Positions 1 through 64,000 of a stretch of 64,000 nucleotides of DNA are shown here, piece after piece. Location: contig JACRMR010000025.1 in the NCBI GenBank assembly GCA_016214895.1, positions 62,001 through 126,000 of the forward strand, given 5' to 3'. Each line of letters starts with the position of its first letter. Positions within the stretch are counted from its first letter, which is position 1. The position numbers and the translations under genes are program-made. This DNA comes from a candidate division KSB1 bacterium. GTDB lineage: Bacteria; Electryoneota; RPQS01. The notes beneath the pieces are model-generated. The model did not search any database and had not been told where the DNA came from. It saw nothing but the letters and a program-made list of their open reading frames with translations.

Positions 1-896
1 TAACGCCCTGGTGTCTGGTCCCTGGCGCTAATTTCGTGAATCACCTCGGCCCCGCCTTCAAATCTGCATAGATTGGAAATCATCGCGTACCAAAGTGGCT
101 CTGGGATCCCCTCTTGCGCACGTTCAATGCACCATTTCACGAACGGGTCGAACTTCAGCATGCGTTCCAATTCACGCTGGGGATGTAGCTCATGAGAGCC
201 TCGAGCCACAAACAAAGTATCGCACTCGACTGGATCATCCACTGCTTCCGGTTCAATCTCGATATACCTTCCCGTCGAATTGACAAAGCACTCAAAGGGT
301 GCACCCTTCTCAGCACTATGCGGAAAGTACTTTCTCCCCGGTTCCTTGCAACTGGGATCCGCCTGCGAATAGGTATTCAGTAACCTCCGATAAACACCCC
401 GTGCCTCACTTTGCGACGCGAAGCGAACTTCCCCAGGTGCGAAGGGCAAAATCACCCGAAATCGATCTGCCATCATCTCATTTTTCAGCACTTGATGCGA
501 CGAACTTGTGTGGATGATGTGATTGTACTCTGCAAAAGCCTTTCGGGCCTCTTCAATAGCCATGCCACTGTCAAAGTCCAGAATCACACCCCTCATTCCC
601 TGGTAATTCTGGTTGGAACAAGTGCCATGCCAAACGTTCGTTGAGTAATTCCGGGATCGCAACACGGTCTCGATGCGTTCCCGGCCACGTTCAGCGTCAA
701 ATTCCTCCACCTGAAAATCTACGACCTTCTCTCCCGCCGATTTCGATCTCACTTCCACCATGGAAACAGAAAGGGTCAGCGAAAAGCTGGCACACTGACC
801 CCCCACTTTATTACCAACTTCTGCAATCTCTAATATCCCAGCTTCGTCACTGTTATCTTGTGATACTGTAGTCAACTCGTCCGAGTTTATGTTCAT
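1..896 (-). CDS. Primase-polymerase (AEP fold) like protein, partial
   Basis: An open frame starts at an ATG at 896 and stays open to the window edge (298 codons), so the C-terminus is missing. About residues 100-152 look like an archaeo-eukaryotic primase-polymerase core as found in phage and plasmid primases: an acidic pair in LDFDSG (107-111), a histidine motif SSSHQ (131-135) and DRFRVILPF (144-152), which resembles the nRFRiilPl motif of these families. I infer a role in replication of a mobile element. The start is supported by AGGAGAAC about eight bases upstream, the same ribosome binding site used by the three genes upstream. The first 44 nt overlap the end of the preceding small gene. 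The helicase half that often follows would lie outside the window. Confidence 0.62.
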   Translation of the reverse strand, partial: MNINSDELTTVSQDNSDEAGILEIAEVGNKVGGQCASFSLTLSVSMVEVRSKSAGEKVVDFQVEEFDAERGRERIETVLRSRNYSTNVWHGTCSNQNYQGMRGVILDFDSGMAIEEARKAFAEYNHIIHTSSSHQVLKNEMMADRFRVILPFAPGEVRFASQSEARGVYRRLLNTYSQADPSCKEPGRKYFPHSAEKGAPFECFVNSTGRYIEIEPEAVDDPVECDTLFVARGSHELHPQRELERMLKFDPFVKWCIERAQEGIPEPLWYAMISNLCRFEGGAEVIHEISARDQTPGR

Positions 897-1128
897 AATT
901 TGTTCTCCTATTATCATAAATTAGTGCTTTTAACATTTTCTGTGCCGCCAAATAATCTTGCGCATGAACAGTCGCTGCATTGCAGTGAAAGCTCTGTTCA
1001 AGTTCGCGAACCGTCTTGTCATCGTTAAATGTGAACCACATCTGGCTCATGCTGTCCATTTCGTACGCTAATAGCGCACATTTTTTCGCGACAAATAACG
1101 CCGCTAAGCCAAAATCTTTAGTCTTCAT
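853..1128 (-). CDS. Small DUF5659-like protein
   Basis: 91 residues. The pattern GLAALFVAKKCAL at the N-terminus, a WFTFND strand in the middle and YLAAQKMLKALIYDNRR at the end resembles DUF5659, a small family found in phage and plasmid contexts with no known biochemical role. The start at 1128 is preceded by AAGGAGAACGAGA, a strong ribosome binding site. It sits between another small gene (11 nt gap) and the primase-like gene, whose start it overlaps by 44 nt, so the four genes are probably one transcript. The family match is from memory of its consensus and should be taken as tentative. Confidence 0.6.
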   Translation of the reverse strand: MKTKDFGLAALFVAKKCALLAYEMDSMSQMWFTFNDDKTVRELEQSFHCNAATVHAQDYLAAQKMLKALIYDNRRTNYEHKLGRVDYSITR

Positions 1129-1139
1129 TCTCGTTCTCC

Positions 1140-1532
1140 TTAGTAGTTGTTGCGCGTCAATTCCAGCGCAAGATATTCGATTCCATCAAATAGATCTCGT
1201 CCGATACTCCAGTCTGCGAAGTCACCAATACTGTTTTCAACGACCTGATGAAGATCGTCTCCGCATCGCAGGTTGTACACGGTTCCATCGAGCACGTGAA
1301 GATTGAGTTTATAGTCAGCAAATGACAATACCGCTCCCGCATTCATCCACCACTTGATAACCCGCAACGCTTCATCCAAACCAAAGCGGTCAAGCTCCGG
1401 TGCCTTACTTCGCACCCGTCTACGGGCTTCTGCTGCAATTTCTTTTGTCAACGGCCCACGGAATTCACCTGCGGAGCCAGTTGTGTTGTTCTGAACTTCA
1501 GTCTGAGGCTTAAGCAATTCATTTTGATTCAT
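1140..1532 (-). CDS. Hypothetical protein, 130 aa
   Basis: I do not recognise this protein. It has a polar N-terminal 30 residues, a basic helix (AAEARRRVRSKAPE), and a C-terminal half that looks alpha/beta with a hydrophobic strand around GAVLSFADYKLNLHVL. There is no signal peptide or membrane segment, so it is probably cytoplasmic. AAGGAG lies at good spacing from the ATG at 1532. It is part of the minus-strand small-gene cassette (11 nt before the next gene, 19 nt after the previous one), so it probably belongs to the same mobile-element transcript as the primase-like gene. Confidence 0.6.
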   Translation of the reverse strand: MNQNELLKPQTEVQNNTTGSAGEFRGPLTKEIAAEARRRVRSKAPELDRFGLDEALRVIKWWMNAGAVLSFADYKLNLHVLDGTVYNLRCGDDLHQVVENSIGDFADWSIGRDLFDGIEYLALELTRNNY

Positions 1533-1551
1533 AGTTATTGTTCTCCTTGTT

Positions 1552-2049
1552 TTATAGATAGTATTTTAGATAATGCGTCCGGTTGTAGACGCCGCTGTGG
1601 TAGTCGTCCTTATAGTAATTGAGGATATCGAACATGTAGTGACGGACGCAGTTACGCTTGCCGTCTGTGGAAATCCCATCGAGCAGCTTCCGATCTAGCG
1701 GCTTGAAGTGCGGAAATTCCTGGCACTGTGATAGTCCGGACTCCCAAACCCGATTCGCAATCATAAGCCATAGATCTTTGGGATAAGCGTCAAGTGCTTC
1801 AGACTGATATAATTCCCAAAGCACGCGATCTTTGTCATCAAGATCCACGATTGCAAAACCGGCACGGATGTCGGGCTCATTGAGCGGAGCTCCGAACCAG
1901 ACAAAGTGAAAGTTCGGTGTGTACGAATACAGAACGCCGCTGCCTGGGAAGATGTTTGTGTAAAGTTGGTGTGCCGCTTGGGCGACGATTTGAAGCTGCT
2001 CATTCGTAGCAGTTCTTGGCGAGATTTGTTCTTCAATCAGATATGACAT
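1552..2049 (-). CDS. Hypothetical protein, 165 aa
   Basis: No family recognised. The sequence is rich in aromatic residues (LYTNIFPGSGVLYSYTPNFHFVWFG near residues 29-53; NYYKDDYHSGVYNRTHYLKYYL at the C-terminus), with no signal peptide or membrane helix. Ribosome binding site AAGGAGAA precedes the ATG at 2049. It seems to be the first gene of the cassette that runs into the primase-like gene. A perfect 9-bp inverted repeat lies 43 nt upstream and may regulate the whole cassette. Confidence 0.6.
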   Translation of the reverse strand: MSYLIEEQISPRTATNEQLQIVAQAAHQLYTNIFPGSGVLYSYTPNFHFVWFGAPLNEPDIRAGFAIVDLDDKDRVLWELYQSEALDAYPKDLWLMIANRVWESGLSQCQEFPHFKPLDRKLLDGISTDGKRNCVRHYMFDILNYYKDDYHSGVYNRTHYLKYYL

Positions 2050-2091
2050 TTGTAATTCTCCTTATTGGTTAATGTCTTCAAAACGAAAAAT

Positions 2092-2113
2092 TCCGAACGG
2101 TAGTCCGTTCGGA
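2092..2113. promoter_or_regulatory. Perfect inverted repeat upstream of the small-gene cassette
   Basis: TCCGAACGG and CCGTTCGGA flank the tetranucleotide TAGT, a perfect 9-bp hairpin or dyad. It lies between a candidate minus-strand -10 box (TATACT, 2205-2210, with no convincing -35) and the start of the cassette at 2049. A related half-site (CATCCGAACCGTTACG) occurs near 2171. Operator or 5'-leader hairpin are both possible. Confidence 0.45.
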
Positions 2114-2278
2114 TGAAATCGTGGTGACAAAGTGCGTGGTTTTGTCCATCTTCATTTCCGTCATTGATTTTCATCCGAACCGTTACGATTCTATCTATAT
2201 ACATAGTATACTCAAAACCACCTGCGTTTCGCAAGGGGGAAAGCCATCTATTTTGACTTTCTTTTCGAGTTCTGAAGT

Positions 2279-2632
2279 TTAATTTGCGAATTGCCTAAAA
2301 CAACATTTGAGCGCAGCTATTATCGATTCCACATCTTCAGAATCGAAGTATCCGGCTCCGTCATTTCCCATGATTGTGATCATGTCTTCCAGAATATCTA
2401 TTTCAAGATTCGTGCCGTCCACAGTCGTCAAAATTACGCGGTGTTGTTCACATCGGACTGAGACTCCCTTGCGCAACCAGTACTTCGCGGCTTTTTCCGC
2501 ATCCTCGAAAGTAAAGAGACTGTAACGAATATACGTTTCGCGAGCTTTTTTGAATCGCTTGGCACGATCTTTTGCCATCAGTTTTCGCTTGCGGGCAGTG
2601 GGTGTGGGTGTAGCTGTGCGCTTCTTGAGCAA
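2279..2632 (-). CDS. Hypothetical basic protein, 117 aa
   Basis: Not recognised. The N-terminal 40 residues are strongly basic (KKRTATPTPTARKRK, then AKDRAKRFKKARE), followed by a compact acidic-hydrophobic domain ending FRQFAN. The longest frame starts at a TTG at 2632 with no clear ribosome binding site; an internal ATG at MAKDRAKRF would give about 99 residues. It lies upstream of the cassette on the same strand, separated by 229 nt. It may be a nucleic-acid-binding protein of the mobile element, but that is inferred only from charge. Confidence 0.45.
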   Translation of the reverse strand: MLKKRTATPTPTARKRKLMAKDRAKRFKKARETYIRYSLFTFEDAEKAAKYWLRKGVSVRCEQHRVILTTVDGTNLEIDILEDMITIMGNDGAGYFDSEDVESIIAALKCCFRQFAN

Positions 2633-2689
2633 GATCGGATAATTGTCTGTGGATACACTTCTACAAGCGGAACATTTCTTGGAGCCAAG

Positions 2690-3307
2690 ATGAGGCTCAT
2701 CCGAACAACGTTAGACGGCTTTATCATGGGATCACCAATTGACTTTCCAGACTCAAGTGGAATGGCCTACAAAATCTTGCCTTGTGGCCCAGGCAGATAT
2801 GTTCTGTCCGGCATAACGGCAAGTATCGCGGCCCCTTTTCAGTGCAGGCTGTCAATGATAGACGAGAATCTCGAGCCTATGGAAGAGGAGAGCTTTGAGG
2901 GCATGTATTTCAGTGCTGGCGCTTGTATACGACAAGCATCTCCTTTACAAGTCGCTGTGGCGGGGGTGATCGACCCATTGGAGGCCGCAGTTATGCTTGT
3001 GAACACAGATTGCTTTGTTTCCGCTGCTAAACACAAAGAATTGCCACTCTCGATGGACATATCAGTCTATCCTAACCCTTTCAACGCGATGACGACGATT
3101 CGCTACTCTGTCGATCCCCCGGGATTCTCGTCCCTCAAGGTCTATAACACTCTCGGCAAAGAGGTCACCACACTCTTTGATGGACCGGCTTTAGCCGGGA
3201 CCCATCTGGTAACTTGGGATGCCGCAAACTTTGCTTCTGGCGTATATTTCGTGCGCATGCGACAAGGCATACAGAACAACACGCAGAAGGTCGTCTTGAT
3301 GAAGTAG
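2690..3307 (+). CDS. T9SS type A sorting-domain protein, N-terminally truncated
   Basis: 205 residues. Residues about 123-205 form a full type A sorting domain: SVYPNPFNAMTTIRY, SLKVYNTLGKEV, GVYFVRM and a terminal KVVLMK. Residues 1-120 look like the last blades of a propeller-type secreted protein. There is no signal peptide, although secretion through type IX requires one, and the frame stays open upstream of 2690 without another ATG, into sequence occupied by the opposite-strand gene. I read it as the 3' end of a larger gene cut by insertion of the primase cassette. ATG 2690 does follow a GGAG, so some translation is possible. Confidence 0.6.
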   Translation: MRLIRTTLDGFIMGSPIDFPDSSGMAYKILPCGPGRYVLSGITASIAAPFQCRLSMIDENLEPMEEESFEGMYFSAGACIRQASPLQVAVAGVIDPLEAAVMLVNTDCFVSAAKHKELPLSMDISVYPNPFNAMTTIRYSVDPPGFSSLKVYNTLGKEVTTLFDGPALAGTHLVTWDAANFASGVYFVRMRQGIQNNTQKVVLMK

Positions 3308-3454
3308 GAGCTGAGGTTCTGGCGCACATTCCTCTGGCGGCAAGATGAGTTCGGCTGGCGTGTAAGATTCACTGCTGTGCCCAAACTACTTCTGTGTAAG
3401 GGGGCCACGAGGCTTCCACGGAATACCAACCTCATCACAGAAAGAGAGAACCCC

Positions 3455-3841
3455 ATGAAGAAGTTTGCCATTCTCGCCACCCTGCTTTTCGCCGCAGTCG
3501 TCCAAGCTGTTGCCGGTCCGAACGTGACGTTCCCCAATTGTCCGCTGACTTGGCGCATGAACGAAGTGTTCACCGTCTGCTGGGATTACACAGGCCCGGC
3601 GCCGCAGCACTTCCAGATTGGCCTGTCTAACAACGGCGGTCAATCCTATGACTACACGCTGGTTCAGGTCGGCCCAAATGTGCGCGAATGGAGTGGACGA
3701 ATCGGGAACTTCCGCCCCGATTACCCGACAAGCAGTGACTGGAATGATCGTGTTCGTGTTCGCGCAGTGATGCCGAATGGTACCGTGGTCTACGGCGAGG
3801 TCAATCGTGGTGGAAACTTCCGAATCGCGCGCGCACTGTAA
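3455..3841 (+). CDS. Small exported protein with one beta-sandwich-like domain
   Basis: 128 residues from the ATG at 3455. That start is preferred over upstream ones because it gives a clean Sec signal peptide (MKKFAILATLLFAAVVQAVAG) and follows an AGAGAGAA ribosome binding site. The mature part has two cysteines (FPNCPL, FTVCWDY) that could pair, and a strand pattern (HFQIGLSNNGG, VREWSGRIG) like the Ig-like domain of Kre9/KNH-type surface proteins; this likeness is weak. No sorting domain is present, so it would stay in the periplasm or leave by another route. The gene is isolated between the truncated sorting-domain protein and the insertion element. Confidence 0.6.
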   Translation: MKKFAILATLLFAAVVQAVAGPNVTFPNCPLTWRMNEVFTVCWDYTGPAPQHFQIGLSNNGGQSYDYTLVQVGPNVREWSGRIGNFRPDYPTSSDWNDRVRVRAVMPNGTVVYGEVNRGGNFRIARAL

Positions 3842-3882
3842 GCGAATAGCAGACAGGAGGGCGCGGCTAAGCTGATTAGCCG

Positions 3883-5416
3883 CTCAGGCTGTTGGCAAAG
3901 TCCTCGCATTATTGCGGGGATTTTGTCTATTATCGGGCATCAGACGGGTGGGGAGCCGACGGAACTGGAGTTCGTGTCGATAGATACGCTGGTTCCGGCG
4001 GATCATTTGCTGCGGAAGACTGAGCGGTCGGTGGACTTTACGTTTATCCGCGAGCGGGTGCCGATTGATCCGGTGGTGTTGTTCAAGATGCTGTTCATCG
4101 GCTATCTGTTCGGCATCCGCAGTGAGCGCAAGCTGGTCGCGGAGATTCAGGTGAACGTGGCCTACCGCTGGTTCCTGGGGTTGACGCTGCAGGACAAGGT
4201 GCCGGACAGTTCGACGCTGTCGCAGAACCGGCGGCGGCGGTTTCGCGAGAGTACGATCTATCAGGAGATCTTCGACGAGATCGTCGTGCTGGCGATGCAG
4301 CGGGGGCTGGTGGACGGCCAGACGTTGTACACCGATTCGACGCATCTGAAGGCCAACGCCAACAAGCACAAGTTCGAGAAAGGGGTGGTGCAGAAGTCGA
4401 CGCGCGGCTATCTCGACGAGTTGGACGTGGCGATTGACGAGGATCGGCTCGATCACGGCAAGCCGGCGCGGAAGCCGACCGAACGCGGTCCGCTGCTGAA
4501 GGAGACGAAGCTCAGCACGACCGATCCGGAGAGCGGCTACATGGTGCGCGACGGCAAGCCCAAGGGGTTCTTCTATTTAGATCACCGCACGGTGGACGGC
4601 AAGCATAACATCATTACCGATAGTTACGTCACTCCCGCCAGTGTGCACGACAGCATTCCCTATTTGGAACGGTTGGACCGGCAGCGGGAGCAGTTCGGGT
4701 TCGCGGTCGCGGCGGTGGGCTTGGATGCGGGCTACAACACGGCCGCGATCTGTAAAGGATTAGAAGACCGGCACATCTACGGCGTGATCGGCTACAGCGG
4801 GCGCGCGCATCGCCCGGGCTTCTTCTACAAGCGGGAGTATCGTTATTACCGGCGTTCGGATCACTATGTCTGTCCGGCGGGTCAGGTGCTGCGCTACACG
4901 ACGACGAATCGTGACGGCTATCGTGAGTACAAGTCCGATCCGGACTTATGCGGGCATTGTCCGTTGCTCGATCTGTGCACGCAGAGTCAGAACCATGTGA
5001 AAGTGCTGACGCGGCACGTGTGGGAGCGCAGCAAGGAGCGGATTGGCGGTCATCGGTTGATGCAGCGCGGGAAGGCGATCTATCAGCAGCGCAAGCAGAC
5101 GGTGGAGCGCAGCTTCGCCGATGCCAAAGAGCTGCACGGCCATCGCTATGCACGGATGCGCGGCGTGGCGAAAGTCCAGGAGCAGTCGCTGCTCTGCGCG
5201 ATCGCCCAAAATATCAAGAAGATCGCCCTCCTCGCGGGCGGAAAGCTCCGGATCGCACTTTTCAACCTCAAAATCCTGCTTCACATCCTGCAAACATCCG
5301 CTACTGCGCTCGCCCCTCCGGCGCTCCAACCCATTCCCCTTCACCCGCGGAAGCGAACCTGACCTTCCCCAAGAACAAACCCCGCCAGAAATGACGGGGT
5401 TTGTCAGTAAGCTGAA
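3883..5416 (+). mobile_element. IS1182-type insertion sequence
   Basis: The element holds one transposase gene. Its ends look like imperfect terminal inverted repeats that each include a hairpin: left about 3883-3926 (CTCAGGCTGTTGGCAAA, then CCTCGCATTATTGCGGGG), right about 5374-5416, whose reverse complement reads CTTCAGCTTACTGACAAA, then CCCCGTCATTTCTGGCGGGG. The right hairpin (5379-5404) could also stop transcription of the transposase. I did not find a clear target-site duplication, so the exact termini are estimates. The transposase is more GC-rich than the genes around it. Confidence 0.72.
3923..5362 (+). CDS. IS1182 family transposase (DDE)
   Basis: 479 residues, the normal length for the family, apparently intact. 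The N-terminal DUF772-like region (DHLLRKTERSVDF, then YRWFLGL) is followed by a DDE catalytic domain: first Asp in LYTDSTHLKAN (about 139), second Asp in AVGLDAGYNT (about 267), and Glu in TVERSFADAKE (about 394). A zinc-binding-like CGHCPLLDLC lies between the second Asp and the Glu. The first possible start is a TTG at 3923, inside the left inverted repeat. It moves the element by cut-and-paste transposition. Adjacent AT-rich genes have different codon use, which fits a recent arrival. Confidence 0.9.
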   Translation: MSIIGHQTGGEPTELEFVSIDTLVPADHLLRKTERSVDFTFIRERVPIDPVVLFKMLFIGYLFGIRSERKLVAEIQVNVAYRWFLGLTLQDKVPDSSTLSQNRRRRFRESTIYQEIFDEIVVLAMQRGLVDGQTLYTDSTHLKANANKHKFEKGVVQKSTRGYLDELDVAIDEDRLDHGKPARKPTERGPLLKETKLSTTDPESGYMVRDGKPKGFFYLDHRTVDGKHNIITDSYVTPASVHDSIPYLERLDRQREQFGFAVAAVGLDAGYNTAAICKGLEDRHIYGVIGYSGRAHRPGFFYKREYRYYRRSDHYVCPAGQVLRYTTTNRDGYREYKSDPDLCGHCPLLDLCTQSQNHVKVLTRHVWERSKERIGGHRLMQRGKAIYQQRKQTVERSFADAKELHGHRYARMRGVAKVQEQSLLCAIAQNIKKIALLAGGKLRIALFNLKILLHILQTSATALAPPALQPIPLHPRKRT

Positions 5417-5779
5417 GGCATTTACGAGCCTGTATTTGTTTCTCTGGATGCCTATTAAGTCCAGTAATTGAGCAACAAACTCACAAATTCTTGCTACGGT
5501 AGCAAGATCTCGCAAACGGTGCAAGCACATGGTCTTCGCGTTATTGACGAAAAGAGCACTAACGGCGCTCCCCGATCCGCTTATTAACGACTCGGGGTGG
5601 TTCTCGTTGATAAGACAGCGCCAGGTGGACAGCCCGTGGCGCTGGACGGGCTATTTATCTGCGGTGCCAAGTAAAGCCGATCAATTGGATGTTACTCTGC
5701 GGGGCCACCGGGTGTACCTGCATGCAGACGCTTGCACGCGGTAGTTTGCTACGGAAGCGAGCATCAGGTCAGAACTCCT
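5417..5779. other. Gene-free stretch with two mutually exclusive hairpins
   Basis: No convincing gene on either strand. At 5616-5652 two hairpins share bases: CAGCGCCA (5616-5623) pairs with TGGCGCTG (5637-5644), while AGCCCGT (5631-5637) pairs with ACGGGCT (5646-5652), the latter followed by ATTTATCT. On the plus strand this resembles an antiterminator/terminator pair, but no plus-strand gene follows. It may simply be a terminator for the convergent minus-strand genes. Confidence 0.3.
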
Positions 5780-6340
5780 TCAGAGTCGCGGCGTACTCTC
5801 TATGACCCCCATGGACCGGTAGCTGTACATCAGTTCAGGAAGTCCGTCGTACCAAAACGTTCCCTGTTCAGCATTCCAGATATAGCCTCCTGTCGCTGTA
5901 GACAAATTGGCTCCAGACGGAAAGATATCCTCCCACCCGTATCCGTACTGTCTGAATTACGTTCCGCTCTGGTAGTAGAATCGGGCACGATCCTGGGTAC
6001 GTGCATCATGCTCGAAAGGAAATCCGAGAAACACCGCTCGGTCTGACCATACAAGGTTCTTCCAACGCTCCAGCGGCCCCTGAAATGGAAAGAGACAGCA
6101 GGTGGTGCTGGATCCGATTTGAAATTCGCGGAGCCAATAAGTGTCAATGTCGTAGTGCTCATCGGCAAAAGCAATGGCTTCACCCGGAATAGTGATAGTG
6201 CTATCGCCAACAGCGAGCGACAACGCTGCTTGATCTTCTGACGCATTGTGGTCGGTGCAGCCGGCGACGATGACCAAGGAGATGCCCGCCAGCGCGGACT
6301 TGAATACCAGGTATTTTCTACTAAGCATGTTAGATGACAT
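5780..6340 (-). pseudogene. Lipoprotein gene interrupted by an in-frame TAA
   Basis: The frame from 6340 encodes a lipoprotein signal (hydrophobic SALAGISLVIVAGC, lipobox VAGC with Cys at residue 28). It meets a TAA at 5957-5959 after YYQSGT, but the same frame continues with coding-like sequence (FRQYGYGWEDIFPSGANL, then YIWNAEQGTFWYDGLPEL) to a TGA at 5780-5782. The full frame is 187 codons. I recognise no family. It is the last gene of the minus-strand block, 17 nt after the peroxiredoxin-like gene. Simplest reading: nonsense mutation or a base-call error; the first 127 residues could still be made. Confidence 0.6.
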
Positions 6341-6357
6341 GACCGATCACTGCTCTG

Positions 6358-7077
6358 CTAATTGAGTTGGAGGTTTTTCAGTTCCGCCACAATGTCTGAC
6401 GGTTGAGCACGTCGGCGGTAGTCTGCGTCCACAAACGCCCAGCGGATGATGCGATTTCGGTCAATAATGTAAGTGGCTGCCAATGGCAACTCCCAAGATT
6501 TGTCATGGTTGTATGCGGGGATGTCCAGCCTGCCCCGATATTGATCCACAATGGACGACGGGATCTTATAGATAATTCCGTAGGCACGTCCCACCGCGTT
6601 ACCGGCGTCGCTTAGTACCTCGAATTGCAACGCGTGTTTTTCCAGCGTCGAAAGAGAACTGTCCGGAATCTCCGGGCTGACGGCAACGAGAGTGCCACCG
6701 GCCTTTTGTATTTCGGGTAACGCGACTTGCAAGTCGTGGAGAGTGATATTACAGTAAGGGCACCAGCCTCCACGATACCAAGTTAAGACGACAGGCCCAG
6801 TTCTAAGCAATTCACTAAGTCGAATCGGTTTTGATGCAGCATTAGGCAGCTCAAAGTCAGGCGCGGTAACGCCCACTTTCAGTGAACTCTCGACAACGCC
6901 GCTCAGTCTAACGCTATCAATCCCAGCTTCATATACCCTGGCTTTGTCAGTCGGTGCCGCACCCGAAAACTTGGCTTTCAATAAGTCGAGGTGTGCTTGA
7001 GTATCCGGAAGATCTTGGGACTTACTCACTATACTCATGAACAGCAGGGCTATGATCGCGACTGTAACATGACGCAT
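6358..7077 (-). CDS. Exported peroxiredoxin-like protein (AhpC/TSA, PRX-like2)
   Basis: 239 residues with an N-terminal hydrophobic segment (VTVAIIALLFMSIVSKS), so probably periplasmic. The thioredoxin-fold core begins near residue 70 (APDFELPNA), with the active-site motif GGWCPYCN near residues 103-110, a CxxC layout typical of the PRX-like2 branch that reduces peroxides or acts as a thiol oxidoreductase. Later motifs (GTLVAVSPE, AATYIIDRNRIIRWAFVD) match AhpC/TSA proteins. It follows the selenoprotein peroxidase-like gene by 154 nt on the same strand, so redox defence is a shared theme. The ATG at 7077 gives the intact signal sequence. Confidence 0.82.
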   Translation of the reverse strand: MRHVTVAIIALLFMSIVSKSQDLPDTQAHLDLLKAKFSGAAPTDKARVYEAGIDSVRLSGVVESSLKVGVTAPDFELPNAASKPIRLSELLRTGPVVLTWYRGGWCPYCNITLHDLQVALPEIQKAGGTLVAVSPEIPDSSLSTLEKHALQFEVLSDAGNAVGRAYGIIYKIPSSIVDQYRGRLDIPAYNHDKSWELPLAATYIIDRNRIIRWAFVDADYRRRAQPSDIVAELKNLQLN

Positions 7078-7231
7078 TCCAGTTGGCTCCTTCAGTTTGA
7101 ATCATTAACCCTAACGGATGGCCCAATTTTCCATCTGCGCTCTGTATGCATTCGGAGGTAGGCCGTGCAGAACCAAAGCTTTCACATATCACCCTTCATT
7201 AGATTCTGGCACCTCCCGGCTCAAACCGTGT

Positions 7232-7765
7232 TCATTCTTCTAACTCAGCACCGAGGCCGTCAACCAATCTATTCACGTAGTTGAAGTAGGCGGTTACTTG
7301 GACGACCTGTGTGATTTCGAGGTCGGACATACCGACTGACTTCAAAGCGTTCACATCGTCCCGGCCGATGGTGCTTGGCTTCAAAGTAAGCTTGCGCGCA
7401 AATTCCACCATCCGCTGAACTCGTTGTGATTGTTCGCTGAGTGATTCGCTGTTCTTAAGTGCACTAATCAAATCCTCTGAAGCGCCCATGCGACGCAACG
7501 CGTCGCTGTGATGATGAATTCAATAGTGGCAGCCATTGCTGGAAGAGACAGCCACCGCCATAGCTTCCCGTTCGAGGCGCGTCAGGCCCGCGGTGGAAAA
7601 CATCGTTGCTTTGTAGGTGTCAAGATGACACCGCAAAAGCTCCGGATCGTGGCTATGAAGCTTATAGATATTGGCGACTGATCCCCGTCCATGACGAACC
7701 AAAGCGTAAACTTCGGCAAGGTCACCCGTCGCATCGTCTGGTTCAATGGTGTTGATGAATGGCAT
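7232..7765 (-). CDS. AhpD-like peroxidase-related selenoprotein (TGA = selenocysteine)
   Basis: Read with the TGA at 7520-7522 as selenocysteine, one 177-residue protein results. Residues 1-81 and 83-177 both fit the carboxymuconolactone decarboxylase/AhpD fold. The family's catalytic CxxC...HH motif becomes NGCHYU-IHHH, with Cys79 and Sec82. The matching Cys in ordinary relatives makes Sec the natural reading. A stem of seven perfect pairs with loop GUU lies 13 nt after the UGA, as a bacterial SECIS requires. AAGGG precedes the ATG. The gene is 16 nt downstream of the TIGR04282-type glycosyltransferase, in the ArsS cluster, whose families are repeatedly linked to selenoproteins. Expected role: thiol/selenol peroxidase. 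SelA-D are not in this window. Confidence 0.8.
7490..7522 (-). promoter_or_regulatory. Bacterial SECIS element with UGA codon
   Basis: On the minus strand the UGA (7522-7520) is followed by 13 nt, then GCGACGC (7506-7500), loop GUU (7499-7497) and GCGUCGC (7496-7490). The apical loop starts 20 nt after the UGA and its first base is G. Both features agree with the bacterial SECIS rule (loop about 16-37 nt from UGA, G among the first two loop bases). Confidence 0.75.
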
Positions 7766-7781
7766 GCATAACCCTTGTGTA

Positions 7782-8432
7782 TTACAATGTATTCTTGACT
7801 GCTTCCCAATCCGCTAGGGTGTCCACATCGCGCAAAACTTCTAATTCAGAATACGGCAGCCCAATGGAGCGCGCAGCCAGCTGCGTTCGCTCAAGAACTT
7901 CAGGGCTTCCCCATGGGATGTCCGCAAACAGCTCAGTTCTGACCTCACGCATTCCTAACAAATAATAGCCGCCATCCTGCGCGGGGCCGATGACGAGCGG
8001 AAAGCGGTTCAATTCGAAGAATGCCCGTTCGATGATTTCGCTGGTCAAACCGGGGACATCACTGCCCACGATCACCACCTTTGTCGCACCGCTCGCAAAA
8101 GCCGCTCCAGCACCCTCAAGCATTCGACTGCCCAAATCACCGCTGCATTGCACAGAACAGTTTGGGCGTTGACCAAAAGTCTTGTGAAATTCATCTGAGC
8201 TGCACGGCTCCGTCAATCTCACTTGCACTTTGATTCCGGCAGGAAGCGTCGCAATCAAGTCCTTCAATTTCGAAACAAGAAGTGAATAGATGCGAAAGGC
8301 CTCTGATTCTCCAGCTTCCTTGGCAAGTCGTTTCTTACATTTGCCGAACTCCGGCAACCGGGCAAGGCAGACCAGAGCGCAGTTAGATTGTTGCGCCGGT
8401 GCAGCTTGATCCAGATCCTGCTGTGCAGCCAT
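7782..8432 (-). CDS. TIGR04282-type glycosyltransferase (DUF2064)
   Basis: 216 residues from ATG 8432; a GTG at 8459 would add nine. The nucleotidyl/glycosyl-transferase-like Rossmann fold shows ALVCLARLPEFGKCKKRLAK near the N-terminus, VVIVGSDVPGLT in the middle and GPAQDGGYYLLGM, the typical DUF2064 signature. Families named TIGR04282 and TIGR04283 accompany the radical SAM protein ArsS and are labelled arsenosugar-biosynthesis glycosyltransferases; the true donor and acceptor are not shown here. Its start overlaps the end of arsS by 50 nt, which implies translational coupling. Confidence 0.82.
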   Translation of the reverse strand: MAAQQDLDQAAPAQQSNCALVCLARLPEFGKCKKRLAKEAGESEAFRIYSLLVSKLKDLIATLPAGIKVQVRLTEPCSSDEFHKTFGQRPNCSVQCSGDLGSRMLEGAGAAFASGATKVVIVGSDVPGLTSEIIERAFFELNRFPLVIGPAQDGGYYLLGMREVRTELFADIPWGSPEVLERTQLAARSIGLPYSELEVLRDVDTLADWEAVKNTL

Positions 8433-9426
8433 AACAATGATTCCGAGTTTCGATGACACGAGTTGTCAACTCCGGGCACCAGTCCCGAATGTGACTGGGA
8501 ACACCATGATTCACTCGCAGATCAAGCATCTGATTGAAGTCGCAGTCGTAGAGGAACCCTCGCCAGTCCACGGAGATCCCCGATCTGCACATGACGCCCT
8601 GAGCGGCATGCGGATTAAAGGCAGTGACTAACCGCTCCAGATAGCCTTCGTAATTATCACTGTCTATGAGCCAATTGAGAAAGCGGTTAATTGGCATATT
8701 ATTGATGCAGAAGAGCCTGTGAAACCGGATATTGTGCTCCTTGAGCAGACGTTGTTTGAACTCTTCTTCGAGACCGCTTTGGGGAGGCGCCAGAAAAGCT
8801 CCAACCGGATTATAGACGAGATCCAGTTTCAGATTCGACCCATCATGCCCATAGCCAAGTGAATTTAGTTTCTGCAAAGCCCTGATGGATTTCTCGAATA
8901 CGCCCTCGCCACGCTGAGCATTAGTTTGCTTGGGGAGAAAGAACGGCAGGGACGCGACGATCTCAACCTCGTGCTGCGCGAGGAACTCCGGAAGACTCTC
9001 CATGGGTGCCGTCGCGAGAATCGTCAGATTACAACGATCCATAACGTGTCTTCCGCGTCGCTTCACCTCTTCGACGAACCATCGAAAGTTTGGATTCAAT
9101 TCCGGCGCTCCGCCCGTGAGATCAATCACAGGAATCTCGGTCTTGTCGAGCACGTTGAGACACTCTTGAAACACTTCACGCGGCATGATCTCGCGCCTGT
9201 CCGGTCCTGCATCGACATGACAATGTCTGCACCGTAAATTGCATAACCGCCCAACATTGACCTGGAGTGTTGAAATCTTCTCCGCATGCAGTGCTTTCAA
9301 TCCTGCCGAGGCAAGCTTGTCATCGAATCGGATCGGGATCGCTCCGTCGAGCATTTTGATTTGCTCGGATACATTCGGCGGGTTTACTTTGATTTGTGAC
9401 TTGAGACTTGCCATTCTTACACTCAC
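8383..9426 (-). CDS. arsS: Radical SAM protein ArsS (rSAM/selenium-associated family)
   Basis: 347 residues from a GTG at 9426, chosen because AGGA lies seven bases before it; an ATG at 9414 has no good ribosome binding site. The SAM-binding [4Fe-4S] motif is CNLRCRHC near residue 60, followed by DLTGGAPELNP. The C-terminal Cys-rich tail HCYGCTAGSGSSC defines the TIGR04167 family, first named for its link to selenocysteine proteins and later called ArsS. In cyanobacteria an ArsS works with ArsM to build the arsenosugar's deoxyadenosyl part; no ArsM is present in this window. It lies 19 nt after the peroxidase-like gene, in a tight operon. Confidence 0.88.
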   Translation of the reverse strand: MSVRMASLKSQIKVNPPNVSEQIKMLDGAIPIRFDDKLASAGLKALHAEKISTLQVNVGRLCNLRCRHCHVDAGPDRREIMPREVFQECLNVLDKTEIPVIDLTGGAPELNPNFRWFVEEVKRRGRHVMDRCNLTILATAPMESLPEFLAQHEVEIVASLPFFLPKQTNAQRGEGVFEKSIRALQKLNSLGYGHDGSNLKLDLVYNPVGAFLAPPQSGLEEEFKQRLLKEHNIRFHRLFCINNMPINRFLNWLIDSDNYEGYLERLVTAFNPHAAQGVMCRSGISVDWRGFLYDCDFNQMLDLRVNHGVPSHIRDWCPELTTRVIETRNHCYGCTAGSGSSCTGATI

Positions 9427-9445
9427 TGATGATTCCTGAATGTCA

Positions 9446-9790
9446 TCACATCGAGAGCTTCTCGACAATGTTTCGCATCTGAACCCCGTGAACCAGGGAC
9501 GCTCCGCCGCGTATGGCTGCTGCGACATGCACGGCTTCGGTCATTTCTTCCTCAGAGCGACCGCGGTTCAGCGAGTCGTTCGTGTAAGCGTCTATGCAAT
9601 AAGGACACTGCACGGCGTGGGCGACGGCGAGGGCAATCAGCGCCTTCTCGCGGCCAGAGAGCGCACCGTCTGCAAAAACGGATCCATACCACTCGCTGAA
9701 CTTTTCCCAAAGCTCTTTATTGCCCTTTCCGATGTTTGCGAACTTGCCAAGGTCGTCAGGATTGTAGTAATTGCCCATCAGATGTCCCAT
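9446..9790 (-). CDS. Arsenosugar-cluster peroxidase-like protein (AhpD family)
   Basis: 114 residues, a full-length small AhpD-like protein. The motifs YYNPDDLGKF at the start, GREKALIALAVAHAVQCPYC around residues 46-65 and AAIRGGASLVHGVQM near the end match TIGR04169, the carboxymuconolactone-decarboxylase-like partner of ArsS. The redox motif is CPYC, with Cys rather than Sec. It is two bases downstream of the DUF547 frame and 19 nt upstream of arsS. A function as a peroxidase or thiol oxidoreductase in the pathway is inferred from the fold. Confidence 0.88.
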   Translation of the reverse strand: MGHLMGNYYNPDDLGKFANIGKGNKELWEKFSEWYGSVFADGALSGREKALIALAVAHAVQCPYCIDAYTNDSLNRGRSEEEMTEAVHVAAAIRGGASLVHGVQMRNIVEKLSM

Positions 9791-9792
9791 GA

Positions 9793-10551
9793 TTAGTTGC
9801 TGTCGAGTGACCAGTCACAATTTGTGCATTTTATGGATGCAGGTTTGTTCTTGTTGGCTGATTCGGCAATGTATTTTCCGACCAAACGCAACACACTCCC
9901 GGGGGCCTGTTCGAAGTCGGAGCTGTACCGCTTGAAGATCGGCGACACGTACAGCGTGTTCGTTGTCGCATCATAGCGGTTCTGTTCAGGTTACATCAGC
10001 AGAAATATCCTGGCCTAAACGTCAAGTTGATCGTTGAGGCGCTCTGAAAGACAAGCTTCGCTGCGCAGGCTTGGACCGCCCTTTGATGCGCAAACCATGT
10101 CGAAGTGAATGCCAGGCTCCCGATACCTGTCCCGGAGCATGTTCTTCTCGATATAGTCCAGTGAGACCACTTGGCCCAGCAAATCCACAAACGCGATTTT
10201 CCACGGAGAGCTGAACATACCGCCGATGTCTATAGTTGATTTCGCCGGATAATGCTCGATGATTAGCTCGATGGTTGCCGCATTGTAGATATGGACCAAG
10301 AACGCGAGCTGCTGAGACTGACTCCAACGATCGAACTCAGACCGTTCGACTTCACCAGCCTGCTCCAGAGAGTCTCTCAAAGTGGCTTGGCTTACCGTGC
10401 TGGCTGGATAGTCAATGCGGCCGTTCACCACACCTGACGTAAGCAGAGCACTCCGATCGGTGTATGTGTGATCAAATGCCAAAGCTTCTATGGACACTTC
10501 CCTGTACATGCTTATCAGTATTGCGAAGAGGAATGAAGTTCGTAAGGTCAT
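9793..10551 (-). pseudogene. DUF547 protein gene with two in-frame stops
   Basis: The first 178 codons encode an exported protein with typical DUF547 motifs (LAFLVHIYNAATIELI, SSPWKIAFVDLLGQ, SLDYIEKNMLR, GIHFDMVCASKGGPSL). The frame hits TAG right after QLDV, where the family normally continues with ARxFL, and nine codons later TAA. In between, and after, family sequence continues in the same frame (ARIFLLM, then NRYDATTNTLYVSPIFKRYSSDF) up to a TAA at 9793-9795. With both stops bridged it is 252 residues. DUF547 proteins are regular members of ArsS clusters. It starts with an ATGA overlap with the glycosyltransferase. Probably decayed; a function is unknown. Confidence 0.65.
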
Positions 10552-11210
10552 CTATTAAACTCAGGAGGTTTGTGATGCTCGCGCCAATGCGACATGATGG
10601 CTCTGTGCTGCCGTACCGTATTCCATGTGCCACAATTCGAATATCTTCTGCCGGACGTCACAACATGGCAGGGCAGCAATTCGATGCGACCTCGCCGCTG
10701 CATCGCCTCAACAAGATATACATCATCAAGGTAAGGCCAATGGGGAAGCCCGCCCATGTCCTGAAGATCCTGTCTGCGACATGCAAGTGCCTGATCGCCG
10801 TATGGCAATTTCCGCCAGTTAGATCGCAAGTTAACTGCCCATGCGACTATTTTTAGATCCAATCTCGTTGTGTTGAAAGAAAGCCGAAATGCGGTTAACG
10901 ATGTTTTCGGATCGGACAAAGCACTGCGAATTCTTGCGGGACCTTCTTGTGGTAGAAGCGAATCCGCATGGAGAACACAGATAATGTCCGTTGTGGCAAT
11001 CCGCCATGCCGCGTCGATCTGCGTTCCTCGACCCAATTCCGTAACGCGGACTATTGTGCCTTTCGCCGCAGCGATCTCGCGCGTCGTGTCAGTACTTCCG
11101 CCGTCTGCCACAATGATCTCATCGATATCTTGAAGCCGCAGCAAGTGGTCGAGAACCGATGGAAGCATCAGCGCTTCATTGAATGTCGGAATGATAATGC
11201 TGAGCGTCAT
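10548..11210 (-). CDS. TIGR04283-type family 2 glycosyltransferase
   Basis: 220 residues. GT-A fold: LSIIIPTFNE at the N-terminus, IIVADGGSTDTT near residue 37 (nucleotide-sugar site), VLHADSLLP (DXD-like), and YGDQALACRR towards the C-terminus. This is the TIGR04283 family found with ArsS. The start at 11210 is chosen because the ATG overlaps the flavoprotein stop as ATGA; the frame is open to a TTG at 11231. It also overlaps the next gene by ATGA, so the three are translationally coupled. Confidence 0.85.
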   Translation of the reverse strand: MTLSIIIPTFNEALMLPSVLDHLLRLQDIDEIIVADGGSTDTTREIAAAKGTIVRVTELGRGTQIDAAWRIATTDIICVLHADSLLPQEGPARIRSALSDPKTSLTAFRLSFNTTRLDLKIVAWAVNLRSNWRKLPYGDQALACRRQDLQDMGGLPHWPYLDDVYLVEAMQRRGRIELLPCHVVTSGRRYSNCGTWNTVRQHRAIMSHWREHHKPPEFNR

Positions 11211-12745
11211 GCCCGTCTTCGCAGAAGCCAACGCAGGATTTTTGCCACGGATGGTGTCAATAACGTGCGGCGATAGGCGTCCGCCGCTTGCTTGAAAGCC
11301 TCGCTGAATGTTGGGTATGGATGGATTGTCTGTCCCAAGGATCCTACCCGCACATTCCGGTTCATTGCCGCCACAATTTCACCGATCATCTCTCCGGCAT
11401 GAGGCGCGACGATGGTCGCCCCCAGAATCAGTCCCTGTTTCCCATATACTATTTTCAGAAATCCATCCGTTTCTCCATCGAGAATGGCGCGATCCACATC
11501 CTTGAAATCTATCCGGATACGTTGAACCTTGTCTCCGCATTTCTTGTGCGCGGAATCGACAGACATCCCTACTCCTGCCAGCTCTGGTGAAGTGTATGTC
11601 GTCCACGGCACGTTCAGGCGGCTCAGGCGTTGGCGTCCAAAGAAGAACGCATTGGCAATAGTCGCCCGCGCCATTGCTTCCGCCGCGTGTGTGAACTGGA
11701 ATGAGCCGGCCACGTCGCCGATCGCAAAAATCGAGTGGTTACTGGTCCGGAAGAAATCATCTATGGAAATGCCCTTTCGCTCATCGAATACCACGCCAGC
11801 CGCGTCGAGACCGAGATTCTTTACGGTAGGTTGACGACCTACTGCCAAAAGAATGGCGTCGGTCTTGACGGATCTTTGTCCGTCGGATATTTCGAGAATG
11901 GCTTCAGTTCCTGAGGCGCTGGTGCTCAACCTCGAAAGCTTCGTTGAAGAGAGAATGTCAACGCCGTCATTGATCAGAGAACGAGCAACTACAGCCGCCG
12001 CCTCTGAATCGTCACGCGGCAAAATACGGGCAGACCCTTGAACCAATGTGACTTTCACGCCAATTCTGGCAAACGCCTGACTCATTTCTACGCCGATAGG
12101 CCCTCCGCCGATCACAAGCAAATGATCAGGCTTGGCGGTCAGGTTAAAGAGAGTCAGATTGGTGTAGACCGGCGCATTCTCGATCCCCGGAATGGGTGGT
12201 ACAAATGGATGAGCTCCAGTGGCAATAATTGCGCGGCGAAATCGAATTCTTTGTCCGCCGATCTCAACCGTTCGATGATCCACAAACTGCGCATGACCAA
12301 GGAATACGTCAATGCCTTTTTCGCTAAAGCGTCCGACCGAGTCATGCCGGCTGATTTGTGCGCGAAGCCTTCGCATACGGCGCATTACCTCCTCAAAATC
12401 CGCAGGGTGTCCGCTGTGATCGGGCACGCCAAACTCCGCGGTATGCAACTGAAGTGCGGCGGTTCGCCCCGAAGCGATGAGCGCTTTCGAAGGAACGCAA
12501 CCGTAGTTCAGGCAGTCGCCTCCCATCAAGTGCTGTTCTACAAGAGCAACATCGCCGCCAAGGCCCGATATACCGGACGCGGCCACTAACCCTGCGGTCC
12601 CCGCTCCGATGACAACGGCATCGTATATTGATTTCGGCTTTGGGTTTATCCAGTTCTGAGGATGAGTGTTTTCAGCCAGTTGCTTGTTAAACTCGTCGGG
12701 TGGATCAAGCTCCAGCGTGCGGAGATGTTCTTCATACGGAGGCAC
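11207..12745 (-). CDS. Mercuric-reductase-like FAD/NAD(P) disulfide oxidoreductase
   Basis: 512 residues from a GTG at 12745 with AGGAAA upstream. It has a pyridine nucleotide-disulfide oxidoreductase layout: FAD site VVIGAGTAGLVAASG (about 45-59), redox pair CLNYGCVPSKAL, NAD(P) site VIGGGPIGVEMSQA, FAD site FAIGDVAGS, and the dimerisation domain ending HPYPTFSEAFKQAAD. An N-terminal extension of about 40 residues precedes the FAD site; there is no MerA-type metal-binding domain. The family commonly sits beside TVP38-like membrane proteins in this cluster. It overlaps both neighbours. Confidence 0.88.
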   Translation of the reverse strand: MPPYEEHLRTLELDPPDEFNKQLAENTHPQNWINPKPKSIYDAVVIGAGTAGLVAASGISGLGGDVALVEQHLMGGDCLNYGCVPSKALIASGRTAALQLHTAEFGVPDHSGHPADFEEVMRRMRRLRAQISRHDSVGRFSEKGIDVFLGHAQFVDHRTVEIGGQRIRFRRAIIATGAHPFVPPIPGIENAPVYTNLTLFNLTAKPDHLLVIGGGPIGVEMSQAFARIGVKVTLVQGSARILPRDDSEAAAVVARSLINDGVDILSSTKLSRLSTSASGTEAILEISDGQRSVKTDAILLAVGRQPTVKNLGLDAAGVVFDERKGISIDDFFRTSNHSIFAIGDVAGSFQFTHAAEAMARATIANAFFFGRQRLSRLNVPWTTYTSPELAGVGMSVDSAHKKCGDKVQRIRIDFKDVDRAILDGETDGFLKIVYGKQGLILGATIVAPHAGEMIGEIVAAMNRNVRVGSLGQTIHPYPTFSEAFKQAADAYRRTLLTPSVAKILRWLLRRRA

Positions 12746-13508
12746 TTGTTGTTTCCTCTTGAAGTGCTTTGCGAGCGATTCGAGTAATGTAGACAGTGAC
12801 GACTACGGTGATTACCAGCCCAATGATATAGAAGATCTTACTCCCTGAAACGTCGGGGCGATTCTTCGATGCGAGTTGGGCCAACTCCGTAAAGAGCGAG
12901 CCGATGTAAACGTACATGATTGTGCCAGGCAGCATGCCGATCCAAGACGCAACAAAGTAGTCGCGGAAACTCACTCCCGTCAATCCGTATGCGTAGTTCT
13001 GCAAGGAAAACGGAAAGAGCGGCGAGAGCCGGGTTAGAATCACAATCTTGAAGCCCCGGTTAGCCACCGCGTAATAGATACGCTGGAATCGTTCATTGCC
13101 GGCCACCTTGCCTTCGACCCAATCATGAGTAAGGTAACGACCGATAAGGAATGCCGCAGATGCCCCTGTCATGCTCGCTACGGAAACAAGAATGGTACCG
13201 AGCACGACTCCCCATGCGAATCCTGCGCCAAAAGTGAGCACCGATCCAGGGAAGAACAGAACCGCGCCAAGGGTGTAAACCGCTACGTAAACGGCATAGC
13301 CAACGACCCCCTGACCTTGTATCCATCCCACCATCTCGAGAAACCAGGCGGCAACGGGTAATTTCCAGATAGCAAAACCGGCTGCCGCAAGAATCACCAG
13401 GATGATGTACCGTTTGGGATTCTTCCAGCTCGCTACCCGTTGCGTTGCGAGAACCGAAGAGCCAGCTGTTGCATGTTTCAATGCGTGTTCCGTTGCATTA
13501 GTGTTCAT
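12732..13508 (-). CDS. TVP38/TMEM64 family membrane protein (VTT domain)
   Basis: 258 residues with about five or six membrane segments (RYIILVILAAAGFAIW, GYAVYVAVYTLGAVLFF, WGVVLGTILVSVASM, IGMLPGTIMYVYIG, and one near the C-terminus). The VTT/SNARE-associated signature is visible: FFPGSVLTFGAGFAWG, ASAAFLIGRYL, and LTRLSPLFPFSLQNYAYGLT. Proteins of this family are lipid scramblase- or transporter-like in other organisms; the substrate here is unknown. It is the first gene of the ArsS-type operon. An inverted repeat at 13552-13567 lies 43 nt upstream. Confidence 0.87.
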   Translation of the reverse strand: MNTNATEHALKHATAGSSVLATQRVASWKNPKRYIILVILAAAGFAIWKLPVAAWFLEMVGWIQGQGVVGYAVYVAVYTLGAVLFFPGSVLTFGAGFAWGVVLGTILVSVASMTGASAAFLIGRYLTHDWVEGKVAGNERFQRIYYAVANRGFKIVILTRLSPLFPFSLQNYAYGLTGVSFRDYFVASWIGMLPGTIMYVYIGSLFTELAQLASKNRPDVSGSKIFYIIGLVITVVVTVYITRIARKALQEETTSASV

Positions 13509-13551
13509 AGGGTAGATCTGACTTCATCCCTCCATTTTCGCAATTTGGATC

Positions 13552-13567
13552 TTATCTTGAGAGATAA
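13552..13567. promoter_or_regulatory. Candidate operator upstream of the ArsS-type operon
   Basis: TTATCT and AGATAA flank TGAG, a perfect 6-bp dyad 43 nt before the first gene of the operon. The half-site AAGATA also recurs at 13623 and twice near 14440-14473 upstream of nnrE, so one regulator may act on both transcripts. Confidence 0.4.
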
Positions 13568-13676
13568 TATAGACTTCCCTGATCCTCTATTCTGCAAAAC
13601 AGTTCACAAGAGAAACAGATCCTAAGATACTCGGCAAACTACTCTTCAATAGGCAGTGTTTGACTTAGAGAACAGA

Positions 13677-14426
13677 TTACGATAAACAGACAATCTCAGT
13701 CTCATTGAAAACAGATCTTGCCACGGATATGTTGATGCCAAGTGTCTCATAGAGCTCCCACGGCACTCCAATATCCGCGAGGAACAGTTGGCCGGCGAGT
13801 TCACGTCCCGGCGATACGCCCAGTCCCGTTTTCGGTAAAGCTAACGTTAATGTCGCGGAGGCTTTGATCGCGGGACCGTGGGCAACTCCCGTGGTTGCAT
13901 CAACTCCGGAGGGAACATCCAACGAAAGCACCGGTCTGCCGCTGTTGTTGGCCCATGTTATCAGGCTCGCCTCCTCGGAGCGTGGCGCACCGTGGAGGCT
14001 GTACCCGATAAGCCCATCAATGATAAGATGAGAGGTTGCTAAGTCTCCCGTATCGATGCCTGCATGTTGTTGCACATGCATTCTGTCTAATGTCGCCCAC
14101 TGATGGTGCGCCAGCGGACTGAAGTCTGCCGATGGACGTGCGTGAACCACTCGAACAGAAGCTCCCCAGTTATGAAGATGACGCGCAGCGACCATGGCAC
14201 CGCCGCCATTCCCGCCCGTCCCGGCCAAGATCACCACATGCTTGTTTCCGGCGTCACCATCCAAGAATCGCTTGCGGGCCAGTCGAGCACAATGGCGACC
14301 GGCACTCTCCATCATCTGAAGTAGCACGATGCCGAACTCCCCTATCATCAGGCGGTCTACTTCCGCCATCTGGGAGGCTGTAAGCATGGGCAGGTGTCCG
14401 TGAATCGGCCCGTTCATAACCGACAT
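13677..14426 (-). CDS. nnrE: NAD(P)H-hydrate epimerase (YjeF N-terminal domain)
   Basis: 249 residues, the single-domain form without the ADP-dependent dehydratase (NnrD) half. Signature motifs: LTASQMAEVDRLMI near residue 16, ILAGTGGNGGGAMVAARHL (about 65-83, nucleotide-binding loop), and LSLDVPSGVDATTGV with the catalytic Asp region. It epimerises the R form of hydrated NAD(P)H so that the dehydratase can repair it. It stands alone, between the ArsS-type operon and the thioredoxin-like gene on the same strand. Confidence 0.87.
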   Translation of the reverse strand: MSVMNGPIHGHLPMLTASQMAEVDRLMIGEFGIVLLQMMESAGRHCARLARKRFLDGDAGNKHVVILAGTGGNGGGAMVAARHLHNWGASVRVVHARPSADFSPLAHHQWATLDRMHVQQHAGIDTGDLATSHLIIDGLIGYSLHGAPRSEEASLITWANNSGRPVLSLDVPSGVDATTGVAHGPAIKASATLTLALPKTGLGVSPGRELAGQLFLADIGVPWELYETLGINISVARSVFNETEIVCLS

Positions 14427-14439
14427 CTTTGAGTATTAT

Positions 14440-14473
14440 TCAAGATAGACAATACTTAAGATAGGCAAATACT
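14440..14473. repeat. Tandem direct repeats upstream of nnrE
   Basis: TCAAGATAGACAATACT (14440-14456) and TTAAGATAGGCAAATACT (14456-14473) lie directly upstream of the nnrE start. A related copy, TAAGATACTCGGCAAACTACT, is at 13623-13643, upstream of the ArsS-type operon. Spaced by one and a half to two helix turns, they look like protein binding sites. Confidence 0.4.
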
Positions 14474-14541
14474 TGTTCATAAGCAACATTCTATTTCGAC
14501 TGCTTTACTTCTACCATGGCTGGAGTACTACCGTCTCCGGC

Positions 14542-14856
14542 TCAACTCATGCGGCGTGCGCGAGTGTAGGCATCCTGAAGCATAGAAAGTGTGGGCACTC
14601 CACTCAAACCTGTATCGGTGGGGTACACACGGCATGCAAGCCGATAGTCTGTGTCGTCAGACGGAAAGACATCCTGCCCTTCAAACCTGATTGTAGGCGA
14701 GCCCACGAAGTAATGAAGCGCAGCTTGCCGCTCATCGTTGATGCGAACCACTTCTATCGGTGATTCATCCTTAGCCTCGCTAAGAAAGGTTCGGAGAGAG
14801 GCAAGTGCGGGGGCGTGGTTAGGACATCCATCGAAATAGAGGAAAGTGATCTTCAT
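14542..14856 (-). CDS. Small thioredoxin-like protein
   Basis: 104 residues. The N-terminal strand and motif ITFLYFDGCPNHAPALASL, the central VGSPTIRFEGQDVFP and the C-terminal ACRVYPTDTGLSGVPTLSMLQDA are those of a small thioredoxin-fold family often found with mercury- or redox-related genes. Only one Cys (Cys11 in GCPN) is in the usual active-site position; Cys79 lies in the ACRVY segment. No signal peptide. It overlaps the upstream 65-residue frame by ATGA. The biochemical role is not known. Confidence 0.68.
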   Translation of the reverse strand: MKITFLYFDGCPNHAPALASLRTFLSEAKDESPIEVVRINDERQAALHYFVGSPTIRFEGQDVFPSDDTDYRLACRVYPTDTGLSGVPTLSMLQDAYTRARRMS

Positions 14857-15050
14857 GCGTCACTCATTTTGTTGATGTGCAGCAGTCTTGAACTGCGGAG
14901 GCCAAGAACGGGATACGTTGGGTCTCCGAAGTAGCGAGCGCAACTCCGACTGGTAAAAGTACTGCGTAGTCCGGTCAGTTGTTCCGTATCTTCTCGCATG
15001 GATAAACAGAGTTCTTTGCGACACATCCAGTCATCGTCAAGCATGTGCAC
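14853..15050 (-). CDS. Possible small protein, 65 aa
   Basis: A GTG-started frame (ATG two codons later) ends in an ATGA overlap with the thioredoxin-like gene, which supports it being translated. The sequence is polar, with Cys at residues 10, 15 and 37, and matches nothing I know. It could be a degraded remnant or a coupled leader. The ribosome binding site is weak (CAGGG). Confidence 0.33.
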   Translation of the reverse strand: MHMLDDDWMCRKELCLSMREDTEQLTGLRSTFTSRSCARYFGDPTYPVLGLRSSRLLHINKMSDA

Positions 15051-15095
15051 CCTGATGGATACTCAGAGCGCAGATGCCTGCCTGATGATGTGGAG

Positions 15096-15677
15096 CTACT
15101 TCTTCACGTCTGTGGCGCCCATCTTGGGCATATTGACAGTATCCACAATGTAGATCACTCCGTTGGACGCGTTGATCTCTTGGCCAACCAGATTGGCGTC
15201 TCCCACGGAAATCTTCCCGTTCTTGGCTGTGACCAAAAGATCCATGCCGCTCAGAGCCTTCAGTGCCTGTCCGTTCATCTCTGCGAGATCCGCCGTTGTC
15301 AGTTCCTGACCAGAGACTACGTGATACTTGAGTACAGTGGCTAACATCATCTTGTCACCCATGGCTTTCTGGTCCTCCTTAGAGCATGCGCTGAAAGCCG
15401 GATCATTGGGGGCAAAGACGGTGAATGGGCCTGTCCCTTGGAGGGCATTTGAAAGGTCCGTATCCTTCAGCAACTTCGCAAACATCATCAGGGATGACTC
15501 CTGTTTGATAACAGTCATGATATCCTGTTCCACTGAAGATTTTGCGGCGCCCTGAGCAGCGGCGGGCATGACAGAGGAAGATCCCGAGCCGAGCCCACAG
15601 CTCTGGGCAAATGCCCCATTCGCGGAGAGGATGATGAGCGCGAGGGCTAAGAAGTTGCGTGTTGTTGTCATGGTCAT
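15096..15677 (-). CDS. Exported fasciclin (FAS1) domain protein
   Basis: 193 residues. Signal peptide about residues 1-25 (FLALALIILSANGAFA). One FAS1 domain spans about 50-190, with the H1 region GPFTVFAPNDPAF and the H2 region GVIYIVDTVNMP. FAS1 proteins act in adhesion or at the cell surface. AAGGA is two bases before the first ATG (15677) and eight before the second (15671), so the second is the more likely start. It lies 42 nt after the DUF6789-type gene, probably on the same transcript and under the same palindromic operators. Confidence 0.85.
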   Translation of the reverse strand: MTMTTTRNFLALALIILSANGAFAQSCGLGSGSSSVMPAAAQGAAKSSVEQDIMTVIKQESSLMMFAKLLKDTDLSNALQGTGPFTVFAPNDPAFSACSKEDQKAMGDKMMLATVLKYHVVSGQELTTADLAEMNGQALKALSGMDLLVTAKNGKISVGDANLVGQEINASNGVIYIVDTVNMPKMGATDVKK

Positions 15678-15719
15678 GTTCCTTTTAGATTTGTTGAATT
15701 TGTTCTTGTTCGAGATTGA

Positions 15720-16193
15720 CTATGAGGTTATCGGGGAGTGTTTGGCGACGCGGATTGGCCTTGCGCACTCAATGCTCCGGCCTTCATGCTGACAGCGGTA
15801 GACTGATCCCAAGACCGTTCCGTAAAGAAGATGCCCCATCAGGCTGGCTCCGGCAAGGACCATTGATCCGCTGAACAGGGGAGTGCCCATCATCGGCATC
15901 ACAATGATCTGCGCCATCAGCCAGGGAATCACACTGTATAACAGGCCGCCCTTGGTTCCGCTTAGTGACGTTGCACGCACAAAAAACAGCGCGTAGCCGA
16001 TCGCCAGTGCGGTACCGATCATGAAATGGGCGATCCAGCCGACCGTGACCGGGACACCCATGAACATGGCGAGCATTCCGCCAATGTCCATTTTCGGCAT
16101 GCCCATCATGGGCGCGATGATTAGGAGCATTGTCATGGCCGCCGTAGCAAGCAATCCAGCAATGATTGCGGAGGTGAGATTGAACTTCTTCAT
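15720..16193 (-). CDS. DUF6789-like four-helix membrane protein
   Basis: 157 residues with four hydrophobic segments (IIAGLLATAAMTMLLIIAPM, WIAHFMIGTALAIGYALFF, LLYSVIPWLMAQIIVMPMM, MVLAGASLMGHLLYGTVLG). The motifs PMMGMPKMDI, HFMIGT and GHLLYGTVLG agree with the DUF6789 family, whose function is unknown. AGGATC precedes the ATG at 16193. Two copies of a 16-bp palindrome lie 82 and 145 nt upstream, and the fasciclin gene follows 42 nt downstream. Confidence 0.7.
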   Translation of the reverse strand: MKKFNLTSAIIAGLLATAAMTMLLIIAPMMGMPKMDIGGMLAMFMGVPVTVGWIAHFMIGTALAIGYALFFVRATSLSGTKGGLLYSVIPWLMAQIIVMPMMGTPLFSGSMVLAGASLMGHLLYGTVLGSVYRCQHEGRSIECARPIRVAKHSPITS

Positions 16194-16274
16194 GTTGAGA
16201 TCCTTTCGATTGTTTGGTTAGTGTGTCAGTCTCAATCTGACGACCATAATCTAACCTTCTGGAGTTTCGAAATC

Positions 16275-16290
16275 TGTGAACCCGTTTACA
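16275..16290. promoter_or_regulatory. Crp/Fnr-type operator, copy 1
   Basis: TGTGAACCCGTTTACA, a dyad of TGTRAAC and GTTTACA with two central bases. It is 82 nt upstream of the DUF6789-like gene. The layout (7-2-7) suits a Crp/Fnr-family dimer such as the one encoded at 17640-18329. Confidence 0.6.
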
Positions 16291-16337
16291 GTTTAATCAT
16301 TTTTTGGGAGGCTTTAGAGTGATGATATCGATCCAAC

Positions 16338-16353
16338 TGTAAACTGGTTTACA
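16338..16353. promoter_or_regulatory. Crp/Fnr-type operator, copy 2
   Basis: TGTAAACTGGTTTACA, a perfect dyad outside the two central bases. Its centre is 63 bp from that of copy 1, six helical turns, so both sites face the same side of the DNA. Confidence 0.65.
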
Positions 16354-16416
16354 ATTTGCGCCTCACGCCGACAGGAAATCGGTGCTTACGCACTTGCGTC
16401 ACACTGATACCTGCGT

Positions 16417-17463
16417 TCAGTTCCCAAGATGCGGGTGACGGAATACAAAGTCGGCTCCGGCTCCCGAATTAGCTGCCGAGTGGCAGGCCACGCACATATT
16501 CATCATCGTTCCGTTTCCGCGCACGACACTCGAATCTCCGTGGGAGAACATGAACCATTCCCAGTTCCCATTGGCTGAATCAAAGCCTGCTCCGCGCTTC
16601 ACCATGCCGGTGACGCTGCCCATCATCGGGTAGTTGCGATGGCCTGTGCTGTCAATTGTGGATGCGACCTTCAGCAGGAGGGTGCCGACAGGAAACTGCC
16701 CATTCACGGCGCGTGCAGCGGGCTGCCAGCGATAGATCTCTCGACTGAAATCTTCTGTTTGTCCATGCATACCAGAGAGAAAAGGATCCGGTCCAAATGT
16801 GCTGTCCACTCGATCCCACGTCTCGCGATTGGCAATGAAGTCCCATTCCTCACCGTCGGGTATCACATTGGTTGCAGAAGGATGCGCAAACACGTAGTCC
16901 TTGCCCCCGGCAAACGACGCCGCATTGTGGCAGGCCATGCACATGCCGTTCATCACATTAGTACCTCGCTCCATGATTTGCGAGGCATCATTACTCAGGA
17001 TGAAGTACTCCCACCCGCCGCCTGACGGGTTAAACTCACCGCCACGTTTGACCATTGCGAGAACGCCACCCATGGCGGGCCAGATCTTGTCGCCGCTATC
17101 TGTCCATCCGTGAGTTTCCTTGACGATGATTGTCTCGCGGGGATAAGTCGAATCGCTGATGCTGAGATTCTGACTCGCCCAGACCTCTCTGACGCGCTCC
17201 GGAGTATTGCCTTCGTGCGCTTCTCCGAGTGATGCACTGTTCGTGGGAAAAGTCGTGTAATCTGCCCTCGACCATTGCACGTATGCCTGAAGATCCTGAA
17301 CCTGCGCCTCGTAGCCATTGTCAGGCACGGGCTGAGTGCCTTTATCGTCGTCAGAGCATCCGCTAAGGAATAAGATCAGTCCAGCGATCAACCATGCGAC
17401 CGCCAGTATCCAGAGTCCATTGGTGCGTTTTGGTGAACAACAGTCAAAAATGCAGTGATTCAT
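16417..17463 (-). CDS. Lipoprotein with two cytochrome P460-like haem domains
   Basis: 348 residues. A hydrophobic segment ending in LFLSGCSDDD gives a lipobox with Cys around residue 36, so the protein is probably anchored in the periplasm. Two homologous halves follow, each with the P460 pattern: a YP-start strand, a MVKRG segment, WEYF/WEWF, and a c-type haem site (CMACH near 174, CVACH near 331), then DYVF or DFVF. Known cytochromes P460 oxidise hydroxylamine or handle NO. The usual cross-linking lysine cannot be assigned by eye. A 16-bp palindrome lies 68 nt upstream. Confidence 0.78.
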   Translation of the reverse strand: MNHCIFDCCSPKRTNGLWILAVAWLIAGLILFLSGCSDDDKGTQPVPDNGYEAQVQDLQAYVQWSRADYTTFPTNSASLGEAHEGNTPERVREVWASQNLSISDSTYPRETIIVKETHGWTDSGDKIWPAMGGVLAMVKRGGEFNPSGGGWEYFILSNDASQIMERGTNVMNGMCMACHNAASFAGGKDYVFAHPSATNVIPDGEEWDFIANRETWDRVDSTFGPDPFLSGMHGQTEDFSREIYRWQPAARAVNGQFPVGTLLLKVASTIDSTGHRNYPMMGSVTGMVKRGAGFDSANGNWEWFMFSHGDSSVVRGNGTMMNMCVACHSAANSGAGADFVFRHPHLGN

Positions 17464-17530
17464 CTGAGTCCTCTTGCGGAAGATTGGTTTGTTAGTTGCC
17501 CAGAACTTAAGGATTACGCCCGCCTTATTC

Positions 17531-17546
17531 AGTGAACTGGTTTACA
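17531..17546. promoter_or_regulatory. Crp/Fnr-type operator, copy 3
   Basis: AGTGAACTGGTTTACA matches copies 1 and 2 (TGTRAACNNGTTTACA) at all but the first base of the dyad. It lies upstream of the P460-like gene and between it and the regulator gene. Confidence 0.58.
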
Positions 17547-17586
17547 AATGCTGGAGATTGAGGGATCGCCGCTCCATAAAACAAAG

Positions 17587-17608
17587 CCCGCCGAATTGCT
17601 TCGGCGGG
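17587..17608 (-). terminator. Rho-independent terminator after the Crp/Fnr gene
   Basis: CCCGCCGAA and TTCGGCGGG pair perfectly around the loop TTGC. On the minus strand the stem is followed by CTTTGTTTTAT, so it would end the efflux-regulator transcript before the P460-like gene. Confidence 0.75.
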
Positions 17609-17639
17609 AGTCATAGCAGCAGCCAGTCAACCCGGTCAC

Positions 17640-18329
17640 CTATTTTTCGAAGACCTTTCTCAAGCGCTCGGGTTCGGGTAAAATGAGGCGGCGGCGATCT
17701 TGGATCACCAGGCTGTCATTCTCGAATCTGCCCAGGACAGTCGTCACCATTTCCCTTGTGGCACCAATCAGATGTCCGATCTCCTGGTGCGTTAGGCGGA
17801 TTCTGATTCGTGTGCCATTCGGGACCTTTTGTCCATCAGACTCTGCGAGTCCAAAAAGGAGTTTCGCGATCCGGGACGGGACGTCAAGAAACAACAAGTC
17901 ACGAATCGCAGCTTCCACGCGACGCATCCGTAATCCCAAGAGTTTGTTGACCGATAACATCATGTCTTGGCGTGACTTGACCATCTCCATAAACGACTCA
18001 CGCGAGATCCGGCACAGGTAGCTGTCTTCCAAGGCGACGGCTTGAGTCTGTGCGTCTGCTCGATCCACAAGATCAAGCTCGCCGAAGATTTCGCCGGGCT
18101 TCATCAGGGCTACCGTCGCTGTTTTCCCGTCTTCTGTGATGAAGGACAACTTGATAAGCCCCTCCTTCAGAAAGTAGATCCAATGAGTCGGTTCGCCTTG
18201 AAGATAAACAGGATCGGCTCGATGTACATGATCGGTCTGAACCATGGTCTCAACTGATTCCATGTCTGCCTCAGACATTCCATTGAAGATGTTGAAGTTC
18301 TTGAGGTACCAGAGAGGCTCATGTCCCAT
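17640..18329 (-). CDS. Crp/Fnr family transcriptional regulator
   Basis: 229 residues. An N-terminal cyclic-nucleotide-binding-like beta-barrel (about 10-125; GEPTHWIYFLKEG, PGEIFGELDLVD) is joined by a long helix to a winged helix (about 160-215; TRIRIRLTHQEIGHLIG, ATREMVTTVLGRF as recognition helix). There are no clustered N-terminal Cys residues, so it is not an oxygen-sensing [4Fe-4S] FNR; a DNR/NO-type or ligand-binding member is possible. It is the last gene of the RND efflux operon, 39 nt after tolC. Three 7-2-7 palindromes near the P460 and DUF6789 genes are plausible targets. Confidence 0.88.
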   Translation of the reverse strand: MGHEPLWYLKNFNIFNGMSEADMESVETMVQTDHVHRADPVYLQGEPTHWIYFLKEGLIKLSFITEDGKTATVALMKPGEIFGELDLVDRADAQTQAVALEDSYLCRISRESFMEMVKSRQDMMLSVNKLLGLRMRRVEAAIRDLLFLDVPSRIAKLLFGLAESDGQKVPNGTRIRIRLTHQEIGHLIGATREMVTTVLGRFENDSLVIQDRRRLILPEPERLRKVFEK

Positions 18330-18368
18330 TTCGAATCTCCTGTCGAGTGCGCTGAAAACTTCCTCAAG

Positions 18369-19748
18369 TTAGTGATTTTCAGCGACTTTTTCAATGATGG
18401 CCTCCTTGGTCAAGTTGCCTTGTGCCAGTCGGAGGTCTATCCACCTGCTGTCCGCATCGGCAATCGCGAGGGCTAAATCGAGAGATGCTTGTGCCAACTG
18501 ATCTTCCGCGTCAAATACGTCGATGATGGAAATCAGGCCATTTTCATAAGCGGCAAGCGCGGCTGCCTGAGCTGCAATTGCAGCATCGTGCGCATCTTTC
18601 GCACCCGTGAGACGCTCCTCAGAATCCAGAAACCCGAAACGTGCAGACACATACGCACCAACCATCTCCTGCTGTGTCAGTTTCCACGCCAGTTTTTCCC
18701 TGCGAGCCTTGGCCTGTGTGCCGCGGATCTTCGCCAAGTCTCCTGCAGAGACCGTCCAGTTCAGCAGAACAATAGCGTCATGCCGAGATGTCAAGCTGTC
18801 GCGGACAATTCCAAGGTCAGTGCTTATGATACGTGCATCGACCTCAGGCAATAGGAGATCAGCGATGGCAGCGTTCCGACCTTGCCCGGCTGCGTTCTTG
18901 GCATGGCGCGCTGCGACCACGCGGGGATGGTTGGATAACTCGAATTCCGAGTCTGAAGTATCAGCCCAATTCACGATGGGATACATTTCCGGACTGCCGG
19001 GTAAAACGAGTTCTTCCGGTGGAATGTCAACCCACACCGCCAAACTCGTACTCGACGTTGTGTAGAGTTGGTGTGCTTCGGCGGCAGACCGTCGCAAGGA
19101 GCCGACACGCGACCGCGCTTTTGCCACATCTAAATCACTGCTTAAACCGAGGGCTTTGCGCTCCTCCGTGATGTCAAGGACCTGCAAGTGGTCCCGCAGC
19201 GAGCGGTTTGCAGCGCTTAGTCCGACCGCCGCAACCATCAGGTTGTCGTAACGGTGAACGGCAATTGCCAAAGCCTGCTGGCGAATTGTCACCAAATTCA
19301 TCCTCTGTTCAAGCAGAAGATCTCGTGCGGAAAGGGCGCTGAAGATCTGAGATGCGACGTTCAGGCGATATCCAAACCACACTGAATTCTGATAGGATCG
19401 GTAGTCCACATCAACCAAGTCGCCGCCCGTACCCTGGGCGGTGCCGTCCACTGTCTTCTGCAGGACGCCCAGCGAGGACTCAGGAAATAAGTCAAGGCTC
19501 GACTGGTAGCTCTGGGCGCGAGCCACGTCTGTTTGCGCGCGCTGCATGAGCAGTTGCGGATTGACTGCGTCCGCCCGCTCCAGGATCTCATCGATCGTAA
19601 CAAGTCTCTGGGGGGCACTGTGGTCAGCAAAGATCGTGGAATCGAGGCGTAAGCGCACATTCATCACCCCTGCATCCTGGGCGATTGCACGCGAGGAAAG
19701 CACAAGAACCGTAGCAACAACGGGAAAGCGTCTGATCAGATTCATCAC
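18369..19748 (-). CDS. TolC-family outer membrane efflux protein
   Basis: 459 residues with a signal peptide (VVATVLVLSSRAIA). The protein is mainly long helices with two related halves, as in TolC: LVTIDEILERADAVNPQLLMQRAQ near the start, ALAAYENGLISIIDVFDAEDQL and SLDLALAIADADSRWIDLRLAQG near the end. It forms the outer-membrane channel of the tripartite pump with the two genes upstream. Its start overlaps the adaptor stop as ATGA. Confidence 0.88.
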   Translation of the reverse strand: MMNLIRRFPVVATVLVLSSRAIAQDAGVMNVRLRLDSTIFADHSAPQRLVTIDEILERADAVNPQLLMQRAQTDVARAQSYQSSLDLFPESSLGVLQKTVDGTAQGTGGDLVDVDYRSYQNSVWFGYRLNVASQIFSALSARDLLLEQRMNLVTIRQQALAIAVHRYDNLMVAAVGLSAANRSLRDHLQVLDITEERKALGLSSDLDVAKARSRVGSLRRSAAEAHQLYTTSSTSLAVWVDIPPEELVLPGSPEMYPIVNWADTSDSEFELSNHPRVVAARHAKNAAGQGRNAAIADLLLPEVDARIISTDLGIVRDSLTSRHDAIVLLNWTVSAGDLAKIRGTQAKARREKLAWKLTQQEMVGAYVSARFGFLDSEERLTGAKDAHDAAIAAQAAALAAYENGLISIIDVFDAEDQLAQASLDLALAIADADSRWIDLRLAQGNLTKEAIIEKVAENH

Positions 19749-20923
19749 GAAGCCGAACCTCCGCTGGAAGCTACTCGCACGGAATCTCCAGCTGCGAGCG
19801 TAACGGGACCGCTAATGATCACCGGCGTCGCCGAGGAAAGCTGACACTTCACCGTGCACTCCTTGCCATCGTCATAGACCAGTTCTACCGGAACCTTGCT
19901 GGCTCTCCCGTTTTCGGCAGTCAGAACAAATAGCTCCTTCTTTTCTTTCCTCAGAGCCCGTGAGGGAATGCGGATGTCATCTTCTGATCCCTGAAGCACA
20001 AGGAATACCGTGCAGAACATCCCCGGCCGATATTCGCGCGCTGTGTTGCTGAGGTCGCTTTCCGCTCGCATCGTGCGCGTCGAAGAGGAAAGCGCCCCGG
20101 CGATACGAGTGATACTTGCTTCGTACATCCTTCCCTCAGCCGAGCTTAAGTAGAACGAAATACTTTGACCGACGTTCACTCTCGGGGCAGCATAATCCGG
20201 AATTTCCATCTTGAGCCGCAGGAAGTCGCTGCGCATAATCTCGACAATCGGCGACTGCATGGAGCCGCTGGTGACAAGATTTCCAACGTCCACCATGCGG
20301 CGCGTTACTGTGCCACGGAACGGAGCATGAATCGTAGAATAATGCGCGAATGATTGCAGCTCATCGCGTCGGGACTGGGCGACCTGTAGTTCAGCTTCAG
20401 CAACATGCAATTGAGCTACGGATTGATCGTACTTCTGCAGTGTTTCCGCGAGTTGCTGATCGGACACGGCACCGGGTGAGGATTTCAGTAGATTGGATAC
20501 ACGCCCGGCCATAAGTCCCAAAAGCGTTGAGTCGGCCCGTGTCTTCTCGATTCGCGCGGTAGCCGCGACAACTTCTGCTTCGGAACTCTTGAGCTTCGAG
20601 TCAAGATCGGGAACGGAGATAACGGCGAGAACTTGGCTTTCTGCGACTTCATCGCCGATGTCCACGCTCACATCGCTGATATAGCCCGTCACGCGCGCAT
20701 AAAGAACGGCCTGCTCGTAGGGCTCGATGGTGCCGGTCAGCGTTATGGGGCGATCGTTCTCACCCACGATGCATTGAGCAATAGATACCTCCGCCACCGC
20801 GTGCGAGCCGACGGAGGACGGATTGAAATGCTCTAAGGCTTGGTTCTGCTTCCAAAGTCGCCATGACGTCACGGCCAGGATGAGGATCAGCAGAATGCTA
20901 AGGGTTGGCCAGTATTTTTTCAT
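19745..20923 (-). CDS. RND efflux periplasmic adaptor (HlyD/MFP family)
   Basis: 392 residues. One N-terminal membrane anchor (TLSILLILILAVTSWRLW), then a lipoyl-like half (EQAVLYARVTGYISDVSVDIGDEVAESQVLAVI, given here as a region around 70-103), a coiled-coil hairpin (about 110-190), the second lipoyl half (TIHAPFRGTVTRRMVDVG) and beta-barrel domains. It links the inner membrane RND pump to TolC. It lies 21 nt after the pump gene and overlaps tolC by 4 nt. Confidence 0.88.
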   Translation of the reverse strand: MKKYWPTLSILLILILAVTSWRLWKQNQALEHFNPSSVGSHAVAEVSIAQCIVGENDRPITLTGTIEPYEQAVLYARVTGYISDVSVDIGDEVAESQVLAVISVPDLDSKLKSSEAEVVAATARIEKTRADSTLLGLMAGRVSNLLKSSPGAVSDQQLAETLQKYDQSVAQLHVAEAELQVAQSRRDELQSFAHYSTIHAPFRGTVTRRMVDVGNLVTSGSMQSPIVEIMRSDFLRLKMEIPDYAAPRVNVGQSISFYLSSAEGRMYEASITRIAGALSSSTRTMRAESDLSNTAREYRPGMFCTVFLVLQGSEDDIRIPSRALRKEKKELFVLTAENGRASKVPVELVYDDGKECTVKCQLSSATPVIISGPVTLAAGDSVRVASSGGSAS

Positions 20924-20944
20924 GTTGGTATACGCTGAGGTGAG

Positions 20945-23900
20945 CTAAGCCGTAGCTGATTCCTGAGATGCAGTCGCGGTTGTTTTCCTGCTGCGTTTGA
21001 ATTCCGCATATAGCGCTGGTGTGACAAAGAGAGTAAGCGCCGTGGCGCCCAGAACGCCGCCAATGATCGCGCGTGCAAGCGGAGCGTTAGCCTCGCCGCC
21101 GGCCCCGCCAATTGCCATTGGCGTGAGGGCAAGAGTTGCAGCCATCGCGGTCATCAGAATAGGACGGATTCTCACCCTCGCAGCGTCCGTGATGGCGTCT
21201 TCCACTGATGCACCCTGTTCCATTCGGCGATTGGCGAAATCCACAAGCAAGACACTATACGCGACAACGATTCCCACCATCATGATGATTCCCATGAAGG
21301 ACATGATGCTCAGCGCCGTTCCGGTTGCGAAGAGGAACAGGACCACTCCAATGAGTCCCAGCGGAATGGTCAAGAGAACAATGAACGGATCTACGAAAGA
21401 GCGAAACTGCACGACCATGACCAGATACACAAGCAGCGCGGCGATCAACAGCCCCGTCGCGAACTGACCGAATGCATCTCGCATGGTGTGCATTTCGCCC
21501 GTCATCGTATAACTATATCCCAGCCCGGCAAACTCGCCGCCTTCCACGGCATAATACACACCGCGCGCCGACTCTTTCTCTGCCGGCTTGATCGCGTCGG
21601 AGCGCGCGAGCCGCTGCTCGATCTTTGCTACCACCGAGCCGATGTCATAACCGGGTCTAACAGCAGCATACACGTCGATAACGCGCGTGATGTTCATGTG
21701 ATTGATGACCGCAGGACCTGTCGAGCGTTCGATTTTAACAAGATTTCCCAGTGGCACGGCTTCTCGCCCGCCGGGGCTGGTTACGGGGATATTGAGCAAG
21801 GTCTCTACCGATGTCAGGTCTGCCTCAGCATATTGAGCACCGATGAAGTAGTGATTGCCGTTGCGCTCGTCAATCCAGAAAGCAGGATTAAATCCGACGC
21901 TGGAGTTGGTCGCGGTCACCAGGTTCTTAATCACGTCTTCCACGTTGATACCTGCATATGCGGACTTCAAACGATCAATATCCACGTCCAGCACAGGATA
22001 ATCAAGCCGCTGAGCGATGCGGACATCGGTCGCGCCGTCCACTTGCTCTATCTCTTGCTTGATCAACTTTGCAATGTTGAAATTCGTGTGTAAATTACTG
22101 CCCGAAACCTGCAGATGAATCGGTGCAGGCTCGCCGAGGTTCATGGCTGCCGTAAGCATCCCGCCGGTATCAAAAGAGAACTCGACATCAGGAAATTTCT
22201 CACGCAGTGACTGACGCAACCTGCTTACGTAGTCAAAGGTGGATGGATAGCCACGTTTCCCTTTGAGTTGAACCAGCACGAAAGCGTCCATCGGGCCGAC
22301 ATTCGGCGTGTAGGCTGCGGGCCAGTCCATCAGCACACCGATATTCGAGATGAGGATGCGCAAGTTTGACTCCGGACGCTTTTCCTCCTTCGGGTATGCG
22401 GGATCGGGCTCACCGAGCAACTCTATGACTGCTCGCTCCACCGCACGCACCGTTTCCTCAGTGTGTTCGATGCGCGTTCCCGACGGCAGCCGCACGAGCA
22501 TCTGGAACTGCTTCGCGTCCACCGGAGGATAAAGCTCGCGACCAAGAGAACTCCCGAGCACAAGGGTAATGACACCTAGTGCGATTACCGTCACAAAAAC
22601 GGCGCGCCTTCGGCTAAGAATATGTTTTACGGTCTCAGCGTAGCGCCGGGCAAGCTTGAACTCCTTGTGATCATGCGCCGACTGAAGCTTTAGGAATCGC
22701 ACACAAAGCACAGGAATCAATGTAATTGCCACCAGATAGGAACCAATGATCGCAAACACAGCGGCGATGGCCAGCGGCGCGAACAAGAACTTCGCCATGC
22801 CGGTCAGGAACACGACGGGATAGAAGACCGTAATAAACGTGAGTGTCGAGATCAGCACAGGCCGGGCAACCTCCGTTGTGCCATGTAACGCGGCATGGTG
22901 GAGGTCCTCCCCATCATTCATCCGCCGCATAATGTTCTCGATGACGACGATGGATTGGTCAACAACGATGCCGACGATCAGCGCGAGTCCGCCCAAGGTC
23001 ATGGCATTCAGCGTGTCCCCTGTATAGAATAGTCCTATGACGGCGGCCAAAAGCGACACCGGTATTGAGAGAGACGCGATCAGCGTAATGCCGAAGCGAC
23101 GCAGGAACAGGAAAACCACTCCAGCCGCCAGTAACGCACCAAGCAGTGCTTCTGTCTGGAGGCTATTCACCGAGTTACGCACATAAACTGACTGATCGAG
23201 GACGACGTCAAGCGAGAGATCCTTTGCCTTGGGATTGAACTCGCGTAGCCGTGCGAGCGTCTGTTCCAGACTGCCGCGTATCGAATTGACAATTTCAATC
23301 GTGTTGGCTCCGGGCTGCCGGTAGATGGGAATATAGACTTGCCGCTTTTCGTTGATGCGCACGACGTTGCTTTGAATCTGAGAGGCATCCTGCGCCCGGG
23401 CTACATCCCTAAGCAGGATCGGTGCGCCGTCCCGGATCGCGATGGGAATGTCATTGAGCATTTCCACTTCGGGAACCATCGAATTGGCGAATATCTGATA
23501 GTCCAGATCGCCGATCTTCATGTTGCCCGCCGGAATAAAAACATTCTGTTTCTGCAGTGCGCGCACTACATCCATCGGCGAAAGTTCGCGTGCCTCCAGC
23601 TTTTCCCGATCCACGTAAGAGAGAATGCGCCGCAGCTGGCCACCATAAACAGCCGGGGCAATCACGCCCTGAATGGACTGCAGACGGTTTCTCAGCTCAA
23701 AGTATGCGACATCATACAGTTCCTTCTCATTCATCCCCGGTGATGAGACGCTGACCAGGCAGAGCGGAAGCGAGGCGGTGGGATCAAACGGCATGACCAT
23801 TGGCGGAACCGTACCCGGCGGAAGGTAGTAGAGATCGCTCATCGCATAGGAGGTCACCTGACTCATTGCTGTTTCGAGGCTGATGCCTTCGCGAAAAAAG

Positions 23901-24172
23901 TCCTTGACCACCGAAACGCCGAGCATGGACCTGCCCTCCTGGTGCTCGATTCCCACCGACTGCCCTGTCCACCTCTCAATCCGGCTCATGATATCGCGTT
24001 CCATGATTTCGGGGGGCATGCCCGGATAGAAAGTGACAATCTGAACTGCTGGAGTCTTGAAAATCGGCAAGAGATCCGCCGGGATCTTCGTATAAGAGGT
24101 CATACCTATAACCACAATGGCCAGAGCAGCTACGAAAACGATGTATGGGTTTCGGAGAGCGAATTTAACCAA
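20945..24172 (-). CDS. RND efflux pump, inner membrane permease
   Basis: 1075 residues, normal for the family, with 12 predicted membrane segments in the 1+5+1+5 RND layout and two large periplasmic loops. Start is a TTG at 24172 with AAGGA at good spacing. The TM4 proton-relay motif reads GIVVDQSIVVIEN near residue 400: one Asp is kept where AcrB-like pumps have two, so proton coupling may follow the single-Asp type seen in metal pumps; the substrate cannot be told from this. First gene of the efflux operon, divergent from the sigma factor gene. Confidence 0.9.
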   Translation of the reverse strand: MVKFALRNPYIVFVAALAIVVIGMTSYTKIPADLLPIFKTPAVQIVTFYPGMPPEIMERDIMSRIERWTGQSVGIEHQEGRSMLGVSVVKDFFREGISLETAMSQVTSYAMSDLYYLPPGTVPPMVMPFDPTASLPLCLVSVSSPGMNEKELYDVAYFELRNRLQSIQGVIAPAVYGGQLRRILSYVDREKLEARELSPMDVVRALQKQNVFIPAGNMKIGDLDYQIFANSMVPEVEMLNDIPIAIRDGAPILLRDVARAQDASQIQSNVVRINEKRQVYIPIYRQPGANTIEIVNSIRGSLEQTLARLREFNPKAKDLSLDVVLDQSVYVRNSVNSLQTEALLGALLAAGVVFLFLRRFGITLIASLSIPVSLLAAVIGLFYTGDTLNAMTLGGLALIVGIVVDQSIVVIENIMRRMNDGEDLHHAALHGTTEVARPVLISTLTFITVFYPVVFLTGMAKFLFAPLAIAAVFAIIGSYLVAITLIPVLCVRFLKLQSAHDHKEFKLARRYAETVKHILSRRRAVFVTVIALGVITLVLGSSLGRELYPPVDAKQFQMLVRLPSGTRIEHTEETVRAVERAVIELLGEPDPAYPKEEKRPESNLRILISNIGVLMDWPAAYTPNVGPMDAFVLVQLKGKRGYPSTFDYVSRLRQSLREKFPDVEFSFDTGGMLTAAMNLGEPAPIHLQVSGSNLHTNFNIAKLIKQEIEQVDGATDVRIAQRLDYPVLDVDIDRLKSAYAGINVEDVIKNLVTATNSSVGFNPAFWIDERNGNHYFIGAQYAEADLTSVETLLNIPVTSPGGREAVPLGNLVKIERSTGPAVINHMNITRVIDVYAAVRPGYDIGSVVAKIEQRLARSDAIKPAEKESARGVYYAVEGGEFAGLGYSYTMTGEMHTMRDAFGQFATGLLIAALLVYLVMVVQFRSFVDPFIVLLTIPLGLIGVVLFLFATGTALSIMSFMGIIMMVGIVVAYSVLLVDFANRRMEQGASVEDAITDAARVRIRPILMTAMAATLALTPMAIGGAGGEANAPLARAIIGGVLGATALTLFVTPALYAEFKRSRKTTATASQESATA

Positions 24173-24372
24173 GAGATCGTCCTTAGCAGAAACATTGAGT
24201 GGGTGACAGTCAGTTAATGTTAAACGCGCGATGAAATCATACTATTTTGTATTTTATTATGTTACGTTGACATTGAGAGGGAATTCAGTCGAGTATGATT
24301 TCTTGTTGCTCAATACATTATATTAAGGGTGACAGAGCCCTGTCCTAACAATAAAGGGTCCGAAAGCCAAAC

Positions 24373-24927
24373 TTGAGCGAGCGCCACTTCATTGCACAAT
24401 TGGATCCGATTCGACCGCAGCTGCTGGCCTTCTGCCGTCACAGTCTGTGGAAATCTGCATTGCTTGAAGATGTTCTGCAGGAAATCCTGCTGACGGCATT
24501 CGAGAAGTATGACAGCTTTGAGCAGGGAACGGATTTTCGCGCCTGGATATTCCAGATCGCGTCTTTTGTCGTGTTCAACGTCAACCGAAAGTTCACTCGG
24601 GAGAAATTGTTGCTCGTTCCCGAGCCGATCGAAGAACTGAATATTGAGGCGGAACTGCGCGACGCGACTCGGCAGGAAGATTGGCTAAGTGATGCCCCCG
24701 ACCTCAGCTTGCATTTCAGCGACGATGTTTCTGCTGCTGTCAAGAGCCTCACGCTAAGCGAGCGATCCGTGCTGCTTCTGCGAATTGTGGCCGGATTGAG
24801 TATCGCGGACACGGCATCGGTATTGTCTATGCCACAAGGAAGTGTAATGGGATTCTTTTCCCGAGCCAAGCGCAAAGTGCGCGTTCAACTGGCGACGCGA
24901 GATCGGGAAGGCGGAGGAACGTTATGA
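24373..24927 (+). CDS. ECF-type RNA polymerase sigma factor
   Basis: 184 residues from a TTG at 24373. Region 2 covers about 10-80 (SALLEDVLQEILLTAFEKYDSF, FRAWIFQIASFVVFNVNRK) and region 4 about 120-170 (SLTLSERSVLLLRIVAGLSIADTASVLSMPQGSVMGFFSRAKRKV). This resembles the small sigma factors first described in Planctomycetes and Verrucomicrobia. It overlaps the anti-sigma gene by ATGA. Its divergent position, 200 bp from the RND operon, makes that operon a candidate target. Confidence 0.86.
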   Translation: MSERHFIAQLDPIRPQLLAFCRHSLWKSALLEDVLQEILLTAFEKYDSFEQGTDFRAWIFQIASFVVFNVNRKFTREKLLLVPEPIEELNIEAELRDATRQEDWLSDAPDLSLHFSDDVSAAVKSLTLSERSVLLLRIVAGLSIADTASVLSMPQGSVMGFFSRAKRKVRVQLATRDREGGGTL

Positions 24928-25691
24928 ACTGTGAAACAGTCTATTCTCATGTCGAGGATTACTTCGATTCTAACGTGAGTCCCGAACAGATGCGCGCGAT
25001 TTCCGATCATCTGGACTCGTGTGCTCCGTGCCGCAATCGTCTCATGGCCGAGGAGAGGTTTCGTGCAGCTCTTCGAAAGAGCCTTCTCAAACCTCAACCA
25101 ACCGATGATGCCGTATGGCATCGCGCTCTTGAGTCTCTACCCTCGCAACGGTTACCTTCGCGCAGCACCAGCATTCGGAGGCAATTCTTGCTGGCAGCGG
25201 CTGTTGCAGTTCTGGCTGTAGGCGGGTTGCTGTACCAGAAATTCATGCGGGCATCGAGCCTTCTGGACTTGATCACGGCAGACTATCACGAATACGTCAG
25301 AGGCGAGATGGATCTATCTCTGCAGAGCAGCGAGTTTGCGGAAGTCAGCCGCTTCTTTGAGTCACAACTGGGAGTCCGAATTGATCAGTGTTCGGCGCCC
25401 GATGAACGGTGTCGCTTGGTGGGAGGAAGGACTTGCTACCTGAATCACGTGCCCACCGCGCTGCTCGTATTTCATCAGGAGAGTGAACCGGTTTCTGTGT
25501 TCGTCCTCCCCACCTCTGAGCTGCATCGCTTTCCCCGCAGTTCACTGATACGTGAAGGGGCATTCTGGAAAGGCACGGCCAGCGGTCTCGCGGTATGCGG
25601 TCGTCCCGTCGGTGATCAGTTGGTGTGTGCAGTGGGCGACACTAATCCTGAAAGTCTCGAACAGTTGCTTGAGAGCATCTGCGTCAACTAA
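24924..25691 (+). CDS. Membrane anti-sigma factor with zinc-finger N-terminus
   Basis: 255 residues. The N-terminal 45 residues carry the zf-HC2/ZAS pattern (His in SDHLDSCAPC, with C-x2-C), which binds the cognate ECF factor. One membrane segment lies near 90-107 (FLLAAAVAVLAVGGLLY). The C-terminal 140 residues form an extracytoplasmic sensor-like domain with several Cys (QCSAPDERC, RTCYL, LAVCGRP), possibly redox-sensitive. Operon partner of the sigma gene through a 4-nt overlap. Confidence 0.82.
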   Translation: MNCETVYSHVEDYFDSNVSPEQMRAISDHLDSCAPCRNRLMAEERFRAALRKSLLKPQPTDDAVWHRALESLPSQRLPSRSTSIRRQFLLAAAVAVLAVGGLLYQKFMRASSLLDLITADYHEYVRGEMDLSLQSSEFAEVSRFFESQLGVRIDQCSAPDERCRLVGGRTCYLNHVPTALLVFHQESEPVSVFVLPTSELHRFPRSSLIREGAFWKGTASGLAVCGRPVGDQLVCAVGDTNPESLEQLLESICVN

Positions 25692-25697
25692 TACACG

Positions 25698-26222
25698 CTA
25701 GATGACAAGAGTCCGGATACTCATTCCCGGTTTCGGAACATCCGGAGCACAACCGCTGACTTCGCTGCTAATCTCCAGCGCAAGAGATGTCCATTGGGAA
25801 GCCCTATTGCTCGCCCCAAAATGTGAATGGCGTTTCAAGAGCACTTGAAAACGTGCGTACGTTGCCGACGTAAGGAAGGTTCCACTAAGTGGGTACTGTG
25901 CAGTGAAGGAGTCAGGTTGCCCCACATCTGGAAGTCCGAACAGCACTGCGGGCCGAGTCATGCCGCACCCAACGAGTAGCCATGCTGTTTTGCCAATTCC
26001 TGGCAGAATAGCCGCACATGAACCAGGGGCTGCCCAATGTGGACATCCCCTTCGGTTGCAGAACCGGTATGCCAACTGATTCGCTAATAATCCCGGCAGA
26101 TTGCAATTGTCTGCCGATTGTGACGTCTTGCCGACGAACCACAGATCGCTCCCCATCGCCTTTGAATCGGGACTGTCCCAAATTCGTCTTTTTCGGTTTT
26201 TAAGATCAATAATATCAACCAT
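25698..26222 (-). CDS. Doubtful hypothetical ORF, 174 aa
   Basis: An ATG-started frame fills the gap between the anti-sigma gene and the tRNA fragment. It has no recognised motif, is unusually rich in Cys, Trp and Ser, and no ribosome binding site is visible. The end (QWTSLALEISSEVSG) is vaguely like the edge of a fibronectin-type domain. It could be a decayed gene at the island border. Otherwise this stretch of about 530 bases holds nothing I can name. Confidence 0.28.
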   Translation of the reverse strand: MVDIIDLKNRKRRIWDSPDSKAMGSDLWFVGKTSQSADNCNLPGLLANQLAYRFCNRRGCPHWAAPGSCAAILPGIGKTAWLLVGCGMTRPAVLFGLPDVGQPDSFTAQYPLSGTFLTSATYARFQVLLKRHSHFGASNRASQWTSLALEISSEVSGCAPDVPKPGMSIRTLVI

Positions 26223-26227
26223 GCGCT

Positions 26228-26277
26228 GCTGACTCTTAATCAGTGGGTTCCAGGTTCAAGTCCTGGTGGGTGCACCA
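26228..26277 (+). tRNA. 3' half of tRNA-Lys(CTT), attachment-site scar
   Basis: The anticodon arm (GCTGA-CTCTTAA-TCAGT, anticodon CTT), variable loop, T arm (CCAGG-TTCAAGT-CCTGG), acceptor 3' strand TGGGTGC, discriminator A and encoded CCA are all present. The 5' acceptor strand (expected GCACCCA) and D arm are missing: sequence before 26228 has no match. Integrases that use tRNA genes leave exactly such a 3' fragment at the far end of the inserted element, while the full tRNA is rebuilt at the near end. The element would therefore lie to the left. Confidence 0.82.
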
Positions 26278-26282
26278 GCTAA

Positions 26283-26311
26283 AAGCCCGTAGGTCAATGA
26301 CTTACGGGCTT
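26283..26311 (+). terminator. Terminator following the tRNA fragment
   Basis: AAGCCCGTA and TACGGGCTT pair perfectly around an 11-nt loop, followed by GTTGTTTG. It starts five bases after the tRNA CCA end, where a tRNA terminator is expected, which supports the right side being the original chromosomal flank. Confidence 0.75.
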
Positions 26312-27111
26312 GTTGTTTGCCTGCATGTTGATCGGATGAACCGATGCAAGTCTATATTTTGAGAACTGGTGACAAGGATTTTGTCTACGATTTGTCTCTA
26401 TAGACTGGGCTACTCCCATTTTTAGCCACGGGATCCGAGTAGTCTGGGCGGCGGGGGCGGCTTGGTTGTATTGAAGTCCGGATTCGACGGGCGGACGGTA
26501 GCTGAGCGCCGAGGGTAACGGCTCCTGGTTGTAGTCGAGTTCGATAAAGCACTGGATTTGCCCTCGTGCCTTTTCCGGCGTACGGTAGTCGGACAGATAG
26601 ACTTCTTCTTCCTTCAAGGTCTTAATGAAGCTGTTCAGCAACGGCATTGTCGTAGGGATTGCCTTTCCGGCTCATGCTGATCGTGATCCCGTGCTGCTGC
26701 AGCCGATCGGTGTAGTCACGGCAAGCATGCTGCATGCCGCGATCACGGTGATGGATCAGCTCCGGCGGGGGGGGGGGGCCGTCGCTCCTTCAGGGCCATC
26801 GTCCGCCGTGGACGACCGGTAGTAGCAGGCGCTGCGCGGCCGATCCAACAGCGCACATCCTTCTTGCGCGGTGAGACTCCCGCGTTTGGACGCAATGGCT
26901 TGGGCGACGCTCTATGGTTCCTGCCGGCGGGCCGTTCTATTAAGAACTCAATCTGCTCTTCCTTCTTTCCCACCAGCCGCTGCAGATCCGCCACCTGTTG
27001 CTCCAGCGCCCGCACCGCCGCCGGCGCGGCAATCGAGAACCGTAGTGTCACATTGCAGCCGGACCAACAACGCCCGCGGAATGATGCCGTGGGCGTATGT
27101 GCTACATTCAA
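26294..27111 (-). pseudogene. Decayed IS3-family transposase remnant
   Basis: Fragments of both IS3 genes survive on the minus strand. Near 27000 an OrfA leucine-zipper end is readable (VRALEQQVADLQRLVGKKEEQIEFL). Near 26780-26620 OrfB continues with HRDRGMQHACRDYTDRLQQHG, then SRKGNPYDNAVAE. A one-base shift then leads to SFIKTLKEEEVYLSDYRTPEKA and YRPPVE. Most of the OrfB catalytic core is deleted, and a run of about 12 G bases (around 26764-26776) sits at the deletion point. The rest of the interval to 27350 has no gene. Confidence 0.68.
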
Positions 27112-27296
27112 GGCTCCGCACCCTATGGTCAGTTCATCGGGCGTTCGCGAGGCGTGCTACCTACAGTGGGGTCAGCAGTATTGTCTAAATTGCAATATTA
27201 TAATGGCGACATTATTATAATTCTGGCTTTATCATATACTGACAAACGATAACTTATTATTATTAATAGAATAATGAAAATGGACATTTCCTACGG

Positions 27297-27325
27297 TTGA
27301 CTTTTTACTTCGTGCACATTATATT
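27297..27325 (+). promoter_or_regulatory. Promoter of the MarR-trehalose operon
   Basis: TTGACT (27297-27302), a 17-bp spacer, then TATATT (27320-27325), 26 bases before the marR start. The same pair of hexamers with the same spacing occurs at 33900 and 57004. Confidence 0.68.
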
Positions 27326-27351
27326 ATTCGCATCAACCCGAGGAACCAGAA

Positions 27352-27891
27352 ATGACGGCGGATGAAGCCATTTGCGATCAGGTCGTTAGCGCGCTGCGCG
27401 GAATCTCACGCGCACTGGAGTTGCACTACAGACAGCTGCTGCGGGACTACGGGCTTTCCGGCCCACAAATCATCGTCTTGAAGGCCGTAAAGACTGCGGG
27501 AAGGCGTCCCATCAGCGACGTCGCCCGCCGTGTTCACCTCAGTCACGCGACGGTCACGGCGATTATTGACCGCCTGGAGCGAAAAGGCCTCGTGGTGAGA
27601 TCGATCAATGCGGACGACCGACGCGAAGTCTTCATTAGCTTGACCGAAGAGGGCGAGCGGACGATCGAGCACTCGCCGGCATTGCTCCACGAGCAATTTA
27701 TCAAGGAGTTCACCGGACTCGACCGCTGGGAGCAAAACCAGATTCTCGCGTCGCTGCAACGTGTCGCGAAGATGATCGGCGCGCCTGAACAACCCGCACC
27801 GCTGCTCTCGATTGCGCCGCTCGGAGACGAAAGCCAGGCCCCGTCCGCCTCGACGGCAGGAAAGCCCACTCCCCAGCAGAGCCACCGATGA
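27352..27891 (+). CDS. MarR family transcriptional regulator
   Basis: 179 residues. A winged-helix domain at about 35-105 has the MarR signature: GLSGPQIIVLKAV, RRPISDVARRVHLSHATVTAIIDRLERKGLV, then the wing SINADDRREVFISLTEEG. A dimerisation helix follows, and a proline- and serine-rich tail of about 35 residues is extra. It heads the trehalose operon, with ATGA overlap into the next gene, and probably regulates it in response to a small ligand that cannot be named here. Confidence 0.87.
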   Translation: MTADEAICDQVVSALRGISRALELHYRQLLRDYGLSGPQIIVLKAVKTAGRRPISDVARRVHLSHATVTAIIDRLERKGLVVRSINADDRREVFISLTEEGERTIEHSPALLHEQFIKEFTGLDRWEQNQILASLQRVAKMIGAPEQPAPLLSIAPLGDESQAPSASTAGKPTPQQSHR

Positions 27892-28571
27892 ACACGGAGC
27901 CTTTTCGCGTCAAGGACTGCTCACTCATTGCCTTGTCCACCGGCAAACACGCCCGCAGTCTGCGAGAATTCGCCACGCATCTGCAGTCGGTACCCATCGC
28001 CAGCGTTTATCATCATTTCTGGGGTACCCGCCTGCAGCCGCGATTCGACGAACCGGAATACCAAAACGATCTCGCGTCGTGGGTCCGCCATGGGCTGCAC
28101 GATCCTGTGCTTTCAGAACAGCTTGCGGTTCTTGATCCCACGGACTATCCCGATCTGGAAGAGCTCAGGCGCGACGTTGTCGATATTATCGAACAGCGGC
28201 TGGCCAGCGATGATCGTGTCTCGTGGGTGCAGGCACAATACCCGTTCTCATTTGTGCTTGCCCAAACGGTCATTTTCGATTCCACGATTCGGATCGCGTC
28301 ACCGGAGGAATTCGCGAGCGCGATGCCGCGGCTGACTCTGGGAAGCGTGTTCTTCCATTTTATCGATGCCCGCCGCCGGCCGTTCGTCAGGATGGACGAT
28401 TTCCGGACTTGGTTGACAACGTATTGGCCCGGCTACGACGGTTTGATCCAAGCCCTCGCGGATGTGGAGCCCTACTTCTGCACGCTGGCGGAGCTGCGTG
28501 ATCGCCTGACAAACTCATGTCGAGACTATTTCGCCGGAGGAATCGATGGTCGCCAAACTCGACCAGTATAG
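27888..28571 (+). CDS. DUF5752 family protein
   Basis: 227 residues, no signal peptide or membrane helix. The start FRVKDCSLIALSTGKHARSL, then the central YHHFWGTRLQPRFDEPEYQNDLASW and the FFHFIDARRR motif match my recollection of DUF5752, a family found beside trehalose and glucosylglycerate-type genes in bacteria and archaea. Its role is unknown. It overlaps marR by 4 nt and treT by 26 nt, so it is firmly part of the operon. Confidence 0.72.
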   Translation: MNTEPFRVKDCSLIALSTGKHARSLREFATHLQSVPIASVYHHFWGTRLQPRFDEPEYQNDLASWVRHGLHDPVLSEQLAVLDPTDYPDLEELRRDVVDIIEQRLASDDRVSWVQAQYPFSFVLAQTVIFDSTIRIASPEEFASAMPRLTLGSVFFHFIDARRRPFVRMDDFRTWLTTYWPGYDGLIQALADVEPYFCTLAELRDRLTNSCRDYFAGGIDGRQTRPV

Positions 28572-29790
28572 CGCGGTTGCCGGAGAGGAGTCCGTAGCGC
28601 ACTTGCGGCAACTGGCCGCCCCGCTGCGAGGGCTGCACATGGTGCACGTGAACAGTACGCGGCAAGGCGGCGGAGTGGCCGAAATCCTCGAGCGTTTGGT
28701 GCCACTCATGAATGAGCTGGGGATTGATGCCAAGTGGGAGGTTGTGCACGGCAACAGCGAGTTCTATGCCTGCACCAAGCAGTTCCACAACGGGCTGCAA
28801 GGCAACTCCGTGGAACCATCGGTGCGGCAATTGCGCGCATTCGAGCAGGTGAACCAGGAGAATGCCGAACGGCTGCGAGCCACGCTGGAGTCCGCCGACA
28901 TCGTTTTCATCCACGATCCCCAGCCGGCACCGCTCTTGAAGAGCTTTGCAGCTCGGAAAGGCAAGTGGGTGTGGCGCTGCCACATCGATGTCAGCAGGCC
29001 GCAGCGCACGATCTGGAAGTACTTGCGCCAGTTTGTCGAGGCCTATGATGCAAGCATCTGGTCGCTGGCGACTTTCGCCCAACCCCTTGGTCATCCGCAG
29101 TTTCTGATCGCGCCCAGCATCGATCCCCTGAGCGAGAAGAATACGGTCTTGGATAACGCCGAAATCAATGCGACCGCCAATCGCTATGACATCGATCGCA
29201 GCCGCCCGCTAATTGTCCAGATCTCACGATTCGATCGATTCAAAGATCCACTCGGGGTGGTGCAAGCCTATCGACTCGCGAAACACCAGGTTCCCGGCCT
29301 ACAACTCGTCTTGGCCGGGGGCGGTGCAACCGACGACCCCGAGGGCGAGACCGTACTGTCGGAGGTTCGGGCGGCGGCCGGTGACGATCCGGACATTCAC
29401 GTCATCCTGCTGCCCCCTGACGCACACCGCACGATCAACGCGCTGCAGCGCCTGGCGGATGTCGCAGTTCAGAAGTCGCTCAAGGAAGGATTCGGACTCA
29501 CAGTAACGGAGTCAATGTGGAAACATAAACCAGTGTTGGGTGGAGACGCCGGCGGAATCCGGTTGCAGGTGATTGACCATCATACGGGATTTCTGGTCAG
29601 CACGCCCGAAGGAGTCGCCTTACGACTTCGTTACCTGTTGGACAACCGTGATCGACTGAGAGAGATGGGGCTGAAAGCGCACGAGTTCGTCCGCCACAAT
29701 TTTTTGTTGACGCGCCATTTGCGTGAATACCTGACCATCATGGTTGCGGTCATGAACAATGTCCCCGGACAAATCGAGTTGGCATCATGA
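28546..29790 (+). CDS. treT: Trehalose glycosyltransferring synthase (TreT-like, GT4)
   Basis: 414 residues with a GT-B fold. GGAGGAATCG precedes ATG 28546. The N-terminal domain has MVHVNSTRQGGGVAEILERL and WEVVHGNSEFYACTKQFHN, characteristic of TreT; the C-terminal domain has IVQISRFDRFKDPLGV (donor site) and KEGFGLTVTESMWKHKP, the GT4 E-x7-E region. TreT makes trehalose reversibly from glucose and an NDP-glucose. It overlaps otsB by ATGA. Confidence 0.82.
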   Translation: MVAKLDQYSAVAGEESVAHLRQLAAPLRGLHMVHVNSTRQGGGVAEILERLVPLMNELGIDAKWEVVHGNSEFYACTKQFHNGLQGNSVEPSVRQLRAFEQVNQENAERLRATLESADIVFIHDPQPAPLLKSFAARKGKWVWRCHIDVSRPQRTIWKYLRQFVEAYDASIWSLATFAQPLGHPQFLIAPSIDPLSEKNTVLDNAEINATANRYDIDRSRPLIVQISRFDRFKDPLGVVQAYRLAKHQVPGLQLVLAGGGATDDPEGETVLSEVRAAAGDDPDIHVILLPPDAHRTINALQRLADVAVQKSLKEGFGLTVTESMWKHKPVLGGDAGGIRLQVIDHHTGFLVSTPEGVALRLRYLLDNRDRLREMGLKAHEFVRHNFLLTRHLREYLTIMVAVMNNVPGQIELAS

Positions 29791-30584
29791 TTCTCGTGAA
29801 GCCACCCGCGCAGCCCGTCGAAGGGATTCCCGGCTTCTGGGATCGAGTGCGACGGGCTCCGCGTCGCTTTCTGGGGTTGGACTATGATGGAACGCTGGCT
29901 CCGTTCAAGATCGAGCGGATGAAAGCCCGACCCTTGCCGGGGACGGAGCAGCTCGTGACCACCATTGCCCGCGACGCTTCAACCCGCGTGGCTGTGCTGT
30001 CCGGACGCCCCATCTCAGAACTACTGAAGCTGCTGGGTCCATTGGAAATCGAAATGGCCGGGGCGCACGGTTGGGAGTTACGCAGGGCAGGCGGAGGGAT
30101 AGTGAGGCGGCTGCCAGAGTCGCCGCAGTCGGACGGACTTGAGGCGGCGTATCTGCGCGCTCAGGACACGACCTATCGACCCAAGCTCGAGCGCAAGGTC
30201 GCCAGTCTCGCCTTTCACTCACGAGGTGCGCTGGAGCAGTCCGTTGGGGAAGAGACCATCAAAGGCCTGTGGCTACCGATCGCCCTCGAATATGGATTGG
30301 AGCTACGCGAGTTCAACGGTGGCATCGAGCTTCGAGCACCGGGCTTCAACAAAGGAACTGCATTGCTCGAACTGCTGAAAACCGAGCCGAATGACAGCTT
30401 CGTCGTGTACATCGGGGATGACGACACGGATGAAGATGCGTTCGAAGCGCTGAAGGGGCGGGGATTAGGCCTCAGGGTCGGCGGCTACGGTTTGCGAACC
30501 GCTGCGGCGGGGCGCTTGGCTAACTGCGAAGCGGTGCAGGACTTCTTGCGTATGTGGTGTCCAACGACTCCGGCCGGCAGATAA
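29787..30584 (+). CDS. otsB: Trehalose-6-phosphate phosphatase
   Basis: 265 residues, HAD superfamily. Motif I is FLGLDYDGTLAPF near residue 32 with nucleophile and acid Asp; motif II is VAVLSGRPISEL; motif IV is VYIGDDDTDEDAFEAL near 212. The cap domain lies between. It removes phosphate from trehalose-6-phosphate made by the next gene. Ten bases separate it from otsA. Confidence 0.9.
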   Translation: MILVKPPAQPVEGIPGFWDRVRRAPRRFLGLDYDGTLAPFKIERMKARPLPGTEQLVTTIARDASTRVAVLSGRPISELLKLLGPLEIEMAGAHGWELRRAGGGIVRRLPESPQSDGLEAAYLRAQDTTYRPKLERKVASLAFHSRGALEQSVGEETIKGLWLPIALEYGLELREFNGGIELRAPGFNKGTALLELLKTEPNDSFVVYIGDDDTDEDAFEALKGRGLGLRVGGYGLRTAAAGRLANCEAVQDFLRMWCPTTPAGR

Positions 30585-30594
30585 GGAGGTTCCC

Positions 30595-32061
30595 GTGAAC
30601 TCGATGACCCATCGTCTATTTATCGTATCCAATCGATTACCTGTGGTGGTGAACCGGGATGGCTCAGGTCGGGTCAACGTCGAGCGAGGTGCGGGAGGGC
30701 TGGTGACGGCCCTGCGCCCCGTGATCCGTCGCCACCCCAGTGTCTGGTTTGGCTGGCCGGGCTGCGAGGGAGACGGCGAGGTCCGCGAGGTGGTCCGGCA
30801 GCACGGGGTGGATGCGGGATACGACCTGCACAGCATTGATTTGACGCCGACGGAGGTTAATCTCTATTACAACGGCTTCTCGAACGAAGTGTTGTGGCCG
30901 CTGTTTCATGACTTCATCTGGCTCTGCAATTTCGATCCGGACTACTGGCCGGCCTATGAGTCCGTGAACGCCAAATTCGCTGCGGCCGTGGCGGCGCAGA
31001 TTCAGCCCGACGACGTCGTATGGGTACACGATTATCAACTGCTGCTGGTCGGCGCCAAATTGCGCGAACTGGAGATTCCGCACCGAGTCGGATTCTTCCT
31101 GCATATTCCGTTTCCCTCCGTCGACGGCTTCAGCAAGATTCCCTGGCGGGCCGAGCTGCTGGCCGGCCTCCTTCGCTTTGACCTGATTGGCTTTCAAACC
31201 GATCACGATGTTCGCAACTTCGTGCGCTGTGTTCAGACCTTGATTCCCGCCGCGAAGGTGCACAAAGCGGGGCGCCGGATTCGGTTGAACATCCTGCAGC
31301 GAAATGTGATCGTGGGCGCGTTTCCCATCAGCATTGACTATGACCGATTCGCGAAGCGATCACGGGATGATGATGTCGTCCAACAGGCTGCTGTGATCCG
31401 ACATCACCTCGGCGACCAACAACTGGTGTTGGGCATTGACCGTCTCGATTACACAAAGGGAATTCCCCGCCGGCTCAAAGCGTTCGCCGAGGTGCTCACC
31501 GCCTATCCCGAGCTCCGCCGGCGGATTACTTTGCTCCAAGTGATCGTTCCCAGCCGCACTGACGTATTGCGGTATCAGGCGCTGAAGGAGGACATCGAAC
31601 GATTGATTGGAGAGATCAACGGTCGCTTCACCCAGCCGGGCTGGATTCCGATCCAATACATGTATCGGACGCTCTGCGAGACCGAACTCCTCGCTTACTT
31701 TCACTCCGCGGACATTGCGCTAATCACCCCGCTTAAGGACGGGATGAACCTCGTGGCAAAGGAGTACTGTGTGGCTAACGCTGCCGGCACCGGCGTGTTG
31801 ATTCTGAGTGAATTCGCGGGAGCGGCAGCCCAGCTTTCGACCGAGGCCGTGATTGTCAATCCGTTCGACAAGAAGATGACGGCAGCGGCGATTCATCACG
31901 CGTTTGAGATGGCTACGGCGGATCGCGTTCGACGCATGCAGAACCTAAGGCGACTGGTACGCCGAGATAACGTCTTCAAGTGGGCGGATGATTTTCTGGC
32001 CGAGCTGAGGGCCACAGCGGCGCGGGACAGCGTCACCCACGCTGCCCGGGCGATCGATTAG
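30595..32061 (+). CDS. otsA: Trehalose-6-phosphate synthase (GT20)
   Basis: 488 residues, full length. The GTG start at 30595 follows a strong AAGGAGG. GT20 landmarks: LFIVSNRLPVVV at the N-terminus, WFGWPGCEG, VWVHDYQLLLVGAKLRE, GIDRLDYTKGIPRRLKAF (donor phosphate-binding Arg and Lys) and TPLKDGMNLVAKEY. It makes trehalose-6-phosphate from UDP- (or another NDP-) glucose and glucose-6-phosphate. With otsB and treT the operon encodes two independent trehalose routes, probably for osmotic or desiccation stress. Confidence 0.92.
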   Translation: MNSMTHRLFIVSNRLPVVVNRDGSGRVNVERGAGGLVTALRPVIRRHPSVWFGWPGCEGDGEVREVVRQHGVDAGYDLHSIDLTPTEVNLYYNGFSNEVLWPLFHDFIWLCNFDPDYWPAYESVNAKFAAAVAAQIQPDDVVWVHDYQLLLVGAKLRELEIPHRVGFFLHIPFPSVDGFSKIPWRAELLAGLLRFDLIGFQTDHDVRNFVRCVQTLIPAAKVHKAGRRIRLNILQRNVIVGAFPISIDYDRFAKRSRDDDVVQQAAVIRHHLGDQQLVLGIDRLDYTKGIPRRLKAFAEVLTAYPELRRRITLLQVIVPSRTDVLRYQALKEDIERLIGEINGRFTQPGWIPIQYMYRTLCETELLAYFHSADIALITPLKDGMNLVAKEYCVANAAGTGVLILSEFAGAAAQLSTEAVIVNPFDKKMTAAAIHHAFEMATADRVRRMQNLRRLVRRDNVFKWADDFLAELRATAARDSVTHAARAID

Positions 32062-32098
32062 TTCAGGCACCCCGCACTCAGGCACGTTACCATCCATC

Positions 32099-32485
32099 AT
32101 GACACTTAATTTCTCCAGCCCGAGTTGGATTCACAGCGTGGTCGTCATTCTGGCAGCCGGGGCGGCGGGATGCGTATTGGGTTATGCGATTGAGCGGATC
32201 GTGCTCAAACGCTTACACACGTTCGCACTGCGATCAGCGTGGAGCGGGGACGAGATTATGCTCGACGGTCTGAAGGGCTTCGTGACGGTCTGGGGAGCGC
32301 TGGCGGGGCTCTACCTGGGTCTGTTGACGGCCGACTTCGAGTTGCCTGCCGCTTCGCACCTCGGACGAGCGTTGATCGCCGTGGTCATAGTGACCGTCAC
32401 GCTGGCCGCGGCCGAAGCGGGCGAAGATAACCGTGCGCTGGGCGAACATCGCGAGCGCGAACACCGGTCACCACGGCATGGATAA
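32099..32485 (+). pseudogene. Truncated MscS-like mechanosensitive channel
   Basis: 128 residues that resemble only the N-terminal membrane region of an MscS-family channel: VVVILAAGAAGCVLGYAIERIVLKRL, FVTVWGALAGLYLGL and ALIAVVIVTVTLAAAEAG. The pore helix and cytoplasmic beta domain are missing. After about residue 108 the frame turns into low-quality charged sequence, while another frame continues RAKITVRWANIASANTG for a short way, suggesting frameshift plus deletion. The antiporter gene begins 23 nt later. Confidence 0.5.
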
Positions 32486-32508
32486 TCACCTCACGGTATA
32501 GGCACCAC

Positions 32509-33687
32509 GTGACATTTGCCCTCACACCTGAATTGCAGTACGTCGTCTTGCTCTTCTCGTTGTTTGTCGTCCCGCAATTTCTGAAGCGATTTCGGGTGCC
32601 CACCCCGATTACGTGCGTGCTGCTCGGGCTGGGTGCCGGAATGGGCCTCCACATGTTTAGCGCCGATGCCACCGTCGAAATGCTGGCGTCGCTCGGCATA
32701 ATCTCACTGTTTCTCTTCGCGGGATTGGACGTGGACTTCCAGGAAATGAAGGCGGAACGTCGCATCCTGCTGCAACATGTTGTCCTGATGCTCGCCGGCT
32801 TGCTCGTGGTGGCGACGATTGTGACGCTGGCCACGGCCCTCGATTTCCGCACGGCAATTCTGGTTGCTCTGGCTTTGCTTACACCTTCGACCGGGTTCAT
32901 TCTCGAATCGCTGAGTTCGTTTGCGACCACTCAGCAGGAAAGGTTCTGGATCCGATCGCTTGCATTAGGCGCGGAATTGGTTGCCCTGGGCGTGTTCTTC
33001 GTCGTGTTGCAGTCGTTCAGTGTTCGACAATTCAGCCTGTCGATTCTCGCGCTGGTCGCGCTGATCGTAATCGTCCCGGTGGTCTTTTGGCTATTTGCGA
33101 AGACCGTCGTGCGATACGCGCCCAAGTCGGAATTTGCCTTCCTGTTGATGGTCGCCCTGGTCAGCGCGTACGTCACCCGTGAACTCGGCGTCTATTACCT
33201 GGTGGGGGCGTTCATTGTGGGAGTCGTGGCGCAACGGTTCCGGTTGCGGTTGCCCTCGCTCGTGTCGGACAACATGTTGCACGCGGTAGAAGTGTTCGCC
33301 TCGGTGTTCATCCCGGTCTACTTCTTCAAGGCCGGTTTGCACATCCAGCAAGCCGATCTCAGCCTTCGGGCAGCCGGCATTGGACTGCTGTGTCTTGCCG
33401 CCATTGTCCCACTCAGATTGTTGATGACCGCGCTGCATCGTCGCATCGCGCTCGGGGAGCACCTGCGCCGCGGATTGCGCATCAGCGTGGCGATCATCCC
33501 GACCCTGGTGTTCTCCATTGTGATCGCCGAGATTCTGCGTGATCGCTTTGAGCTCAGCAACGAGTTATTCGGCGGGATCATCATCTACGCGCTGATTAAC
33601 ACGGTGTTGCCGACATTTGTGTTCAAGCTGCCTGCTCCCGAGCTGGACCGGGCGGGAAAGATCACCGAGGATGCGAAGGCCGGTTAA
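32509..33687 (+). CDS. Cation:proton antiporter (CPA2/KefB type)
   Basis: 392 residues, the membrane part only, with about 12 segments. It starts at a GTG. Landmarks: FLKRFRVPTPITCVLLGLGAG, ISLFLFAGLDVDFQEMKAER, the LVALALLTPSTGFILE region where the family has its ion-binding site, and VGAFIVGVVAQRFRL. No C-terminal TrkA-N regulatory domain is present. It exchanges Na+ or K+ for protons across the inner membrane, fitting the osmotic theme of the trehalose operon just upstream. Confidence 0.85.
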   Translation: MTFALTPELQYVVLLFSLFVVPQFLKRFRVPTPITCVLLGLGAGMGLHMFSADATVEMLASLGIISLFLFAGLDVDFQEMKAERRILLQHVVLMLAGLLVVATIVTLATALDFRTAILVALALLTPSTGFILESLSSFATTQQERFWIRSLALGAELVALGVFFVVLQSFSVRQFSLSILALVALIVIVPVVFWLFAKTVVRYAPKSEFAFLLMVALVSAYVTRELGVYYLVGAFIVGVVAQRFRLRLPSLVSDNMLHAVEVFASVFIPVYFFKAGLHIQQADLSLRAAGIGLLCLAAIVPLRLLMTALHRRIALGEHLRRGLRISVAIIPTLVFSIVIAEILRDRFELSNELFGGIIIYALINTVLPTFVFKLPAPELDRAGKITEDAKAG

Positions 33688-34110
33688 AGGAATCGCCACG
33701 ACCGGAACCGACATGATCGATCGCGTGTTCGCGGAATCTTGCTTCTCCTGAGGTCCTCAAGCTATTTTTATGTCCAACCCACGCTTACAACTAACAGTGA
33801 GACACCAGTGGTGTCTCCATGTGCCCCGTCCGGAACAACCACCGCCACCAGTCCAACTACCAAAGTGCTCAAGCAATTGTACATTTTAAGGCACAGCTAT
33901 TGACTTTTTGACCAAATTTTCGTATATTATGCTAAGCCTAAACCGATATACTCCGAGATGACCGCTTCATCAGCCAACCAGACCCCTCGATTTCACTGCA
34001 CAAGTTTCAAGTTTTCAGCAAGTAAGGCCTTGTTTGGTCAAAAAGCACTTTGCACCCCATCTCCGTCTTCATCGATTATTATCCATCCTTCATCCCTCAC
34101 CCTTCATCCC
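33688..34110. other. Gene-free stretch with inverted and tandem repeats
   Basis: No gene is convincing here. TTTTTGACCAAA (33905-33916) and TTTGGTCAAAAA (34033-34044) form a perfect 12-bp inverted repeat, the first copy overlapping the promoter spacer at 33900. A short direct repeat of CTTCATCCCTCAC is found twice near 34087-34113, at the 3' end of the DMT transporter gene. Confidence 0.4.
33900..33928 (+). promoter_or_regulatory. Orphan consensus promoter
   Basis: TTGACT, 17 bases, TATATT, pointing right. It has no evident plus-strand gene downstream: the frame from 33958 runs antisense through the DMT transporter gene and does not look coding. It may drive an antisense or small RNA. Confidence 0.5.
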
Positions 34111-35004
34111 TCACAGAAACGTCACAAGCCACACCCCTACCACCGCCAGACCGATCCCGATCACCCGCTGCCTCGTCATTCGCTCCTTCAGGAAGATCGC
34201 CGCGAATACAAACACGAATACGTTACTTGTTTGATTCAGCGCCGAGGCTTGCGAGGCCTGTGTGTACTTCATTCCCGCAAGCCACGTGAACAACGCGAGA
34301 TATGCGCCCACAAACGAGCCGCTCACCATGTATCCCCAACCGCCTCGCACAAGTAAGGACCGCAGAATCGCCAGCCGTTCCCGATTGAACAACAGGATCA
34401 CGAGCAGCGTCGCGATCCCGCCCAGCAGTCGAATCTCCATCACCCATAACAGCGAACTGGTTTCCAGCAGCGGCTTCACCATCACGATCCCGACCGCCAT
34501 GAATGCCATCGCCAGCACGCCCCACAGCACGCCCCACCACAACCCCCGCCGCACCGCATGATCCGCCTGCTTCGTGTGCGTCGCCTCCAGCACCGCCGAA
34601 ATAATCAGCACCACGCCCACGACTTGCCAAAGCCTCAATCGCTCCCCCAGCCAAATCATCGCCGCTGCAATCACCAGCGGACTGTACAGACAATCCACAA
34701 TTGACGAGAGCGCCGCGCCGAGTCGATTCAGACTCATGAAGAAGAGCGTGTCCGCGATCCCGATTCCCAACGCCCCGCTGATCAGCAGCAAGTTGACTTC
34801 CGAAACAGAAAGGCCCGTCATAAACGAGCCTTCGAACAGCCAAATCGTCGGCACAAGCAACCCCGCGCCCAGCACGTTCTTGAACAAATTGAGCGCGATC
34901 GGATGCACCGTCTCGCCGCTTTTCTTAAACAGAATTACGGCAAACGCCCAAATCAATGCGGTGCTCAAAGCAAGCAACTCGCCGAAGTGCGGAATCGTGG
35001 CCAA
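34111..35004 (-). CDS. DMT superfamily transporter (EamA)
   Basis: 297 residues with ten predicted membrane helices in two EamA repeats. Typical elements: LLALSTALIWAFAVILFKKSGE at the N-terminus, GALGIGIADTLFFMSLNRLGAALSSIVDCLYSPLVI in the first repeat and YTQASQASALNQTSNVFVFVFAAIFLKE in the second. Substrate unknown. It is the last gene of the operon that contains ftsEX, six bases after ftsX. Confidence 0.87.
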   Translation of the reverse strand: MATIPHFGELLALSTALIWAFAVILFKKSGETVHPIALNLFKNVLGAGLLVPTIWLFEGSFMTGLSVSEVNLLLISGALGIGIADTLFFMSLNRLGAALSSIVDCLYSPLVIAAAMIWLGERLRLWQVVGVVLIISAVLEATHTKQADHAVRRGLWWGVLWGVLAMAFMAVGIVMVKPLLETSSLLWVMEIRLLGGIATLLVILLFNRERLAILRSLLVRGGWGYMVSGSFVGAYLALFTWLAGMKYTQASQASALNQTSNVFVFVFAAIFLKERMTRQRVIGIGLAVVGVWLVTFL

Positions 35005-35010
35005 CAGGGA

Positions 35011-35856
35011 TTAACCGCGAAACCGGCGGGGACTCACCAGCCCGGCAATCAGGCTCAGGGAGACCGCGGTGATCAGGCAGAGCAGGTAGAACCAGACCGG
35101 AAACCCCACTGAACGCAGGAACAGCCACGTATAGAACCAGGTCAAGACCTTCAACAGAAAAATCGCCGAGCTGCCGGCGGCAACGCCGATCGCGAGTTCC
35201 TGCACCAGCAAAATCAATCCAAACGTGCGATCGGAGAGGCCGATCAGCTGCAAGAATTCCCACGTCGCCGCACGATAACGAATCTGGGCCCGCAGACACA
35301 GACCCACCAGACCGAGCGCGACCAGGGAGAGCACACCCAGCAACGGCCCGAATTCGCCGCGCAGACGCTGCACCATCCGGCCCAGATCGCTCCACAATCG
35401 CCGCGGATAGAAGACGCCGCGGACGTCCGGCCAACTCTTCGCCGATGTCGTCAGACTGTCCAGCAGATCCAGCGTCGCCGCGCCAAACCGCACCCGCACG
35501 ATCGGCGGAAACGGATTGTAACCGAACAACGCCAGCAAGTCGTCACCAGTCTCCCGCTGCATCTCGGCCAGCGTGATGTCAGGCGGCACATATTGAACAA
35601 ATTCAAGACCCGGCCAGCTCTCCACTCCGCGCATCACATGGTCCTGCGCGGTCCGCGAACCATCGGCAAGTTCAATCTCCACGGTCAGTGCGCGTAGAAA
35701 CTCACTCTGCAAGCGCTCCAGCAGGAACGCCGTCCCCGCGATGCCGCCCAGCATCGCCGTACTCAGCGATAACAAGGCAATCGCCAGCAGCGTGAGCGTG
35801 GGACGCGAGCGCAACGTGCCCCAACCGAGTTTCAGCGCCAGCCGGAATTCGCTCAT
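35011..35856 (-). CDS. ftsX: Cell division permease FtsX-like
   Basis: 281 residues. An N-terminal cytoplasmic segment and first membrane helix (LTLLAIALLSLSTAMLGGIAG), a periplasmic loop of about 100 residues (ECD; VESWPGLEFVQYVPPDITLAEM) and three C-terminal helices give the FtsX layout. FtsX couples FtsE ATPase activity to periplasmic peptidoglycan hydrolases during division. It overlaps ftsE by 4 nt. The match rests on topology and gene pairing. Confidence 0.8.
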   Translation of the reverse strand: MSEFRLALKLGWGTLRSRPTLTLLAIALLSLSTAMLGGIAGTAFLLERLQSEFLRALTVEIELADGSRTAQDHVMRGVESWPGLEFVQYVPPDITLAEMQRETGDDLLALFGYNPFPPIVRVRFGAATLDLLDSLTTSAKSWPDVRGVFYPRRLWSDLGRMVQRLRGEFGPLLGVLSLVALGLVGLCLRAQIRYRAATWEFLQLIGLSDRTFGLILLVQELAIGVAAGSSAIFLLKVLTWFYTWLFLRSVGFPVWFYLLCLITAVSLSLIAGLVSPRRFRG

Positions 35857-36509
35857 TTCAACCGCCCTTCGTCCAACTGCAACCGGCGCGCGATCTGTGC
35901 CAGATTCGTCTGCCGGTGAGTCGTGACGAGCACGGTGGTGCCGCGAGCGTGGGCGGCCGACAGCAACGCTTCGGCCTCCGCCGCCGACTCCGGATCCAAA
36001 TGCGCGAACGGCTCGTCCGCCAATAATACCAACGGGCGGTGAATCAGTGCGCGGGCAATCTGCAGACGCGCCTGTTCACCGCCCGAAAGCTGTTGAGTTT
36101 GCTTGCGACCCGCCGCTGCCAGACCCGCATCGAGCAATGCGCGAGTGCCCTCGCCGCGGCACTTGTCGCTGGTCTCACCGGCAATCGCAAGCGGCAGCGA
36201 AACGTTGGTGAGCACCGTCTCCTGGTCCAGAAAGCGCGGCAACTGGAACACCATGCCGATCCGCCGCCGCAGCGATGTCAGTTCCACCCGCGAGACGCCG
36301 CCAAGTTGAATTCCAGCGACCTTGCCGTAACCCGCCGCCAGCGGCTGCGCGCCGAGCAACACGCGCATCAGCGTGGTCTTGCCCGAACCCGTCACGCCCT
36401 CCACAATCACCATTTCACCTTTTTCGACCACCAGACTCAGCCCGACCAGGACCGGGCGCTGGCCGAATCTTACGTTCACACCGGAAAGTTCGATGACGGA
36501 AGACGCCAT
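35853..36509 (-). CDS. ftsE: Cell division ATP-binding protein FtsE-like
   Basis: 218 residues, an ABC ATPase. Walker A is VEGVTGSGKTTLMRVL (about 35-50), the Q-loop MVFQLPRFLDQETVLTNV, signature LSGGEQARLQIARALIHRP, and Walker B LVLLADEPFAHLDPESA, with the switch His in TTHRQ. Other small ABC ATPases (LolD-like) look similar, but the adjacent FtsX-type permease decides the call. It starts three bases after the stop of a secreted sorting-domain protein gene. Confidence 0.83.
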   Translation of the reverse strand: MASSVIELSGVNVRFGQRPVLVGLSLVVEKGEMVIVEGVTGSGKTTLMRVLLGAQPLAAGYGKVAGIQLGGVSRVELTSLRRRIGMVFQLPRFLDQETVLTNVSLPLAIAGETSDKCRGEGTRALLDAGLAAAGRKQTQQLSGGEQARLQIARALIHRPLVLLADEPFAHLDPESAAEAEALLSAAHARGTTVLVTTHRQTNLAQIARRLQLDEGRLK

Positions 36510-36512
36510 AGA

Positions 36513-39410
36513 TTACTTGAGATATAACAGTTTGTTGACCAACGTCCGTTGCGCCGTCTCCAGCGAAAGGAAGTAGAGGCCGCTCGCGAGTCCGACGGGA
36601 GCAAACCGCAAGCCGTGTGCTCCGGCCGCCTGCGCGCCGTCGATCAGCACGGCGCGCTCCCGACCCAGGATGTCGAACACTCGTAGTTTGATATCCGTTT
36701 GCTCCGGCAGCGAGAATCGGATTTCCGTGGACGAGTTGAACGGATTCGGAAACGCGGGAGCGAGATTCAAGCGGTTAACCAGCGGCACCGCGGTCTCCGT
36801 CGTGAGCGGGTGAGCGGGTTGACCATGCACGCGCACCCCGTTCTCGATCCAGCGGATTCCGCCGCTCCCGGCCGCGATCACGTCAATATCCGTATCGCCG
36901 TCGAGGTCGGCCGCGCGAATCGAGTGCCAGCCGTCCAGCCCGAGATCAAGGTCGTGGCGCGTGAACCGGCCGCGGCCATCGTTGGCAAACCACGCCGCGT
37001 CATAGCCTTCACTCGCGCAGGCCAGAATGTCCGGGTACGAGTCCATGTTCAAATCAACGACGGATATGTCGCTCACCCACGGCAGGTTGCGCGTGATCTG
37101 GTGGAAATCGAGCGTCACGTTGCCGCTCGTATCCGCGGCACGGTTGCGCCACCAGGAGATGCGGCCTCGCGATGACGACGCCGCGATCACATCCGCGCGA
37201 CCGTCGTTGTCCAGATCGCCCGTCGCGGTCGCGCTGATCCATCCAAGATGGTCGGCGAACGGCCGGCGAACGGGTGCGATCGGAACGATCGCGCTACTCT
37301 GAAACGACATAAACCCTTCACCCGGCGATACCAGCAGCCATTCACTCAGTCCGCGCTGATCAACATCAAAGAGACCGCTGATGGTCTGTGGTTGCCAACT
37401 CACGTGATTCAGCAGGTCGGCCACATTGTAGTCGCCACCGGAGAGTCGCTCCAGCAGCAGGATGTGCGCGTGATCGCCGAGGGAGCAGACGATGTCGAGA
37501 TCACCGTCCGCCAGCCAGTCCGTGCAGGTCACCCGCAGCGGGTGAACCAGATCGTCAACCAGATTGCAGACCGTAAATTGGGCCGCCCCGTCATTACAGA
37601 AGGCGACGAGATCGCCGCCTTGGTAGGAGGTGGTGACCACATCCAGACCGCCGTTGGCATCGAGGTCGGCCAGCTCGAGCGTATTCGGTGTGGCGATCTG
37701 ACTGGACAGCAAGCGCTGCGCGAATTCACCGTCCACATTCTCCCACCACACAATCAGATTGCCGTCGTAGGACGTCGCCACAAGATCGGCATCGCCGTCG
37801 CGATCGAGATCACCGATCCGAACGACGTCCCAGGCGGGATAGTTCGTACGAAGCTCGTGCAGGCCGATAGGCAGGAAATGCTCGGCGACATGCGGGCTGC
37901 AATCCACGATCTCGGCGTGAAACGGACGCGGCGGCAGCAGCGGATTCGGCGGTAGCAGATCGGTATGAACGCGCTGCATGTACAGGATCGACTGCGAGCC
38001 TAACTCGCCACCCTCGTACATGTTGCCCCGATAGAACTGATAGAAGAGAACGAGTCTTCCCCAGGACGTGCGCAGGGCCAGCGACGGATCCTGCTCGCTG
38101 GCATTGGCACCGTTGGGCGCTTCCGGAATCACCAGCGTTTGCGTCACGTTGTTGCTGATGGACCAGTGCGATCCGCCGTTCGAGGAGCGGGCAATCCAGA
38201 TGTCCGCGTTCAGCATGCCGGCGTCGGAAACCTGCGTCGTGTCGTACCTTAGGTATGAGCAATAGAGATCGCCACTATCGGAATCTTGAGCGAGACTGGG
38301 CTTGTGCACCATCGCCCGATGCGGGCCGAGATTGTACGGGACGTCGGGCAGCCATTCCTCAGCGACCAAGCCAATCTCGCCGGTCGCTTCACTCCAATGC
38401 CAGATCTGCGCGGCATTGGCATTCGGCTGCGGGAAGCCCTCGTAATTCCACTGATAGTAGCGAACGGTCGTGAAGGCCACGTGAATGTAGCCATCATCAT
38501 CGAACAGGATACTCAAGTCCCCGAAGGCGCGCAGGGTGTCGCGAGTACAACAGATGCCGTCATCGGAGTCGTCGTAACACGCGACATCCGGGGCCGCGAA
38601 CTGCGTGATGTTCAGCGGCGGTTGCCAGGTGAAGCCGCTGTCATTGGAGATCCGCAGATATACGTCGTTGGACAACTCGTGATCCGCGACGCCGGGGAAG
38701 TGCGTGGGTTTGGTGTAACCGATGGCGGTGCGAAGCGGCGCGACGTTGCCGCATGCGATATCCCAGGATTGACGGGAAACGCTGTCCAGCGGGAGAAATC
38801 CGCCGCCGCCGGGAGCAGGTTCCCAGGCGATGTCCATCCCGAAGCCGGATTCATCGAAAACCGGCGTCCCACGCGAATAGAAGATACGTGATCCTTCCGA
38901 GGAGACGACGTGCAGCGTGCGATCGGGAGCGACGGCGATCTTGGGCCAACTGATACTCAGGTCATTCCCCTGCTCGCTGCGATGCGGAATTTCGATCGCC
39001 GTAAACGCGCCCGCGCCGGGAAGGAAGTCGATGCCGACCGCCGTATGCGGGCTGCCCTGCCCGATCAACTGGTGAAAAGCCGGATAGCCGAACCCTTCCG
39101 TGTCCACCCCCAGCGTCAAGTAACCCGCGCGCGATGTGGCGTTGATCTGGACTCCGGATTGAGCTGTGAACGACTGCATTCCGAGGTCCCAGAAGTTCCA
39201 GTAGGCATGTCGTGGCGACTGACTCGCTGTCAGCGCGTTCGTCCAGCCCACCTGCACATCGCCGACAGGGCCGGTGCCCAACATTCGACCGACCGAACTG
39301 CTCCATTGCAGCGGTGACCACGTCGTCCCCGCCTGATAACGTTCGGACGGTTGGGCGACGGCGATTGAACACAGCGAAATCCAAAGCAGTAGTAAGAAAG
39401 TTCCACGCAT
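36513..39410 (-). CDS. Secreted FG-GAP/VCBS repeat protein with T9SS sorting domain
   Basis: 965 residues. Signal peptide FLLLLWISLCSIAVAQ. Residues about 25-500 resemble the sialidase-like propellers of the three paralogs upstream (AGTTWSPLQWSSSVGRMLG, WSEATGEIGLVAEEWLP, SLAQDSDSGDLYCSYLRYDT). Residues about 520-860 add FG-GAP/VCBS repeats with calcium-type loops (GDLDRDGDADLVATS, DNDGRADVIAAS, DLDGDTDIDVIAAG). The C-terminal 85 residues are a type A sorting domain (AFPNPFNSSTEIRFSLPE to KLLYLK). GGAGG precedes the ATG. Probably a surface or released protein. Confidence 0.85.
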   Translation of the reverse strand: MRGTFLLLLWISLCSIAVAQPSERYQAGTTWSPLQWSSSVGRMLGTGPVGDVQVGWTNALTASQSPRHAYWNFWDLGMQSFTAQSGVQINATSRAGYLTLGVDTEGFGYPAFHQLIGQGSPHTAVGIDFLPGAGAFTAIEIPHRSEQGNDLSISWPKIAVAPDRTLHVVSSEGSRIFYSRGTPVFDESGFGMDIAWEPAPGGGGFLPLDSVSRQSWDIACGNVAPLRTAIGYTKPTHFPGVADHELSNDVYLRISNDSGFTWQPPLNITQFAAPDVACYDDSDDGICCTRDTLRAFGDLSILFDDDGYIHVAFTTVRYYQWNYEGFPQPNANAAQIWHWSEATGEIGLVAEEWLPDVPYNLGPHRAMVHKPSLAQDSDSGDLYCSYLRYDTTQVSDAGMLNADIWIARSSNGGSHWSISNNVTQTLVIPEAPNGANASEQDPSLALRTSWGRLVLFYQFYRGNMYEGGELGSQSILYMQRVHTDLLPPNPLLPPRPFHAEIVDCSPHVAEHFLPIGLHELRTNYPAWDVVRIGDLDRDGDADLVATSYDGNLIVWWENVDGEFAQRLLSSQIATPNTLELADLDANGGLDVVTTSYQGGDLVAFCNDGAAQFTVCNLVDDLVHPLRVTCTDWLADGDLDIVCSLGDHAHILLLERLSGGDYNVADLLNHVSWQPQTISGLFDVDQRGLSEWLLVSPGEGFMSFQSSAIVPIAPVRRPFADHLGWISATATGDLDNDGRADVIAASSSRGRISWWRNRAADTSGNVTLDFHQITRNLPWVSDISVVDLNMDSYPDILACASEGYDAAWFANDGRGRFTRHDLDLGLDGWHSIRAADLDGDTDIDVIAAGSGGIRWIENGVRVHGQPAHPLTTETAVPLVNRLNLAPAFPNPFNSSTEIRFSLPEQTDIKLRVFDILGRERAVLIDGAQAAGAHGLRFAPVGLASGLYFLSLETAQRTLVNKLLYLK

Positions 39411-39482
39411 GGGGTCCTCCGCAAGTTGAACCGTGCCGGCAGCGAATGCTGAAATGCAAGAGCGGCGAGTTGCGCAGCCCCG

Positions 39483-41279
39483 CTACTTCAACAGCATGAG
39501 TTTCTGTGTCTGAGCCTGATCGCCGGATCGCAGCGAAACGAAGTAGAGGCCGCTGGAGAAGTTGCCTGCGTTCCAGATCAGCCGGTGTTTGCCTGCCGGT
39601 GCCGCGCCATCATACAGGACCGCGACCTCGCGACCCAACAGATCATGAACCGTGAGGCGCACGTGCGCGGGAGTTGAGAGGTCGTACGAGATCGTCGTGC
39701 TCGCGTTGAACGGATTCGGGTAGGGCGCCGACAACTCAGACTCCGTGGGGACGATCTCGTGCTCAACCGCGTGGTCATCGGGCACCCACGGAAAGCCGGT
39801 GGAGTCGATATGAAGAGGATACTGCGGCATGAGCGGCAAGCGGTCGATGTCGAAGGTTGAGATCCGCTGATAGACAACCGGGTTGTCGGTGGTCACTCCT
39901 TCATTAGAGAACGCGCTTCCGGCGTCGTGGTCGAGCACGTAGGTCAGGTGCAGGAAACCATCCGTGACGTACTCGGCTAACGACGGATCGCGTTCACTCA
40001 TGCTGCCGGGAGCCCGGACATTCTGCCCGGGACAGGTATTCGTAACATTGGTCCCGACAGACCAACTGCGACCGCCATTCGTGGACATGGAAATCCAAAT
40101 GTCCGCCATCGGGTAGAGCTGCTCCGACGTGCAGTTGGTGTCGTATTTCATGTACGTACAATAGAGCCATCCTAAGACGGGATCGATGGCCAGCGACGGC
40201 CGCTGCACGTTGAACTGGTTGACACCGTCATAGATGAGCGGATCTGTGAACGGCCACCAGCCGTCGGCGACCAGATTGTACTCCTCATGTTGGTCATCCC
40301 AATGCCAGATCGTGGATCGCTTAATGTACGATGTCGGTTCTCCGTCCGGCCAGAGCGCATAGTAGGACGCCGTGGTGAACAAGACGTGCAGCGCATCCCA
40401 CCAGCTTCCGTCATAGAGCAGGTCGATATCGCCGTACGCGCGAAAGGTGTCGATGCAGCAAATCAGGGTGTCCCCCGACGCACAGTCGGTGTCCGGCTCG
40501 GCGAATTGCGTAATATTGAGTGGCTCACCCCAAGTTCCACCGGCATCAATGCTCCGCTCAAGGAGGATATCTTGGTTGAACATGCTGCTGAAGCGCGTGC
40601 TGTCTAGCGGACCGGGGGTGTGCCAGGCGACCGCGACCCAGGGATGGCGCTGAGCCGCCGCAAGCGCATATCCGTTCGAACTCGTCGTGGCCATCGAAAG
40701 CGGCTGATCCCAGTCCACGCCTATTCCGCTGTGCTGCTCATCAATTTCGATCGTGCCCCGGGTGTAGTGGAGTGTGGCCGGTTGATCCGGATCGTGTGTT
40801 TGCCCCATCGCCAGAAGGTGCGCCGTGCTCAGGTGGACCGCGAGCCGGGTGTTGTACAAATCAATTTCGGGAATCCCAACGCCCGTGCACGTGAACGCGC
40901 CGAAATGCGGCAGATAGTCGAGACAGACCGTGGAATTCACATAGGACGTATTTAGCTCGTGCGAGGAGATCAACGCAAGGCCGTGATCGTCCACACAGAC
41001 CTGCGGTGCGCCGCCGCGCCCTTCGAGGATCGGCATGCCGTTCGGCCACAGGAAGTCCTGCGAAAGCGGAGACCAAACGTTCCAGAGCGGGCGCGGTGAA
41101 TTCGCGAGCGTGCCATACCAGACGACGCTCGCATACCCGCTGTCATCCAGCGCGATGCGTCGGCCCGGTGAGCCGTAAGCCTGAACGTCGTTGATGGTGA
41201 TGCCGGCGGTGTCAATCGTGCCGATGGGCTGCGCGTAGCTCGGCGCCGCAATGCACAAAATGATGAGCAACCGTTTCAT
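39483..41279 (-). CDS. Secreted sialidase-like propeller protein with T9SS sorting domain (paralog 2)
   Basis: 598 residues. Signal peptide LLIILCIAAPSYAQ. The body has repeated SxDxGxxW-like loops (RSIDAGGTWGEPLNITQFAEPDTDC, SMSTNGGRSWSVGTNVTNTCPG) as in BNR/sialidase propellers, but the catalytic residues of a sialidase cannot be identified. The tail has PYPNPFNASTTISYDLST, VRLTVHDLLGREVAVLYDGAAPAGKH and KLMLLK. The GCGGAGG upstream of the ATG is shared with paralog 1. The last 70 bases are nearly identical to those of paralog 3. Confidence 0.85.
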   Translation of the reverse strand: MKRLLIILCIAAPSYAQPIGTIDTAGITINDVQAYGSPGRRIALDDSGYASVVWYGTLANSPRPLWNVWSPLSQDFLWPNGMPILEGRGGAPQVCVDDHGLALISSHELNTSYVNSTVCLDYLPHFGAFTCTGVGIPEIDLYNTRLAVHLSTAHLLAMGQTHDPDQPATLHYTRGTIEIDEQHSGIGVDWDQPLSMATTSSNGYALAAAQRHPWVAVAWHTPGPLDSTRFSSMFNQDILLERSIDAGGTWGEPLNITQFAEPDTDCASGDTLICCIDTFRAYGDIDLLYDGSWWDALHVLFTTASYYALWPDGEPTSYIKRSTIWHWDDQHEEYNLVADGWWPFTDPLIYDGVNQFNVQRPSLAIDPVLGWLYCTYMKYDTNCTSEQLYPMADIWISMSTNGGRSWSVGTNVTNTCPGQNVRAPGSMSERDPSLAEYVTDGFLHLTYVLDHDAGSAFSNEGVTTDNPVVYQRISTFDIDRLPLMPQYPLHIDSTGFPWVPDDHAVEHEIVPTESELSAPYPNPFNASTTISYDLSTPAHVRLTVHDLLGREVAVLYDGAAPAGKHRLIWNAGNFSSGLYFVSLRSGDQAQTQKLMLLK

Positions 41280-41396
41280 AGAACCTCCGCAAGGTGAGCA
41301 GGGCGAGAAGAAAATTTGGAAATTCGGAAAGGCAGAAATGCGGTAAGCCGAAGAAGATCTCCTTGATTCCTCCCGGCGGACCGGGGGGACGCAGAA

Positions 41397-43217
41397 TCAT
41401 TTCAACAGCATGAGTTTCCGTGTCTGAGCCTGATCGCCCGACCTCAGCGATACGAAGTAGAGGCCGCTGGCGACGCCCCGCGCGTCCCATGTGTGCCGGT
41501 GCGATCCGGCATTCGTCTCGTCGTCTACCAGCACGGCGACCTCACGGCCCAGAATGTCGTAGATCGCCAGCCGCACGCTCGCGCGTAATGCGAGTGAATA
41601 CTCGATAGTCGCCGTCGAGTTAAAGGGATTGGGATAGGGAGCAACCAAAGCAAATTCAGCTGCCGTTGGATGCGCTCGCTCCTGCGCCGCTGCATAAAAC
41701 CCCGTCGAGTCCCAGTGCAGCGGATACTGCGGCATCAGCGGAGTCGTGGGAATCGAATCCACGGGAATGCGCTGGTAGATGATCTCATTCCACGTCAGAG
41801 GCAAGGATTGTTCATTAGCGTCGCCCGCCTCGTGATCCAGTTCGTACTGCACATGCAGCAAGCCGCTTGATACCACTTCCGTCGCGCTCGGATCGCGTTC
41901 CAAAAGGCTTTGTCCGTTGGGCACAGGATTCCCCGCCGGATGCGTTCGAGTCACGTTGGTCCCGACACTCCATCGCACGCCTTCGTCGGTTGAGACCGAA
42001 CAGAAGAGGTCGGCACTGCAATAGTGGTTTACATTTTGTGCCGTCGTGTCGAACGTCTGGTACAGACAGTATAGACGACCGGTCGATTCGTCGACTGACA
42101 AACATGGTCTTTGAACAACACGGTCCCAGTAGTCACCTAACTCGCGGGAGTAGAAGCTCCAGCCGTTTACCATGAAACTGACCTGATGGGTCGCTTCCGA
42201 CCAGTGCCAGATCATTGACGTCAAGCCGTTCGTGTTCAACGAGAACTCGCCGTTGTCCCAGAAGCTCAATCGGCTGGTGACGAACGAAATGTGCAGCTGA
42301 TCGTGCTCATCAAAGAGCAGTGAGATATCTCGCCAGAAGCGAAACGTATCGCGGTTGCACTCGGCGAAGTGTCCCGAACTGCACGCGGTGTCTGGCGGCA
42401 CGAATGAAGTTACATTGATGGTATCCGACCATGAAGCGCCGCCGTCCTCGCTGATCTGAATGACAAGATCCTGATCGAATCCGTAGCGGTATGGTGTACT
42501 GCCCGTGGGGCGCGGCCAGGCTCGGGCGACGCGGGGAGCATGTCGAGCCGCGGCCATCGCGTAGCACGGCTGATCGATTTGACCGAAGTCCTGATACTCC
42601 AGACTATCAGCATAAACATCCCAATCTACACGTACGACCTGGTGCCGAGCATTTCGCAGGATTTGACCACGCGCATACCAGAGCCAAATGGTCTCGATAT
42701 CAGGAGTTGTCGTCGCGAACAGATGAAGGTTGCCGATCATGTCAACGCACGATCGCGGATTGGTCACGTCCTCAACGAAATCCCAATGGCGCGGCGGCAC
42801 CGGCCCATCCGTTACTTCCAAGCAGAGTAGATTGGTTGACACGGTATGGGGGCCGTACGCACCGTCGTAGGTGATGATGGGACAGAACGGAGCGGTGTAC
42901 CAGACTTGAGCGTGTCCGGCGTGCGACGCATAGTCGATGCCGAAGCCGTTTCCCGGTCCCCAGACCTGACGGTCTTCGTTCCAACCGCTATAAAGTACGT
43001 GCCGCGTGGGCCAACCCGCGGAATCGGCTCGATAGGACCATGCCGTGTGCTTATTACGGTATTCGTCTTCGGCAATTGCCCGGGGTTGAGTGCCAAAGCT
43101 CTGATTGTCCCACCAGGTGCCGCCGGGAATACTTGTCTGACCGATCGGCTGGCCGATTGCTGCTCCCGCGCAGGCCAGGATTGACATCCCGATTACCATA
43201 ATTCGTTCGTAGCTCAT
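41397..43217 (-). CDS. Secreted sialidase-like propeller protein with T9SS sorting domain (paralog 3)
   Basis: 606 residues, signal peptide IMVIGMSILACAGAAIG. The propeller body keeps the family blocks (GGTWWDNQSFGTQPRAIAEDEYRN, MIWHWSEATHQVSF, CLSVDESTGRLYCLYQTFDT, SVSTDEGVRWSVGTNVTRTHP) and ends with a sorting domain (YPNPFNSTATIEYSL to KLMLLK). Its linker (RIPVDSIPTTPLMPQYPLHWD) is almost identical to paralog 4, while its extreme C-terminus matches paralog 2, which makes it a mosaic. Confidence 0.85.
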   Translation of the reverse strand: MSYERIMVIGMSILACAGAAIGQPIGQTSIPGGTWWDNQSFGTQPRAIAEDEYRNKHTAWSYRADSAGWPTRHVLYSGWNEDRQVWGPGNGFGIDYASHAGHAQVWYTAPFCPIITYDGAYGPHTVSTNLLCLEVTDGPVPPRHWDFVEDVTNPRSCVDMIGNLHLFATTTPDIETIWLWYARGQILRNARHQVVRVDWDVYADSLEYQDFGQIDQPCYAMAAARHAPRVARAWPRPTGSTPYRYGFDQDLVIQISEDGGASWSDTINVTSFVPPDTACSSGHFAECNRDTFRFWRDISLLFDEHDQLHISFVTSRLSFWDNGEFSLNTNGLTSMIWHWSEATHQVSFMVNGWSFYSRELGDYWDRVVQRPCLSVDESTGRLYCLYQTFDTTAQNVNHYCSADLFCSVSTDEGVRWSVGTNVTRTHPAGNPVPNGQSLLERDPSATEVVSSGLLHVQYELDHEAGDANEQSLPLTWNEIIYQRIPVDSIPTTPLMPQYPLHWDSTGFYAAAQERAHPTAAEFALVAPYPNPFNSTATIEYSLALRASVRLAIYDILGREVAVLVDDETNAGSHRHTWDARGVASGLYFVSLRSGDQAQTRKLMLLK

Positions 43218-43237
43218 GGTGCCGTCCTGGTTAGCGG

Positions 43238-45178
43238 TTACCGAATGTAGAGCAGTTTGGCGGTTAGGGTCTTGTTCACGGACCGGAGCTGAGCAAAATA
43301 TATCCCCGAGGCTTGAGCGTGCGGCGACCAGCGGAGCTCGTGTGCCCCGGCAGTCAGGCGGGAATCCAGAAGGGTTGTAACCGCTCGACCTGTGATGTCG
43401 AAGATCCGGAGACTCACCTGCTGTGCGCGGGGAAGCTCAAACTTGATCGTGGCCGTGCCATTGAAAGGATTTGGGTAAACTGCGGTCAGTGCAAACTCCC
43501 GTGGCGATGGCATGGCTCGCTCCTGCGCCGCTGCTGCATAGAACCCCGTCGAGTCCCAGTGCAGCGGATACTGCGGCATCAGCGGCGTCGTGGGAATCGA
43601 ATCCACAGGGATGCGCTGGTAGATGAACTCATTCAACGTGGCGACGCCCTCACTGTACAGAACAGCGCCCGCGTCATGATCGAGCACGTACGTCAGATGC
43701 AGCACACCGTCGGTGACGGTTTCGGCGAGGGTCGGTTCGCGCTCGTTCATGCTGCCGGGAGGTGGAACGAGTTCTCCCGGACAGGTGCGCGTCACGTTCG
43801 TGCCGACACTCCAGCGCGAGCCGCCGTCCGTGGAAACGCTGATCCACACGTCGGCCATGGGGAAGAACTGGTCCGAGTAGCAGTTTGTGTCGTACTGCAT
43901 GTAGGCGCAGTAGAGATAGCCGTTGCTCTCGTCCACGGCGAGGCTCGGTCGCTGGACATAGAGCTGCCACGCGCCAACGTCCATGAGTTCTTCGGGCCAC
44001 GGCCACCAGCCGTTGGCGATCAGGCTGAATTGTCCGGTGGCTTCGCTCCAGTGCCAGAGCAGAGAACGATTGATCCAAGTGAACGGGCCGATCATTCCCG
44101 GGTAGAAATCGTAGTAGGCACGAGTCGTGAAGGCCGCGTGAAGAACATCGCTTTGGTCAAAGAGCAAGCTAAGATCGGTGTAGGCGCGCATCGAATCGCG
44201 ATTGCAGACCAACGTGTCGTGGGTGGCGTTAAGGCAAGACGTGTCGCCGGAGACGAAGAGCGTGATGTTGATAGTGTCGGACCAGGTCAGACCATTGTCC
44301 GATGACTCCTTCAGGATGACATCATTCCGCCACTGATAGCATTCATCCATCCGGGACGGGCATGGTAGCCATCCGATCGTGACACGACCACTCCTACGGG
44401 AGGCGACAACATCATGTGCGATCACAGGCGTGTTGCCCAATACGCGATACCTGAGGTCACCGTCGACAGGCTGCCAGACAATGGTGTCCAGTTCCGACGG
44501 ACGGACCCCTCGGTAATACACCAGTAGCAATTCGTCCCAACCGGATCCAAGGGTCACAAGGTGAACAGCATTGTCCGAGCTGATCGCGAATTTTGGCCAG
44601 AGGTTGTCAAAGTAGTCGGGATCAGTCTCGCAAACCGAGGGCACACATGCGATATCGCACGCGAATGGCTGGCCCGCGCATGGGTAAACCGTTACGACTG
44701 TACCGCTTGCCCCGGGACGAACCTCGTGCAGTGCGACATAAGGACATAATCCGCGGTCCAGCGCGATGTTGCAGAATCCTGCGCGAGAGAACCAGTCGAC
44801 CATCTGTCCGCCGACAAACTCGAACTGCTGCGCGTTGCGTCGCCAGACATTGTAGTAGACATGGCGTGGAAACTGGTTTGCGGCGAGGCCGTTCATCCAC
44901 ACGACATGCGCGTCACCCGCCGGGTCGACCGCGATCATCCTCCCGCACGAGCCGTTGTGCTGCAGATCATACCACGTCGTCCCCGCAATGAAGACGTCGC
45001 CGAGCGGTTCGTCGAGGGAAGAGTGCCGGGTGAGGACGGGCGATGCTATAGCAGGGGGAGGGGAATCGATGGGAGCAATGCGGGCTGACAATTGTGCTGA
45101 CCGGGTTGGTTCGTTGGCCCGTGCCGACAGCGCCGAACATGCGCCCAAAATGACTAAAAATAATAGCTTAGGCTTCAT
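43238..45178 (-). CDS. Secreted sialidase-like propeller protein with T9SS sorting domain (paralog 4)
   Basis: 646 residues. Signal peptide LLFLVILGACSALSARA, then an extra segment of about 40 residues before the conserved AGTTWYDLQHNGSCGRMIAVDP. The propeller blocks are as in the other paralogs (KESSDNGLTWSDTINITLF, SVSTDGGSRWSVGTNVTRTCPG). The tail is VYPNPFNGTATIKFELPR to KLLYIR, closer to paralog 1 than to 2 and 3. It is the first gene of the tandem array that runs into ftsEX; paralog 3 follows 20 nt downstream. Confidence 0.85.
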   Translation of the reverse strand: MKPKLLFLVILGACSALSARANEPTRSAQLSARIAPIDSPPPAIASPVLTRHSSLDEPLGDVFIAGTTWYDLQHNGSCGRMIAVDPAGDAHVVWMNGLAANQFPRHVYYNVWRRNAQQFEFVGGQMVDWFSRAGFCNIALDRGLCPYVALHEVRPGASGTVVTVYPCAGQPFACDIACVPSVCETDPDYFDNLWPKFAISSDNAVHLVTLGSGWDELLLVYYRGVRPSELDTIVWQPVDGDLRYRVLGNTPVIAHDVVASRRSGRVTIGWLPCPSRMDECYQWRNDVILKESSDNGLTWSDTINITLFVSGDTSCLNATHDTLVCNRDSMRAYTDLSLLFDQSDVLHAAFTTRAYYDFYPGMIGPFTWINRSLLWHWSEATGQFSLIANGWWPWPEELMDVGAWQLYVQRPSLAVDESNGYLYCAYMQYDTNCYSDQFFPMADVWISVSTDGGSRWSVGTNVTRTCPGELVPPPGSMNEREPTLAETVTDGVLHLTYVLDHDAGAVLYSEGVATLNEFIYQRIPVDSIPTTPLMPQYPLHWDSTGFYAAAAQERAMPSPREFALTAVYPNPFNGTATIKFELPRAQQVSLRIFDITGRAVTTLLDSRLTAGAHELRWSPHAQASGIYFAQLRSVNKTLTAKLLYIR

Positions 45179-45751
45179 CGTGGAGACCTCAAGGTTTGCC
45201 GAACTACGCCACGAGTTTTTGAAGTTTGTGAGTTTATTCTCTTGCCCTGAATGAGCCGGAATGCTATATTTGTAGTTTTAATTGACTTGGCACCATTCGA
45301 TTTGATATGATTTGAGCGGGATACGATCTGCTATTGCATTATCCCACTTTCCGTTGTCAAAGTCAAGGCGGGATGCGCGCTGAATGCCCGATCGCGGCCG
45401 GGTTACGGAAGCCGTTATCCGCGCCGGCCGGCTCGGGAGAAGACTCGGTGCGGGGAAGGGACCGAGTGCTTTGGCCAGTACGCGTTGACTACGCACGATA
45501 CGGGCCATGATCCATCGGGGTAGATTCACCAAGCAAGTGTATTATAGGTATATATTTATGTCTTTGTGCGCATCGAGTACTGGAAGGCCGCGCGCAGGGG
45601 ATGCGCGGTGGCGTGCAGAAAGTATAGGGTTGACTGTGCAGATAGCGAGAAGCGCGGGTTCCGCCCCGCGCACATCGAACAGGATGCAGGGCGATATCAA
45701 TAATGATTCTAAGCGAAAACATTTAACACACGAAAAGGCCCCAACCAACCT
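45179..45751. other. Divergent intergenic region with a promoter and two stable hairpins
   Basis: No gene seen. A plus-strand promoter candidate is at 45282-45311 (TTGACT, 18 bp, TATGAT). Downstream, GGCCGG (45396-45401) pairs with CCGGCC (45424-45429) around an inner ACGG/CCGT hairpin, and ACTCGGT (45443-45449) pairs with ACCGAGT (45461-45467). This is either a long structured 5' leader of the pyrophosphatase gene or a separate small RNA. Confidence 0.38.
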
Positions 45752-48331
45752 ATGACATCCAAGGTCAAGACTCGAAACTCCAAGACCAAGAGAAAGCGGA
45801 CGTGGCTGCTGGGCGTGCTGACGCTGGCACTGGCAGGCTTCGCCGCGTTCGGTCCGACACTGCTCGCGCAGACCGGAGGCGGCTACAATTACGGCACCAG
45901 CACGCAGGCGAGTACGCCGCCGCCCGCACACAATGGCGGCGGTCACGGCGGCGAGGCGATCCAGCTGCCGTTCGGCGAAGACGCGTGGTTACCGCTCTAT
46001 ATTGTGATGGGCGGAGCGTTTCTCGCGCTCGCGTTCGGCGCCTACTGGTGGCGGAAGACGATGGCGCACGACCCCGGCAGTGAACGAATGCGCGGAGTGT
46101 CCAAAGCCATCGAAGAGGGCGCGATGGCCTATTTGGCCCGACAGGTGAAGACGATGATTCCGCTGGTCGTCATTATCGGCATCGGCCTGTTCTTCCTCTA
46201 CCAGAACCAGTACGCGGAACTGCTGCCCGGTCAGGAGACGATGCTCGGACTGGGCGTGGCCGTGGCCTTCCTATTGGGTGTGGCGGCATCGTACATGGCC
46301 GGTTATGTGGGGATGGGCGTCGCCGTACGAGCGAACATGCGCGTGGCCAATGCGGCGCTTTCGAGTTTCAAAAATGCGCTGGAAATCGCGTTCCAGGCGG
46401 GCGCGGTGTCGGGCATGTTCACCGTCGGACTGGGTCTCTTAGGCGCGACGATCACGTTCATGGTGTTTCAGGAAAACGCGATGTTCGTGCTGGTTGGCTT
46501 CGGCTTCGGCGGCTCGCTGGCAGCATTGTTTATGCGCGTCGGCGGCGGGATTTTCACCAAGGCGGCTGACGTCGGCGCGGACCTCGTGGGCAAGGTGGAA
46601 GCAGGAATTCCGGAAGATGATCCGCGCAACGCCGCGACGATCGCGGATAACGTCGGTGATAACGTCGGCGACTGCGCCGGGATGGCCGCGGACGTGTTCG
46701 AGTCTTATGAAGTGACACTGGTCGCGGCGATTATTCTGGCGGCGGCGGTGGGCAGCACGCTGCAGGCCAACGGCTTCGGTGCGCTGACGGCGGCCGGTTC
46801 ATTTACGGGCGTGTTCACGCTGAAGCTCGTGATCTACGCGCTGCTCGTGCGCGCGGTGGGCGTGGTCGCGTCGATTATCGGAATCCTCGCCGTGAAGGGC
46901 AAGGATGATCCGAATATGAATCCGATGCAGCCGATCAATTTCGGCGCTTACGTCTCGACGGGCATCGCCGCGCTGGGTTTCCTCGGCGTCGCGAAGTGGA
47001 CGTTTGGCTCGGGGCTGCCGGCAATTCCGGCGGGCGCTGACGTCACGCTCGCGGCGATTGTGGGCGACTTCTGGTTCTATGCGTTTCTGGCGACGTTTTT
47101 CGGGATCATCTTGACCGTCGTGATCGGCAAGCTGACAGAGTACTTTACGGCCGCCGAGAAGAAGCCCGTGACGGAAATTGCCACGGCGGCAAAGACGGGT
47201 CCGGCCACGTTGATCCTGTCCGGTCTGTCGGAAGGTCTTGAATCATCGGTGTGGGCGATCGTTTCCATCGCGGCGACGATCTTCGCGGCCTATGCGTTGT
47301 TCCATGATCCGGCGATGGCGGCCTACGCGATTGCCCTCGCGGGTCTGGGACTCCTGGCAACGACAGGCTACGTGCTCGCGGAAGACACGTTCGGTCCGAT
47401 TTCGGATAATGCGAACGGCGTGTTCGAGATGTCCGGCGCGCTGAAAAACGCGGATGGCAGCGAGAACAAGGCCGCGCATAATATCGTGGCCCGGCTCGAC
47501 ATGGTCGGCAACACCACGAAGGCGCTGACGAAGGGCTTTGCGATTGCGACAGCCGTGATCGCGGCGGTGGCCTTGTATCGTTCGTTTATCGATACAGTCG
47601 CGGTGAAAGATCCGGCGATTCTGGTCACGGGAATTCAGGTCAACCTGCCGAATATCTTCATTGGTTTGATGATCGGCGGCGCGATTCCATTCTTATTCTC
47701 CAGCTTTGCGATTCGCGCGGTATCGCGGGCGGCGGTGCTGCTGGTAGAAGAAGTGCGGCGGCAGTTCAAGACGATTCCGGGCATCTGGGAATATACCGGC
47801 GTCGGCGAGAAGGGCAAGCCGGAATATGCGAAGTGCGTGGCGATTGCGACGGCAGCAGCGCAGAAGGAATTGCTGGGACCCGGATTACTCGCGATCTTTG
47901 CGCCGATTCTGGTGGGCTTCTGGCTGGGAGCGTACGCGCTGGGCGGGTTCCTTGCGGGTTGTATTCTGGTGGGACAGCTCATGGCGGTGTTCATGAGCAA
48001 TGCCGGCGGCGCGTGGGATAACGCGAAGAAGAAGATCGAAGACGGTTATCTCGGCGGCAAGGGCAGCGAAGCGCACAAGGCCGGCGTGATCGGCGATACG
48101 GTCGGCGATCCGCTCAAGGATACCGCGGGTCCGGCGCTGAATCCGATGATCAAGGTGATGAACCTCGTCGCGATTCTGATTGCACCGAGTACGGTCACGA
48201 TGCACGGCGAGACCGGTGGCTATGTGGCCACGGTGGTCGCGCTGTTGGTACTCACGGGCGCAATCATGTTCTCAAAGCGCGGTGGTCTGGCAACCGGTGG
48301 CGAAGAATCGCAGGCGGTGCAAAGACACTGA
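45752..48331 (+). CDS. hppA: Membrane-bound proton-pumping pyrophosphatase
   Basis: 859 residues, about 100-150 longer than many bacterial forms because of an N-terminal extension with a signal-like helix (WLLGVLTLALAGFAAF) and a Gly/His-rich linker. About 16 membrane segments. Substrate-binding motifs are present: DVGADLVGKVEAGIPEDD (about 273-290), DNVGDNVGDCAG (about 300-311) and DTVGDPLKDT near the C-terminus. The position that marks potassium dependence reads GNTTKALTKG (about 587): Lys where K+-dependent enzymes have Ala, so this should be a K+-independent enzyme. It pumps protons with energy from pyrophosphate hydrolysis. Monocistronic. Confidence 0.93.
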   Translation: MTSKVKTRNSKTKRKRTWLLGVLTLALAGFAAFGPTLLAQTGGGYNYGTSTQASTPPPAHNGGGHGGEAIQLPFGEDAWLPLYIVMGGAFLALAFGAYWWRKTMAHDPGSERMRGVSKAIEEGAMAYLARQVKTMIPLVVIIGIGLFFLYQNQYAELLPGQETMLGLGVAVAFLLGVAASYMAGYVGMGVAVRANMRVANAALSSFKNALEIAFQAGAVSGMFTVGLGLLGATITFMVFQENAMFVLVGFGFGGSLAALFMRVGGGIFTKAADVGADLVGKVEAGIPEDDPRNAATIADNVGDNVGDCAGMAADVFESYEVTLVAAIILAAAVGSTLQANGFGALTAAGSFTGVFTLKLVIYALLVRAVGVVASIIGILAVKGKDDPNMNPMQPINFGAYVSTGIAALGFLGVAKWTFGSGLPAIPAGADVTLAAIVGDFWFYAFLATFFGIILTVVIGKLTEYFTAAEKKPVTEIATAAKTGPATLILSGLSEGLESSVWAIVSIAATIFAAYALFHDPAMAAYAIALAGLGLLATTGYVLAEDTFGPISDNANGVFEMSGALKNADGSENKAAHNIVARLDMVGNTTKALTKGFAIATAVIAAVALYRSFIDTVAVKDPAILVTGIQVNLPNIFIGLMIGGAIPFLFSSFAIRAVSRAAVLLVEEVRRQFKTIPGIWEYTGVGEKGKPEYAKCVAIATAAAQKELLGPGLLAIFAPILVGFWLGAYALGGFLAGCILVGQLMAVFMSNAGGAWDNAKKKIEDGYLGGKGSEAHKAGVIGDTVGDPLKDTAGPALNPMIKVMNLVAILIAPSTVTMHGETGGYVATVVALLVLTGAIMFSKRGGLATGGEESQAVQRH

Positions 48332-48342
48332 GAGACCGAGAC

Positions 48343-48415
48343 GCCCCCCTGCCTTCCGGTGAACGGGGGAATAAGAAACAGCGGGCGATCCGGATGGGTC
48401 GCCCGCTGTGCGTTC
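48343..48415. terminator. Double-hairpin terminator after hppA (intergenic repeat copy A)
   Basis: A weak CCCCC/GGGGG stem is followed by ACAGCGGGCGA and TCGCCCGCTGT (48378-48409), 11 perfect pairs. It lies between the convergent hppA and propeller genes and can serve both strands. It is a copy of the intergenic element also found near 50170, 53050 and 54540. Confidence 0.7.
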
Positions 48416-48432
48416 CGAAGGAGGTCTCTTCG

Positions 48433-49875
48433 CTACCTGATGAGCAGCAATTTGCGGGATTTGACTTGCTGGTTGGCTTGCAGGCGATAGAAATAGACGC
48501 CGGACGGGAGATCCGGGGCAGAGAACATGACGCGATGGGCACCGCCGGGTTGCCGGTCGTTCACCAGCGTGCGCAGATGGCGACCGGTGAGATCGAAGAC
48601 CTCGAGCAGAACGTCGCCGTCTGTCTCGGTTATGTACTCGATAACCGTGCCGGAGTTGAACGGGTTGGGATAGCTCGGCAGCAAATCGAACTTGTGAGAC
48701 ACAGAGGGGGACTGCTCCGCCGCTGAATTGCCGACGGTGAAACGCATCAGATGAAAGTCAATCCAAGCCGCGTCGGAGTAGCTCGATGTCAGGACAGCGA
48801 AGCCACCATCGGGCAGTGGCACCATGCGCGCGTCGAGACCACCAAGGTCCTGATAGAAATGTGACCAGACGGAGTCACCGTTCGCATTCGTTTGCATGAC
48901 GACCAGTCCCTGTGTGGGACCGCCGCGCCAGCCAACCATGATCATTCCGTTGTCGGCGGTAGCGATTGCATCGGTGGGAATGAAGCCAACATAGGTGCAG
49001 CGTGACCAAAGCGTGTCGCCGTTGGAGGCAATTCGGTTCAGCCAGCCTGAACTGTAGTAGCAGAGGGCTTCCCCGGCAAGACTGAATTGATGATTTGGTG
49101 TCTCGATCGCGGCATTGATCGCCCCACCAACCTCAGGCCGACCCAGTACCCGCGACCACAGCGAATCTCCGTTCTCTTCGCACCGGATTATCCACGATCC
49201 GTTGTGCTCAGGGGTGAAAGACATCCCCGAACCAACCAGCAGAAGTCCGTGATCACGCAGCGAAATTGCATCGTGCAGGTCTTCATCGAAAGCACCGCCG
49301 AAAACCCTCTGGCGAACGATCGAAAACGCAGAATCAACAAACTCAAGGGCAAAGTCATAGCCAGTGGAGTCGTAGTTGGCAAGTGATGATCCCGCCAATA
49401 CGAGACCTCCCGACGACAGTGGTAGAATCCGCTTGACCACGATTGTGGTGGGAAAGTAAGCAGTTTGCAGCGTGTCACCGAAATCACTGACGACGGTGAG
49501 AAATGCCAGCGGGTCTTGAAAAGCAAGATCCGTCGAGCCGCCCCAGGCGACGGCCCGCCCCGATTGCGTGAGCGCAATTTCCGAAAGCGATTCCACTCTG
49601 GATCGGTCACCGAGTTGCCGCATCCAGAGCAGGGTTCCAGATGAATCGGCACGAATGATTCGCATGTCACTGTCCGCATGGCCGAGGTTGTTCTCGACGG
49701 ATCCGACCATCAAGAAGCTGCCATCGGAGAGGCGGACAAGAGCGCCCGGAAAATCCCGTAATTCGGAGCCGTAGTGGCGGGTCCACAGAGTGTCAATTGC
49801 GGGTTGGCCGTGTGCGGAGGCCACGCAGAACAGCAACGACAGGCAGAACCCTGAGATGCTACTGTTGAGTCGCAT
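48433..49875 (-). CDS. Secreted propeller-type protein with T9SS sorting domain
   Basis: 480 residues. Signal peptide ISGFCLSLLFCVASAHG. The body is made of repeats of about 50 residues with D-S/N-G-D-x-LW motifs (ADSSGTLLWMRQLGD, CEENGDSLWSRVLG, IASNGDTLWSRC, NANGDSVWSHFY), like the delta-60 or PQQ-type propeller repeats of Bacteroidota proteins. The sorting domain is SYPNPFNSGTVIEYITE to KLLLIR. Its start codon is three bases after the stop of a short upstream frame. Confidence 0.83.
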   Translation of the reverse strand: MRLNSSISGFCLSLLFCVASAHGQPAIDTLWTRHYGSELRDFPGALVRLSDGSFLMVGSVENNLGHADSDMRIIRADSSGTLLWMRQLGDRSRVESLSEIALTQSGRAVAWGGSTDLAFQDPLAFLTVVSDFGDTLQTAYFPTTIVVKRILPLSSGGLVLAGSSLANYDSTGYDFALEFVDSAFSIVRQRVFGGAFDEDLHDAISLRDHGLLLVGSGMSFTPEHNGSWIIRCEENGDSLWSRVLGRPEVGGAINAAIETPNHQFSLAGEALCYYSSGWLNRIASNGDTLWSRCTYVGFIPTDAIATADNGMIMVGWRGGPTQGLVVMQTNANGDSVWSHFYQDLGGLDARMVPLPDGGFAVLTSSYSDAAWIDFHLMRFTVGNSAAEQSPSVSHKFDLLPSYPNPFNSGTVIEYITETDGDVLLEVFDLTGRHLRTLVNDRQPGGAHRVMFSAPDLPSGVYFYRLQANQQVKSRKLLLIR

Positions 49876-49878
49876 CTT

Positions 49879-49983
49879 CTACTTGGTCCAGGAAACTGCA
49901 AGCGTGGTACCGGCGAAATGGAAGTACACAAGTCCCAAAACTACGGCTGTCGTCCTCCCCTGCCGCAAAGCATTTGCTCTCAT
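49879..49983 (-). CDS. Possible 34-residue membrane peptide
   Basis: A frame with an excellent ribosome binding site (AGGAGG, five bases before ATG 49983) encodes a basic N-terminus, then a hydrophobic stretch TAVVLGLVYFHFAGTTLAV and a short tail, ending TAG three bases before the next gene. It could be a coupled leader peptide or a small membrane protein. Nothing similar is known to me. Confidence 0.45.
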   Translation of the reverse strand: MRANALRQGRTTAVVLGLVYFHFAGTTLAVSWTK

Positions 49984-50348
49984 GCTAACCTCCTGATAAG
50001 ATTAGACTGCCGGAAGATCATGCGAAGGCGGACAGATCTTGTCCGCAATGGTAGGCATATTACAGAGATACAATACGACATCGTTTCAAGATTGTCAAGT
50101 GCGCGAGGTCTTTCAAAGACAGCCGAGCCCGTGGAATCTGCGGACTCGTAACTCGGCGAGGAGAAACTCAACCCCCCCTTGGTCCCCCCAAATCGAAGAT
50201 TTGGGGGGATAGCCGAGAACGAGCACAGGCGGCCCGGATGGGTCGCCCGCTGTGCGTTCCGAAAAGAGAGACTATGAATCGGTAACTGGAAACCGAGCGG
50301 GGCACATCAATACTCAAGAGATGTGCCGCCGCGATCAAAATGACGAGC
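49984..50348. repeat. Intergenic region with double-hairpin repeat copy B
   Basis: No gene here. At 50184-50208 CCCCCCAAATC and GATTTGGGGGG pair perfectly around GAA; at 50224-50253 a second hairpin follows (CACAGGCGG...CCGCTGTG with a GCCCGGATGGGTCGCCC core). The stretch 50169-50262 is about 90 percent identical to 53049-53136. Confidence 0.68.
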
Positions 50349-52922
50349 TTATCTGCTCAATCGACGGGCGATGACGGCGCGCGCTTCGGGCGGAAAGCGC
50401 CAGAGACCGGAGGCGAGTTCCGTTCGCAGTTCGTCGCGGGTGATCGTGCCGTCGTGCTCGGCGACGATCTGCTGCACTGCTCCAATATTGCCGATGAACG
50501 CGCTCACCTGATAGTGCATGGCGCTGGCAAATTGAGCGGCGTACGCGTGCACGTAACAGGTATCGGTGGTCAGGCCGAGAAAGTAGAAGGGGCCGACGAA
50601 CTGCTCGGAGAAATAGACAAGATACGCGTCCACGCTGATCGGGCTACCATACTCCGACGAATCCACGACCGACCAGCACACGTGCGCGTCGTTGCCCATG
50701 ACTTGCAGCACGACATCATCGACCGCCGGAGGCGTGATGCCGCCCTCACCGGAGAGCGCGACGGTCAGCACATTGTTGATCGGGGCATCCGAGGCAATCA
50801 CCAGTGTCGCCGCGTAACCGCCGGGCGCGGTCGGCGTGAAGACGACGTGGACTTGCAGGCTGTCGTGGGGCGCAATCACGTTTCCGCTGTCGCTGCCGTA
50901 GGCGATGAACGCCGCCGAGTCACTGGAATAGAAACCGAACACCATGATACTCTCGCTGGTCATGTTGCGGAGCGTGGCGGTGAGCGTATCGCTGTTCAAG
51001 ACGGGAATGCTGCCGAAGGCGAGCGCTCCCGGCCACACGCTCAGGTCCTGCATAAAGAACGACGCGCCGATATCCGCGATGGTCGAGTCCGGATCGCGCG
51101 GCAATTCAGGATCACCCGCGTCAATGCAGGGCGAACCGGGCAGCAGCGAGTAGTCGCCGTTTGATGTATCGGCGAACATGGGGTCTTCGAAGATGTTCTC
51201 GTAGATGTCGGCACTGTCGCCGTTGGCATTGGTGACGAGTTTTAGGCCGATGGCGGGAGGCATATCCGATGGGCCAAATCGAGGCCGAAATGGCGAGTCG
51301 TTACCGTAGAAGTCGCAGTACGCTATCTGGCAGGTGGAGCCTGAAATGAAGTAGATTGCGTCAACTCCGTGACCGAAAAGTGTGCAAGAATTTGCGATGA
51401 AACTCGGACTGTTCACATAGGTTGTAGTCTCTGTGTAAATGGAATGTCCTGCATTGTTTGAATAGCAGTTGGCTATTGTGCAGTTCGTAAGTGAAGGCCG
51501 GGAGTCCTTACTGTAGGCTCCTCCTCCCGAACCCGAATTGTTGAACCCGTTGGCTGAGTCCCGCAAAAATGTGCATTGGTCAAACTTCGGTGTAGCGCCA
51601 TCCGCGCAGTACAAGCCCCCTCCCTTTCCGCCGTCTCCAGAATAACTGGACAACGTCTTGTTGCTGTCAATGTGGCAGTCACGGAAGCATGGAGAGCCTT
51701 CATAACACCAAATGCCTCCGCCATCACTATTCGTGCCTCTATTTCCGGAGATCCGGCACCGTGAGAACTCAGCGGTCAGCCCGACACCTCCGCATCGAAT
51801 ACCACTGCCGGAATTTGATGAGAAATCGCAGTCTACAACTTGACCGGACGCGCCCCAGATTGTCAATCCGGTGCCCTGATTCGACGTGCATGATAGACGC
51901 TGAACGTCGATACTCAGGCTGCTGGCTGTTACACCCCCGCCATTGTGCGAGGCGACGCAATCATACATGAAGAAGTCAGCTCCATCAAACGAGACTGCGG
52001 CACCGGTGTTATCAATGAACTGGCTCCCCGCGAACGAGCCGACTGATGCGCCGCTCATACTTACCCCGCCCCCGGACCCATTTGAGATTGTGCATGAATC
52101 GAAAAACGCCGAAGCGCCACCTACGAAGTATACCGCCGCAGCGCCTGAATATGGCCCAGTGTTGGCCGCAAACATGCAACGTACAAATGTAGGTGAACAG
52201 TGGCGTCCGTATACGGCTGACCCTACAGTGAAATAACTGACTCCCGACATCGTGTTATTGCGAAAGCTGCAGTCAGTGAATGTTGGGGGGTTGTTTCGGA
52301 TATAGACTGCACCTCCACTATCGGTACGCAGAGCATTTTCAAACACGCAATAGTCGAAATGACTCTGGTTGCTGTCGGAAAGTAGTCTAATCCCGCGCCA
52401 TCGGTTCAGATTCAATCCCAGGTCACAAGTGAAGTGGACAGAATCGGACACTGTTCCGTACGCGTGCAAGAAGCCATAGACATCAAAGACAAAGGCGCTG
52501 TCAAAATCTATGATGGTTCCCGCTGCGATCGAAACAGAACTATACGGACCGACCACCACGTTTCCAATCACGCTATAGTAGCCTGGTCCAATGCTTCCGC
52601 TGATTGATCCTGAAAGGGGGCGAATCAATGTGTGGCTGGCCAGCGTTGCGTCCATGATATACAATTGACTGTACAGGCTGTCGCTGCGATACGGGTCGTG
52701 GACATAAGCCACATGGTAAATCCCCGGCACCACGTTCTTCGCAAAAAACCCATTCGCCTGCGTGAAGGTCGAGTCCGTGACGGCGGAGGGGCTGACCTTG
52801 ATGAACTTGACTTTGGTGCCCGCGTGGCTCTGCTGACCTTCGAGATAACAGAAGCCATCGACCGTGACGGCGGAGGCGATATTGGCGCAGAGGCAGACGA
52901 ATAAGATTATGAAGTGCTTCAT
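50349..52922 (-). CDS. Secreted right-handed beta-helix protein with choice-of-anchor D-like domain
   Basis: 857 residues. Signal peptide IILFVCLCANIASA. An N-terminal carboxypeptidase-regulatory-like domain (FCYLEGQQSHAGTKVKF) is followed by a parallel beta-helix at about 95-560 with many short repeats of G-G-A/G and C-x-F/I type (FTDCSFRNNTMSG, FVRCMFAANTG, FRDCHIDSNKT). Next come a DAGDPE closing motif and an ASPM/Hydin-like beta domain (about 620-730; ITPPAVDD follows). The C-terminus (AVIARRLSR) has no sorting domain, unlike its neighbours. Polysaccharide binding or lysis is a common but unproven role for this fold. Confidence 0.8.
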   Translation of the reverse strand: MKHFIILFVCLCANIASAVTVDGFCYLEGQQSHAGTKVKFIKVSPSAVTDSTFTQANGFFAKNVVPGIYHVAYVHDPYRSDSLYSQLYIMDATLASHTLIRPLSGSISGSIGPGYYSVIGNVVVGPYSSVSIAAGTIIDFDSAFVFDVYGFLHAYGTVSDSVHFTCDLGLNLNRWRGIRLLSDSNQSHFDYCVFENALRTDSGGAVYIRNNPPTFTDCSFRNNTMSGVSYFTVGSAVYGRHCSPTFVRCMFAANTGPYSGAAAVYFVGGASAFFDSCTISNGSGGGVSMSGASVGSFAGSQFIDNTGAAVSFDGADFFMYDCVASHNGGGVTASSLSIDVQRLSCTSNQGTGLTIWGASGQVVDCDFSSNSGSGIRCGGVGLTAEFSRCRISGNRGTNSDGGGIWCYEGSPCFRDCHIDSNKTLSSYSGDGGKGGGLYCADGATPKFDQCTFLRDSANGFNNSGSGGGAYSKDSRPSLTNCTIANCYSNNAGHSIYTETTTYVNSPSFIANSCTLFGHGVDAIYFISGSTCQIAYCDFYGNDSPFRPRFGPSDMPPAIGLKLVTNANGDSADIYENIFEDPMFADTSNGDYSLLPGSPCIDAGDPELPRDPDSTIADIGASFFMQDLSVWPGALAFGSIPVLNSDTLTATLRNMTSESIMVFGFYSSDSAAFIAYGSDSGNVIAPHDSLQVHVVFTPTAPGGYAATLVIASDAPINNVLTVALSGEGGITPPAVDDVVLQVMGNDAHVCWSVVDSSEYGSPISVDAYLVYFSEQFVGPFYFLGLTTDTCYVHAYAAQFASAMHYQVSAFIGNIGAVQQIVAEHDGTITRDELRTELASGLWRFPPEARAVIARRLSR

Positions 52923-53276
52923 GATCGGTTCGCAGGGTTGGAATGGACGCGACGGACACCTTGATTGCTCAAGTTAGCGCGGGAATGGCTGAAAGTCAAG
53001 AGAGGGGGAGAGACAAACTCGAAACGTGAAACTTGAAACCTGAAAGGCGGACCCCCCCTTGGTCCCCCCGAATCGAAGATTTTGGGGGAGAGCCGAGATC
53101 GAACACGGGCGGCCCGGATGGGTCGCCCGCTTGTAGAATCGCCGCGGTTACTGTTTCCGGCCGGGTTGCGATGACTTTACCCGGCCCGGCGGGCAAGCAC
53201 GATTACCACCCTTATCTCAGGATAGGCCCCTGGTCCCGCCACAGAGTGGGCTGGGGACAACGGAGACCGACGACTG
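52923..53276. repeat. Intergenic region with double-hairpin repeat copy C
   Basis: No gene recognised. 53049-53136 holds the second full copy of the intergenic element: a CCCCCC/GGGGG stem around AATCGAAGATT, then GGGCGGCCCGGATGGGTCGCCC. It lies upstream of the beta-helix gene and downstream of the next sorting-domain gene, so it probably ends the latter's transcript. Confidence 0.68.
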
Positions 53277-54290
53277 CTACTTGAGCAGGCTCATGCGGAT
53301 CGTGTTCACGTCGGACCCCCGCGATACGCGGGCATAGTAGGAGCCGGCGGACCACGACGAGCTGTTGATGATCAATTCGTTCGAACCGGCGGGCAGTTCG
53401 ATCTCCCGGGAGTAGGTTAGCCGGCCGAGCTGATCGTAGATCTTCAGCTGCGTCAATCCCGCGCGCTCCAGATCGACCGGAATCCGCGTCTCGGGATTGA
53501 AGGGATTCGGGTAGTTCTGGCGTACGGCAAAGGTGCGCGCGACCGGACCGCGAGGCGGATCGGCGGCAGTTATGATCGAGGACATTCCGAGCAATCCCTG
53601 CGTGAAGTTCGGATCGAGCACGCCGTCGCGTGACCATACCTCAGCCATGGGAAACCCGGTCTGTGAGACCCAGTGATAACCGACATTTTCAGCCGACCAT
53701 TGCGGTGGTTGGCCAATCTGTCCAAACGTGGACCAGCGGTGCATGAACTTCCTCAATACGGGGCCCGAGAAGTACGGTGTTTCGAGCGTTCCCCATCCAT
53801 CAATCGTGAACTGCGTGGAATCCATGCGCTGCCACCCCGGAGCATAGTCCGCCCAGCGCGCTACCGACGTCCAACTGGCCTGATATGTCAACGGGAGCAC
53901 GAGTTCGACCGGGTATTGAGAATAGATCGCGGTGTCGGTCGCACTGGCAACTCCAATCCGATAGACTCCGACCGGAAGCTGCTCATTGTAGATGTACATT
54001 TCCCCGAACTGGATTGCCGCGTTGGCATCCGGAAAGAGGTAGCCGTAGGGCGTCTGTTCGGGTGCCATCGACGTGACCGTACCCACCTGGTCCCAATCGT
54101 AGTCCTCGAAGGTCCAAACTCGATTCGCGCCGGAGGAGCCGACCGAGAACGACGCGGTATCCTGTACATGGTATTCGGCTTGAGTCCCGATCGGCGCCAG
54201 GTCGGCAACGTGAATCGTGATCTGAGCCAATGCCGGCATCAGATAGATCACCACCGCCCCTATTAGACATAACATGCGACAAGTGCTCAT
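53277..54290 (-). CDS. Secreted protein with T9SS sorting domain
   Basis: 337 residues. Signal peptide MLCLIGAVVIYLMPALA. The body (about 20-245) has no recognised domain; it is a beta-rich, Tyr/Trp-rich region (FEDYDWDQVG, YSQYPVELVLPLTYQASWTS). The sorting domain is NYPNPFNPETRIPVDLERA, LKIYDQLGRLTYSREIEL, and a terminal SLLK. It stands between two intergenic repeat copies as a single-gene unit. Confidence 0.78.
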   Translation of the reverse strand: MSTCRMLCLIGAVVIYLMPALAQITIHVADLAPIGTQAEYHVQDTASFSVGSSGANRVWTFEDYDWDQVGTVTSMAPEQTPYGYLFPDANAAIQFGEMYIYNEQLPVGVYRIGVASATDTAIYSQYPVELVLPLTYQASWTSVARWADYAPGWQRMDSTQFTIDGWGTLETPYFSGPVLRKFMHRWSTFGQIGQPPQWSAENVGYHWVSQTGFPMAEVWSRDGVLDPNFTQGLLGMSSIITAADPPRGPVARTFAVRQNYPNPFNPETRIPVDLERAGLTQLKIYDQLGRLTYSREIELPAGSNELIINSSSWSAGSYYARVSRGSDVNTIRMSLLK

Positions 54291-54700
54291 GACTTTCTCC
54301 GGTTGATTCTAAGACCGAGCATACGCAAATGTAGCACACGGACTCCGGATCTGCAAGCAAACCTGAGACATGGCTGATGGCCGAGTTACGTGCGATTGAA
54401 CATCGTGAATCACTATTCGCGGCGTTCGCAACCATTCAGGATCGGAGGCACGGCGGTGCCCACCAGTTCTCGGACGCTGTAGCCGAAGGATGAGCCGGAT
54501 TCCGGCCGGGCGAGGACGCCCGGCTCGGCGAAGGCACCGAGGCCCCCCCCGTGAACGGGGGGGAGAGCAGAGCGGGCGACCCCGAGGGATCGCCCGTTTC
54601 AATACTTCCGTGTGCGCATCATAGCGGGCGATGCCATCTGCCCCTATGATTCGGCTTTACGTCCCGGCGGGGACACCGTCCCCGCTCGGCGAAAGATTGC
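54291..54700. repeat. Intergenic region with repeat copy D and RRM-gene terminator
   Basis: No gene. Copy D of the double hairpin lies at about 54543-54598: C7/G7 stem, then AGCGGGCGA/TCGCCCGTT. At 54667-54685 GCGGGGAC and GTCCCCGC pair around ACC, 15 bases after the RRM gene stop, and may terminate it. Confidence 0.6.
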
Positions 54701-54982
54701 TTACCAGCGCGAACGTTCGCGACGCTCGCCGCGCGGGGCGCGGGGCTCGGCTTCGCGAACCAAGAGCTTGCGACCCTTCAGATCGACGTCATGCAGACTG
54801 GCGATCGCATTGCGCGCTTCGTCTTCGTTTGTCATCTCGACGAACCCGAAACCGCGCGAGCGGCCGGTCATCTTGTCGATGATCAGGCTGACCTTGTCCA
54901 CGGCACCGTACTGCTCAAAGGCGCCACGCAGTTCATCTTCGGTCAAACCATACGCGAGGTTACCGACATAAATGTTCAACAT
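54701..54982 (-). CDS. RNA-binding protein with one RRM domain
   Basis: 93 residues from the ATG at 54982, chosen over a GTG 15 codons upstream because the RRM starts directly there (LNIYVGNLAYGLTEDELRGAF) and GGAAG precedes it. RNP2 is IYVGNL (about 3-8) and RNP1 RGFGFVEM (about 41-48). A short Arg-rich tail (PRAPRGERRERSRW) follows, as in the small glycine/arginine-tailed RRM proteins of cyanobacteria and other bacteria. Probably an RNA chaperone; conditions of expression are unknown. Confidence 0.88.
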   Translation of the reverse strand: MLNIYVGNLAYGLTEDELRGAFEQYGAVDKVSLIIDKMTGRSRGFGFVEMTNEDEARNAIASLHDVDLKGRKLLVREAEPRAPRGERRERSRW

Positions 54983-55321
54983 CTTCCAACCCTTCACCAG
55001 CTTGGGGACGCACCCCTGTTCTGTCACCTACTTTTGCTCGCCAAGCCGAAAAGGAATCCAACCGAAATCCTCCCGTGACACAGGCCTGCGAATGTCCCCG
55101 GACGTAAGTGTCGCATAGAGTTGCGAATATTCCGAGTAGTCAAATATACGTACAAAGCACTGAAAATCCTATGAATCCGACAAGATGCAAAAAAATCTCG
55201 CTTCTCTTTGCATTGCAAAGATTTACGGTGCTGCCGCGGGGTCGGGAATCCCGGACGAAAGCGGGTTCGGACGGGGGTGTCGAGGCACGGCCGAATGGCA
55301 TGCCTCCGCAGCCACCGTGCC
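54983..55321. other. Upstream region of the RRM gene
   Basis: No gene seen. On the minus strand TTGACT occurs at 55143-55138 with a poor -10 (TCTATG) about 18 bases on. The region probably contains the RRM promoter and leader, but no clear structure beyond that is visible. Confidence 0.3.
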
Positions 55322-56650
55322 TCATTTCAGAACGATGAGCTTCCGCGAAAGGGACTTCCCACCAAACTCTATCCGATAGATGTATAACCCGTTAGCCAGT
55401 GCCGACGCATCGACGCTGACGCCATGCTCGCCCGCGCTGAGCCGCTGATCCATGGGAACCGCGACCAGCCGACCGGTTAGATCGTAAATCAGCAGGCGAG
55501 TCCAGCCCTCCCCGGGCAGATTGAAACGCAGCGTGGTCGAAGCATTGAACGGATTCGGATAATTCTGATCGAGCCGGAAGGCCGCGGGCGCGGGCAACGC
55601 GCGCGGCGCGGCACCGGTGCCGGACGCGCGCCAGAGCATGACCTGGCCGACCGTGTTGTAGTTGGGTGCGGTGTGACCCGTTGAGTTGTAGTTGCAGTCG
55701 GTGCAGGTTTGACCACTCACGCAATCCGGATTGTCGGGACGACAGAAGTTCTCATAGTCCTCGATCACATATTGAATCTGCAACGGCGTACCCGAGGTGA
55801 ACGCGATACCGGAATTGTCCCAGGGCGAGACCTTGGAACCGGGACACCAACCCGCGCGCGCGAATTGCCAGGTTCCGCCCTGCGGACTGCACGGGTTGGA
55901 ATTGCAGTCGGCGCGCCAAAGCATGTGCTCAAAATACTGATCGTTAACCCACACCCCGTGCGCGAGGCGGGAGAACTCAGCGGCATTCATCGTGTTCCCC
56001 TGACCGTGACCGGTCGTTACCACCCGCACGGTGACCGCCGTCGTGTACTCATGAGTCTGGATCGCCGCCGCCGGAAGACGACTTTCGGGCGGATCCGCGG
56101 GATTGCCGATCCCGAGGTAGCCGACCGCCCAGGCATTCTCGACCTGATAGGGGCGCATCGGCAAGTCACCCTCGACAAAATAGAAGGTCGCCGTCACCAG
56201 CCAGCCCATGTTGCCGCCGATGTAGCTCTCGATGTAGCTCGACAGAGTAACGCTGTCGTGGAGCAGCGGGAGGTACTCGAGCATCTCATAATCCCAGCCG
56301 CAAGTGCCCGGCCGATTGCCGCCGGTAATGTCGTAGGGAGTAATGTAGCGCGCGAGCTCGATATGCTCCGTCTCATCGCCGCGGGGACGGCGAACGCTGA
56401 GATTTGCCGTGCGGTCCCACGGGTCGCAATCACCCGGCGCCGACGGGCAGCCGAGTTCGATATGCAGCCAGGCCTGATTGAACTCCAACTCGAGCGAGGG
56501 AAAGGCGAAGGTGCCGACGTGAGCGTCCGCCCAGTTCTGGTATTCCTCCACAAAGGTCGGGACAACCGTGGTGTCGCCGGGATCGGCATAGGCGCCGATC
56601 GTTAGACCCGCGAAGAGCAGGCAGATATGACCGAGTCCGAAGCGTCGCAT
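55322..56650 (-). CDS. Secreted PNGase F-like protein with T9SS sorting domain
   Basis: 442 residues from ATG 56650, which follows GGAGACAGC and gives a signal peptide (RFGLGHICLLFAGLTIGAYA); the frame is open 23 codons further. The body resembles peptide-N-glycosidase F: CDPWDRTANLSVRRP with an acidic residue at the position of the catalytic Asp, EHIELARYITPYDITGG, TTGHGQGNTMNAAEFSRLAHGVWVN (cited as a region) and ARAGWCPGSKVSPWDNSG. PNGase F removes N-glycans from proteins. The tail is NYPNPFNASTTLRFNLPGE to KLIVLK. Cys-rich loops near 320-345 are extra. Confidence 0.78.
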   Translation of the reverse strand: MRRFGLGHICLLFAGLTIGAYADPGDTTVVPTFVEEYQNWADAHVGTFAFPSLELEFNQAWLHIELGCPSAPGDCDPWDRTANLSVRRPRGDETEHIELARYITPYDITGGNRPGTCGWDYEMLEYLPLLHDSVTLSSYIESYIGGNMGWLVTATFYFVEGDLPMRPYQVENAWAVGYLGIGNPADPPESRLPAAAIQTHEYTTAVTVRVVTTGHGQGNTMNAAEFSRLAHGVWVNDQYFEHMLWRADCNSNPCSPQGGTWQFARAGWCPGSKVSPWDNSGIAFTSGTPLQIQYVIEDYENFCRPDNPDCVSGQTCTDCNYNSTGHTAPNYNTVGQVMLWRASGTGAAPRALPAPAAFRLDQNYPNPFNASTTLRFNLPGEGWTRLLIYDLTGRLVAVPMDQRLSAGEHGVSVDASALANGLYIYRIEFGGKSLSRKLIVLK

Positions 56651-57160
56651 GCTGTCTCCGAAACGAAGAATGTCGCTTGAGACTAATTTACGAACCCCGA
56701 AGTGGACAATCAAGTCCACTCTGCGTTATTACATCTGACATTGCAGTAGCTGTAACATTTGTACGGATCGAATATCGCGGAGGTTGACCGCAAAAATGTG
56801 GCACTCGCGGGGCGTGTTGCCGCACACGAGCGCTGCGCGCCTCCCGGATTTTCAGGTCTCGATTTCGGGGGCGTCCGGGCGCCGAACGGAACCTCCGCTT
56901 AACTTTAGAACTGGAAGGAAGTTCCACCGATCGTGCAGGGTCAGTACCGCTGTTTTTCTTGAGTTTACGCTTGTCGTTCGTTCAAACCGGCGGATAGAAC
57001 GTATTGACTCTCGGCATACGGTCCTGTATATTCATGTGAATTGGCGTTTCGTGCCGAGCAAGTTCATGGCTCACACGTGCGCGGGGCGCCGCAAATGCCT
57101 GATGGTGGCGGGTCGTTGCACGGGTTCGCGCGGGCGGTTAAGTTTGTCAAGGAGTTTCCA
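56651..57160. other. Divergent intergenic region
   Basis: No gene seen. AGTGGAC and GTCCACT (56701-56720) form a perfect dyad around AATCAA, 51 bases upstream of the PNGase F-like start, a possible operator. The plus-strand promoter for the giant gene lies at 57004-57032. Confidence 0.45.
57004..57032 (+). promoter_or_regulatory. Promoter of the giant surface-protein gene
   Basis: TTGACT (57004-57009), a 17-bp spacer and TATATT (57027-57032). Transcription would begin about 120 bases before the ATG at 57161. Confidence 0.68.
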
Positions 57161-60100
57161 ATGAGAGTCTTCAAGTTGATCTTGTGCATGGTGCTCGGCG
57201 GGTTGGCTCTGGGCCGCAGCGGAATCGCGCAGCCCCTGGACCCGCAGCGCGCATTAGGTATCACTATCACCGCAGTGGAGACGGACTCGTTTCCCCGAAT
57301 GAAACTTCGCGCGCAGGTCGCACGCAGCGATACGGCTGTGCTGAACCTCCCGATTACGGCGTTCACGCTCCGCGAGGATGGCCGCGAGATGGCCCTGCTC
57401 TCCTACTGTTTCGCGAATGAAACCCGGCCGGTTGATATGGTGTTCGTCATGGACTTGTCGCGGTCCATGGACGCGCTGATCTTGCGCGTCGATTCGACGA
57501 TTGAGGGTCTCGTGGACTCATTGCCGACGCCGATCGACGCGAAATTCGGCCTCGTGCGATACGGCCAAAGCAACTCGGGCAGCCTGAATACACCGCCGGG
57601 ATACACGCGATTTCCGGGCAGCCCGATTCATGAGAATACCGCCGAACTCTACACGGCGAACCGATTCCGGCAGCGCCTGGACACGTTGACGCAGGTGCTG
57701 ATGTCCGGCGGCCAGGAACCGGCTTACCAGGCGATCCTGGCGGCACTGAGAATGACGGCCTGGCGACCGAACTCCGAGCGGTTCATTATTCTGGTCGCGG
57801 ACGAAAACAACGACTCGTGTCGCACGCTGCCGTTCATCAATGTGAACCTGCTCCGCACGGAAATGACGGCCTACGGCGCGAAGTTCTTGAGCTGGTGTAA
57901 TTACAACTCGATGTGCGACTGCTACGATCGTTGTCCGCAGAGCGGTCGTTGCGATACCCTGGTGCAGGGCGGCTGCCTGAGCGGCTATGATCACTTTGCG
58001 CCGCTGGCGATTGCGTCGCGCGGGGCGACCGTCCCGATCCAGAATGACTTTCTTGACCTGTGGGGTGTGGTGCGGTTCAATCTGTTCTCCACCTACTTCC
58101 TGTGTTACGATTCACCGTTGTGCTGTGAGAACGGACTGGTTCACAACTTGTACGCCGAGGTCACGAATCTCGGCGAGACTGCGTCTGATGTCGATACGTT
58201 CAGCCTGCACACCTGTCCGACGTTCGCCTGGTCGCCGGAGACACTCGAGCTGATGGAAGGCCCGTGCCGTCCAGCCTATGCCGCGCTGCCGATCTGCGCC
58301 ACGATGCTGCAGGAGGGCAATCCGTATCCGGGCGGGCTGGCGTACCTGCTTTATCGCCGGGCGGGACAGGACAGCTTCTTCCCGACCGCAATGGAACCCG
58401 ATCCGCTGCATCCGGGGAGCTGGTGCGGAACCGTTCCCGCGGATTCGGCGATCGGCCCGTTCGTGCAATTCTATGTGTCCATGATCAACCCGTACGGCAT
58501 GAGTATCTACTTCCCGTGCGACACGGCACAAATTTGCGTGGACGAGCCGCCCTACGTTACCTGCGATATTCCGCCGCGATTTGCGTGTGAGGAGATGACG
58601 GTCAGCGTGAACGCGTGGGAGAATGACGGAACGCTGATTTCCACGGACATCTGCTGGGGCATTCCGCAGCAGGGGTTCGATACCTGTTTTACTCCGGTGG
58701 GAGCACCGCCGTGGAGCTTCACCGTGCCGGCGAGCAGACTCGGTTTCGACAGTTTGTGCGTACGGGCCACCACGCTCGATGATCAGGGCCTGACGGCGAG
58801 TTGCGCCACCTGTCGCACGCCGACCCCGCACTTCCCGATTGTCGAGCATAACCCGGTGACGGAACGATTTGCCTGCGATTCGTTCGCCGTCTGCGCGACG
58901 GCCACTGACATGCGCAACGACGTGGCGGCCTGGTTCGCCACGTGGGTCTGCGATACCGATACGGTGATCGCCGCCATGCTGCCGCAACCGCTGATACCGA
59001 CGGTATTTTGCGCCACCTTACCGGCGGAGTTCGTGAACGCGACGTGCGACGTGCGCTATGTGATCGAAGCGCGCGATGCCTGCGGATATGCGGGCTTCTC
59101 CGGCTGGCATACGACGCCGTGGGTTCAGCATTGTCCGCAGATCGTGATGGACACCGTGCGAGCCGCCGCGGGCTGTGCGCCGATTACATTTTGCGCGAAC
59201 GTGACGGACGCCAAAGACGACGTGAGCGGCGTGTTTCTGGATTACCGTTGTGTGGGAGACACGACGTTCGCGAGCCTGCCGATGGCCATCGTTCCGTTCG
59301 CGGGGTGGTGCGTGACGCTGCCCGGTGATCGCCCGAATCCGATGTGCAATCTGGAATATCAGGTTCGCGCGACGGACGCCTGTGGCTGCACCACGACCAA
59401 TGGAACGCACACGATTGCGGTCACGACGACTCCGCCGGAGATCGTGCATACGCCGGTGCCGACGCGATTCGATTGCCGAACCGTGGAGATTTGCGCGGTG
59501 ATTGATGCCGGGCAGGGCGGCCTGGCCGCGGCCCTGATTTCGTTTGTTTGTCCGGGCGGCGATACGCTGAGCGTGCCGCTGACGCCGCAAGTGCTTCCGC
59601 CGAATACGTACTGCGCGACGATCCCGCAGAGTCTGGTTGAGATTCAGCCGTCGTGCGTGATCGACTATCAAATCAGCGCGGTCAACAGCTGTGGCGCGGG
59701 CGCCAGCACGGGCTGGTACCCGATCGGGATCGCGCCGCACTGTCCGGTGATTGTGCATGACACGCTGCGAACAGCGAGCGCTTGTGCCGCCATTTCGCTC
59801 TGCGTGGGCGTCGAAGATGAAGTGGGGGACGTGGCCGCTGTAGTCCTGGACTATCGCTGCGCGGGCGACGAAACGTTCGCGACGGTCCCGCTGGTCTTCG
59901 TCCCGCTCGTCGGGTGGTGCGGCACGATTCCGTACCCGCGAACGAATCCGACGTGTGACATCGAATACCAGATTCGCGCCGAGGACGAATGCGGATGCGG
60001 CGCGACGAACGGTCCGCATCCGGTTGCGTTGACGACGACGACGCCGACGATTACCCACACGCCCGTGGAAACACGGTTCGACTGCAGGACTGTTGAGCTC

Positions 60101-63100
60101 TGTGCATGGATCGGCGCGGGACAGGGGAGCCTGATCGCGCACGATATCTCATTTGCCTGCCCGGGAACCGATACGATTACCGTGCCGATGGTGCCGCAGC
60201 TCGCGCCGGGAGTTTTTTGCGCCACGATTCCGCAGCCATTGGTCGATATTCGGCCAAGCTGCGTGGTGAGCTACCGCATCCAAGCGGTCAATGACTGCGG
60301 CGTGGACAGCGCAGTGGGCTGGTACGCGGTCGCGATCGCACCGCACTGCCCGGAGATTGTTCACGATACGCTGCGAACCGTCGAGGCCTGTGCGGCGATA
60401 CCGCTGTGTATCGCCGTGAATGATGCGGTGGGCGATGTTTCGAGCGTGCTACTCGATTACCGCTGTGCCGGCGAGGCGGACTTCAGCACGGTTCCGCTGG
60501 TGTTGGTGCCATTGGTCGGCTGGTGTGGCACGATTCCGGGCGAGCGGGCGAATCCAACTTGCAATCTGGAGTATCAGATCCGGGCGCAAGACTCGTGTGG
60601 CTGCAGTACGACGAATGGCGTGCATTTCGTGACGGTCACCACCACACCGCCGACGATCACGCACACGCCGGTCGAGCAGCGCTTTGACTGCCAGAACGTG
60701 GACATCTGCGCGCTGATCGGCGCCGGACAAGGCACGTTGGCGGCACAGGAGATCTCGTTCTACTGTCCGAGCGGCGACACGATTACCGTCCCGCTGACGG
60801 CGCAGCTGACGCCGGGACTGTTCTGCGCGAACCTCCCGCAATCCCTGGTCGATATCCGGCCCGGTTGTGTGGTGAACTACCGAATCCGGGCGACGAATTT
60901 CTGCGGCGTGTCGTCGGAGGTTGGCTGGTATCCGATCGCCGTCGTGCCACATTGTCCGCAGATTGAGCACATACCGATTACGAGCGCCGGGGGTTGCAGC
61001 GAGATTCGGATTTGCGCCGGACTCGCGGATGCCGCAGCAGATCTGGATAGCGCGGTGGTTGACTATCGCTGCGCAGGCGACACGACGTTCACGACGCTCC
61101 CGCTGGTGCTGATTCCGCCGGAGGGCTGGTGCGCGACGATTCCGGCCGGGCGACCGAACGGATATTGCAATCTGGAATATCAGATTCGCGCCGGCGATGC
61201 CTGCGGCTGCGACACGTCAACCGGACTGCTGACGATCGAAGTCAGCACGCTGCCACCGACGATCACACACACCCCGGTGAGCGCGCGTTATGACTGTCAG
61301 AACACGAGCATTTGTGCGCTGATCGGCGCAGGAATGGGCCATGCAACCGCAACGGCGCATTTCTTCTGCGATGCTGGCGATACGCTGCATGTGCCGATGA
61401 TCGAGGACCTCGTGCCGGGCGTTTATTGCGTTCAGATTCCGCAGGCCTTGATCGACATTCGGCCGAGCTGTGTCGTGCACTATCAGATCAGTGCGATCAA
61501 CAGCTGCGGACTTACCGCCGAGACTATCTGGTATGAAATCGGAATTACTCCACACTGTCCGGTAATCAGCTACACTCCGGTGCTCGCCGCCCAGGGGTGT
61601 CAGGACATCACCGTCTGCGCCAGCAGCGTGTTTGACGCGGGCGGCGACTTGAACGGCGTCTTGCTCGACTATCGTTGCAGCGGGGCGGAAGATTCGGCTA
61701 CGCTGCCGATGGAGTTCACGCCGCTGGGCGAATGGTGCGCGGTGATCCCGGCGACACGACCCGACGCCACCTGCGATATCGCATACCGCATTCGCGCGAC
61801 GGATGCGTGCGGCTGTGTCACGCTTACCGCTCCGGACACGATCCGGATTCAGGTGACACCGCCGACGATTGAGCATACGCTGATAACCTCCCGGCCGGAC
61901 TGCGGAAACGCGCAGATTTGCGCGCTGATCGGCGCGGGACAGTCCGGGCTTGCCAGTGTGATGAGTTCGTTCTATTGCGCGGGCGGCGACACGATCACCG
62001 TGCCCATGACGCCGCAGCTCGTACCGGGAGTATATTGCGCGATCCTGCCGCAGGAATTAGTGGATATTCGTCCGAGCTGCGAGATTTACTATCGGATGCG
62101 GGCGACCAATCTGTGCGGTGCCGTGAGTGTGACCGAGTGGTACGCCATTGAGGTCCTGCCACACTGTCCCGTGATTACCCACGTTCCCGTTGCGACCGCG
62201 TATGCGTGCGCGGCGATTGAGATCTGCGCGGACGTCGCAGATTCGCTCAACGATCTATCCACCGTGACCTTGGACTGGTGGTGTGCCGGGGACGAGAGCA
62301 ATTCGGTTTCGCTGCCGATGCCGGCGGGCGCAGCAGGCTATTGCGCGACGATTCCGGCGAACCGCCCCGACGCTACCTGCACGCTGGAGTATCGGATCGT
62401 GTCCCGCGACAGTTGCGGTTGCGAGCGGACGGACGGCGTGCATTTGATTACACTCGGACAGCGCCCGCCACACATCATACATACTCCGCTGACGCAGAGA
62501 CAGGACTGTTTCGGCGGTACTGTCTGCGCGACGATTGTTGACACGTTCAGTGCGATCACCAGCGTCGTCGGTTCGTTCACTTGCGGACCGGATACCTTAA
62601 GAATTCCGGCGGCAGTGGCGGGCGGCGACTACTGCGCGGACATTCCGCCGTCGCTGATCGACATTCGCCCGAGCTGCGAGATTCGCTACATGGTTCAGGC
62701 GGTAAACGCCTGCGGCGCGACGGCGATCACGGAGTGGTTCCCGATTCAGGCGGTCCCGCATTGCCCGGTCGTGGTGCACACGCCGGTCACTGCCGTTGAC
62801 GCGTGTTCGCCGGTGACGATTTGCGCGAACATCACGGATGCGGGAGGCGACCTATCTACGGCGATGTTGTTCTGGGAATGCGAGGACGGTTCGTACGCGG
62901 ATTCGAGTTCGCTGATTCCAGTCGGGCAGACCTACTGTTTGCAGCTTCCGGCGGCGCGGCCCAACGCGACTTGCAATTTGCGCTATCGGATCGTGGCCAC
63001 GGACCAGTGCGAGTGCAGCGTGACCGACGGCTGGTGGACTGTGCTCGTGAATCCGGTCTATCCGGTGGTACAATGCGCGACGGCGAATGCCGACTCGGTT

Positions 63101-64000
63101 GATCCGGGTGACTCGTTCACGGTGTGCGCTGAGATCAGTGACCCGTTCGGCATTCAGGCCGTTCAACTTGTGTTCCCGAACGGCGAGTGTTCCGGGCCAC
63201 GGAGTCCCGTCGATCAGGGCAACGGTTTCTGGTGTGTAGAGCTCGATCAGGCGGATTGCCTGCAAAACGCGGGGCAGATTGTCTATCGATTCGACGTCAC
63301 AAATTCGTGCGGCTTCTCGGCCAGCACACCATGCACGACCTACGTCAGGCTGCCGGATCGTGCGGACCTCGGCGATCTGCCGACACCGCCCTACTCTACA
63401 CGTGACCGGCTCAGCGGTGGACCCGCCCATCTGCTCAGCGGCGTGTGCTGGCTGGGGGCGACGATTACGGCCGAAGACTTGCCGTACGCGACGGTCGATG
63501 GTGACGATTCCGACGACGGATTCCTGGCGGAGTGCGAGACGCAGGTGTGGGGCAATTGCAACGAGGTCTCGTTCGGCGTGACGGTCACGACCGGACCGAA
63601 TTATCGCGGTCAGCCGATGTTCGTCTCGGGCTGGATTGACATGGACGGCAACGGATCGTTCCATGATCTGCTGACCTGTGCGGACGGTTCTTCGGTCAGC
63701 GAGTGGTTTGTGACCAATGAAGTAGTAACCGCCGGGTTGAATTTCCTCGTCGCACACGTTCAGAATGCGATCCCGAACGGCGCGCTGCACATCCGCCTCC
63801 GTCTCTCAACGACGCCGTTTACCGCGGACGATGATGTCGATCCGATCGGCAGTCCGCGACTGGACGGCGAAGTCGAAGACTACCGGTTGCAGTGTTCGAA
63901 CGATGAGTGCTGCTACCTGTGTGAGGCGCCGCAGGTCACGTTATTCGAGCCGGTGATGCTGTCGCCGCAGGGCGGCATTGAGCTTGTCGCGCAGTTCGGG
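57161..64000 (+). CDS. Giant secreted VWA / Cys-rich tandem-repeat / GEVED protein, partial
   Basis: The frame runs unbroken for 2,280 codons to the window end. AAGGAG precedes ATG 57161 and a signal peptide follows (LILCMVLGGLALGRSGIAQ). Residues about 88-300 form a von Willebrand A domain with the metal site DLSRS (VFVMDLSRSMDAL). From about 462 to 2050 there are roughly 16 repeats of about 100 residues, of two alternating kinds: one with VNSCG...WYPI...PHCP, the other with DYRCAGD...DACGC...TTTPPTI, each with conserved Cys pairs. A GEVED domain follows (about 2068-2243; DLGDLP, GWIDMDGNGSF, GEVEDYRL). The protein is probably an adhesin or filament; the missing C-terminus likely holds a sorting domain. 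Confidence 0.87.
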   Translation, partial: MRVFKLILCMVLGGLALGRSGIAQPLDPQRALGITITAVETDSFPRMKLRAQVARSDTAVLNLPITAFTLREDGREMALLSYCFANETRPVDMVFVMDLSRSMDALILRVDSTIEGLVDSLPTPIDAKFGLVRYGQSNSGSLNTPPGYTRFPGSPIHENTAELYTANRFRQRLDTLTQVLMSGGQEPAYQAILAALRMTAWRPNSERFIILVADENNDSCRTLPFINVNLLRTEMTAYGAKFLSWCNYNSMCDCYDRCPQSGRCDTLVQGGCLSGYDHFAPLAIASRGATVPIQNDFLDLWGVVRFNLFSTYFLCYDSPLCCENGLVHNLYAEVTNLGETASDVDTFSLHTCPTFAWSPETLELMEGPCRPAYAALPICATMLQEGNPYPGGLAYLLYRRAGQDSFFPTAMEPDPLHPGSWCGTVPADSAIGPFVQFYVSMINPYGMSIYFPCDTAQICVDEPPYVTCDIPPRFACEEMTVSVNAWENDGTLISTDICWGIPQQGFDTCFTPVGAPPWSFTVPASRLGFDSLCVRATTLDDQGLTASCATCRTPTPHFPIVEHNPVTERFACDSFAVCATATDMRNDVAAWFATWVCDTDTVIAAMLPQPLIPTVFCATLPAEFVNATCDVRYVIEARDACGYAGFSGWHTTPWVQHCPQIVMDTVRAAAGCAPITFCANVTDAKDDVSGVFLDYRCVGDTTFASLPMAIVPFAGWCVTLPGDRPNPMCNLEYQVRATDACGCTTTNGTHTIAVTTTPPEIVHTPVPTRFDCRTVEICAVIDAGQGGLAAALISFVCPGGDTLSVPLTPQVLPPNTYCATIPQSLVEIQPSCVIDYQISAVNSCGAGASTGWYPIGIAPHCPVIVHDTLRTASACAAISLCVGVEDEVGDVAAVVLDYRCAGDETFATVPLVFVPLVGWCGTIPYPRTNPTCDIEYQIRAEDECGCGATNGPHPVALTTTTPTITHTPVETRFDCRTVELCAWIGAGQGSLIAHDISFACPGTDTITVPMVPQLAPGVFCATIPQPLVDIRPSCVVSYRIQAVNDCGVDSAVGWYAVAIAPHCPEIVHDTLRTVEACAAIPLCIAVNDAVGDVSSVLLDYRCAGEADFSTVPLVLVPLVGWCGTIPGERANPTCNLEYQIRAQDSCGCSTTNGVHFVTVTTTPPTITHTPVEQRFDCQNVDICALIGAGQGTLAAQEISFYCPSGDTITVPLTAQLTPGLFCANLPQSLVDIRPGCVVNYRIRATNFCGVSSEVGWYPIAVVPHCPQIEHIPITSAGGCSEIRICAGLADAAADLDSAVVDYRCAGDTTFTTLPLVLIPPEGWCATIPAGRPNGYCNLEYQIRAGDACGCDTSTGLLTIEVSTLPPTITHTPVSARYDCQNTSICALIGAGMGHATATAHFFCDAGDTLHVPMIEDLVPGVYCVQIPQALIDIRPSCVVHYQISAINSCGLTAETIWYEIGITPHCPVISYTPVLAAQGCQDITVCASSVFDAGGDLNGVLLDYRCSGAEDSATLPMEFTPLGEWCAVIPATRPDATCDIAYRIRATDACGCVTLTAPDTIRIQVTPPTIEHTLITSRPDCGNAQICALIGAGQSGLASVMSSFYCAGGDTITVPMTPQLVPGVYCAILPQELVDIRPSCEIYYRMRATNLCGAVSVTEWYAIEVLPHCPVITHVPVATAYACAAIEICADVADSLNDLSTVTLDWWCAGDESNSVSLPMPAGAAGYCATIPANRPDATCTLEYRIVSRDSCGCERTDGVHLITLGQRPPHIIHTPLTQRQDCFGGTVCATIVDTFSAITSVVGSFTCGPDTLRIPAAVAGGDYCADIPPSLIDIRPSCEIRYMVQAVNACGATAITEWFPIQAVPHCPVVVHTPVTAVDACSPVTICANITDAGGDLSTAMLFWECEDGSYADSSSLIPVGQTYCLQLPAARPNATCNLRYRIVATDQCECSVTDGWWTVLVNPVYPVVQCATANADSVDPGDSFTVCAEISDPFGIQAVQLVFPNGECSGPRSPVDQGNGFWCVELDQADCLQNAGQIVYRFDVTNSCGFSASTPCTTYVRLPDRADLGDLPTPPYSTRDRLSGGPAHLLSGVCWLGATITAEDLPYATVDGDDSDDGFLAECETQVWGNCNEVSFGVTVTTGPNYRGQPMFVSGWIDMDGNGSFHDLLTCADGSSVSEWFVTNEVVTAGLNFLVAHVQNAIPNGALHIRLRLSTTPFTADDDVDPIGSPRLDGEVEDYRLQCSNDECCYLCEAPQVTLFEPVMLSPQGGIELVAQFG

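Follow-up and report, generated by a model that had tools for sequence, protein, structure and literature searches.

The gene at positions 7232 to 7765 (minus strand) of the window, that is, of the whole stretch of 64,000 nucleotides analysed here, is very probably a genuine selenoprotein gene of the AhpD-like family TIGR01926, in which selenocysteine (Sec) would be inserted at an in-frame TGA (7520-7522, minus strand; residue 82). This reading comes from sequence comparison, and it is based on the conservation of the TGA across relatives, the conserved frame, the set of SECIS hairpins found in the family and the presence of the Sec machinery. The gene, which has NCBIfam and Pfam matches, begins with the ATG at 7765, contains the internal Sec codon and finishes with a TGA stop at 7234-7232. 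The ORFs 7765-7520 and 7498-7232 (minus strand) share one frame, the TGA at 7522-7520 being the sole interruption, and once it is read through, 7765-7235 codes for a single protein of 177 residues (MPFINTIEPDD...SSSNGCHY-U-IHHHSDALRRMG...GLGAELEE). This 177-residue frame confirms the original prediction that two in-phase frames, split only by a TGA, join into one AhpD-like protein. The motif around Sec82 is NGCHY-U-IHHH, and the TGA lies at the second position of the CxxC/CxxU motif; its proposed location on the second Cys of CxxC was borne out by the motif and by homologues with TGA or Cys at this codon. Every test available supports its central claim, namely that the gene codes for a CxxU protein of AhpD type whose Sec codon is followed by a bacterial SECIS, and the reading corrects a gene which would be broken into two by standard gene callers.

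The window protein is matched by TIGR01926 (peroxidase-related enzyme) in NCBIfam with 142.5 bits, the cut-off being 81.8, over residues 3-173, and by the Pfam CMD domain PF02627. Among solved structures, those closest to it are AhpD-like peroxidase-related proteins that are uncharacterised; the best of them is Mlr4105, a putative antioxidant defense protein (PDB 3c1l, E 1.4e-24), which is, however, a Cys form. The relay residues described in PA0269 from Pseudomonas aeruginosa and in AhpD from M. tuberculosis are Glu, Cys, Tyr/His, Cys and His (PMC3141380). Both the CxxC active-site hairpin and the relay positions of these two proteins are matched by the window protein, where Glu67, Cys79, Tyr81, Sec82 and His86 correspond to the five AhpD proton-relay residues according to the motif spacing of PA0269. 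As this spacing is shared, Sec would take the place of the second active-site Cys, although the similarity to AhpD and PA0269 is at family level only.

By analogy with these enzymes, the window protein may well have peroxidase or thiol-redox activity, and it is also by analogy that we infer its function, its substrate and its partner. The segment Cys79-His-Tyr-Sec82 would sit in the all-helical AhpD core, where Sec82, as a selenol, would most likely attack peroxide or accept electrons. Cys79 would then resolve Sec82 as a selenenylsulfide, to be reduced by a putative dithiol reductase. A possible partner is the AhpC/TSA-family redoxin encoded downstream on the same strand (6358-7077, minus).

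AhpD-like selenoproteins with a CxxU motif were reported in 2005 from the Sargasso Sea set (27 sequences; PMC1088965) and in 2008 from the GOS data, as 'AhpD-like 1' of COG2128, with 299 Sec sequences (PMC2398784), which agrees with the earlier statement that such proteins are known from metagenomic surveys. The table of a 2026 review explicitly includes TIGR01926 with CxxU (PMC13188914). The window gene is thus an additional member of a selenoprotein family known since 2005, and this family of selenium-dependent redox proteins gains a well-supported case. The window protein shares with the TIGR01926/COG2128 CxxU proteins the family itself, the CxxU motif, Sec at the second Cys and a downstream bacterial SECIS, whereas it differs from them in its lineage, in its location beside an arsenosugar-type cluster and in the existence of a Cys paralogue in the same genome. 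The NF041238 (AhpD_rel_CFYUT) and NF041047 (GSU3128-family) (seleno)proteins are likewise AhpD-related with CxxU, but the window protein lies far under the NF041238 cut-off (43.8 of 175 bits) and NF041047 does not appear among the matches listed for it.

The state of the Sec codon was followed in the homologues. Among 60 related genomes, the closest homologue belongs to another genus of the same family; its corresponding codon is likewise TGA (NDCHY-U-LHHH), it is 59% identical to the window protein, and its genome also carries selA. The Cys paralogue of the window genome (G000:C20:278359-278886, NSCDYC) shows 52% identity. In other genomes of the window's family the site is occupied by Cys (three), Gly (GGG, L026) or Ala (GCG, L028), the series of Sec, Cys, Gly and Ala forms within this family being taken from G001, G002, G003, G005, G008 and G009 (loci L022-L026 and L028). 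The comparison of Sec and Cys homologues that had been proposed together with the original prediction yielded TGA or Cys at the codon and no random stops, apart from the two sisters with Gly or Ala, which indicate that some relatives can do without this residue.

Outside the family, TGA homologues were also found on named genome contigs of a Holophagales assembly and of a Bacillota assembly. When the two phyla concerned were searched, exactly one in-frame TGA was present in 54 of the best 60 matches of the first (the phylum of G061, e.g. L057-L086) and in all nine best matches of the second. Altogether, 43 homologues from several phyla, counted among the fetched loci at E < 1e-10 and with no ambiguous base beside the codon, carry TGA exactly at the Sec codon. 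Judged by this codon, the predicted Sec form is the prevailing one in this AhpD branch within one large sampled phylum, most of whose TGA homologues are probably split in standard annotations; we found no statement of this high Sec share in the papers searched, all from an open-access library. Relatives detected in a plasmid search all have less than 60% identity. One homologue, L061 (G337:C68:224-700), contains an extra in-frame TAA in addition to the Sec TGA, probably because it is a pseudogene or was wrongly assembled.

A SECIS-like hairpin is located at 7490-7506 (minus strand), starting 13 nt past the TGA, with a 7-bp stem formed by GCGACGC (7506-7500) and GCGUCGC (7496-7490) and an apical loop GUU (7499-7497). 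The bacterial SECIS rule applied here, including the spacing (PMC13188914), asks for a loop of 3-9 nt with G in its first two positions, a spacing of 16-37 nt and an MFE of -7.5 kcal/mol or lower. The window hairpin agrees with it (loop GUU 20 nt after the UGA, -12.8 kcal/mol), but taken alone it is not beyond chance: when synonymous codons were shuffled, a control that leaves the protein unchanged, 22% of the shuffles did just as well in score and 63% passed the rule. The position, the 7-bp stem, the GUU loop and the 13 nt given in the original prediction are correct, whereas the single hairpin is weak as evidence and the strong argument is that of the family, from which its significance derives. 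Under the same shuffling, the rule was passed by 42 of the 43 Sec genes against 17.3 expected (mean z -1.59), and by 4 of the 18 Cys homologues against 5.4 expected (mean z +0.11), that is, with no excess. In stems centred on the loop, 37-43 of the 43 Sec genes retain each of pairs 1-6, with C-G, G-C, A-U, G-U and U-A pairs and changes on both sides (covariation), and the apical loops are nearly all GG or GU. For this count the loop was picked in each gene for the longest stem, which biases it toward pairing, so the synonymous shuffle is the fairer test. A scan of the window against Rfam gave no match.

The genome from which the window comes (3.2 Mb, 98% complete) has selA, selB, selC and selD, which the original prediction had proposed to look for outside the window. 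With these genes present, and with TGA or Cys at the codon in homologues, neither of the two findings that the original prediction would have taken as its refutation was made. One contig holds selA, selB and the tRNA-Sec within about 21 kb, the latter scoring above the Rfam cut-off and having the anticodon TCA (UCA). The selD gene (G000:C12:250371-251294) has itself an in-frame TGA (LVRCAG-U-ASKMD), falling within CAG-U-ASK on the known Cys/Sec site of selD. Since selD would be Sec-coding and the machinery is complete, there should be at least two selenoprotein genes in this genome, and UGA should be actively decoded as Sec. In the window gene, SelB and the Sec-tRNA(UCA) would decode the UGA at 7522-7520 as selenocysteine, aided by the hairpin just downstream. 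A search of the window for more read-through TGAs yielded 149 candidate frames, and of the 45 longest ones listed, examined by eye, only this gene has a recognisable motif across the TGA.

The genes upstream of the selenoprotein gene lie on the same strand and several of them carry arsenosugar biosynthesis names in NCBIfam. Immediately upstream, after a gap of 16 nt, there is an arsenosugar-biosynthesis-type glycosyltransferase gene (TIGR04282, 7782-8459, minus), with which the selenoprotein gene is probably co-transcribed. It is preceded by the gene of the radical SAM protein ArsS (TIGR04167 in NCBIfam; 8383-9528, minus), whose true start is probably downstream of the ORF start, and by that of a TIGR04169 arsenosugar-associated peroxidase-like protein, a Cys form (QCPYC) also recognised by NCBIfam (9446-9790, minus). 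Further upstream are a DUF547 remnant, TIGR04283, an FAD oxidoreductase and a VTT-domain protein. The ArsS family is given as GxxU in a review (PMC13188914); the ArsS of the window ends in ...GSSCTGATI, with Cys at that position (C-terminal GSSC), and is hence no selenoprotein. In the DUF547 gene (9790-10551, minus) one frame runs through a TAG and a TAA (QLDV*ARIFLLM*PEQNRY), and these two in-frame stops give it the look of a pseudogene that decayed recently. An intact transposase-like ORF of 479 aa, judged by eye, is located near the cluster at 3923-5362.

About 2 kb upstream, the DUF547 gene with its two stops shows that nonsense mutations do arise at this locus, a point against the Sec reading, and the Cys paralogue with 52% identity in the same genome could complement a lost function. 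On this view the gene would be a young pseudogene, its TGA having arisen by nonsense mutation. This is very improbable, as the stop is a TGA placed precisely at the catalytic Cys, and TGA recurs at this codon, accompanied by SECIS hairpins, in the sister genus as well as in numerous genomes from other phyla, which strongly disfavours an accident. Besides, the downstream half is still under selection: the window protein and its nearest TGA homologue agree in 64% of their amino acids before the TGA and in 55% after it, and the differences at codon positions 1/2/3 are 19/19/53 before and 32/23/67 after. A true stop would release the second half, and the persistence of the third-position bias past the TGA consequently points to purifying selection on the downstream part. 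Equally hard to credit, and hardly to be expected at all, is that the gene yields two separate polypeptides, or that some other suppressor acts on the UGA and inserts, for example, Trp or Cys. A TTG start candidate does exist in the downstream half, but this half alone would be without half of the AhpD core; another suppressor is opposed by the complete Sec system and the second Sec gene of the genome, selD, and the residue that homologues show at this position is Cys instead of Trp.

A different proposal, compatible with the Sec reading, is that the selenoprotein is real but specific to the arsenosugar/ArsS cluster, acting in organoarsenic redox chemistry instead of general peroxide defence. 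The 16-nt gap to the TIGR04282 gene and the clustering with ArsS, TIGR04169, TIGR04283 and the FAD oxidoreductase speak for it, as does a related FAD oxidoreductase adjoining two Sec homologues (L119 and L129). However, in 39 regions around homologues the ArsS-cluster genes are nearly absent, several of the contigs being short so that this absence is not full proof; a few regions have an FAD oxidoreductase, an AhpC-like gene, DUF547/VTT or YjeF, and the Sec gene of the sister genus adjoins an MFS transporter. Co-occurrence with the ArsS cluster is thus not conserved despite the adjacency seen in the window, and so specific a role is rather unlikely. As far as it has been tested, the operon link to ArsS is local to the window genome. 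Related to this, the original prediction joined two selenium-associated families in one operon: ArsS is indeed adjacent and a true TIGR04167 protein, but it is a Cys form in an unconserved neighbourhood, so the connection was overdrawn.

Returning to the Sec reading of the window gene, the Sec, Cys, Gly and Ala forms that close relatives show at this position, together with a Sec/Cys pair of paralogues in one genome, provide a natural series on the benefit of selenium in the AhpD fold. It is conceivable, though doubtful, that Sec was ancestral and prevailing in this AhpD branch, across several phyla, that in the window's family Cys, and even Gly or Ala, repeatedly took its place, and that the Sec copy acquired an organoarsenic-related role; this last point is suggested by its place in an arsenosugar-type operon, the Cys paralogue lying elsewhere in the genome. 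The protein tree was made by a quick method from 53 rows and its root was not inferred, so the direction of the Sec change is one that we infer. In this tree the window's family is a clade (SH-aLRT 99) that mixes Sec, Cys, Gly and Ala forms, and the rows outside it are mostly Sec. The labels Sec and not-Sec need 5 changes, and repeated loss of the predicted Sec within the window's family would fit this topology.
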